39,876 nt of DNA from Flavobacteriaceae bacterium. GTDB lineage: Bacteria > Bacteroidota > Bacteroidia > Flavobacteriales > Flavobacteriaceae. This document shows, one piece after another, positions 1-39,876 of this stretch. Made by a program: the position numbers and the translations under genes. Below the pieces are notes generated by a model, which saw only the letters and a list, made by a program, of their open reading frames with translations, did no database searches and was not told where the DNA came from. The DNA lies in the NCBI GenBank assembly GCA_002690805.1, contig NZFW01000007.1:1-39876 (forward strand). Reading direction: 5' to 3'. Position 1 is the stretch's first letter. Each line of letters begins with the position of its first letter.

Positions 1-1
1 G

Positions 2-91
2 GGGGACAATTGGGAGGACAAAGTGACTGAAAATCATGAACTTTTCAACTTAGTAGATGATGAAATTGAAATTATTTACTCGTCTAAATAG
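2..91 (+). CDS. 3' end of an unidentified gene (partial) or repeat-borne ORF remnant
   Basis: Reading frame 2 is open from the window edge to a TAG at 89-91 and gives about 29 acidic residues ending in EIEIIYSSK; the other two plus frames close quickly. It could be the C-terminus of a protein whose body lies outside the window. The same 28 codons recur at 2206-2292, but there they are preceded by an in-frame TGA at 2194-2196, so that copy is an orphan tail. I do not recognise the protein. A non-coding reading is also possible, because nearly all of this frame lies inside a repeat. Confidence 0.35.
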   Translation, partial: GDNWEDKVTENHELFNLVDDEIEIIYSSK

Positions 92-104
92 TTTCCTTAA
101 ATTC
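4..104 (+). repeat. 101-bp direct repeat, left copy
   Basis: Positions 4-104 match 2205-2305 with two mismatches (T10 against A2211; T98 against C2299). The two copies flank exactly one gene, the lipoprotein at 117-2045. Identity stops abruptly at both ends: position 3 against 2204 and 105 against 2306 differ. Confidence 0.95.
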
Positions 105-116
105 AATCCGGTAATC

Positions 117-2045
117 TTAATCTAAATTTACCTTTATATCATATATTATAGGAAAAATAGTATTGGTATTTTCATCTGACATCTCATTTCTCAAATGCCA
201 ATAGTCAAAGGACATAAATGAACCATAAAAATGGAGACTACCATCCTTCATAAAGGGGTGAAAAACTTCTGGATGAGCATTTATTGCAATTAATTCTTTT
301 GTATTGTATGGTTGAAAAGTTCCTCCTCCATCATTAATTAAAATCATATTGTTTAGTTTAATTCCCTTTGAAATATCATTAGGATCGATATATACTCGGT
401 CACTATAAATTATTCCATTACTATCATCGGTCATTTCCCCAAAACCCAAAACACCATTTGTTGTTAAAACAATATCAATTAAACCATCATTATTCACATC
501 CATTAATTCAAACTCTCGATACTCCATATTATAATCAGTACCTCCTCTATATGTAGAATGAAGTTCATACTCTAAGTTGCCTTTTCCTATCCAGGTTTCA
601 ATAGCGTTTCCTGAAAGTGACTCCCAATTCCTTAGTATATCCAATATTCCATCATTATTTACATCAAATACTCTAATTTTTGTGGTATTTTCTACTAAAT
701 CATCACCTACTGAATCACTTCTCCATGCGATATCATATTTTCCATTTTCAGAATTAAACTTAAAAATATCTAATTTATTTCCACAAGTTTGTTTGAACAA
801 ATCATCTCTAAAATCCTCAACCTTACCATTGGATGAAAAAATAATTTCATCTATTCCATCCCCATTTAAGTCTTCGATTTGATATTCTAATGCATCTCCA
901 CAATAAAAAGGTGAATTTGGGGTAGGATCATTAAAGTTATCCGGGTGTAAATTATATACCTCTGAATTTAGACGAGTATGTGTTGCTCTTCTATATTGAT
1001 TCCCTCCTTCGTTTATAAAAAATGTTAAAGGTGAACCAAAAAAATCTAATCTGTTATCATTATTAATATCCCCTATGGATACTCCATGATAATTACCTAG
1101 ATCATTGTCTGTATCTAATTCATTCCAATTAATTGGACCAGATGTAATTTGACCATACCACATTTTGCCTTTCCAATTACTTTGAGGCCCAATTTCATTA
1201 CCATCTCCAATAACAATAAAATCCTCCGATTTATCATGATTTCTAATATTCCATGATTTAATTTCATTGTTGTATTGATAAAATTCCCAACCTTGGGCAC
1301 CTAATTTTAGAGTATAACCACGACCAGGTTGAACATCAGATGAAGAATTTGGAGAATTATTTACATCATTAAAACTCCCTGTACCTGGAATAAACATATA
1401 ATCCTCTCCACCTGAGTTGTAATGAAGAATTGCTGCTACACTACCATAATTGAAACTAGATTGAACTGACATATTATCTAGGGTGTGACAATCAATACTA
1501 AGTTGTGTTTCTCTAACTTCAAGGTTTGATATTTCAAAAGATGCACTTATACTAATAGATTCTGATACATCTATATCAATTGGATTATCTTCTCCAACAT
1601 AGTCTCCAGTCCAACCAATAAAAATCCATCCATTTGATGGAACTGCAGTTAAACGAACTACACTACCAGAATTATAATCTGTAGACCTACCTGAGGAAAC
1701 TAATGTCTCTGTTATTGATCCTTCTCCTTCAGTAGAAGTTGATAAAGTATAAGTCACTTTATCAAAGGAAGCGGTAATAGTTTGATTTGAGTTCATAGTA
1801 ACTGACAATGGATTGTCAGTAGATCCATTAGACCATCCTGAAAAAACATACTCTGGATTAGCAGTAGCAGTAATAGTAACAACTTTTCCAGACTCATAAG
1901 ATCCTCCAGTAGAGCTAACCGATCCCCCTTCTTCTGATTTAATAGTAAGTGTGTAATTTAGTGTTGGAGGAACTACTTCTTGAGGACTATCTGAAGTACA
2001 ACAGATAAAAGAAATAAAAGTAATAAGACAAAAAAGTTTTTTCAT
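117..2045 (-). CDS. Surface lipoprotein with InlB-type repeats and FG-GAP/VCBS repeats
   Basis: 642 aa. The N-terminus is a lipoprotein signal with a Cys-Cys lipobox (FISFICC, residues ~11-17), so the protein is probably anchored in the outer membrane. Residues ~30-95 and ~98-170 are two copies of a divergent InlB B-repeat-like domain (GGSVSSTGG...YVFSGWSNG and EGSITETL...WIFIGWTGD, each ending near ASF). The C-terminal ~350 residues carry FG-GAP/VCBS-type calcium loops: DINNDNRLD, DLNGDGIDE, DVNNDGILD, DVNNDGLID. Such repeats form beta-propellers used in adhesion or polysaccharide binding; no catalytic motif is visible. The gene stands alone, with no operon partner, between the two 101-bp repeats, which suggests it moves as cargo. 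A possible -7 element (TAATTTTG on the minus strand, 2136-2143) lies about 90 bp upstream. The actual ligand is unknown. Confidence 0.85.
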   Translation of the reverse strand: MKKLFCLITFISFICCTSDSPQEVVPPTLNYTLTIKSEEGGSVSSTGGSYESGKVVTITATANPEYVFSGWSNGSTDNPLSVTMNSNQTITASFDKVTYTLSTSTEGEGSITETLVSSGRSTDYNSGSVVRLTAVPSNGWIFIGWTGDYVGEDNPIDIDVSESISISASFEISNLEVRETQLSIDCHTLDNMSVQSSFNYGSVAAILHYNSGGEDYMFIPGTGSFNDVNNSPNSSSDVQPGRGYTLKLGAQGWEFYQYNNEIKSWNIRNHDKSEDFIVIGDGNEIGPQSNWKGKMWYGQITSGPINWNELDTDNDLGNYHGVSIGDINNDNRLDFFGSPLTFFINEGGNQYRRATHTRLNSEVYNLHPDNFNDPTPNSPFYCGDALEYQIEDLNGDGIDEIIFSSNGKVEDFRDDLFKQTCGNKLDIFKFNSENGKYDIAWRSDSVGDDLVENTTKIRVFDVNNDGILDILRNWESLSGNAIETWIGKGNLEYELHSTYRGGTDYNMEYREFELMDVNNDGLIDIVLTTNGVLGFGEMTDDSNGIIYSDRVYIDPNDISKGIKLNNMILINDGGGTFQPYNTKELIAINAHPEVFHPFMKDGSLHFYGSFMSFDYWHLRNEMSDENTNTIFPIIYDIKVNLD

Positions 2046-2172
2046 TTTATTGTAAATTTAATTATAATTTTTTCCATAAAAATGTTGCGGATAACAGGGT
2101 GTTTCTCACTCGTTTATTTTTACAATTCCAATATACAAAATTAGAACATGTTAAATATTTTTTTTACATATA

Positions 2173-2203
2173 ATACCATCGGTTCGGTATAACTGATGTA
2201 TCC
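2173..2203 (+). repeat. 31-bp direct repeat with hairpin core, copy 1
   Basis: Matches 2394-2424 with one mismatch (G against A in the GATRTATCC part). The first 18 bases contain the inverted arms ATACC/GGTAT around ATCGGTTC. It lies immediately before the right copy of the 101-bp repeat. Confidence 0.9.
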
Positions 2204-2204
2204 A

Positions 2205-2305
2205 GGACAAATGGGAGGACAAAGTGACTGAAAATCATGAACTTTTCAACTTAGTAGATGATGAAATTGAAATTATTTACTCGTCTAAATAGTTTCCTCA
2301 AATTC
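2205..2305 (+). repeat. 101-bp direct repeat, right copy
   Basis: Second copy of positions 4-104. The reading frame that is open in the left copy is cut by a TGA at 2194-2196, so any coding content is an orphan C-terminal tail ending at 2292. Confidence 0.95.
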
Positions 2306-2327
2306 GTAGTGTGAATAATAAATATTT

Positions 2328-2353
2328 AAAAGTGAACACATGTGTTCACTTTT
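2328..2353. terminator. Perfect 26-bp palindrome, possible bidirectional terminator
   Basis: AAAAGTGAACACA at 2328-2340 is followed directly by its exact reverse complement at 2341-2353. As RNA it would form an 11-bp stem with a CATG loop, an A-run before it and a T-run (2350-2354) after it, which is the shape of an intrinsic terminator on both strands. It could equally be a dimeric operator. Confidence 0.5.
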
Positions 2354-2393
2354 TCTATAAACCTCCAACGTTAACTAATTTAAACGCAGATTT

Positions 2394-2424
2394 ATACCAT
2401 CGGTTCGGTATAACTGATATATCC
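2394..2424 (+). repeat. 31-bp direct repeat with hairpin core, copy 2
   Basis: Second copy of 2173-2203, starting 221 bp downstream. Here the hairpin arms extend to 7 bp (TTATACC/GGTATAA). After the shared TATCC, this copy continues through about 30 bp of palindromes before reaching GGACAA, whereas copy 1 reaches GGACAA almost at once. This suggests a deletion in copy 1. Confidence 0.9.
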
Positions 2425-2441
2425 CCCTAAAGGGTACAAAT

Positions 2442-2462
2442 TTGTCCCCCCAAGGGGGACAA
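2442..2462 (+). other. G/C-rich 9-bp hairpin
   Basis: TTGTCCCCC, loop CAA, GGGGGACAA. This is by far the most G/C-rich stem in this AT-rich window. The window's first bases (GGGGGACAA) are identical to its right arm, so the left edge may follow another copy of this hairpin. Confidence 0.8.
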
Positions 2463-2553
2463 GAGATAAAATGAACATTATACAAGTAGTTGGTTTTGAG
2501 TTGATTAACGAAAGAAATTACATTGGTTTGGGTTCCGTCCAGACCGCAAAATC

Positions 2554-2577
2554 ATCCTCCAATTTGGAGGATTTTTT
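2554..2577 (+). terminator. Intrinsic terminator
   Basis: ATCCTCCA at 2554-2561, loop ATT, TGGAGGAT at 2565-2572, then a run of T. Stem, loop and T-tract have the textbook arrangement for the plus strand, although no protein gene runs into it. This supports a short non-coding transcript upstream. Confidence 0.75.
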
Positions 2578-2734
2578 GTTTTTAAGACACTGTCAATCAA
2601 TACTTTAATTTTTTTTCATATTAAATTAAAGTTTGTTATCGAGAATTCTATAATAAATGCTATAAAAAACAATTAAAAGGGTAAGTAAAAAAGATTTCCA
2701 GTTTATTTGTCATCATATTAAATTTAATTAATAA

Positions 2735-2935
2735 TTATTCCTCAAAATAAAATAGATTTTCAATTCTGATATTGAATTGTTTTGAAATTTTCATAGCTAG
2801 CTCAAGTGTAGGTTTATATCTGTATCGCTCAATTGAAATAATTGTTTGTCTACTCACTCCAACATTACTGGCTAATTCTTCTTGAGTTAAACTCTTTTTT
2901 TGCCTGACTTCTTTCAAGTTATTTTTTAAAATCAT
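2735..2935 (-). CDS. Small XRE-family transcriptional regulator
   Basis: 66 aa, almost entirely a Cro/C1-type helix-turn-helix: LTQEELASNVGVSRQTIISIERYRYKPTLELAMKISKQF forms the HTH helices plus the following helices (given here in words: the SRQTIISIE recognition helix and the KPTLELA segment are typical). It resembles the short YozG-like regulators often encoded next to a small membrane protein, as here. It starts 1 bp after the stop of the membrane-protein gene (2937-3416), so the two are co-transcribed. The likely target is the operon's own promoter, where two 17-bp repeats lie (3848-3897); this is inference. Confidence 0.9.
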   Translation of the reverse strand: MILKNNLKEVRQKKSLTQEELASNVGVSRQTIISIERYRYKPTLELAMKISKQFNIRIENLFYFEE

Positions 2936-2936
2936 T

Positions 2937-3416
2937 TTAAACGGTTCTATATAAGTAAAACTGATACAATGACTTTATAATGGATATTAATGCTAGTAGT
3001 ACAAGAATAGAAAAAACAATTCCACCATCTGTTAATTGAAAGCTATTATATAATTCCTGGTTTCCTGTTAGGTTTAATAATTCTTTATTTTGAAGTTTAG
3101 AACATATATATCCAATAATAATGAATAAAGAGAATTCATAGAGTAAATATCCTAATTTATACGATTTTGAATTTATCATATCATCTCTTTCATCTAGATT
3201 TTCTTTTTTTTTAAAAGCAACCTCTAATATAGAATAGGTAATAGAAAAATAGATTACAGTACATATTATAATTTGAAATATTTTTTGAATTAGACCATCC
3301 ATTAAAATCAGAGTTTTTTCTTGATTTTCATAAAAATATGGAAGGAATATTAATGCAAATACAATTGAATATATAATCTCAATTAAAATTGATATTTCTT
3401 TTTTTGATAGTGACAT
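2937..3416 (-). CDS. Small four-helix membrane protein, DUF2178-like
   Basis: 159 aa with about four hydrophobic segments (residues ~10-28, 37-62, 88-110, 130-150). A charged cytoplasmic stretch (KKKENLDERDDMINSKSYK) precedes helix 3; a DERD-type motif followed by a small helix is typical of the DUF2178/DUF3796-like proteins encoded beside YozG-type XRE regulators. The biochemical role is unknown; in other bacteria such pairs are thought of as membrane sensor or anti-regulator plus regulator. The gene lies between the ExbB-like gene (4 bp gap) and the XRE gene (1 bp gap). The family assignment rests on layout and motif only. Confidence 0.7.
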   Translation of the reverse strand: MSLSKKEISILIEIIYSIVFALIFLPYFYENQEKTLILMDGLIQKIFQIIICTVIYFSITYSILEVAFKKKENLDERDDMINSKSYKLGYLLYEFSLFIIIGYICSKLQNKELLNLTGNQELYNSFQLTDGGIVFSILVLLALISIIKSLYQFYLYRTV

Positions 3417-3420
3417 AATT

Positions 3421-3834
3421 TTATTTATGAATAATTCTAAGTATTAGTATTGAAAGTCTAGATACTGAAAAAGTAAAAAGTCCAAATAGCGGGGATAATA
3501 ATGCTACTTTTAAACCTCCTGCTAAAATAGAAGGGTCAGGTGCTCCACTAGCTTCGATCGCGTCAAAAGCACTTATTAACCCTAAAAACGCCCCCATGAC
3601 CCCCAAAGCCAATCCAAGTGTTCCTCCATCACTTATATGTTTTATCATTTTTTTAGAAATTTCAATATTTGTTTTGATGTTTAAAATTGATTTTACTGTA
3701 AAATAAATTGAGGTTAATAAACAGAAAAGTACTAAAGACATAAATAATGCTCCCCCTTCAATAAATCTATTTATCAATGTTGTTCCAATTAATCCTGTAA
3801 TTATTGCCATAATTCTTAATATTTTAAGTTTCAT
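3421..3834 (-). CDS. Stand-alone MotA/TolQ/ExbB-like membrane protein
   Basis: 137 aa from the ATG at 3834. The C-terminal half has the glycine-rich helices of the MotA/TolQ/ExbB proton-channel family (GTLGLALGVMGAFLGLISAF and ILAGGLKVALLSPLFGLFTF). The frame stays open to an ATG at 3918, but that extension would contain the putative promoter and both 17-bp repeats, so I chose the internal start. The protein is short for the family, and no ExbD, TolR, MotB or TonB partner is nearby, so proton-driven energy transduction is not assured. First gene of the three-gene operon with the small membrane protein and the XRE regulator. Confidence 0.75.
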   Translation of the reverse strand: MKLKILRIMAIITGLIGTTLINRFIEGGALFMSLVLFCLLTSIYFTVKSILNIKTNIEISKKMIKHISDGGTLGLALGVMGAFLGLISAFDAIEASGAPDPSILAGGLKVALLSPLFGLFTFSVSRLSILILRIIHK

Positions 3835-3847
3835 ATTATTTATGTAC

Positions 3848-3897
3848 GTTAAGTTAACTTTACAAATATAAATAAAAAATGTTAAGTAAACTGTACA
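3848..3897 (-). promoter_or_regulatory. Promoter with two 17-bp operator-like direct repeats
   Basis: GTTAAGTTAACTTTACA (3848-3864) and GTTAAGTAAACTGTACA (3881-3897) match at 15 of 17 positions and start 33 bp apart, about three helical turns. Between and overlapping them on the minus strand is TATATTTG (3870-3863), a match to the Bacteroidota -7 consensus TAnnTTTG, with TTTA (3890-3887) in roughly the -33 position. Transcription would begin about 20 bp before the ATG at 3834. The repeats are well placed for repression by the XRE protein of the same operon. Confidence 0.55.
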
Positions 3898-3986
3898 TTT
3901 TAGAAAATTACTTTTCAACTATATGAAAATCTTTTTCTTGGAAGAAAATATTTTTAAAATCAATTAATGTTGAATCATCATATTGA

Positions 3987-4018
3987 AAAAAGATAAATGT
4001 CTTATAATTTATCTTTTT
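3987..4018 (-). terminator. AT-rich hairpin downstream of the GH20 gene
   Basis: AAAAAGATAAA (3987-3997) and TTTATCTTTTT (4008-4018) are exact complements around a 10-nt loop. On the minus strand the hairpin is followed by a T-run. It lies about 80 bp past the stop of the 4097-6145 gene. The stem is A/U-rich, so termination may be weak. Confidence 0.4.
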
Positions 4019-4096
4019 GATTTAAATTTTCAATAGCTATGAACATAACACTATTAATTTTGTTTCAATAAAAATTAGATTTTTTAGCCACTAACT

Positions 4097-6145
4097 TTAC
4101 ATCTTTTTAAATTTTTTTTCTATTTTTTCTAAAAGATAAATTTCTGAAAAAAACTGCCAATCAAAATTTTTACTTTGGTTAGCAGGATGGTTATGATGAT
4201 CCTGGTCTAAAATATAGCTATTTGGTTTTTCTAAAATTCTAGTTTTGGAATATACCTCTTCAAATTTTTTTCTTAAAGTATTAAATTTATTTTGAAAATT
4301 TAAAATTTCATTTAATTCTGTTTCTTCAGAAAGATCTAGTTTCTCTAATTCTACTATAATATTTGAAGAAAATTTTACCAATTCATTTACTTGTTTGTAG
4401 ACTTCTAATGTATATTTATTTTTGGGACTCTTTGCAATTATCTTATTGATAGTTTCTTCTATTTCTTTACTAATTACAAGCGAAGCTTTTGCATTTTTGA
4501 TTTTATTCAAATATTTTTCAGACCACATTCCCTTATTCTCTAGATCAGGTAGATCAATAATAAATGTTTCTAAGGGATTTTCTTCTTTAGATATTTCTGC
4601 TCTTCTTGCTTTTTCATTTAATAACATGTTAAGCCATAAACTAACAGGTTTTTCAAGTTTATCTATAAATGCAAATTCATTATTTGAAAATTCTGAGCCA
4701 TATGTCCTGTGTCTATAAACCTCTTTGAAATCGTCAATAGATTTTTTATTTCCAGACCAAGTATATTCAGCAAATGCAGAAATCCCTCTTTTATATAATT
4801 CAAAATGAGGAGAATCATCATCCCAAAGAGTTAAAAGTAAACCTTCTAGGTTTCTCTCTATAGAACTTAAAGCAAATGCATTAATTTGAGGAATATTACT
4901 CTGGTTTTGAGGCATTAGTGTCCATCTAGTTTGTCCTGCTGTTGCACCCATTACTTTTAAGTTATTATTTGTATACCAATCCATGGCCTTCTGGTTCCCA
5001 TATGTGTCTGATTTTTGATAGTTCCATCTCATGTAAATTGCATTTTTAGGAAACATTTCTATAAAACGCAGCAAGCTTAATTCGTTCTTTTCCCATATTT
5101 CATCAACTTTTTCTTTACTTATTTCACTGTCGAACATAGAGCTGTAAACACCTGCATGTTTTAATGGCATGTCATCCCAAAAAATTGGAATTCTATTATG
5201 TTTTTCTGCAAATTGACAAACTTTATTTAACCAAATTAAATTTAGTTCTAATTCACTTTTCCCTTCTCTTTTTAATAAATGAACTTCATCGCCACCAATA
5301 TGTAAATATTTTCCAAAGGGGGTGGCTTTAATTGCATCCAAATAAAGATCAAATTGTAGATCGTAGGTTTCAGGATTCAATGGATTAAATGCCCAATCAC
5401 TATTGGAAACGTCTCTTAAGTGCTTGTTTTTTTTATGTTTTAGAATAAATGAAGCATGCCCTAGGCCTTGTACAAGCGGATTGATCTTAATATTCCTTGA
5501 ATTCGCATATTCACTTAATTCAAGCCACCATTCAATAGGCAGAGCATCAGGTGAAGCAACTTCAGGTCTTAATTCATACTTTAATTTATCCTCAAATTCA
5601 ACAATAATTCCATTAATTTTTTGTTTAGCTAAATCATCTATTAAAGAGAAATAATAGGATTTTTTTTCTAAATGATGCTTTATATCTATGTGAATAGGTC
5701 TAAATTCAAGTAAAGGATAGTCTATAATATTAACTATTGGGAGATTTATATTCTGATCTTTACTGTCTTCAATTAATTGATCTAAAGTTATAAATGCATA
5801 AAATAATCCAGCTTGATCTTTTGCCTCAATTGATATTTTATTTTTTAAAATATTTAATTTATATCCTTCTTGATTTAAATCTAAGTTAGAATTAATATGG
5901 TAATCAATTGAAGATTTACTTTGAGTATTATTTTTAATATGATTTGTAAAATCAAATCGGATTGGTAGCTCATTATCATTAACAGAATATGCAAATTTTA
6001 TATTCTCAAAATTTAAGGTTGAAAGATCATTACTAAACTCTAGTTTTTGAACTGATGGTAATAATTTAAATTTTTCTAAATCTTCAATTTTATTTGAACA
6101 TTTAATTAAAATAAAAGCTAACAGAAGGATAAAAATTTGTCTCAT
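4097..6145 (-). CDS. GH20-type beta-N-acetylhexosaminidase lipoprotein
   Basis: 682 aa. An N-terminal lipoprotein signal (Cys16) puts it in the periplasm or at the outer membrane. Residues ~30-140 look like the GH20b small domain that precedes the catalytic barrel; the TIM barrel begins near RPIHIDIKHHLEKK (149-162). The catalytic Asp-Glu pair sits in HIGGDEVH (D286, E287), which is the family hallmark: Asp positions the substrate acetamido group and Glu is the acid/base. QGLGH (~226-230) is another usual barrel motif. A ~200-residue helical tail follows the barrel. The expected activity is release of terminal GlcNAc or GalNAc from chitin oligomers, glycans or wall fragments. It is monocistronic and divergent from the lactonase gene at 6257. 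It fits functionally with the NagB fusion (33110) and the GH109 protein (28038). Confidence 0.88.
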   Translation of the reverse strand: MRQIFILLLAFILIKCSNKIEDLEKFKLLPSVQKLEFSNDLSTLNFENIKFAYSVNDNELPIRFDFTNHIKNNTQSKSSIDYHINSNLDLNQEGYKLNILKNKISIEAKDQAGLFYAFITLDQLIEDSKDQNINLPIVNIIDYPLLEFRPIHIDIKHHLEKKSYYFSLIDDLAKQKINGIIVEFEDKLKYELRPEVASPDALPIEWWLELSEYANSRNIKINPLVQGLGHASFILKHKKNKHLRDVSNSDWAFNPLNPETYDLQFDLYLDAIKATPFGKYLHIGGDEVHLLKREGKSELELNLIWLNKVCQFAEKHNRIPIFWDDMPLKHAGVYSSMFDSEISKEKVDEIWEKNELSLLRFIEMFPKNAIYMRWNYQKSDTYGNQKAMDWYTNNNLKVMGATAGQTRWTLMPQNQSNIPQINAFALSSIERNLEGLLLTLWDDDSPHFELYKRGISAFAEYTWSGNKKSIDDFKEVYRHRTYGSEFSNNEFAFIDKLEKPVSLWLNMLLNEKARRAEISKEENPLETFIIDLPDLENKGMWSEKYLNKIKNAKASLVISKEIEETINKIIAKSPKNKYTLEVYKQVNELVKFSSNIIVELEKLDLSEETELNEILNFQNKFNTLRKKFEEVYSKTRILEKPNSYILDQDHHNHPANQSKNFDWQFFSEIYLLEKIEKKFKKM

Positions 6146-6226
6146 TAATTTAATTTATAAAAAAAGTCTAAATAATCAACCATTTATTTTGATAATTAAA
6201 AGCGGAAAACCGAAATAAATTTGATT

Positions 6227-6234
6227 TATATTTG
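6227..6234 (+). promoter_or_regulatory. Possible -7 element for the lactonase operon
   Basis: TATATTTG matches TAnnTTTG and ends 22 bp before the ATG at 6257. No clear TTTG -33 box is found at the usual distance, so this is tentative. Confidence 0.3.
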
Positions 6235-6256
6235 AATTAATAATAAAATCAACCAT

Positions 6257-7270
6257 ATGAAAAAAATTATATTATTTGTAATTAGTTTAATTTTTATCGG
6301 ATGTAATAATTCTAAAAATATTTCAAATCCTAAAATTAAAATTTATAACAAGTCTGTTTTAAAAATAATTGATCAAAACTCTAAAATAGAGCAATTAGCA
6401 GATTCAATTTCACTTCCTGAGGGTCCTGTATGGGACAAATCTTCAAATTCACTTTTATTTGTTGATGTAATTCAAAATAAAGTTTTAAAATGGAATGAGG
6501 ATAGTGGAGTATCAGATTTTATAAGTCCAAGTGGAAATACCGGATATGCTCCAAACCTAGGAAAAGGAATACTTGGCGCTAATGGATTAAATATTGATAG
6601 CGATGGAAAAATTATTTTATGCCAACACGGAGATAGGAGGTTAGCATCAATTGAAAATACTTCTTCAGATAGTCCTAATTTTAAAACATTAGTTGATAAT
6701 TTCCAAGGAAAAACTCTTAATAGTCCCAATGACCTTACCATAGATAAAGAAGGGTCAATATATTTTACTGATCCAGCTTTTGGTTTTTTTGATCTTAATA
6801 CTTTTCAGTTTATTGATTCTGAATTGAGACAATTAGAAAAAAATGGTGTATATAAATTTGATCGAACTGAAGATAAAATTCACTTAGTAACTGATAATAT
6901 CGATTTACCTAATGGAATAGCGCTATCTCCTGATGAAATGTTTCTTTATGTCAATAAAATGGGAATGTTAGATCAAAATCCACAAATAATTAAAATAGAT
7001 CTTCAAAATATGTCTAGTGAAGTTTTCTTTGATGGAAAAGAATTATCCAAGAACAACGAAGGTAACTTTGATGGAATGAAAGTTCATTCAAGTGGTCATG
7101 TTTTTACTTCAGGCCCAGGTGGTCTTTTAATTATTTCTCCAGAAGGAGAACATCAAGCCACTATTGATTTCGGCCATATTACAAATTGTGCATTCGATAC
7201 TGATGAAGAATATCTCTATGCAACAGGGTTTGTTAACAATCCTAAAGTTTTTAGAATCAAATTGAAATAG
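6257..7270 (+). CDS. SMP-30/gluconolactonase family lipoprotein
   Basis: 337 aa with a lipoprotein signal (ISLIFIGC, Cys16). It folds as a six-bladed calcium-dependent propeller: LPEGPVWD holds the metal-binding Glu, LNSPNDLTID the Asn, and LPNGIALSPDE the second Asn region; FDGMKVHSSG follows. Family members hydrolyse sugar lactones such as gluconolactone. In Bacteroidota they are often exported and may act on lactones formed by periplasmic sugar oxidation. First gene of a plus-strand run; the next start is 10 bp downstream. The substrate cannot be told from sequence. Confidence 0.85.
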   Translation: MKKIILFVISLIFIGCNNSKNISNPKIKIYNKSVLKIIDQNSKIEQLADSISLPEGPVWDKSSNSLLFVDVIQNKVLKWNEDSGVSDFISPSGNTGYAPNLGKGILGANGLNIDSDGKIILCQHGDRRLASIENTSSDSPNFKTLVDNFQGKTLNSPNDLTIDKEGSIYFTDPAFGFFDLNTFQFIDSELRQLEKNGVYKFDRTEDKIHLVTDNIDLPNGIALSPDEMFLYVNKMGMLDQNPQIIKIDLQNMSSEVFFDGKELSKNNEGNFDGMKVHSSGHVFTSGPGGLLIISPEGEHQATIDFGHITNCAFDTDEEYLYATGFVNNPKVFRIKLK

Positions 7271-7280
7271 TAGAATTTTA

Positions 7281-7973
7281 ATGAAAAAATATTTTATAGA
7301 AGCTTTTTTGATTTTCATAAGTGTACTATCGTCTTTTAGTATTGATTCTTATTTAGAAAAAGTTTCAAAAATTAATTTGAAAAATGAACTTTTAAATGAA
7401 TTATCTTTTGTCATAAAAGAGGACTTAAAACAATTAACTAAGGTAAAAGATATACTTAATAATTGTATATCATCAAGTAAAAGACTAATTGATGATTATA
7501 AAGGGGGAGGATCATTGCAAAAAAATGAACTTGCTAAAGACTTTTTGTATTTAAAACAAAATGGCCACATGTCTTTTTTTCCACAAGATGCTGTATACAA
7601 ACAACTTATTCAAACAGGAAGCATCGAGTTAATAAATAATGATGAATTAAGAAAAAAACTTTTTAATGTTTATGACCATTTACTAAAACGAAAGGAATTT
7701 GGTGACAAAGTAATGGATAATTTTGGAGTAGATTTTGGAAGAGACATGTCAAATTTTATTATTGTTTTATCTGATGACTCAGAAGATAAATCATTAGTTT
7801 ACAGTGATCAAGTAGTATCATCTTTCGAACAATTTAATGGATATTATGATTCAAAAAAAGTTCTATATTATTATTCGGAATATAATAGATGGGTTAGTTC
7901 ATTTATAGACCTTTTAGAAACCTCAGAGGAGATATTTAAGGAAATTCTTATTTTAATAGAATCAGAAAAATAA
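7281..7973 (+). CDS. DUF6090-like membrane-anchored protein
   Basis: 230 aa. A single N-terminal hydrophobic segment (residues ~5-22) is followed by a helical soluble part. The order of features, an N-terminal membrane segment then a helical region with YKQLIQTGSIELINNDELRKKLFNVYDHL, resembles the DUF6090 proteins common in Flavobacteriia, where a similar ISSGKLELI-type stretch precedes a helix. The function of that family is unknown. The gene lies 10 bp after the lactonase gene and 5 bp before the phosphatase gene, so it is likely co-transcribed. The family call is based on recalled motif layout only. Confidence 0.55.
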   Translation: MKKYFIEAFLIFISVLSSFSIDSYLEKVSKINLKNELLNELSFVIKEDLKQLTKVKDILNNCISSSKRLIDDYKGGGSLQKNELAKDFLYLKQNGHMSFFPQDAVYKQLIQTGSIELINNDELRKKLFNVYDHLLKRKEFGDKVMDNFGVDFGRDMSNFIIVLSDDSEDKSLVYSDQVVSSFEQFNGYYDSKKVLYYYSEYNRWVSSFIDLLETSEEIFKEILILIESEK

Positions 7974-7978
7974 AATAT

Positions 7979-8503
7979 ATGATTAAAAAATGCATTATTC
8001 TATCTATAATTTTTAGCATAACATTTTCTTGTGGTGATAATTTAGGCTCAGTTAAACAAAATAAAGAGACTAAGTTTTATCTTATTCGTCACGCAGAAAA
8101 AGACAGAAGTAATCCAGAAAATAAAAATCCAATTCTTACAAAAAAGGGAATAGAAAGAGCAAATCATTGGGCATCGTATTTTGACAGCATCCCATTAAAT
8201 TCAATATATACAACTAACTTCAATAGAACTAAAGGAACCATAAGACCTGTTTCTGAGTCAAAAGAGATTATCCCAAAAATTTATTCACCTAACAAATTAG
8301 ATTTTAATCAGTTTATTAAAAGCAATAATGGGAAAAGTGTTTTGATTTCAGGCCATAGTAACACTACTCCTTACATGGTTAATAAAATAATAGGTGAAAA
8401 GAGGTTTTCAGATATGCTAGATTCAGATAATAAAAGTTTATTTATTATTAAGATTGTTAATTCTAAATCAACTGTTGAGGTTAGATCAGTTGATTTAGAA
8501 TAA
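7979..8503 (+). CDS. Histidine phosphatase superfamily lipoprotein
   Basis: 174 aa with a lipoprotein signal (IIFSITFSC, Cys18). The catalytic core is present: LIRHAEK carries the phosphorylated His (RHG motif variant RHA) and the second His is in VLISGHSNTTPYM. The Arg of IYTTNFNRTKGT completes the phosphate pocket. The length and the RHAEK form resemble SixA/phosphoglycerate-mutase-like bacterial phosphatases. Because it is exported, it probably dephosphorylates an extracytoplasmic substrate such as a sugar phosphate. Part of the 6257-9485 run. Confidence 0.85.
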   Translation: MIKKCIILSIIFSITFSCGDNLGSVKQNKETKFYLIRHAEKDRSNPENKNPILTKKGIERANHWASYFDSIPLNSIYTTNFNRTKGTIRPVSESKEIIPKIYSPNKLDFNQFIKSNNGKSVLISGHSNTTPYMVNKIIGEKRFSDMLDSDNKSLFIIKIVNSKSTVEVRSVDLE

Positions 8504-8561
8504 TAAATACAAATCATTAAATATGATCACTATATTTAATAAATACCTCAAAAGTTACAAT

Positions 8562-9485
8562 ATGAAAAAAATTAGTTTTCTTTTTTTGTTTTTTTTTATT
8601 GTTAACTGTTCAAGATCAGGGGATCAGTCAGAGCAAGTAATAAATAATGTTCAAATAGATGAATCAATTATCGAGACAAGGGATTGGGGAGAGTTTATTG
8701 ACTACAGAGAAGGAAATATTCCTTTAATGATTATTTCAGTTCATGGTGGAGACAAAGAGCCAGAGTGGATCCAAACAAGAACATGTGATGGTGCTGTTAC
8801 AGTTAGGGACAGCTATACTAGAGATGTTGCTTTAGAAATTGAATCCCAATTAAAAATTAATGGATATAGTCCTTTTATTGTTTTAAATGATCTAAATAGA
8901 AAAAAACTTGATTTAAATAGATCATTAAATAATTCTAATTGTGGAGATCTAACAACTAAACCATATTGGGATCTTTTTCATAAGCAAATAAATGATTTTA
9001 AATCTCAAATTCAACTTGAATTTGGAAGTGGATTAGTTATAGATATTCATGGTCATGGTCATGAAAATCAAAGGATAGAATTAGGTTATCTTTTGTCTGC
9101 ATCTGAACTTAGAATGGATAATAACTCTATTAATGATATTAATGATTCTTCTGTAAAGAGCCTAATTAATAATAATCCAGAAGATTTAAAATTAACTGAT
9201 ATTTTATCGGGTGAATTCTCATTAGGAAATCTTTTGTCACTTAAAGGATATCCTTCTGTGCCTTCAATGAATGATCTTGCTCCAAAAGAAGGAGAGCTTT
9301 ACTTTTCAGGTGGATATAATACGGCAATTTATGGATCTCGTGATTCAGGAAAAGTTGACGCAATTCAGATTGAATTAAATATGATGGGTGTAAGAAATAA
9401 TGAAGAAAATAGAAAATTATTTTCTAAAGAATTTGCTGATGTTCTTATTTCTTATTTAAGAACATTTTACAAAAGTGATATTTAG
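8562..9485 (+). CDS. N-formylglutamate amidohydrolase-like lipoprotein
   Basis: 307 aa from the ATG at 8562; an upstream ATG at 8523 would add 13 residues before the obvious lipoprotein signal (MKKISFLFLFFFIVNCSRSG), so the internal start is preferred. The sequence has the FGase-type metal and substrate motifs: ISVHGGDKEPEW, LNDLNRKKLDLNRS and VIDIHGHGH, with a later PSMNDLAP segment and a C-terminal IQIELNMMG, where a conserved Glu is expected. The family cleaves N-formyl or related N-acyl glutamate and is usually cytoplasmic; the lipid anchor points to an exported variant acting on N-acyl amino acids or other amides. Last gene of the plus run; it faces the alpha/beta hydrolase gene with an 8-bp gap. 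Confidence 0.72.
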   Translation: MKKISFLFLFFFIVNCSRSGDQSEQVINNVQIDESIIETRDWGEFIDYREGNIPLMIISVHGGDKEPEWIQTRTCDGAVTVRDSYTRDVALEIESQLKINGYSPFIVLNDLNRKKLDLNRSLNNSNCGDLTTKPYWDLFHKQINDFKSQIQLEFGSGLVIDIHGHGHENQRIELGYLLSASELRMDNNSINDINDSSVKSLINNNPEDLKLTDILSGEFSLGNLLSLKGYPSVPSMNDLAPKEGELYFSGGYNTAIYGSRDSGKVDAIQIELNMMGVRNNEENRKLFSKEFADVLISYLRTFYKSDI

Positions 9486-9492
9486 ATAATAA

Positions 9493-10452
9493 TTATTCTG
9501 GATATAAATATTTAACTGCATCTTCAGCCATTTGCGATGCGTTATGAGCTACGTTGGGAACTTCTTGAGTTTTCACCCAATTGAAATTTGTCGTATTTTC
9601 ATTTGCAATTTCTTCTGATTTTAAATAAAAATACCTGCCCCTAGCAAGCCTATGAAGACCTTGTTGATTATCCACTATTTCATTATGACGAAGTGATGAA
9701 GCATTTGGATCGTTATCATTTTCTGCCAAATGAATATATAATTTTTTTGAAAAAGCAGTATTTAAAATGTTTGTGTCTATTTCACTTTGATCTAATCCAT
9801 ATGGGAAATTAATTCCAGACTCTGGAACGGTATACCAGCCCGCATTAGAGCAAACGGCAATATTTAACTTGCTACTAGGCATAAATAAAACAAAACGATG
9901 AAGAAATTGACATCCTGCAGAATGTCCCCAGGCATTATAATTCTCTTGAGTTCCAGAAATTTCAGCTTTGATGTATTCAAATAGGGGATCAATCATAGAA
10001 AAAGTCCACTCTTCTGTTGGATTATAAGTTCCAGTACTAGGGTTATCTCCATCATCAAAAACATTACCCAAATTGTACTCATCAGATGAGAAATCAGCTG
10101 ATTCAAATTCAGGAGCAAAAATCATAAAATGGGAGTTATTACTATCCTTTATCCAGTAATCTCTATAATCTATTGCATTTCTTGATGCTCCATGAAATGA
10201 CATTAATACAGGCATTGTTTTGATATCACCATCTGGAATATGATAATAAACATTAATGACTCGATTACTAAAAAACCCATCTGCTGCAAAACGAAAAACA
10301 CCTGTTGAATTAGAAGTTAAAATAGGCCCTATATTATCAATTTGATTAATGGGTGAATTATTTGTTATATTATTATTTGAGTAACCCTCGTTATTATTGC
10401 TTGTACAACAAATAAATAGACAAATAATAGATAAAAACCTTATAAATTTCAT
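9493..10452 (-). CDS. Exported alpha/beta hydrolase (PHB-depolymerase/esterase-like lipoprotein)
   Basis: 319 aa with a lipoprotein signal ending in Cys-Cys (residues ~15-16). The alpha/beta hydrolase core shows the oxyanion segment VLMSFHGASRN, the nucleophile elbow AWGHSAGCQFLHRF (GxSxG with Ser) and a catalytic His in VPNVAHNASQ. Overall it resembles poly(3-hydroxybutyrate) depolymerase/feruloyl-esterase-type enzymes, which cleave ester bonds in exported substrates. Its ATG overlaps the TGA of the SGNH gene (ATGA at 10449-10452), indicating translational coupling in the operon GGT-like, SGNH, alpha/beta hydrolase. Confidence 0.8.
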   Translation of the reverse strand: MKFIRFLSIICLFICCTSNNNEGYSNNNITNNSPINQIDNIGPILTSNSTGVFRFAADGFFSNRVINVYYHIPDGDIKTMPVLMSFHGASRNAIDYRDYWIKDSNNSHFMIFAPEFESADFSSDEYNLGNVFDDGDNPSTGTYNPTEEWTFSMIDPLFEYIKAEISGTQENYNAWGHSAGCQFLHRFVLFMPSSKLNIAVCSNAGWYTVPESGINFPYGLDQSEIDTNILNTAFSKKLYIHLAENDNDPNASSLRHNEIVDNQQGLHRLARGRYFYLKSEEIANENTTNFNWVKTQEVPNVAHNASQMAEDAVKYLYPE

Positions 10453-11207
10453 TTTTTAATATTAAATACAATAGAATCAGCTACTTCTTGACATTTTTCT
10501 GCAACCCCGCCATTAGTCAATATATAATATATTTTTTTTCCATTACTATCTTCTCCAAAGTATCTATATTTCAATCCCTTGGATGATTGATTACTAAGGG
10601 TTGAAAATATAACACATGCTGCCAGGTATGTCCCGTTTGCACTTTGATGCTTTATGTCATCTCCTAACAGTTTATGCTCAGGATATTTAGACCTAAATCT
10701 GTCAAATGCTTTACCAACAAGAAGCAAAACACTCGATTTATTAATTTCAGAATTAATAAGATTATTTTCAATAATATTTTTTTTGAGTAAATCTCTATTT
10801 GGATCATCCATTTTTGGATACATCCATGTAGAATAAAAATATGTTTTTGTGGATGAAGGTATTAAACCTTTAAATTGAGTATAATATTTTTTTGTAGAGT
10901 CAATTGCTATGATTGGATTCATACTATGATCCTGAAATATAATTTTAGAATAAGAATTCTCTTTAATTAATTTTTTAGTTTCAAGATTTTTTTCTCCAAA
11001 CCAATGTTGTTTTAAAGTAGCTCCCCCAGCTGTAGATTGAGTTACATTCCAATTAAGATTTCTCTCGTCTGACATTTTTTGGACAACAGATGGAAGATTC
11101 CAATAAAAAGTAAAACTATTTCCAACAAATAAAATCTCTTCTTTTTCTTGAGAGAAAAGTAGTGTCGTGCAAAAAAAAACAAATAGGTATATAAAATTTC
11201 TTAGCAT
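10449..11207 (-). CDS. SGNH-fold hydrolase, DUF4886-like, secreted
   Basis: 252 aa from the ATG at 11207, followed by a signal peptide (MLRNFIYLFVFFCTTLLFSQ). The frame extends to 11264, but that adds residues inside the upstream gene and before the signal, so it is rejected. Block I is FVGNSFTFYWNLP (GNSF in place of GDS), the block III region is FQDHSMNP, and the C-terminal catalytic pair is in GDDIKHQSANGTYLAACVIF. These are the hallmarks of the DUF4886 branch of SGNH esterases. The probable role is removal of acyl groups from glycans or peptides. Both ends overlap neighbours: TTATG-type with the GGT-like gene and ATGA with the hydrolase gene. Confidence 0.8.
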   Translation of the reverse strand: MLRNFIYLFVFFCTTLLFSQEKEEILFVGNSFTFYWNLPSVVQKMSDERNLNWNVTQSTAGGATLKQHWFGEKNLETKKLIKENSYSKIIFQDHSMNPIIAIDSTKKYYTQFKGLIPSSTKTYFYSTWMYPKMDDPNRDLLKKNIIENNLINSEINKSSVLLLVGKAFDRFRSKYPEHKLLGDDIKHQSANGTYLAACVIFSTLSNQSSKGLKYRYFGEDSNGKKIYYILTNGGVAEKCQEVADSIVFNIKK

Positions 11208-12805
11208 TATTTCTCGTTTATTTTGGTTGTTCCCTCCCAGTCTGGATCTGCAGCTCCTATCCATTTATTATTTATTGAATCAATTGCAACAGCATGAACT
11301 CTCCCAAAACGAGCAATTTCATCAATCATTTTATATGGATTTGTAATTATATTAAGCTCAGCATTAAGTTCTTTTACACCAGAATGATCTTCTATCCACA
11401 AACTATCCTCAAAAGGATAAACCCTGGGAAGCATAAGAGATTTTTCTAAGGTATTATTTTGATCAATATATCTACTTGCTACTTGAGTTACAGCAGTTAT
11501 AATTCGACTTCCTCCAGCTGCCCCAAGAGCTAATACAGGGTTATTATTTTTAGAAATTAGTGTTGGGGAGATATGTGAATTTGCTCTATCTCCAGGCTTG
11601 TAATCACCTAAGTATCCTCCTAAAGTTACAGCGTATATAAATCCAAGCCCTTTAGTAGCAACTTTTGACCCCATATTAGGGCCAACAGTTTGAGTTAAGC
11701 TTACTATATTTCCATCTCTATCTGCAGTCGTTAAATGAGTAGTATGTCCAATTGTAGCAACCCATGATTCTGGTAAATTATCATTATCAAAATTAAATGT
11801 AACCTCTTTTTTAAGAATGTTATTAGCTAAAATCTTTGCTCGATCGTAAGATAAAATTAATTTTAAAGAGTCTTTATTTTTTTGATATTTTCTACTTCTA
11901 TAAGCTATCTCTGTTGCCTTACCGATGTTAATTGCCCATTCTTCCTCAGATTTTGCTGTAGGTAAATTATCTAGGATTTGTAAAATTTGAATTGTAATTG
12001 CACCATATGATGGTAAGTAAAGAGAGTTAATAGTATGATTTCGATATTTACCTTGAACTACTTTTGATTTTAAAGCTTTGTAGTTTTTCAAATCCTCCAA
12101 AGTTAAAATCCCTCCATGTTTTTGTATATCAGAAACTATCTTTTGAGCTATTTCTCCCTCATAAAAACCCTTGTGACCTTCATTAGCTATTTTTTCTAAA
12201 ACCAAAGAAAGATCTTTTTGAATAACAAGGTCTCCAGCTATATAAGACATACCTTCTGATTTTAAAAAATGATAACTAGTTCCTTCGAACTCATTAATTT
12301 TCTCAAAGGCCATTTTTTGTCTTATTGCTTCTCCTGGAAGAATTAAAAACCCTTCTTTTGCATATTTAATTGCTGGGGCAAGAACTTCTTTAAGGGAAAG
12401 ATTGCCATTTTCTTTCTGTAATTTTACCAATCCTGCAACAACTCCAGGAATGCCAATAGTTTGATAACCATAAGAGAATTTATCTTTTAAAGGTTTATAA
12501 TTTAATGGAACTTCTGTAGAAGCATCTATACCTGAAATTATTCCATCTTGAGTTTGATATATTGATTGCAGTCTACCTCCAATTCCACTCATGCTTGGTT
12601 CAACTACAGCTAAACTAAATGCAGCTGCTACTGCAGCATCGAATGCATTTCCTCCAATTTCGTATATATTTTTTCCAGCAATTGAAGCTAAAGGATGAGC
12701 AGAAGAAATTATATCATTTGAATATTTATTTGGACTATTATCACATCCTGACAATATCGTAATTGAGAAAATTAATATTGTAAGTCTTTTGATTCTTATG
12801 TTCAT
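11207..12805 (-). CDS. Gamma-glutamyltransferase-fold Ntn hydrolase (atypical) lipoprotein
   Basis: 532 aa, somewhat shorter than E. coli GGT (~580), with lipobox ITILSGC (Cys21). The family skeleton is clear: GGNAFDAAVAAAFSLAVVEP, SGIGGR and the autoprocessing site TIGHTTHLTTAD, where Thr355 would become the N-terminal nucleophile of the small subunit; GAAGGSRI supplies the oxyanion glycines. However, residues that hold the glutamyl moiety in E. coli GGT are not where expected: the FRE segment (Arg114) is DAST, the LLNN segment reads IYAVTLGG, and LSSM reads NSHI. The fold and self-cleavage are likely, but a true gamma-glutamyl substrate is doubtful. First gene of the operon that continues with the SGNH and alpha/beta hydrolases; it begins just after the terminator of the SusCD operon. 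Confidence 0.82.
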   Translation of the reverse strand: MNIRIKRLTILIFSITILSGCDNSPNKYSNDIISSAHPLASIAGKNIYEIGGNAFDAAVAAAFSLAVVEPSMSGIGGRLQSIYQTQDGIISGIDASTEVPLNYKPLKDKFSYGYQTIGIPGVVAGLVKLQKENGNLSLKEVLAPAIKYAKEGFLILPGEAIRQKMAFEKINEFEGTSYHFLKSEGMSYIAGDLVIQKDLSLVLEKIANEGHKGFYEGEIAQKIVSDIQKHGGILTLEDLKNYKALKSKVVQGKYRNHTINSLYLPSYGAITIQILQILDNLPTAKSEEEWAINIGKATEIAYRSRKYQKNKDSLKLILSYDRAKILANNILKKEVTFNFDNDNLPESWVATIGHTTHLTTADRDGNIVSLTQTVGPNMGSKVATKGLGFIYAVTLGGYLGDYKPGDRANSHISPTLISKNNNPVLALGAAGGSRIITAVTQVASRYIDQNNTLEKSLMLPRVYPFEDSLWIEDHSGVKELNAELNIITNPYKMIDEIARFGRVHAVAIDSINNKWIGAADPDWEGTTKINEK

Positions 12806-12833
12806 AATAAACTGTATTTATTATTAAAATAAA

Positions 12834-12861
12834 AAAAGGCTTGTGTTTACACAAGCCTTTT
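12834..12861 (-). terminator. Strong intrinsic terminator after susD
   Basis: AAAAGGCTTGTG (12834-12845), loop TTTA, CACAAGCCTTTT (12850-12861): a perfect 12-bp stem. Read on the minus strand it ends in seven T, placed 17 bp after the SusD stop. It separates the SusCD operon from the GGT-like gene, whose start lies only 29 bp further on. Confidence 0.85.
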
Positions 12862-12878
12862 AAAAAATCAATAGGTAA

Positions 12879-14303
12879 CTATTGATTAACTCTAGTAACA
12901 ACAAATATTCCGGGGTCTTCAGCAGGAGCATTAGAATTAGAGTTTAATTCTGTTGTTGCATATGGCATTCTCTCTGGCCAAGGACCATTTTGTGGTCCAT
13001 CAAATAGAATATATGGGACAGCAATGCCAGAATCTGACTTACGTAACCTTCTAGAATCATTATATGGCATGTGCATACCAAACCCTGATACATATCGTTC
13101 TTCAATAACCTCTCTTAAAAATGCTGTTTTTGAATCAACATTATCTGAATTTTCAATTCCTCCACTTGCAAAATCAGCAGCATCGTAAGCTAAGTAAGAA
13201 TATGGTTCACTCTGAAAATTAGAATTAACATGTCCCCCTGTATTCATCCATGCTCTGACAGCATTTAAATAGGGTAGTCCATCTGTTAATGTTCCATTTC
13301 GAGCAGCACATTCAGCTAATATTAATTGATTTTCAAAATAAGTAACCATATTTTGAGGCTGGGTCATTTCAAGTATCCCCGTATTGGCTGACCCACCACT
13401 TGAATCAATTGTGTAAAAGCCTTTTCTTGCTGTTTCATCAGTCTTAGCATTATTTCTAGATAATGCATTAGCTGGATCTAGCATCTGAATTAAATAGCTT
13501 TCTCCTTGATCACTATTTCCAATATCTCCAGAACGGGATCCTTCCAAAATAGTCCAAAAAAGATTTCTATCTCCAGATCCTGCGGCTCCGGGAGGATTAT
13601 ACTTCATGTCTCCACTAGCCGAGGATATTCCATTTTGAGCAGCTGTGAAAGCACTAGCATAATTTTTCTGATGCAAATAAAAACGTGCCTTCAAAGTATA
13701 GGCAGCAGCAATCCATTTAGCCTTATCACCACCAAAATAGATATCTTCAGCTACACTTCCAGAACTTGCACTGTTTAAAGCTGAAATTCCTTCATCTAGC
13801 AGGGAAATAGCACCTGAATAAACATCAATTTGAGAATCAAATATTGGATCGGATATTTCAGGATTACCACTTTCAGAAAATGGAATATCACCAAAAAGTG
13901 ATGCACCAGTTCCAATTGCGTGTCCTTCAATTATTTTTGAAATTCCAATTAACAATTGACTTGAAGAATTATTTGCTATTTGTTTAGTGTTTGATAAAAC
14001 TCCAACATATAGGTCAAACCATTCACTATTTGATTCAGCCGTTGAAAGACTAAATCCATATATATTAGAATATAAAGATGAGTATCCAATCAATTGTCCA
14101 GAATACATTCCGCTAATTCTGTTTAAATGTCCACAATTTAATTGGATATTAGCTAGTTGTGCACCTGTTAAAAATAGGCGCTCTTCAACGTCACTAACAA
14201 TGATATCATTTGGATTATCATTAATTCCTTCAACCATTTTTTCGCAGGAAACTGCAAAAATTAGTAAAAGAGATATTATTATTTTGTATGTTATTTTTTT
14301 CAT
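12879..14303 (-). CDS. SusD/RagB-family substrate-binding lipoprotein
   Basis: 474 aa with a lipoprotein signal (LLIFAVSC, Cys20). The early INDNPNDI segment and the TPR-like helical core (for example KAKWIAAAYTLKARFYLHQKNY in shortened form KARFYLHQKNYASAF) are typical of the SusD-like_2 branch. It is the surface lid of the SusC pore and binds the substrate outside the cell. It lies 10 bp downstream of susC on the same strand and is followed by a strong terminator. The neighbouring peptidases, and the absence of glycosidases in the same operon, suggest a peptide ligand, as in RagB; this is inference. Confidence 0.93.
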   Translation of the reverse strand: MKKITYKIIISLLLIFAVSCEKMVEGINDNPNDIIVSDVEERLFLTGAQLANIQLNCGHLNRISGMYSGQLIGYSSLYSNIYGFSLSTAESNSEWFDLYVGVLSNTKQIANNSSSQLLIGISKIIEGHAIGTGASLFGDIPFSESGNPEISDPIFDSQIDVYSGAISLLDEGISALNSASSGSVAEDIYFGGDKAKWIAAAYTLKARFYLHQKNYASAFTAAQNGISSASGDMKYNPPGAAGSGDRNLFWTILEGSRSGDIGNSDQGESYLIQMLDPANALSRNNAKTDETARKGFYTIDSSGGSANTGILEMTQPQNMVTYFENQLILAECAARNGTLTDGLPYLNAVRAWMNTGGHVNSNFQSEPYSYLAYDAADFASGGIENSDNVDSKTAFLREVIEERYVSGFGMHMPYNDSRRLRKSDSGIAVPYILFDGPQNGPWPERMPYATTELNSNSNAPAEDPGIFVVTRVNQ

Positions 14304-14313
14304 GATTTCTTAA

Positions 14314-17300
14314 TTAAAAATTAAAGGCTGCTGTAAATAAGACAGATTTGGTTTGTGGATTTGTAAAATAATCTAGACCAAGTGCATTTCCAACACCATA
14401 CTGATTTGTTTCAGGATCAATTCCAGGAACATTATTAATGTTAATTAGATTTCTACCAGTTGCAGTTAGTCTAATACTATCTAATCCTAGAATTGAATTT
14501 AAGTTATCGTTATCTAAAAGATAACTTAGAGATAACTCCCTAACCTTTGTAAAGGTTGCGTCATAAACTCCGAAATTATATGCTTGGTTATCACCAAAAC
14601 CTCCTCCAATTCCAGTCCTATACCAATCCTCGTCAAGGAGAACATTTCCTCCTCCAAAATCTCGAACATTACCTCTAACAGTAGTTCCTGCAGGTATAAG
14701 ATCTCCATCGTGATTTCTGAGATCTTCTGAAGTTGTGAGTCGATTAGATGTAGCTGTAGTAGTTCCAAACCTATGAAGAACCCATAATGTTCTAGGCATA
14801 AAATCTCCGCCTTCAGAATGTTCGACTACAACATTTAGTCTAAGTTTTTTATAATCAAGATTAAACCCTAATCCAGCTCTCCAATCGGGATTTGGATCTC
14901 CTAGAATTACAGGACTAGGAGTAATTTGAGGAAAACCATTTGCATCTAGAAGTAGACTTCCGTCTGGATTTGTTTGAGAACCTGTCCCAAATAAAACACC
15001 AAGTTGTTGACCTACAATGGCTCTTGAACTAACAGAAGCACCAGGACTTAAATTAATAGATTCAGTTCCAAATAGGTCAGTTACTTCATTTGTGTTTTTT
15101 GACCAATTTAATGATGTAGTTAATTTTAGCTCTTCTTTTTCTATTGCATTCCATCCTAAATCAAATTCAATACCATTGTTAGTCATACTCCCAAAATTAC
15201 CATACTGGGTTGAAAAACCAGAAGATGGAGAAAGATTCACATCAAGTAAAATACCATCAATTACGTTATCATAGTATGTAATACCTAGGGTTAAATCATT
15301 ATCAAAAAATCTTAAATCAGCCCCAACTTCCCATTCTGTTTTCACTTCAGGCTCAAGATTTGGATTACCTAAATTATTATCAAGTCTGTAACCTCCCCCA
15401 AAAGAATCAATTGCTATAGGATCACTATATGTTGAATAACTAAAACCTCCTTCAGCTAATGTTTGAAACTGATGAGGTGAAGGTTGGACTCCCACTTTTC
15501 CCCATGAAGCACGAAGCTTCCCAAAAGATAAGATACTAGATTCTAAGGCGCTTTTAGTGAAGTTCCAAGCTACATCAACAGATGGGTAAAAAAATGTTCC
15601 ATTAATTGTAGAGGAAGATTCTAATCCTCCAGAGAAATTAATATATAGTTGATCATACATGTCAAAGTTTAATACTGCATAACCTCTATTTGATCTTCTA
15701 AAAGTTCTGTAGTTTTCAAATGCAGTTGCTTCAGCTGCAGAATTTAAAGATGATGTTTGTTTTCTTGAATCAACTAAAAAACCAGTTACACTTCCTGAAT
15801 TCCTATTATACGATCTATCATTTAAACTCCAACCAACTGTTGAAGTGAGACTAATATCAGAATTTAAGTCTGTTGTTGCTCTTCCAATAAAATCAAGACT
15901 ATATTGGCGTTGTGCAATTTCACTTTCATAAAATGCTCCATTATTAAATGCACTACCAGCACTTCCCACAGGATATAAAGTTGTCCTTCTATCATCAGAA
16001 AAATCAATATTACCTCTTGCGATCATTTGAAGCCAGTTATTTGGTTTTATTGTTAATTCTGGTGTGGCAGTAATTCTATTTACAGTTGCAATAGATTTCT
16101 GTTCATTGACAGTCCACCCTGGATTATTATAACTAGGGTTTTGAGAGTTACCCAAATACCTTCTATAAGATCTGTGTCTGTTTTGAGTTTCAACACCCGA
16201 GGAACTAGTGTATGTACCTATATAATCTTCATTATCAAAATCAGCAGGGGTTCTAAGTAGCCCTAACATTATTCCTGCAGTATTGGAGCTCTGCTGAATT
16301 CGATCAGTCTGACTGTAGGTATAGGCCATTTTATTTGATAATGAAACCATATCATTTAGTTTGGCATTATAATTAAAACGTAGATTTGTTCTATCATAGG
16401 CAGAACCCATAATTATACCTTCTTGAGAGATATTAGAGACACTGAAAAAATATTTTCCATTATCTGTTCCGCCACTAATACTCAAATCGTTCTGTAGGAA
16501 TGTTCCTGTCTGAACAGCATTATTCCAGTTTTTATCGACAAATATTTCTTTTGAATTTTTTGCTGTTATGGGGTAATACAACGATCCATCTCTTGCAGTA
16601 AAAAACTGTCCTGAAGTATCAAAGGTATCAAGTCCACCAGCACGATCAGGAATGTAATCTCCCCAAGACTCTGCTCGAGTTGCCCCAAAAACACCTGATC
16701 TTCCTTGTCCCCATAAGTCTTGCATAGGAATTCTTTCAGAAACTTCATCAATCGAATAAGATGATGTAAATGTAATTTTTGCTTTTCCAGATTGCCCTTC
16801 CTTGGTTGTTATAACAACCACCCCATTTGCAGCTCTACTACCCCAAACGGCAGCAGCAGATGCTCCTTTTAAAACTTCCAAAGAAGCAATATCATTTGGG
16901 TTAAGGTCATTTATTCTTGAACCATTAGAAACTCCTCCAGATCGAGAGCCACGTCCATCAAAACTGTTATAGTTTGATGAATTATTCATTGGAACACCAT
17001 CTACAATAATTAAAGGATCACTAGCACCTGAAATTGTATTTGCTCCTCTAATTCGAATTGTAGAACCGGTTCCGGGATCTCCACTCACTCTTCTAATTTG
17101 AACTCCTGAAGCTTTTCCGCTAAGAGTATTTAAAAGAGTAGGCTCTCCTGACCTAACAACTGCACCTGTACTAACAACAGAGGAAGTTGAACCTTGTTCG
17201 TCTCTAACTACTTTAAAACCGAGAGAGGTTACTACGACCTCTTGCAGAAGTTGAGTATCTTCCTCCAATATAATATTTATTGAAGACTGATTACCAACCT

Positions 17301-17541
17301 GAATATTTTGAGTGACAAAACCTGTGTAGCTAACTTCTATGGTGTTTGAATCACCCTCAAGAGTAATTACATAATTCCCGTCAAAATCAGTACTAACACC
17401 GTTGTTTGTGCCTTGCTCAACAATATTAGCACCTGGTAAAGGACCATTTGCATCACTTACATTTCCAGAAATAGTTTTTTGTGAAAATCCTATACTAACT
17501 GAAAACAAAAGCAACAACAATAAATTAATCTGTTTTTTCAT
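14314..17541 (-). CDS. SusC/RagA-family TonB-dependent outer-membrane transporter
   Basis: 1075 aa. Signal peptide (1-20), then a carboxypeptidase-regulatory-like domain (ISGNVSDANGPLPGANI, ~24-95), a TonB-box-like EVVVTSLG and the plug domain with SGKASGVQI, IRIRGANTI and PLIIVDGVPMN, followed by a ~850-residue beta-barrel ending in the terminal aromatic FTAAFNF. It imports bulky nutrients with SusD, energised by TonB. It lies downstream of the S9 peptidase (87-bp gap) and the TolB-amidohydrolase gene, so the whole 23016-12879 block may be one operon. No anti-sigma/ECF pair is adjacent. Confidence 0.96.
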   Translation of the reverse strand: MKKQINLLLLLLFSVSIGFSQKTISGNVSDANGPLPGANIVEQGTNNGVSTDFDGNYVITLEGDSNTIEVSYTGFVTQNIQVGNQSSINIILEEDTQLLQEVVVTSLGFKVVRDEQGSTSSVVSTGAVVRSGEPTLLNTLSGKASGVQIRRVSGDPGTGSTIRIRGANTISGASDPLIIVDGVPMNNSSNYNSFDGRGSRSGGVSNGSRINDLNPNDIASLEVLKGASAAAVWGSRAANGVVVITTKEGQSGKAKITFTSSYSIDEVSERIPMQDLWGQGRSGVFGATRAESWGDYIPDRAGGLDTFDTSGQFFTARDGSLYYPITAKNSKEIFVDKNWNNAVQTGTFLQNDLSISGGTDNGKYFFSVSNISQEGIIMGSAYDRTNLRFNYNAKLNDMVSLSNKMAYTYSQTDRIQQSSNTAGIMLGLLRTPADFDNEDYIGTYTSSSGVETQNRHRSYRRYLGNSQNPSYNNPGWTVNEQKSIATVNRITATPELTIKPNNWLQMIARGNIDFSDDRRTTLYPVGSAGSAFNNGAFYESEIAQRQYSLDFIGRATTDLNSDISLTSTVGWSLNDRSYNRNSGSVTGFLVDSRKQTSSLNSAAEATAFENYRTFRRSNRGYAVLNFDMYDQLYINFSGGLESSSTINGTFFYPSVDVAWNFTKSALESSILSFGKLRASWGKVGVQPSPHQFQTLAEGGFSYSTYSDPIAIDSFGGGYRLDNNLGNPNLEPEVKTEWEVGADLRFFDNDLTLGITYYDNVIDGILLDVNLSPSSGFSTQYGNFGSMTNNGIEFDLGWNAIEKEELKLTTSLNWSKNTNEVTDLFGTESINLSPGASVSSRAIVGQQLGVLFGTGSQTNPDGSLLLDANGFPQITPSPVILGDPNPDWRAGLGFNLDYKKLRLNVVVEHSEGGDFMPRTLWVLHRFGTTTATSNRLTTSEDLRNHDGDLIPAGTTVRGNVRDFGGGNVLLDEDWYRTGIGGGFGDNQAYNFGVYDATFTKVRELSLSYLLDNDNLNSILGLDSIRLTATGRNLININNVPGIDPETNQYGVGNALGLDYFTNPQTKSVLFTAAFNF

Positions 17542-17595
17542 TTTGTTTGATTTGTTAAAAAATTGTTAAAAAATTTGATCAATCTAAGAATTATA

Positions 17596-17612
17596 AATTT
17601 GTAAAACAAATT
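17596..17612. other. Short inverted repeat upstream of susC
   Basis: AATTTGT, AAA, ACAAATT: a perfect 7-bp inverted repeat in the 87-bp gap before the susC start. It could be an operator or a weak attenuator between the S9 peptidase and susC. On the minus strand TTTG with a TAGATTGA about 20 bp on may be a degenerate promoter. Confidence 0.3.
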
Positions 17613-17628
17613 AATTATATTAATAAAA

Positions 17629-19644
17629 TTAATATTTATTTAACCATGTCAAAATATGGGAGACCTTGCTTATTAAATTACTTGGTCGTTTTGCAATGCC
17701 ATGACTGGCTTCGGGTATTTCAACCAGAACTGTAGGAATCTTTCTGAGTTTTAAGGCGTGATAAAGTTGTTTAGATTCACTAGGTGGAGTTCTTAGGTCA
17801 TTCATGCCAACCATTACCATAGTTGGAGTTTCTATATTTCCAACCAGAGATATAGGAGAAAACCCCCAATATGCCTCAAAGTTTTCCCAGGGTTGTCCTG
17901 GAAAACGAGTGTTTGCGTATTGAAAATAGTTATCAGCAATAAGAGTTTTACTAATCCAATTCATTACTGGTTTTATTACGGCAGCTGCTTCAAATCTATT
18001 ATTTTTTCCAATCATCCAAGCTGTCATTATACCACCAGCACTTCCACCAGTAACATAAAGCTTATTTTCATGAGCTATTCCCTTAGAGATAAAATAATCA
18101 ACACCATCCATTACATCATTGTAGTCCTGGCCAGGATAATTATGATGTAATAAGTTTGCAAATTCTGCTCCATAACTTGTGCTTCCTCTGGGATTGGGGT
18201 AAAAAACTATATAATCTGAAGCAGCGTAAAGTTGTATTTCTGCTGAAAATCTATTTCCGTAATTTGAAATTGGACCACCATGATTTTCAACTAAAAAACG
18301 ATACTTTTTATTTGGATCATATTTTGGGGGATATGCAATCCACCCTTGGACTTTTCTTTTATCATATGATGATTTATACCAAACAGTTTCTACTTTAGCT
18401 AAGTTTCTGTTTTTTAACAAAGGATCACTGATTTTTGTTATTTTCCTAAATCCTTTTGAGTCAATTAGGGCTAATTCAGCTGGATGTGATGGTAGGGTAT
18501 AGGTGTAGGCTATTTTTCCATTATTTGAAACTGAAAAAGAACCTCCACCATATGGCCTTCCTATTGATGTTCCGCCAAGTTGACTAGCAATTTTTTTGAC
18601 CTTTCCTGATAAGCTTAAATAACTAATTTTTGTATCACCATTAATATCATAGCTAATAAACAATCCTTCACTTTCTGAGTCCCAAAAGTATTGGTTGATA
18701 CTAGAGTCAATTTTTGAGCTTATTATTCTTTTGTTAGATCCATCTGATGACATAATTGATAAGCTTCTATTTTGATAGGCTTGAACCTCATCTTCATAAC
18801 CTGCATAAGCAATATATTCTCCATTGGGAGAAACAGCTGGTCTGTAATCAGGACCATTTCTGTTAGTTAAGGCTTTAATAACCTTATTTTTTAATGAAAT
18901 ACTATAGATTTCAGAATTTCTGAAATCATATTCCCAGTTCTTATTTCTGTTTGAAGAAAAATAAATTTTTGAATTATCTTCTGACCAAGATAAAGGACCG
19001 TTATGATTATAATTACCATGTGTTAATTGGTTAACACCTGAACCTTCTGATGAAATAATAAAAATATGATTAAACCCTGGATCTATATAACCTCTACCAT
19101 CAGCTTCATGATATAGCCTGTCTGTAATTCTTGCAGGTTTTGCCCAATTAGCACCATTTGGTTTTTCTGGCATTTTTATTAGAATTGGAGGAGGTGATTT
19201 TATATTCATATTGAATGCAATATTTCTTTCATCTGGAGACCAAGAGATATTTGAAGGACTTCCATTTAATTGAGATATTTTTGCAATTTTACCTGTATTT
19301 TTCCAATAAATATATATCTCAGAACCTTCTTTTGTTGAGCATATGTAGGCAAGACGGCTACCTGATGGAGACCATTTGGCACCATATTCTTGATCTTCTT
19401 TGGCTGTTAATTTTTGATGTTTAGTTCCATCAGAGTTAATTAACCATAAATCACCAACCGCTTTATCTTTTAGTATATCAAAGCGCATTCTTCTATAAAC
19501 AACTTCATTTCCAGAGGGACTTATTTGTGGGTCTGAAACATATTGCAAATCAAATACATCTTTGAAATTAAATTTATCATTATCAATTTGTGCATGAATA
19601 ATGTTAAAATAAAGGATACAGATTATAAAAAGAATTTTTTTCAT
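17629..19644 (-). CDS. S9 family (prolyl oligopeptidase-type) peptidase, secreted
   Basis: 671 aa with a signal peptide (residues ~1-19). Residues ~30-400 form a TolB/PD40-type propeller with repeated ISPSGNEV, WSPSGSRLAY, WSPDERNIAF, VSPNGEYIAY motifs. The C-terminal ~260 residues are the alpha/beta hydrolase domain: nucleophile in GGSAGGIMTAW (Ser535), Asp616 in GMNDLRTPP and His648 in EASHGI. Layout and length match the S9C dipeptidyl/acylaminoacyl-peptidase group, which cleaves short peptides in the periplasm. It lies 6 bp downstream of the TolB-amidohydrolase gene and upstream of susC, supporting a peptide-uptake locus. Confidence 0.93.
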   Translation of the reverse strand: MKKILFIICILYFNIIHAQIDNDKFNFKDVFDLQYVSDPQISPSGNEVVYRRMRFDILKDKAVGDLWLINSDGTKHQKLTAKEDQEYGAKWSPSGSRLAYICSTKEGSEIYIYWKNTGKIAKISQLNGSPSNISWSPDERNIAFNMNIKSPPPILIKMPEKPNGANWAKPARITDRLYHEADGRGYIDPGFNHIFIISSEGSGVNQLTHGNYNHNGPLSWSEDNSKIYFSSNRNKNWEYDFRNSEIYSISLKNKVIKALTNRNGPDYRPAVSPNGEYIAYAGYEDEVQAYQNRSLSIMSSDGSNKRIISSKIDSSINQYFWDSESEGLFISYDINGDTKISYLSLSGKVKKIASQLGGTSIGRPYGGGSFSVSNNGKIAYTYTLPSHPAELALIDSKGFRKITKISDPLLKNRNLAKVETVWYKSSYDKRKVQGWIAYPPKYDPNKKYRFLVENHGGPISNYGNRFSAEIQLYAASDYIVFYPNPRGSTSYGAEFANLLHHNYPGQDYNDVMDGVDYFISKGIAHENKLYVTGGSAGGIMTAWMIGKNNRFEAAAVIKPVMNWISKTLIADNYFQYANTRFPGQPWENFEAYWGFSPISLVGNIETPTMVMVGMNDLRTPPSESKQLYHALKLRKIPTVLVEIPEASHGIAKRPSNLISKVSHILTWLNKY

Positions 19645-19650
19645 ATTAAT

Positions 19651-22600
19651 TTAATTTCTTTCGATTCCAGGTAAATCTTTATTTGGAGATGATTGAGTCC
19701 AAGGATATTTAGCATTTTCTGATACTGGAAATATTTTATTTAGTGTTTCAGCATCATAGATGTATCCATTTTTAATCACATAGTTGATACTATTAGTATT
19801 TCTTATATTATCTAATGGATCTTTATCTAAAACTATTAAATCTGCAATTTTTCCAATTTCAATTGAACCAATATCATTTGATAAACCTAAAGCCTCTGCA
19901 CCAATTATGGTTGCAACCTTAAGCATGTTATGGTTAGAGATTCCTCCAGAGTACATGCTCCATAATTCCCAATGATATCCTAATCCTTGAAGTTGACCAT
20001 GTGAACCAACTCCAGCAATTCCTCCCGCTTCAACTAGATCATTCACAAAAACAGCATGATCCTCAAAAACATGTTCTTCATCCATGAACCATCCAGCATT
20101 TCTTCTTCTTGACTTTGAGTCTAATTCTGACTTTGGGGTGAAACGATTTAATTTTTTATCACCTTGAACGTCTTCTTTTGCATAATAGTAGTTCTCTGCC
20201 CAAGGTCCGCCATATGAAACAAGAAGGGTAGGGGTATATGCTGTCTTAGATTCGGCTACAAACTTTGTAAAATCTTTATACAAAGGATAAATTGGAAAAG
20301 AATGCTCATGACCTGGATAACCATCAAGTATTTGAGTGACATTTAATTTAAAATCTAAGCCTCCCTCGGTAGTAGGCATCAGCTTTTGTTCTTTTGCGGC
20401 TTGAATTATCCATTGTCTGTTTTTACGATTCCCTGTTAAATACATTTTAATTGTCTTTGTATTATAATATTTGGAATATTGTTTCAATACATTTCTTGCA
20501 TGATTTAAACTTTTAATATTATAGCCCCAGTAACCTACTCCAGGGCCAGTAGAATAAATTCTTGGGCCTGGAATCATTCCAGCTTCAACCATATCAGCAT
20601 ATGTTAGAACATCGGTAGTAGCAGTTTGGGGATCTCTGGTTGTTGTGACTCCATAAGCTAAGTTGGCAGCATAGACCCAAACATGATTTTTATGTAGTCC
20701 CCATGAGGGCCACATGTGCGCATGTGTATCAATAAATCCAGGAATTATTGTTTTACCCTTTAAATTTTTTATAAAAATCTTACTGTTGATTTTAGATATT
20801 TTCTTTTCTTTTAAGTAATCATTATTTGTTATGTCAATTCTACCATTTTCAACATCAATAATTCGATTATTCTTGATTAAAATGTCCCCATCTTCAATAA
20901 TCTGATCATCATTCATGCTAATGATTCTTGCGTTTTTCAAAAGAATTAGGCCTTCAGGAATATCTCTATTTGCCTTTACAAAGATGTCTAATTCCTTTGC
21001 TAGGTAAATATCCTCTTCTTCATCACCCTCTTTACCATCTTCATCATCATCTTTATCTTCTTCTTCTTCTTCTTCTTCTTCTTCTTCTTCTTCTTGTTCA
21101 TGAAGCCTCATTGATTCCTTTATGTCATATCGAAAAAGAGTTTTTCCTAAAGACCAGTAAACAATATCCCCATTAGAACTCCAGTTTGGAAATTGTCCTC
21201 CAAATTTAGTTAATTTCATTGATGGAAAATTTGCTTTTTTCGCATCACTTACATTAACTTTAACACCATCTGAGCCTACAAGAGGGACAGTAACAATGTA
21301 TATATCATTATTGATTTGGGCTAAAGCATAATCTCCCTTAGGAGCTCTTGTAATCAAACTTGCTTTTGAGGGATTTTTTTTTGGAGCAGATGGGGTATCT
21401 GAAAGAAGATGATTGTCATTATATCCAGAACCATAAACTGTTATTCCATCAATTTGAATATGTTTTTTTCGATCAAGACCATCCCAATTTATAGAAATTA
21501 GACCTTCACCAGATGAGTTTAAAAAAATACGATTATTATTTTGAGCAAAGTGTGGATTTGACAACTTCATACTACCTTTCATTATAAAGGTACTGCTTCC
21601 TTGTTGTTTAGCATCTAGCCAAACTAAACTTGTCCTTTGTCTGGAAGAAGATGGTCCATCTGATTCTCTAAAAGCATCAGCAGAGCCAGTAAAAGCTACA
21701 ATTCTATTATCATTACTCCATGCTGGCTCCCGATAAGTATTATTGTCATTTGTTAGTTTAATGGGTTTGTTTTTTTTTTCTATATCAACCTTATAAATAC
21801 CCCCACCTTTTGATTCATCCCATGTAACAAATGCAACTTCTTTTCCGTTAGGGTTCCAAACAGGCATTGCTTCTGTAAAATTAAATGAAGTTAATCTGAT
21901 TGGTTTTTTTTCTCTTAAACTCATCCAATACAATCTATCCAAAGCAATGAAAACTATTGAGCTACCGTCGGGTGATACTTTTTGATCACGAATTTGATTA
22001 ATATTAAAAGTTTTACTATCATCTATTGGATAATTAAATTTTAATTGAGGTCCTAAAGCAATCTCTTCCTCAACATTAAAAGGAATATTTACTGCACTTC
22101 CGCCTGCAATCGGAATTCTATATATTTTACCTCCATAAGAAGCCAATAACTCCTTACTGTCTGGCGTAAAAGACATTGCTGGTAAAACACCTAGTGGGGC
22201 AATTGACTCTTGCTCATCTCTTTGGACGGGGTAGGCAAGCCAGCTCTCTTCTTCTGTTTTTAAATTGCGCTTAACTAAACCAGTTTGATCATTGTATCTG
22301 CTCCCGTAAACTAGCCATTTTCCATCAGGAGAAAGTGTTGGAGAAAATGCTGAGCCATATCTTGATGTCATAACTTCTTTAGTTCCATCTTCTCTATCAT
22401 ATGTTGCCAACTGATATTGAGGAAAACGTGCATTATATTGCCAAGCACCAGTTCTCTGAGAAAACCATATTTTTTTACCGTCAGCACTAAATCTTGGCTC
22501 AGAAATTTTCAAATTATCTGGTTTATCAATTAATTGAACACCTGCTCCTCCTTTTTTGTGATATAAGTGTAATTTGTAATTACGAGTACCTTCACTCAAA

Positions 22601-23016
22601 GCAATATAGCTTCCATCCGGAGACCAATCTGCAGATTGCATCTGCTTTGTTTCTCCTTTAGTTACTCTAGTTGTATCTTCTTTTATTCTATCAATAATCC
22701 ACGCATTATTTCCTCCACTTCTATCAGAAAGAAATAGAATAGAATTTCCGTCTGGAGAATATCTTGGATGAGAATCAAAAGCTAAATCACTGGTAATTCT
22801 TGTTGCTCTTCCTCCTGATATTGGAAGTTCATAAATGTCACCTAAAAGATCAAAAAGTATTTTGCTCCCATCTGGATGAACGTCTAAAGAAAGCCATGTA
22901 CCTTCATTTGTTTCTATTTTAACTGATCTTTCCGGAACTAGAGGAAGCTTGTTGTTGGATTGAGCATAATTAAAATTTATTATCATTGATACAATAAAAA
23001 AACATAACTTTTTCAT
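19651..23016 (-). CDS. TolB-propeller/amidohydrolase fusion protein, secreted
   Basis: 1121 aa. Signal peptide (~1-18), then ~600 residues of PD40/TolB propeller repeats (LSLDVHPDGSKILF, YSPDGNSILF, WSPDGSYIAL, LSPDGKWLVY and others). Next comes an acidic linker (~650-680) with twelve consecutive Glu. The C-terminal amidohydrolase domain runs from ~690: IIPGFIDTHAHMWPSWG supplies the HxH metal site, PGHEHSFPIYP a further His, and GVGSHGQLQGLGYHWELW a motif of this fusion family, where His stands where many amidohydrolases have Asp. DLIVLDKDPL ends the fold. Such fusions are thought to act on peptides or cyclic amides in the periplasm. First gene of the block running into the S9 peptidase, SusC and SusD. 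Confidence 0.9.
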   Translation of the reverse strand: MKKLCFFIVSMIINFNYAQSNNKLPLVPERSVKIETNEGTWLSLDVHPDGSKILFDLLGDIYELPISGGRATRITSDLAFDSHPRYSPDGNSILFLSDRSGGNNAWIIDRIKEDTTRVTKGETKQMQSADWSPDGSYIALSEGTRNYKLHLYHKKGGAGVQLIDKPDNLKISEPRFSADGKKIWFSQRTGAWQYNARFPQYQLATYDREDGTKEVMTSRYGSAFSPTLSPDGKWLVYGSRYNDQTGLVKRNLKTEEESWLAYPVQRDEQESIAPLGVLPAMSFTPDSKELLASYGGKIYRIPIAGGSAVNIPFNVEEEIALGPQLKFNYPIDDSKTFNINQIRDQKVSPDGSSIVFIALDRLYWMSLREKKPIRLTSFNFTEAMPVWNPNGKEVAFVTWDESKGGGIYKVDIEKKNKPIKLTNDNNTYREPAWSNDNRIVAFTGSADAFRESDGPSSSRQRTSLVWLDAKQQGSSTFIMKGSMKLSNPHFAQNNNRIFLNSSGEGLISINWDGLDRKKHIQIDGITVYGSGYNDNHLLSDTPSAPKKNPSKASLITRAPKGDYALAQINNDIYIVTVPLVGSDGVKVNVSDAKKANFPSMKLTKFGGQFPNWSSNGDIVYWSLGKTLFRYDIKESMRLHEQEEEEEEEEEEEEDKDDDEDGKEGDEEEDIYLAKELDIFVKANRDIPEGLILLKNARIISMNDDQIIEDGDILIKNNRIIDVENGRIDITNNDYLKEKKISKINSKIFIKNLKGKTIIPGFIDTHAHMWPSWGLHKNHVWVYAANLAYGVTTTRDPQTATTDVLTYADMVEAGMIPGPRIYSTGPGVGYWGYNIKSLNHARNVLKQYSKYYNTKTIKMYLTGNRKNRQWIIQAAKEQKLMPTTEGGLDFKLNVTQILDGYPGHEHSFPIYPLYKDFTKFVAESKTAYTPTLLVSYGGPWAENYYYAKEDVQGDKKLNRFTPKSELDSKSRRRNAGWFMDEEHVFEDHAVFVNDLVEAGGIAGVGSHGQLQGLGYHWELWSMYSGGISNHNMLKVATIIGAEALGLSNDIGSIEIGKIADLIVLDKDPLDNIRNTNSINYVIKNGYIYDAETLNKIFPVSENAKYPWTQSSPNKDLPGIERN
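21058..21099. repeat. Trinucleotide (TTC)n microsatellite inside a coding region
   Basis: Twelve uninterrupted TTC units (21058-21093), then TTG and TTC. On the coding (minus) strand these are GAA codons giving a twelve-Glu run in the linker between propeller and amidohydrolase. All twelve Glu use the same codon, so the tract is a slippage-prone microsatellite; length changes would stay in frame. Confidence 0.95.
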
Positions 23017-23140
23017 AATGAATTATTTAAAAATAGATAATAAATATATCTAAAAATAAATAATGATAATAAAGATTATTTAATATAAATTATTAAATAT
23101 TATTAATTTAGAAATTAGATTTATTTTAAATAATGCTAGA

Positions 23141-24328
23141 GTGGACCATTTAAAAAAACCATTTTTATTAATACTTTTTTTCTGTAATAATGTTTTTTGT
23201 CAAGAAAATCCTTTAGCAGAAATAATGAAATTAAACTTACCAATAATAAAAAAGGTAAGGACAAATTTAAAGGCTCATCAAGTTCAACTTAAATATATTC
23301 AAATTAATAGAGATAGTGATGAAAGTTTTTTTAAGGAATACTATTTTCAAAAGAACGATTCTAATTATTTTTATCCAGCAAGCACTGTAAAGCTTCCAAT
23401 TGCAATATTAGCTTTACAAAAAATAAATCAATTAAAAAAAGATGGAATAAATATTGATATGAATACTCCATTTCACATTATTGATCCTATATCTAGAAAA
23501 TACATAGCCAAAAGCGATAGCACTAACCCTAAAAATCAATTAACTATTTCTCACTTAATAAAAAAAGTTTTTTTGATAAGTGATAATGATGCTTACAACT
23601 ATCTTTTTGATTTTCTTGGAAAAGACTATATAAATTCAGAAATGAAAAAAAAAGACATTAATAATTTCAGTATTAGACATAAGTTTTTGGGGTTAAATAA
23701 TAATCAAACATGGGAGTATTGTTTTTTTAATAAAAAGGACACTTTATACATACAAAAATCAATAGAATCAAAAAATATTCCAATTGTTAAATTAAAAAAT
23801 CAAGACAAAGGAATAGCTAATCTTGTTAAGGGAAAATTAGTAAATAAACCAATGAATTTTAGTAAAAAAAATTGGTTATCATTAAGTTCACAAACAAAAA
23901 TTATAAAGAGAATTTTTTTTCCTGAAACCTTCCCGAGAGAAAATTTATTTAGCTTGGATAATTATCAAATAATGTTTATAAAAAAATGGATGGGAAAAAA
24001 CACGTTAGAGAGTACTATTTTTTCTTCAAATGAACAAAACAAACTATATGATAGTTATGTAAAGTTTTTTATATATGGTGATACTAAAGGTAAAATGAAT
24101 GATGAAATTCGTATTTATAACAAAGTTGGTTTTGCTTATGGAACAGTCTCGGATGTCGCATATATAGTAAATAAAAAAAAAGGAATTGAATTTATACTTG
24201 CAGGTACAATTTTAGTGAATTCAAATCAAATATTTAATGATGACATATATGAAAATGAAGAAGTTGGCATCCCATTTTTAGCTGAAATTGGACGTCAAAT
24301 TTATCTTTATGAATTAAATAGAAGATAG
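23141..24328 (+). CDS. Class A beta-lactamase-like serine hydrolase, exported
   Basis: 395 aa starting at GTG; the start is supported by an immediate signal peptide (KKPFLLILFFCNNVFCQ), and no in-frame ATG lies before residue 29. The penicillin-recognising motifs are present: YPASTVKLP (Ser81-x-x-Lys84), ISDNDAYNYLF (SDN, 147-149) and a KTG equivalent, NKVGFAYG (KVG). It is longer than a class A enzyme (~290 aa), with an insertion of about 90 residues between the SDN and KVG motifs. It may be a peptidase or esterase rather than an antibiotic-resistance enzyme. It is divergent from the TolB-amidohydrolase gene (124-bp gap) and ends exactly where the convergent M20 gene begins. Confidence 0.8.
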   Translation: MDHLKKPFLLILFFCNNVFCQENPLAEIMKLNLPIIKKVRTNLKAHQVQLKYIQINRDSDESFFKEYYFQKNDSNYFYPASTVKLPIAILALQKINQLKKDGINIDMNTPFHIIDPISRKYIAKSDSTNPKNQLTISHLIKKVFLISDNDAYNYLFDFLGKDYINSEMKKKDINNFSIRHKFLGLNNNQTWEYCFFNKKDTLYIQKSIESKNIPIVKLKNQDKGIANLVKGKLVNKPMNFSKKNWLSLSSQTKIIKRIFFPETFPRENLFSLDNYQIMFIKKWMGKNTLESTIFSSNEQNKLYDSYVKFFIYGDTKGKMNDEIRIYNKVGFAYGTVSDVAYIVNKKKGIEFILAGTILVNSNQIFNDDIYENEEVGIPFLAEIGRQIYLYELNRR

Positions 24329-25615
24329 TTAAAAATCTGTTTTATCTATTACTAAAATAGTTTCTAAAAGTACTTGGGTTCCATTTTTAATATCATTCAT
24401 AGATGAAAATTCGTCGGGGGAGTGTGATATACCATCTCGACTTGGAATAAAAATCATACCCGTAGGTGCAATATGAGTCATTTCTTGAGCATCATGTCCT
24501 GCTCCACTGGGCATAACCTTAGTATTTAATTTTAGTTTATGAGCCTGATTTTGTATTATTTTTTGAATAATAGGATCAGTTAAAGCTGCTTTTCCAGTTG
24601 CACTAATTGGTGTAAAACTAAACTGAGTGTCTGTGTCATTACCAATATGTTTTGATTGATTTTCAATTAGGGTATAAATACTATCTAACTTATTTTCATT
24701 TAAATCTCTTAGTTCAAGACTCAAAATAACTTTTCCAGGAATTACATTTGGTGCTCCTGGAAACGATTTGATTCTTCCGACTGTTCCAACCTGAGTTCCT
24801 GAAATTGATTTAACAATATTATTAACTTCTAAAATAAATTTAGCTGCTGCTAACATTGCATCTTTTCTTTTATTCATTGGAGTTGTTCCAGCGTGATTTG
24901 AAAACCCTTTAATTTCAACATCCCACCAGCGAAGACCTACAATTCCTTCAACAATTCCTATTTCAATATCTTCATCAAAAAGAATACTACCTTGCTCAAT
25001 ATGTAATTCAATAAATGCATGTAAACTTTGAGGTTCTCTAGCTATTTTGAGTGCATTATTTGGATCACCACCAAGCTTAATTATACCTTGAGAATTCGTC
25101 AGCCCCGAAGCTGTAATTACTTCTAATGACTCTTTGGTTAGAGATCCAGCAAGAGCTCTAGAGCCAAAAACACCTCCTTCTTCATTAGAAAATATTATAA
25201 GTTCTAAAGGATGAGATGTAATTATATCATTTTCTATCATTGTTTCAATGCATTCAATTGCAGCTAGAACTCCAATTTGACCATCATAATGGCCACCATT
25301 GGGAACCGCATCGATATGAGACCCAAAACCTATTGGTTTAAATGATTTATTTTTTCCTTTTTTTGTTGCAATTAAATTTCCAGCAGCATCTATTTTTGTT
25401 TCTAAACCCAGAGCAATTAATTTATTTTTTAAATATTCTAATGCTTCAACATTAAACTCACTAAATGCTATTCTGTCATTCCCATTTGTAGATTGATTAA
25501 CTCCAAATTCTTTTAATTTTTTCCAGTTTGCTTGAATTCTATTTTGATTTACATTTACTTGTTGAGATTGACAATAATTAAAAATTAAAACATAAAGTGT
25601 AAATAGCTTTTTCAT
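24329..25615 (-). CDS. M20-family Zn amidohydrolase (N-carbamoyl-amino-acid/allantoate hydrolase type), exported
   Basis: 428 aa with a signal peptide (1-18), unlike the usual cytoplasmic members. Metal ligands are visible: GSHIDAVPNGGHYDGQIG (His, Asp), FSNEEGGVFGS (Glu), ELHIEQG (His) and GISHSPDEF (His). The dimerisation-domain motif FSNHAGTTPM with HAGT and the late GAGHDAQEM are hallmarks of the HyuC/AllC branch, which cleaves N-carbamoyl-L-amino acids, ureidoglycine or allantoate. The periplasmic location suggests scavenging of N-substituted amino acids. It is monocistronic and convergent with the beta-lactamase-like gene. Confidence 0.87.
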   Translation of the reverse strand: MKKLFTLYVLIFNYCQSQQVNVNQNRIQANWKKLKEFGVNQSTNGNDRIAFSEFNVEALEYLKNKLIALGLETKIDAAGNLIATKKGKNKSFKPIGFGSHIDAVPNGGHYDGQIGVLAAIECIETMIENDIITSHPLELIIFSNEEGGVFGSRALAGSLTKESLEVITASGLTNSQGIIKLGGDPNNALKIAREPQSLHAFIELHIEQGSILFDEDIEIGIVEGIVGLRWWDVEIKGFSNHAGTTPMNKRKDAMLAAAKFILEVNNIVKSISGTQVGTVGRIKSFPGAPNVIPGKVILSLELRDLNENKLDSIYTLIENQSKHIGNDTDTQFSFTPISATGKAALTDPIIQKIIQNQAHKLKLNTKVMPSGAGHDAQEMTHIAPTGMIFIPSRDGISHSPDEFSSMNDIKNGTQVLLETILVIDKTDF

Positions 25616-25688
25616 TGTTATTATTTGTTTATGTAAATGTATCTATAAAACAAATAAAATTACAAAAAGAAATTATAGACTTTATTTT

Positions 25689-25700
25689 AGATATATATCT
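25689..25700. promoter_or_regulatory. 12-bp palindrome upstream of katG
   Basis: AGATATATATCT is its own reverse complement and lies 56 bp before the katG ATG. It could be a binding site for a dimeric regulator of the peroxide response, but such AT palindromes also arise by chance here. Confidence 0.2.
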
Positions 25701-25734
25701 ATTTTAAATACATTTAAGGAATAATAATTTTTAA

Positions 25735-27966
<2,232 letters not shown>

Positions 27967-28037
27967 AAATCGGATTGGAAGTTAGCCTGATTAATAGGGT
28001 TGTCATTTTAAAAATTGTAATTAAATAAAAATTAATT

Positions 28038-29441
28038 ATGAAAAATTATAGTCGTAGAAAATTTATTAAAAAATCTGGTCTTTCTGCAATTGCTTCACTA
28101 GGGGGGTCTACTCTTTTAAATAATTCATGCGATGGTAATTTGGAATCAACTTCTCGAAAAGGGAAATATATGGGTGATTTTAAAGCACCTAAAATTAATA
28201 CTATTCAAGTGGCTTTCATAGGAGTTGGGGCAAGAGGAACCGGACATGCCAAACATATTGCCAAAATTGAAGGAACTGAAATTGTTGCAATTTCTGACTT
28301 GTATGAAGATTTGGTTAATAGGTCTGTTAAAAACTGTATTGACATTGGAAATGGACGACATAAAAATATTAAAAGGTATTTTGGGGGAGAAAGTGAATGG
28401 AAGAAGATGCTAGATGAAGTAAAACCTGATATAGTTTTTATTTCTACTAATTGGAAAAATCATGCTCCAATGGCAATTGAGGTTATGAATAAAGGAGCAC
28501 ATGCTTTTGTTGAGGTTCCCATTGCTGTTACAATTGAAGAAATGTGGCAAATAGTTGATACTTCTGAACAAACTCAAAAGCATTGTATGATGATGGAAAA
28601 TGTAAATTATGGTAGAGAGGAATTATTATATCTTAATTTATGTCGTCAAAATATTATCGGAGATCTGTTACATGGAGAAGCAGCATATATTCATGAACTT
28701 CGTTTTCAAATGAAGGAGGAAGAGCGAGGGACTGGATCATGGAGAACCCATCACTATGCTAATCGAAATGGTAATTTATATCCAACACATGGATTGGGTC
28801 CCGTTGCTCAATATATGAATTTAAGTAGGGGAGAAGATCAGTTCAATTCAATAGTTTCATTTTCTTCTCCATCAAAAGGCCGTAATTTATATTCAAAAAA
28901 TAATTATTCTAAAGATCATAAATGGAATGCTTTAGATTTTAAAGGTGGAGATTTAAATACATCAATTCTTAAATCTCAATTAGGACGAACTATTATGATT
29001 CAATGGGATGAGACAAGTCCACGCCCATATTCTAGACATAATTTAATACAAGGAACTAAAGGGATTTTAGCTGGTTTTCCTGCTAGAATTGCTTTAGAAG
29101 GAGGAGTCCCTGGAATCACAAAGGATCATCATCGATGGGCTGAAGGTGATAGTTTAGATGAATTTTTTGAAAAATACGATCATCCAATGTATAAAAGGTT
29201 AGGTTCATTAGCAAAGAAAATGGGGGGACATGGAGGTATGGATTTTATGATGTTATATCGTATAATTGAATGTTTAAGAAATGGCCAAGCCCTTGATCAA
29301 AATGTTTATGAAGGTTGTTTTTGGAGTGCTGTAGCACCTCTTAGCGAAGCTTCTGTAGTTCAGGAAGGTTTACCTCAAAAATTCCCAGATTTCACAAGGG
29401 AAAATTGGAAAATAACAAAACCACTAGGAATCATTTCTTAA
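28038..29441 (+). CDS. GH109-type Gfo/Idh/MocA protein (NAD-dependent alpha-N-acetylgalactosaminidase family), Tat-exported
   Basis: 467 aa. A Tat signal is clear (YSRRKFIKKSG) with a lipobox-like Cys31. The NAD-binding site is VAFIGVGARGTGHAKHI (~60-75). The segments MMMENVNYGREELL, AAYIHELRF and NLYPTHGLGPVAQ are hallmarks of the GH109 branch, with the catalytic His in the last; VEVPIAVT replaces the usual EKP motif, as in that branch. These enzymes bind NAD and cleave alpha-GalNAc (or other glycosides) by transient oxidation at C3. The Tat route fits export of a folded, cofactor-loaded protein. The gene overlaps the tail of the convergent yhhQ gene by 11 bp. Confidence 0.87.
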   Translation: MKNYSRRKFIKKSGLSAIASLGGSTLLNNSCDGNLESTSRKGKYMGDFKAPKINTIQVAFIGVGARGTGHAKHIAKIEGTEIVAISDLYEDLVNRSVKNCIDIGNGRHKNIKRYFGGESEWKKMLDEVKPDIVFISTNWKNHAPMAIEVMNKGAHAFVEVPIAVTIEEMWQIVDTSEQTQKHCMMMENVNYGREELLYLNLCRQNIIGDLLHGEAAYIHELRFQMKEEERGTGSWRTHHYANRNGNLYPTHGLGPVAQYMNLSRGEDQFNSIVSFSSPSKGRNLYSKNNYSKDHKWNALDFKGGDLNTSILKSQLGRTIMIQWDETSPRPYSRHNLIQGTKGILAGFPARIALEGGVPGITKDHHRWAEGDSLDEFFEKYDHPMYKRLGSLAKKMGGHGGMDFMMLYRIIECLRNGQALDQNVYEGCFWSAVAPLSEASVVQEGLPQKFPDFTRENWKITKPLGIIS

Positions 29442-30027
29442 TGATTCTTTTCTGAATATAAGTAAGTAAAATACCATAGACAGGTAGAAAAAAAACTAAA
29501 CCAATTAATATTTTTAAAACTGTTTGGGTTCCTGCAATCTCAAACCAATTTAATGACATATACTTATCTGATGAATTTGAAAAGGCAGTAAAAAAGAAAG
29601 TGTAAGAGTCAATTATATTTGAAATAATAGTAGATAAAGCTGGAGCAATCCACCAAATTGAATATTTTTCTCTAATTAATTGAAAAGCATAGATATCAAT
29701 TAATGTACCCAATGCGTAAGCAGTTGCACTTGCCAAACCAATTCTAAGGGCAATTGAAACTAAATTTCTCTCAAAATAAATAATCAAAACAGAAGAAATA
29801 ATTGCCAACGGATATGAAAATGTTATAGTTTTTCGAGCTATTGATTTGCCTAATAGTCTAACAGTTAAATCAGTAGTAACCACAACCAGAGGAAAACTAA
29901 ATGCAGCCCATGTTAATTTAAATCCATATATATTTAAAGGAATTGCAACTAAAACATTAGAAAGTGTAATTATAAAAATATGTGTTACAACCAAGGAGGT
30001 TATTAAATTAAGATTACTGAAACTCAT
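29431..30027 (-). CDS. yhhQ: Queuosine-precursor transporter (YhhQ/VUT family)
   Basis: 198 aa integral membrane protein with about six helices. The family motif region is present: FPLVVVTTDLTVRLLGKSIAR, GTLIDIYAFQLIREK and ISNIIDSYTFF. YhhQ imports preQ0/preQ1 for making queuosine, the modified base of GUN-anticodon tRNAs. It is third in a minus-strand run behind a DUF5916 outer-membrane protein and a phosphoribosyltransferase, which fits a nucleobase-salvage theme. Its stop lies within the end of the convergent GH109 gene. Confidence 0.85.
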   Translation of the reverse strand: MSFSNLNLITSLVVTHIFIITLSNVLVAIPLNIYGFKLTWAAFSFPLVVVTTDLTVRLLGKSIARKTITFSYPLAIISSVLIIYFERNLVSIALRIGLASATAYALGTLIDIYAFQLIREKYSIWWIAPALSTIISNIIDSYTFFFTAFSNSSDKYMSLNWFEIAGTQTVLKILIGLVFFLPVYGILLTYIQKRIIKK

Positions 30028-30042
30028 ATATTATTAATTCAT

Positions 30043-30486
30043 TTAATTTTTTTCCCATGGAAAGACAATCCAAATTGGATTTTTAGATTTATCTATTATA
30101 GTTCCTTTAAATTGAGTTTTAAAATTACTTGAAGTATTATCAATAAGAACTGCATATCGAATATCTTTATTTGTAGCTTTTATATTTTTATGAATTAAAT
30201 CAAAAGTAGCACCAGTATCATTAATATCATCAATTATTAATATTGAATCGTATTTATTTGTTGAATATTCTAAAATGTCTAAGTTTGGTTTGTTTTTACT
30301 ATCTCTTAATTGAACATCAATTACTTTATGAGGTATATTAATTTCATGAGATAAGTATATTCCTGGGACACATCCTCCTCTATTTACACTCAAAATAATT
30401 TCAGGCATCCAGTTGGAGTTATATATCTGCTTTGTAATTTTAGATAAGGCAGTTTTCATTTGATTAATATCAAAAGTTTTCTTCAT
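30043..30486 (-). CDS. Phosphoribosyltransferase (xanthine/guanine type-like)
   Basis: 147 aa. The PRPP-binding motif is LIIDDINDTGATFDLI (~78-93), the standard type I PRTase loop with two acidic residues. The N-terminal VNRGGCVPGIYLS (~35-47) is the second PRTase segment. The length and simple layout fit the xanthine-guanine or hypoxanthine phosphoribosyltransferase-like proteins that turn a free base plus PRPP into a nucleotide; the base specificity cannot be read here. It starts directly behind the DUF5916 stop and ends 15 bp before the yhhQ start. Confidence 0.8.
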   Translation of the reverse strand: MKKTFDINQMKTALSKITKQIYNSNWMPEIILSVNRGGCVPGIYLSHEINIPHKVIDVQLRDSKNKPNLDILEYSTNKYDSILIIDDINDTGATFDLIHKNIKATNKDIRYAVLIDNTSSNFKTQFKGTIIDKSKNPIWIVFPWEKN

Positions 30487-32697
30487 CTATTTTCTTTTGT
30501 TAAGAACATCAAATTGATAATTGTATTTTATTGTCATAACCTGACTATTAATCCTATCAATAAAATCTTCATCTTCAACTAGATTTAAAACTACGAAAAG
30601 ACCTGTATTGGCATTTTTTAACCATCCAAATCGAGCATTAACAGATGTTAAATTAGAAATATTATTGTGTTGTATTAGACTTTGAAGAAACATTCTAGGA
30701 GTAAATGAGTAGGTAAACTTACCTCCTGCAATAATAGCATTAATATTACCATTTTGAAGATTTAATTTATTATAACTGAATGTTAAAGCCGAATTAAACT
30801 TATCTCCAAGCCTAACATTTATATTATTTCTTGATGAAATTCTACTTCCCCCATAATATCCACCAATAAATGTTCTCGTAGAATAATATATTTGATTATT
30901 TTTATTTGTAAAGAAAACAAATTGAAGTTCTTTGTGATTGTATTCCCCAACAGGAATTTTAACTCCAAAAATTGAAAAATCATTCAAAACTCCTTCAGTT
31001 GTAAAGTTGATTCCAGTATGAATTTCTAATCCACTTTTCCATACCCAATGATTATCTACATGTAAAAAACTAGAAATTAGATCATTATTGAAATTATAAT
31101 ACCTTCTTCCCGAGATATGTGGTCTTACTTCAAGAAAACTTCCTGTATTTTTAGTTCTCCATTGTTTCCAAATTAAAAACTCAGGTTTTTTAAAAGACTC
31201 TCTGAGTAAGAAACCTACTTCAGGATTAAACCCTTCACCTACCTCAGTGTAAGCTCCATAAATTCTCCATCCGTCCCATACATACTCTGCTCTAAAGTTT
31301 AAAGCATGATCATCTTTTGTTATATCAGGACTTGAGCTTTTTGAAAGAAAACCAGAAATTTGTGCTTTTTTACCGATACCCCATTTACCATCAAGTGCAA
31401 AAACTCTATTATAATTATTTGTTTGTAGACCAAGATCAGATTTGCCAATATAAATTCCACCAATTGAAGATCTGGTTTTAGGAAAATCATGATTTACTCT
31501 TGCAACGGTGAAGCTGTTTTTATGAATATTCTTAGATCTAACCTCATCAGTGTGCATATTTAAAAAACCAATATTAGTCTGACCTATTTTACCTGAAACT
31601 CTTGAACCTCCTACAATAGGAACGACTGAGCCATCATTACTTAACCCGATTCGTCTACTAAAAAACAAATCTACTTCTCCTGGACTTCCAACACTAAATT
31701 GTCCAGCATTTTCAAGGAAAAAAGCTCTTTTTTCAGGAAAAAATAGATTAAACCTATCCAGATTTACTTGTTGCTCATCAACCTCTACTTGAGCAAAATC
31801 AGTATTGTAAGTCATATCTAAAGTCAGGCCTGGCGTAAGACTATATTTTAAATCGACACCAAACTCTTGATTATTTGATTTTGAATTGTTTGACTTATCA
31901 TTAATGTTTTGGGTTAAAGCGTAAGGAAAAAGTTTTAAATTCTTTGGACTTTTTAAAGAAACCCCATTCATTTTTCCAGCTAATGAAAGTCTTTTAATTT
32001 CAAATTGAATTGGCAGGGGAGCCCAATATGCGACTTCACTGTTTTTGCTAATATTTCTCTGAAAGTTTATACCCCATATCTTGTCTTTTCCACTAGCAAA
32101 GCGAATTGTTTTTAAGGGAATTGAAAATTCAGCACTCCACCCGTAATCTCCTGTTTCAGTTTTAACTTTCCAGGAAGCATCCCAATTTAAATTTGTTCCA
32201 CCAACTACTCCTCCTTGTTGCATATTTCCTTCACCTTCATTATCTATTTGCGCATCATATTCTACTCCTATTGAATTTGTTCCAAATAAAAACCCATTTT
32301 GTTGGTCATTGTATGTGTCCAAAATAAAAAGGAAACTATCATCATCATTTAAATTAGAGTCTCTTCTGGAATCAGATACTACAATTTTTTCTGGCTCTTT
32401 ATCATAACAGATTACACCAATATAAAGAGTTTTATTTGTAAATGCTATCCTGATTTCTGTTTTTTCTGAAATAGGTTTTCCATAAAAAGGTCTTGCTTGA
32501 GTGAGGTTTGTGATTGGTTTGATTTTTCTCCAGGCCAAATCATTAATAATATTACCGTCAATATCAGGATCAGTTATAAGATAAGATGCTGAGAAATTGG
32601 GTTGAGATGTATTTATATTTTGACCAAATAATGACATATTAGTCAAAACGATAAAATAATATAAAAATCGTATGTAATTACTAAAAATGAGATTCAT
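30487..32697 (-). CDS. DUF5916 outer-membrane protein with N-terminal CBM9-like domain
   Basis: 736 aa with a signal peptide (~1-25). Residues ~40-230 look like a carbohydrate-binding family 9-like beta-sandwich (DPDIDGNIINDLAWRKI, EIRIAFTNKTLYIGVICYD, WSAEFSIPLKTIRF). The remaining ~500 residues alternate like a beta-barrel and contain the DUF5916 stretch DLKYSLTPGLTLDMTYNTDFAQVEVDEQQ (shortened: GLTLDMTYNTDFAQVEVD) and FFPEKRAFFLEN. The function of the family is unknown; it is common in Bacteroidota outer membranes. First gene of the three-gene run with the phosphoribosyltransferase and yhhQ. Confidence 0.88.
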   Translation of the reverse strand: MNLIFSNYIRFLYYFIVLTNMSLFGQNINTSQPNFSASYLITDPDIDGNIINDLAWRKIKPITNLTQARPFYGKPISEKTEIRIAFTNKTLYIGVICYDKEPEKIVVSDSRRDSNLNDDDSFLFILDTYNDQQNGFLFGTNSIGVEYDAQIDNEGEGNMQQGGVVGGTNLNWDASWKVKTETGDYGWSAEFSIPLKTIRFASGKDKIWGINFQRNISKNSEVAYWAPLPIQFEIKRLSLAGKMNGVSLKSPKNLKLFPYALTQNINDKSNNSKSNNQEFGVDLKYSLTPGLTLDMTYNTDFAQVEVDEQQVNLDRFNLFFPEKRAFFLENAGQFSVGSPGEVDLFFSRRIGLSNDGSVVPIVGGSRVSGKIGQTNIGFLNMHTDEVRSKNIHKNSFTVARVNHDFPKTRSSIGGIYIGKSDLGLQTNNYNRVFALDGKWGIGKKAQISGFLSKSSSPDITKDDHALNFRAEYVWDGWRIYGAYTEVGEGFNPEVGFLLRESFKKPEFLIWKQWRTKNTGSFLEVRPHISGRRYYNFNNDLISSFLHVDNHWVWKSGLEIHTGINFTTEGVLNDFSIFGVKIPVGEYNHKELQFVFFTNKNNQIYYSTRTFIGGYYGGSRISSRNNINVRLGDKFNSALTFSYNKLNLQNGNINAIIAGGKFTYSFTPRMFLQSLIQHNNISNLTSVNARFGWLKNANTGLFVVLNLVEDEDFIDRINSQVMTIKYNYQFDVLNKRK

Positions 32698-32834
32698 ATT
32701 TAATTTTTAATCTAGCAAAGATTAATACTTTAATTTAAATTATTAAATTTTAAAAAAGTTATTTCTAATTTTAAACATCTTTTTAATTAGTTATTCGTTA
32801 ATAATTTATTTTATCTTTAGGTAAATTATTTAAT

Positions 32835-32963
32835 ATGAGCAGTAAATTCTTTGGAAATAGATTAGATAAGAATATCCCAAAAAAAACCACGAAAAAACCA
32901 TTTAACAAAAGCAATACAGCAAAGCGATCAACTGCTGTAAGAAAAACAGGCAGAGGTAATTAA
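32835..32963 (+). CDS. Small conserved basic protein (42 aa)
   Basis: The ATG at 32835 opens a 42-residue frame beginning MSSKFFGNRLDKN and ending STAVRKTGRGN; over a quarter of the residues are Lys or Arg. It resembles a tiny flavobacterial protein with the same layout (KFFGN start, K-rich middle, VRKxGRG end), as I recall it. A hairpin terminator follows at 32989-33012, so it is an independent transcription unit. It may bind nucleic acid, judging only from charge and small size; the function is unknown. Confidence 0.65.
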   Translation: MSSKFFGNRLDKNIPKKTTKKPFNKSNTAKRSTAVRKTGRGN

Positions 32964-32988
32964 AACATATTTTATAATCAAAATATTT

Positions 32989-33012
32989 AAATATCTTTAA
33001 GAGATATTTTTT
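32989..33012 (+). terminator. Intrinsic terminator after the small basic gene
   Basis: AAATATCT (32989-32996), loop TTAAG, AGATATTT (33002-33009), then further T. It lies 26 bp after the stop at 32963. The stem is AT-rich. Confidence 0.5.
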
Positions 33013-33109
33013 GAAATAGTATTAATTCAAAATATATATTTATTTAAAGAATTTAATTGATTGAGAACCTAGGTAATTTGGATTTGAGATTGTATAATAA
33101 TTAAAAATT

Positions 33110-35011
33110 ATGATGACTAAAAAATTCAACCCTATTGATTATCAAATCCCAGGTAAAGATGAAGTTACCAGATTTGAAAAGATTCATAATATTTGTTTTG
33201 ATTCTGCTGAGATTGGATCAAAGATGGTTGCCAATGAAATAGCTGAGTCAATTAGAAATTGCAACAAATCAAAGTTTATTTTGGGACTTGCAACAGGTTC
33301 TTCACCAATAGGAGTATATAAAGAATTGGTCAGATTGCATAAGTATGAAGGTCTAAGTTTTAAAAACGTTATTACTTTTAATTTAGATGAATATTTCCCT
33401 ATAAATAAGACAGACGAACAAAGCTATTATAGTTTTATGTATCATCACTTATTTTCTCATATTGATGTCGTTAAGAAAAACGTTAATATTCCAGAAGGAA
33501 AAATATTTGAAAATGATATTTCAAGATATTGTTCTGAATATGAGCAAAAAATAAATTCATTAGGAGGAATAGATTTCCAGTTGCTTGGTATAGGTAGAAC
33601 TGCACATATTGGATTTAATGAGCCAGGATCTAATCAAAATTCTTGTACACGAATTGTAAATCTTGACCCAATAACTCGAGAAGATGCTGCACCTGATTTT
33701 AATGGAGTTGAGTCAGTTCCAACCAGAGCTATTACGATGGGAATTAATACCATTCTTAATGCTAAGCGAATTGTTTTATTGGCATGGGGGCATAAAAAAT
33801 CTGAAGTTATTTCTAGGTCTGTGGAAGGTGAAGTTGACTCTAACTATCCATCAACTTTTCTTCAAAAACATAACAATGCTACTTTTATTTTGGATAACGA
33901 ATCAAGTGCTAAATTAACAAAGCACAAAACCCCTTGGTTAGTAAAAGATATACATTGGTCAGATGATCTAAGAAAAAAGGCAATAACGTGGTTAAGTAAA
34001 AAAACAAATAAACCAATATTAAAAATCACTCAACGAGATTATAATGAAAATGGGCTTTCAAGTCTAATAATTTCGAGTGGTAGTGTTTATGATTTAAATA
34101 TTTGGATGTTTAATCAACTTCAAAAAACCATCACAGGTTGGCCGGGAGGAAAACCACTAACTGACGATACTGATCGACCTGAAAGAGCATCTCCTGCAAA
34201 AAAACGTGTTTTAGTTTTTAGTCCACATCCAGATGATGATGTAATTTCTATGGGAGGAACAATCAAGCGTCTTCATGATCAAGGACATGATGTTCATATT
34301 GCATATCAAACTTCAGGAAATATTGGTGTTTCTAACGAGGAAGTTATAAAGTTTATTGAAATAGCCAAAAATTCTTTTTCAGATAAACTTATTATAATTG
34401 ACAGTTTTGAGGATAAAATTCAAAATAATTCTAAAGCTGTACTTAAGCTCAAAGCTTCAATAAGAAGAAGTGAATGTCTGGCTGCTGCAAGATATTTAAA
34501 AATTCCTCAAGAAAATTTACATTTTATGAATCTTCCTTTCTACGAGTCTGGGAAAATTAAAAAAAATGAACCCACTCAAAAAGATATTGATTTAACTTTA
34601 GATTTAATAAAAGCAATTAAACCTCATCAAATATTTGCTGCAGGAGATTTGGCTGACCCACACGGTACTCATAGAGTCTGTTTAAATATTTTATTAGATT
34701 CAATAAATAAAATTAAGAATCAGTCGTTTATGAAAACATGTTGGTTATGGCTTTACAGGGGTGCTTGGCAAGAGTGGGATATAGAAGATATTGAAATGGC
34801 TGTTCCTATGAGTCCTAGTCAGGTAGTTCAAAAAAGAAATGCGATATTGTATCATCAATCACAAAAAGATAAGGTTATGTTTCAAGGTGAAGACAATAGA
34901 GATTTCTGGTTAAGAGCCGAGCAGAGAAATAAAAATACTGCAAAAGAATATAATAGTTTAGGAATGGCAGAGTATGAGGCAATGGAAGCTTTTAAAAAAT
35001 ATATATTTTAA
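33110..35011 (+). CDS. nagB: Glucosamine-6-phosphate deaminase fused to a PIG-L/LmbE-type domain
   Basis: 633 aa. Residues ~30-290 are NagB: GLATGSSPIGVYKEL, ITFNLDEYF (Asp93) and LLGIGRTAHIGFNEPGS (His166). The usual DGH triad part is TAH, i.e. Thr164 where E. coli has Asp141; as I recall, the Bacteroidota fused form commonly reads RTGH here. Residues ~365-630 are a PIG-L/LmbE domain with VLVFSPHPDDDVISMGG and a late DLADPHGTHR, which supply the zinc ligands of N-acetylglucosaminyl deacetylases. Together the protein would deacetylate an amino sugar and convert GlcN-6-P to fructose-6-P and ammonia in the cytoplasm. Two ATGs (33110, 33113) are possible starts. First gene of an operon with DUF1080 and Gfo/Idh/MocA genes. 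Confidence 0.9.
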   Translation: MMTKKFNPIDYQIPGKDEVTRFEKIHNICFDSAEIGSKMVANEIAESIRNCNKSKFILGLATGSSPIGVYKELVRLHKYEGLSFKNVITFNLDEYFPINKTDEQSYYSFMYHHLFSHIDVVKKNVNIPEGKIFENDISRYCSEYEQKINSLGGIDFQLLGIGRTAHIGFNEPGSNQNSCTRIVNLDPITREDAAPDFNGVESVPTRAITMGINTILNAKRIVLLAWGHKKSEVISRSVEGEVDSNYPSTFLQKHNNATFILDNESSAKLTKHKTPWLVKDIHWSDDLRKKAITWLSKKTNKPILKITQRDYNENGLSSLIISSGSVYDLNIWMFNQLQKTITGWPGGKPLTDDTDRPERASPAKKRVLVFSPHPDDDVISMGGTIKRLHDQGHDVHIAYQTSGNIGVSNEEVIKFIEIAKNSFSDKLIIIDSFEDKIQNNSKAVLKLKASIRRSECLAAARYLKIPQENLHFMNLPFYESGKIKKNEPTQKDIDLTLDLIKAIKPHQIFAAGDLADPHGTHRVCLNILLDSINKIKNQSFMKTCWLWLYRGAWQEWDIEDIEMAVPMSPSQVVQKRNAILYHQSQKDKVMFQGEDNRDFWLRAEQRNKNTAKEYNSLGMAEYEAMEAFKKYIF

Positions 35012-35012
35012 T

Positions 35013-35705
35013 ATGAGAAAGTTAATAATTATTTTTTTTGTAGTTGTTTCATGTGAACAAAATAAGGAATGGATTTATCTTTTTGATGGAGAAACAACTG
35101 ATGGTTGGAGAGGATATAATTCTGAAATAATGCCTCCTGGTTGGATTGTTGAAGATGGGGTTTTAACATTTGAAACAGAAAGAAGATTAGAAAAAGAATA
35201 TAAGGGAGGAAGAGATATAATATATGTTAAAGAAGAATTTGAAAATTTTGAACTGTATTTAGAATGGAAGATATCAGAGGGGGGCAATAGTGGTATATTA
35301 TATCATGTTAAAGAAGGCTATGATGGCCCGTTTGAGGCATCTCCAGAATATCAATTGATTGATGATTTAATGTGGGGTGAGATAAATAATAGTTCACTCG
35401 AAAACTGGCAAAAAACTGGAGCAGATTATGCTATGTACCATGCTGAAAATACTGATAATTTAATAAAGTCTGCTGGGGAATGGAATAGTTCAAAAATAAT
35501 ATTTACTCCATCAAAAGTTGAACACTGGCTTAATGGTCAATTAATAATTTCATTTGTTCCTTGGTCTGAGGATTGGTATGATAGAAAAAAATCAGGTAAA
35601 TGGAAAGATTATCCTGATTATGGAATATATAAAAAAGGATTTATTGCTCTTCAAGATCATGATAGTTCTTTGTCATTCAGAAATATTAAAATTAAGAGAT
35701 TATGA
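35013..35705 (+). CDS. DUF1080 (3-keto-disaccharide hydrolase-like) lipoprotein
   Basis: 230 aa from the ATG at 35013, which begins 1 bp after the NagB stop and is followed by a short lipoprotein signal (IIIFFVVVSC, Cys15). The frame also opens upstream at 34974, but those residues precede the signal and overlap nagB. The DUF1080 concanavalin-like fold is recognisable from IYLFDGETTDGWRGY, GGRDIIYVKEEFENFEL, ISEGGNSGILYHV, EYQLIDD and HWLNGQLI. Characterised relatives cleave 3-keto-glycosides made by Gfo/Idh/MocA oxidoreductases, and one such gene follows with an ATGA overlap. Confidence 0.88.
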   Translation: MRKLIIIFFVVVSCEQNKEWIYLFDGETTDGWRGYNSEIMPPGWIVEDGVLTFETERRLEKEYKGGRDIIYVKEEFENFELYLEWKISEGGNSGILYHVKEGYDGPFEASPEYQLIDDLMWGEINNSSLENWQKTGADYAMYHAENTDNLIKSAGEWNSSKIIFTPSKVEHWLNGQLIISFVPWSEDWYDRKKSGKWKDYPDYGIYKKGFIALQDHDSSLSFRNIKIKRL

Positions 35706-37027
35706 ATAAAAGAACTTTTTTAAAATCAGCAGTAACCCTTGCTTCTACAGCTTTTATGCCATCATTTAGCTGGCCCTTATCAAATAAAAAACAATTGAGA
35801 ACAGCTCATATTGGAGTTGGAGGAATGGGTTTAGAGGACTTAAAAGCAATTTCCTCTCACAACTCAGTTGAAGTTGTAGCTTTATGTGATGTAGATTCAA
35901 ATCACTTGAATTTTGCAAAGGCTATTTATCCTAATGCTAAAACTTTTTCTGATTACAGAATATTATTTGACACCATAGGTGATCAAATTGATGCAGTTGT
36001 AGTTTCAACTCCAGACCATACTCATGCTCCTGCTTCATTAATGGCAATGGATATTGGGAAAGCAGTTTATTGTCAAAAACCTCTAACTCATCATATTTCT
36101 GAGGCAAGAGATATGGCCCAAATGGCAGAAAAAAAGCAATTAGTTACTCAAATGGGCATCCAAGTTCATTCATTTTATGATTATAAATTAGCCACTTTAC
36201 TCATTCAGTCCGGAATTATTGGAAAAGTTAATTGTGTTCGTGCTTGGTCACCAAAAAATTGGGGCTATGATGGTCCTTCTCCAAATAGTTTTGATCCAAT
36301 TCCTTCAAATCTAGATTGGAATTTATGGTTGGGAACAGCTAAAAATCAAAAGTTTAAAGAAGGAATTTATCATCCATTAAACTGGAGAAAATTAGTTGAT
36401 TATGGCTGTGGAACCCTAGGTGACATGGGCGTTCATATTTTTGACACTCCTTATAATGCTTTGATGCTTGATGTTCCTAAAACTGTTAAAAATGAATGTA
36501 GAGAACCTAACGGATATGGATTTCCGGAAAAGAATAAAGTAACATATATTTTTCCGCCAACTAAGTATACTTCAAATGAGTTAAAATGGGTATGGTATGA
36601 TGGAGTTGGAGCTCCAAGTGAACATGTTGATTTACAATTACCTAATAACGAAAAGCTTCATGACCAGGGGGCTATGTTTATGGGAGAAAAAGGGAGGCTT
36701 TATTTACCTCATTTTCAAAAATTACCTCAATTAATTATTGATGGAAAGTATAAAGAAATTAATGTTGAAAAATTCGGATTAGGTACACCGGTAAGAGATT
36801 ACAGTTCAGAAAGTAAGAAGCATTATCATGAATTTGTTGACTCATGTCTCGGTAAGGGACTTTGTTCTGCTCCATTTTCATACTCTTCTAAACTTACAGA
36901 GACTATTCTCTTAGGAGTTATTGCTGGACGGTTTCCTGGTAGAATACTAAACTGGGATAAAAATAAATCTAAGTTTTCTGAAGATGAAGCAAATGTATTT
37001 ATTGGTGGAAACTACAGATCTTTTTAA
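35702..37027 (+). CDS. Gfo/Idh/MocA-family oxidoreductase, exported
   Basis: 441 aa. The N-terminus (MNKRTFLKSAVTLASTAFMP) looks like a Tat-type or short signal sequence, with a single KR instead of a full RR. The NAD(P)-binding motif HIGVGGMGLEDL (~37-48) and VYCQKPLTHHISEAR (~120-134, the EKP motif with Gln) define the family; GDMGVHIFDT and WNLWLGTA follow in the substrate domain. Likely role: oxidation of a glycoside C3 hydroxyl, or a related redox step on a sugar, ahead of the DUF1080 hydrolase. Its ATG overlaps the DUF1080 stop. Its own stop overlaps the convergent amidohydrolase stop (37024-37027). Confidence 0.9.
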   Translation: MNKRTFLKSAVTLASTAFMPSFSWPLSNKKQLRTAHIGVGGMGLEDLKAISSHNSVEVVALCDVDSNHLNFAKAIYPNAKTFSDYRILFDTIGDQIDAVVVSTPDHTHAPASLMAMDIGKAVYCQKPLTHHISEARDMAQMAEKKQLVTQMGIQVHSFYDYKLATLLIQSGIIGKVNCVRAWSPKNWGYDGPSPNSFDPIPSNLDWNLWLGTAKNQKFKEGIYHPLNWRKLVDYGCGTLGDMGVHIFDTPYNALMLDVPKTVKNECREPNGYGFPEKNKVTYIFPPTKYTSNELKWVWYDGVGAPSEHVDLQLPNNEKLHDQGAMFMGEKGRLYLPHFQKLPQLIIDGKYKEINVEKFGLGTPVRDYSSESKKHYHEFVDSCLGKGLCSAPFSYSSKLTETILLGVIAGRFPGRILNWDKNKSKFSEDEANVFIGGNYRSF

Positions 37028-38637
37028 TTTTCTTTATACCCAGGCCCCTTAATAAATTTTCCAGAAAAAATATTTGTGTGCTTCCCATTTTCTAATACAA
37101 TTTGACCATTAACCATTACATGTTCTACTCCTTCTGCATATTGAATAGGATTGTTAAAAGTAGCATTATCTTTAATTTTGTTTGGATCAAAAACTACTAT
37201 ATCTGCGTAAAATCCATTTTTTAAAAGTCCTCTGTCTTTTATTCCCAGGTTTTCAGCAGGAAAACTTGTTAATTTCCTAATTCCCTCTTCTAAAGTGATT
37301 AATCCCTCGTCTCTTGAATATTTCCCTAGAACACGAATAAAACTACCAAAAGCTCTTGGATGGGTTCTAAATCCATTTGGAGGGTTAGAGTAAGATCCCG
37401 CATCCGAACAAAACGAAACCCAAGGAAGTTTAATTTTTTTTCTAATATTATCCTCACTCATACTAAAATAGATGCACTGTATTCTACTATCATCCTCAAT
37501 TATTAAATCAATTATTGCTTCTTCTGGACTTTGATTCCTAATTTTTGCTGCTTCAGCAATTGTCATTCCTATATATTTTTTCTTCATAGAGTCTTTATTA
37601 AAACCTACCATTAAAATTCCTTGTGGAGGTTGTTGTTCTAACTCCTTTTTTATATCTTGAATAAGCCGTTTTCTTGGTTCTTTTTGTTGCATTCGATTTA
37701 TCCAAGCTCGATGCCCTCCTTCTTGAACCCATGTTGGAATTACTCCTGTCAAACCTGTTGAGGAAGCATTGTAAGTATACATATCAGCTGTAATTTTTAA
37801 ACCTTCAGATCTTGCCTTTTCAACTTTTTGAATAATATCATCTAAAAGACTCCAATTGGCTTTTCTTGAAGCTTTCAAATGATAAATTTCAGATCTAATA
37901 TTCGCATTTTTTGCAATTGTTATTAATTCATCAACAGCCTCTAAAACTTGATCACCCTCATTTCTTATGTGCGAGATATACATACCTCCATATTTTGATG
38001 CAACTTCACTCAAAGCAATTAACTCTTGAGTATTTGCATAGTCTGCAGGTGCATAAATAAGTGATGATCCAACACCCATAGCTCCCTCAAGCATACTTTG
38101 TTCTACTAACTTTTTCATTTTATCTAGCTCACTTAAGGAAGCTTGTCTATTAGCATAACCAATCTCTTGAATTCTTACAGTTGTAGCTCCCAGGAATGAG
38201 GCTATATTTGTTGAAACTCCACTAGATTCTAGCTTTTTCATAGCATCACCAAAAGACATATAATTAGAACTGTCTTTAACTCCTTTTGGTCCTGGGGAAG
38301 TTCCTTCACCAAAAACTTCTAAAGTAACTCCTTGCTTAATATCACTTAAGGACCTTCCATCTTTTAATAGGGATCCATATGCCCAACTAAGCATATTAAT
38401 AAATCCAGGAGAAACAGCCTTTCCATCTGCATTTATAATTTTTTTTGAATTAAACTGTTTTGATCGTCCAACATAAAGTATTTTCTCATTTTTAATTGCA
38501 ACAATTCCTGGGAAGGACTCTTTGCCGGAACCATCAAATATTATCCCATTTGTAATCAATAAATCACATGATGGAACCTCTTGACGGCAATTAATTGAAA
38601 CAATAAAAAATAGAGCTAGTAAAATTTTTTTAATCAT
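37024..38637 (-). CDS. D-aminoacylase-like amidohydrolase lipoprotein
   Basis: 537 aa with lipobox IVSINC (Cys17). The fold is that of N-acyl-D-amino-acid deacylases: LLITNGIIFDGSG at the start, SHIRNEGDQ (metal His), SEIYHLKASRK (second His), CSDAGS (Asp) and ADIVVFDP at the end. Two usual metal-site features are altered: PGFIDxHxH reads PGFINMLSWAYG, and the GNCG cysteine of D-aminoacylase reads FGEG. It thus belongs to a variant branch whose metal count may differ. The likely job is deacylation of N-acyl-D-amino acids or hydrolysis of another amide outside the cytoplasm, for example from peptidoglycan. Monocistronic. Confidence 0.82.
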   Translation of the reverse strand: MIKKILLALFFIVSINCRQEVPSCDLLITNGIIFDGSGKESFPGIVAIKNEKILYVGRSKQFNSKKIINADGKAVSPGFINMLSWAYGSLLKDGRSLSDIKQGVTLEVFGEGTSPGPKGVKDSSNYMSFGDAMKKLESSGVSTNIASFLGATTVRIQEIGYANRQASLSELDKMKKLVEQSMLEGAMGVGSSLIYAPADYANTQELIALSEVASKYGGMYISHIRNEGDQVLEAVDELITIAKNANIRSEIYHLKASRKANWSLLDDIIQKVEKARSEGLKITADMYTYNASSTGLTGVIPTWVQEGGHRAWINRMQQKEPRKRLIQDIKKELEQQPPQGILMVGFNKDSMKKKYIGMTIAEAAKIRNQSPEEAIIDLIIEDDSRIQCIYFSMSEDNIRKKIKLPWVSFCSDAGSYSNPPNGFRTHPRAFGSFIRVLGKYSRDEGLITLEEGIRKLTSFPAENLGIKDRGLLKNGFYADIVVFDPNKIKDNATFNNPIQYAEGVEHVMVNGQIVLENGKHTNIFSGKFIKGPGYKEN

Positions 38638-38819
38638 CTGGTAAGTGTTTGAATATAAATATATTAAAAAAAAAGTGAGATAAAATTTAAAGTCTGAGTT
38701 TTAAATCTAAGTTGGTTGATATATTAAATTAATTTACAACGAGATGATTGTTGTAGAAAATTTTAATAAAAATAATTGTGGATTTATTTATATTTAACAA
38801 TGACTAATGTCCATATTGA

Positions 38820-39839
38820 ATGAACAATAACAATTCCTATGACGATTTTTTTTTAGGATTAAGAAGAATACTAAATTATTTACTTTTCTTTTTAGTTAAT
38901 GTAATCATTGTCATTTTTTTTCTAACAAAAGATAATCCAAATGAAGAAAATATTGATTTGAGTATTTATTATATGAATTATGATGTAGAAACCTTACCTG
39001 ACTCCAAAACTGGATTAGAAATTAAATATGGATATGAATTATTTGTAAATACACCTGACTTATTAGGAAGAAAATCTTTGAAAAATCCTTATGTTAGAAA
39101 TTCCTTATCATGTACCAACTGTCATATAAACGCTGGTACGCAGCCATTTGCAATGCCCTTAATTGGTGTCGACAAAAGATTCCCTCAATATAGAGGTAGA
39201 GAAGATGTTGTTGGAAGTTTAAAAGATAGAATAAATGGTTGTTTCGAAAGGAGTATGAATGGAAAAAAATTAAAAAATGACAGTCATAATATGAACGCTT
39301 TAGTTTCATATATAAATTGGTTGGGACGATATGTAAATGAGGGGGAAATTATAAATGGGAAGGGATTGAAGCCAATTAATTATCCTAACAGAAAGGTTGA
39401 TTTGGTAAAAGGAGAGGAGGTTTTTAATAGAGTATGCGTTGAATGTCATGGAAATGATGGTCAGGGTGAAAAAATTGATAATTATACATATATTTACCCT
39501 CCCCTGTGGGGACCAAATTCATATAATAATGGTGCGGGTATGACAAGAGTTTTGACTGCTGGAATGTTTATAAAATATAATATGCCTCAAGGCACTAGAT
39601 ATGATTCTCCACTATTGACTGATGATGAGGCCTATGATGTAGCTGGTTTTATAAATCAAAAACCTAGACCTAAAAAAAATGATCTTAAGGAAGATTTTCC
39701 TGATAAAAAAAAGAAACCGATGTCAACACCATATCCACCTTATTCTGACTCATTTTCTCAATCACAACATCAATTTGGTCCTTTTCAACCTATTTTTGAT
39801 TTTTACAAAAAAGAGTATAATATTGAAAAAAGTAAATAA
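38820..39839 (+). CDS. Membrane-anchored dihaem cytochrome c, TsdA-like
   Basis: 339 aa. One N-terminal transmembrane helix (residues ~18-36) anchors the protein with the haem domains in the periplasm. Two CxxCH sites bind haem: CTNCH (98-102) and CVECH (206-210). QPFAMPLIGVDKRFPQYRGR, RINGCFERSMNGK (Cys141, a possible axial haem ligand as in TsdA) and a late YNMPQGT are features of the TsdA/COG3258 thiosulfate dehydrogenase-like group. A thiosulfate-to-tetrathionate or general electron-transfer role is plausible; no tsdB or sox genes are nearby. The Pro- and Lys-rich C-terminal tail is unusual. Confidence 0.83.
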   Translation: MNNNNSYDDFFLGLRRILNYLLFFLVNVIIVIFFLTKDNPNEENIDLSIYYMNYDVETLPDSKTGLEIKYGYELFVNTPDLLGRKSLKNPYVRNSLSCTNCHINAGTQPFAMPLIGVDKRFPQYRGREDVVGSLKDRINGCFERSMNGKKLKNDSHNMNALVSYINWLGRYVNEGEIINGKGLKPINYPNRKVDLVKGEEVFNRVCVECHGNDGQGEKIDNYTYIYPPLWGPNSYNNGAGMTRVLTAGMFIKYNMPQGTRYDSPLLTDDEAYDVAGFINQKPRPKKNDLKEDFPDKKKKPMSTPYPPYSDSFSQSQHQFGPFQPIFDFYKKEYNIEKSK

Positions 39840-39841
39840 AT

Positions 39842-39876
<35 letters not shown>

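Follow-up and report, generated by a model that had tools for sequence, protein, structure and literature searches.

Repeats and coding content at the left end of the contig

The window, i.e. the whole 39,876-nt stretch analysed here from a Flavobacteriaceae bacterium, is the complete contig C26 of the genome bin G000, and the left copy of its most conspicuous direct repeat therefore begins 3 nt from a contig end. The features at issue are the following.

4..104, plus strand: R1, left copy of a 101-bp direct repeat (99/101 against R2), 3 nt off the contig end
117..2045, minus strand: putative cargo gene for a 642-aa surface lipoprotein with InlB B-repeats and FG-GAP repeats (Pfam PF18998, PF13517)
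2173..2203, plus strand: 31-bp repeat, copy A (30/31 against copy B), 1 nt from R2
2205..2305, plus strand: R2, right copy of the 101-bp direct repeat (99/101 against R1)
2328..2353, no strand: perfect 26-bp palindrome, terminator-like on both strands (folding; minus-strand self-match)
2394..2424, plus strand: 31-bp repeat, copy B (30/31 against copy A)
2442..2462, no strand: palindrome TTGTCCCCC-CAA-GGGGGACAA, whose right arm is the same as the contig's first nine bases (pattern search)
2525..2547, plus strand: orphan 3′ end of tRNA-Asp(GTC), an attR-type insertion scar and probable right border (CCGTCCAGACCGC is identical to the intact tRNA-Asp 3′ end in relatives; shuffled-pattern control)
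2548..2607, plus strand: sequence that originally followed tRNA-Asp, terminator included (hairpin at 2554-2572, T run; likeness to genome G104)
2735..3918, minus strand: XRE-type HTH protein, 159-aa protein and ExbB-like protein, the right neighbours of the scar (Pfam; comparison with contig C7 of genome G004)

The sole gene between R1 and R2 encodes the 642-aa lipoprotein (InlB B-repeat, E 5.9e-26; FG-GAP, E 3.5e-8), as the first-pass annotation had stated. Residues 1-193, comprising the signal and the InlB B-repeats, recur in other proteins of the genus, and for the remaining C-terminal part the search detected no relatives. This N-terminal InlB module of ~190 aa is common to many otherwise unrelated surface proteins of the genus (L073, L074, L075, L076), several of which sit at contig ends.

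R1 and R2 align ungapped with just two mismatches, T10/A2211 and T98/C2299, the count given earlier, and share an identical core of 87 nt (11-97). They form the best direct repeat of the window, wherein the other repeats of at least 30 nt reach 71-79%, except for one 31-bp pair. This pair, which had been overlooked together with the tRNA-Asp 3′ end and the fact that the window is a whole contig, brackets R2 and carries a hairpin TTATACC...GGTATAA. Both repeats were considered as dispersed elements and rejected as such: the bin holds only two copies of the 101-bp repeat (R) by BLAST, the next matches being chance (E 0.06 or worse), and R is absent from the 198 relatives searched and from the collections covered by exact scans; the 31-bp repeat likewise has only two copies in the genome and none in 296 relatives at up to 3 mismatches.

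The reading frame in R1 is open for 29 codons from the contig edge to a TAG at 89-91, and R2 carries the same codons preceded by an in-frame TGA at 2194-2196, in agreement with the first-pass annotation, which took the frame as the protein-coding replacement tail of a target gene. However, R matches no gene tail: queried as a protein tail, it gave nothing above the cut-off in Pfam, PDB, NCBIfam, PHROGs and phages, and plasmids yielded only E values of 7-9. An ACC-deaminase-like match in G004 was rejected as chance, because the orthologue of the window genome itself scores lower. The R1 frame ranks at the 22nd percentile of real genes in codon score, 18% of spurious open frames score higher, and the open frame is thus weak evidence for a gene.

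The tRNA-Asp scar and its counterparts in relatives

The scar corresponds to the last 23 nt of the tRNA and matches it at 19 of 23 positions; the final 13 (2535-2547) are exact, and all four mismatches lie in the tRNA part left of CCGTCC. The tRNA-end 13-mer had 63 matches with at most one mismatch in 578 kb, where shuffled 13-mers averaged 0.08; most of the 63 lie in intact tRNAs. The original flank can also be observed directly: the tRNA end and flank together are 86% identical over 83 nt to the intact tRNA-Asp flank in G104, in which the order dnaE-trxA-tRNA-Asp is uninterrupted and followed by the terminator, and 2525-2607 is conserved across many related genomes. An empty site would join an intact tRNA-Asp straight to AAAATCATCCTCC. 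Positions 2525-2587 had also been considered as an RNA leader on a weak, sub-threshold match to Rfam Phe_leader, which was dropped upon recognising tRNA-Asp.

A partial tRNA 3′ end followed by the original flank is what insertion into a tRNA 3′ end classically leaves behind. Since the tRNA-Asp 3′ end is here followed by the terminator of the intact gene, everything left of 2547 is probably insertion. The earlier idea of an element that enters at the 3′ end of a gene and duplicates its tail thus fits, but the gene is most likely tRNA-Asp and the tail is 2525-2547, not the 101-bp repeats; borders at 4 and 2305 are not supported, and the likely right border is the scar.

A full-length tRNA-Asp has no match in the window or in its 74%-complete bin. 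Contig C34 of the same bin begins inside dnaE and continues as in G004, which is the order expected of the left flank, and dnaE, trxA and tRNA-Asp are therefore expected in the gap to the left of position 1. The insert seen here may be a fragment of a larger island with its left border beyond the contig end. An excised form or an empty site in the same species was not seen; in G104, tRNA-Asp and its terminator are uninterrupted, and the single copy of R that the first-pass annotation had proposed to look for at empty sites was not found in the relatives searched.

Gene content, namely a SusC/SusD-type pair and an order of genes shared with relatives, points to a flavobacterial lineage for the window genome. 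Scars of the tRNA-Asp type are present in seven genomes. In contig C7 of G004, a close relative, an intact tRNA-Asp follows trxA; three genes come next, two from the beta-lactamase fold family and one for a TPR protein, and an orphan tRNA-Asp end separates them from the HTH and 159-aa genes that also adjoin the scar in the window. The other cargo that the first-pass annotation had anticipated is therefore found at tRNA-Asp, in front of the same right neighbours, but none between copies of R. Contig C32 of G004 carries two further orphan ends at a distance of 3.3 kb; other genes come next, and after these orthologues of window 7979-12805. Orphan ends also occur in G002, G113, G118, G031 (two) and G032. 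An intact tRNA-Asp is present at the near end in G004, G113, G031 and G032, and the five orphan ends with an intact tRNA-Asp in the same stretch are all located downstream of that gene and in its orientation.

The units at these sites differ in size and repeats. In G113, an exact 59-bp repeat of tRNA end and terminator flanks two genes, one with a Fic domain and one of 636 aa; the unit at tRNA-Asp in G032 measures 9.1 kb; and in the single-contig genome G031, three repeats of 122-138 bp (92-98% identical), which begin inside the tRNA, surround two tandem units of about 2.35 and 5.7 kb. G031 (L257) offers a clean model for a tandem array after tRNA-Asp. The neighbours of the orphan 3′ end in G118 (L233:10529-18895) are defence genes, namely type I restriction genes and one for a DrmA-like protein. 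The block of HTH, 159-aa and ExbB-like genes keeps its order in differing surroundings in G000, G004 and G001 (L067:1-463; L068:7327-8388).

Assemblies break at this position. The contigs of G001, G002 and G006, three of the six other genomes of the genus, end less than 100 bp past tRNA-Asp. Among the tRNA-Asp matches listed for 149 relatives, nine have a contig start no more than ~210 bp away on the downstream side, compared with two on the upstream side, in a tally made by hand from a listing that gives contig starts, not contig ends.

Origin of the 101-bp repeats

At 25 of 31 positions, the start of R agrees with the terminal sequence of a G001 contig, ~58 nt past tRNA-Asp and just beyond its terminator. 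This likeness, which spans 31 nt at a contig end, is the sole outside resemblance to the start of R in 1.3 Mb of DNA compared. It points to R being the tRNA-proximal end of elements at the tRNA-Asp site and to R1 lying near the missing tRNA. Immediately before R2 there is the 31-bp repeat and no tRNA fragment, and therefore R is not simply a duplicated attachment site. The 101-bp repeats are probably pieces inside the inserted block and not its borders.

The first-pass annotation had regarded R1, the lipoprotein gene and R2 as a self-contained 2.1-kb mobile unit, in which R would serve as attachment site or represent a protein gene's 3′ tail. A near-perfect repeat pair around exactly one gene, the position of R1 within a frame open from the contig edge, and the small unit of G031 bracketed by repeats of 122-138 bp would all agree with such an element. 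However, the failure to match any gene tail speaks against it, the repeats of G031 begin inside the tRNA and R does not, and neither a single copy of R, as would be expected at empty sites, nor R bracketing other cargo was found in the 198 relatives or the exact scans, the 31-nt resemblance in G001 being all that turned up. We therefore consider this explanation improbable.

Alternatively, R1 and R2 could reflect local duplication or gene conversion in a variable intergenic region, involving neither an element end nor a site-specific event. That just two copies of R exist, and that a second short pair of 31 bp nearby shows the region to duplicate easily, is in keeping with this possibility, which we rate as a minor but serious one; the resemblance of the start of R to DNA beside tRNA-Asp of another species and the nearby tRNA scar instead link the repeats with insertion at this site. 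As to the history of the pair, a local duplication is compatible with the data, and so are two insertions with a subsequent partial deletion.

It was also considered that R1 is an assembly artefact at the contig end, caused by a chimeric read or a strain mixture. Overlaps of exactly 99 bp occur between several contig ends of this assembly, which was therefore built with k near 99, so that R1, 3 nt from the contig end, lies almost wholly inside the terminal k-mer. However, the 87 identical nucleotides fall short of k, R1 and R2 disagree at two sites and their flanks share nothing; therefore a simple k-mer misjoin cannot account for the 104/105 junction. The scar of tRNA-Asp at 2525-2547 is moreover independent of R1, and we consider an artefact very improbable, although a chimeric read at the contig end is conceivable. 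Separately, contig C38 of G000 (L148, L187) was noted: it has 9.6 kb and is probably circular because its ends overlap by 99 bp, and besides a phage-type DNA methyltransferase its products are mostly small and membrane proteins with no match. A plasmid, a small virus and a contaminant are all possible identities.

A probable tRNA-anchored island and its relation to known systems

No tyrosine recombinase is encoded in window 1-2547, which bears out the first-pass statement that no integrase lies inside, and none was found near tRNA-Asp in the stretches of relatives examined; the incomplete bin of the window genome encodes only XerD and a XerC-like protein. An integron gene cassette was considered and rejected: neither sequence nor folding revealed attC-like boxes, and the tyrosine recombinases of the incomplete bin are those two proteins, with no IntI among them. 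Integrase, conjugation or phage genes, as of an ICE or prophage, are not present in the visible insert, which contains only the lipoprotein gene. Short direct repeats after the tRNA reach at least 10/11 matches at 5 of 60 sites versus 1.8% of random stretches, a modest enrichment that hints at integrase arm sites.

Based on these findings, we propose that the lipoprotein gene is probably cargo of DNA inserted at the 3′ end of tRNA-Asp, in an additive, tRNA-anchored flexible genomic island; this reading draws on sequence comparison, and the mobility of the insert is what we infer from it. First, site-specific recombination would insert DNA into the tRNA-Asp that follows dnaE-trxA, at its 3′ end, and the insertion would have left the original tRNA 3′ end and terminator at 2525-2607, with an intact tRNA expected just left of the contig end. 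Upon reuse of the site, every insertion would leave a partial tRNA-Asp direct repeat, and units of one to few genes would thereby accumulate and differ between species. Because the part of the insert inside the window has no recombinase gene, integration was probably performed by an enzyme that acted in trans or has since been lost. The 101-bp repeats would most likely be two copies of the tRNA-proximal end of such elements, arising from successive insertions or rearrangement, and recombination between R1 and R2 could delete the lipoprotein gene.

Flexible genomic islands have been defined previously (PMC5217437), and additive ones with cassettes at tRNA genes are known as fGI-2 of Methylophilaceae (PMC10872708) and fGI1 of Ca. 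Actinomarinales (PMC7771536). The locus is a further example of this known type, with a partial tRNA repeat at its far end and, in relatives, both different cargo at the same site and an uninterrupted site. It resembles fGI-2 and fGI1 in the insertion beside a tRNA gene, in the recurring direct repeats of the tRNA end, which in fGI-2 are the last 20 nt of tRNA-Lys (PMC10872708), in units of one to many genes and in cargo that differs between close relatives. It differs from both in the host lineage, in the use of tRNA-Asp after dnaE-trxA, in the internal 101-bp repeat pair and in the 122-138 bp repeats of G031. The tycheposons of Prochlorococcus, also reported in Methylophilaceae, are likewise tRNA-anchored and cargo-carrying, but are described as spanning 4-200 kb and carrying their own tyrosine recombinase (PMC10872708), whereas window 1-2547, the visible part of the insert, measures ~2.5 kb and has none. 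ICEEaIII and ICECspPOL2 of Flavobacteriia are ICEs at tRNA genes, with tRNA-Asp-GTC among the reported targets (PMC8694125), and share the insertion at a tRNA 3′ end with a short direct repeat; however, they carry integrase and conjugation genes, and the stretch here has none. A search covering part of the literature found no published description of the tRNA-Asp site after dnaE-trxA.

In conclusion, under the island reading a variable surface protein is assigned to a defined site of gene exchange in an uncultured bacterium with a small genome, and the landmark of tRNA-Asp after dnaE-trxA lets the same site be read in relatives. Insertion at this tRNA-Asp may explain the assembly breaks there, and the question is raised which recombinase moves units that carry none. 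It is conceivable, although we hold it to be unlikely, that tRNA-Asp after dnaE-trxA is a cassette port widespread in the family, receiving recombinase-free units of one to few genes with repeats of 60-140 bp that are moved by an enzyme acting in trans. If so, surface proteins and defence genes would be swapped one unit at a time.
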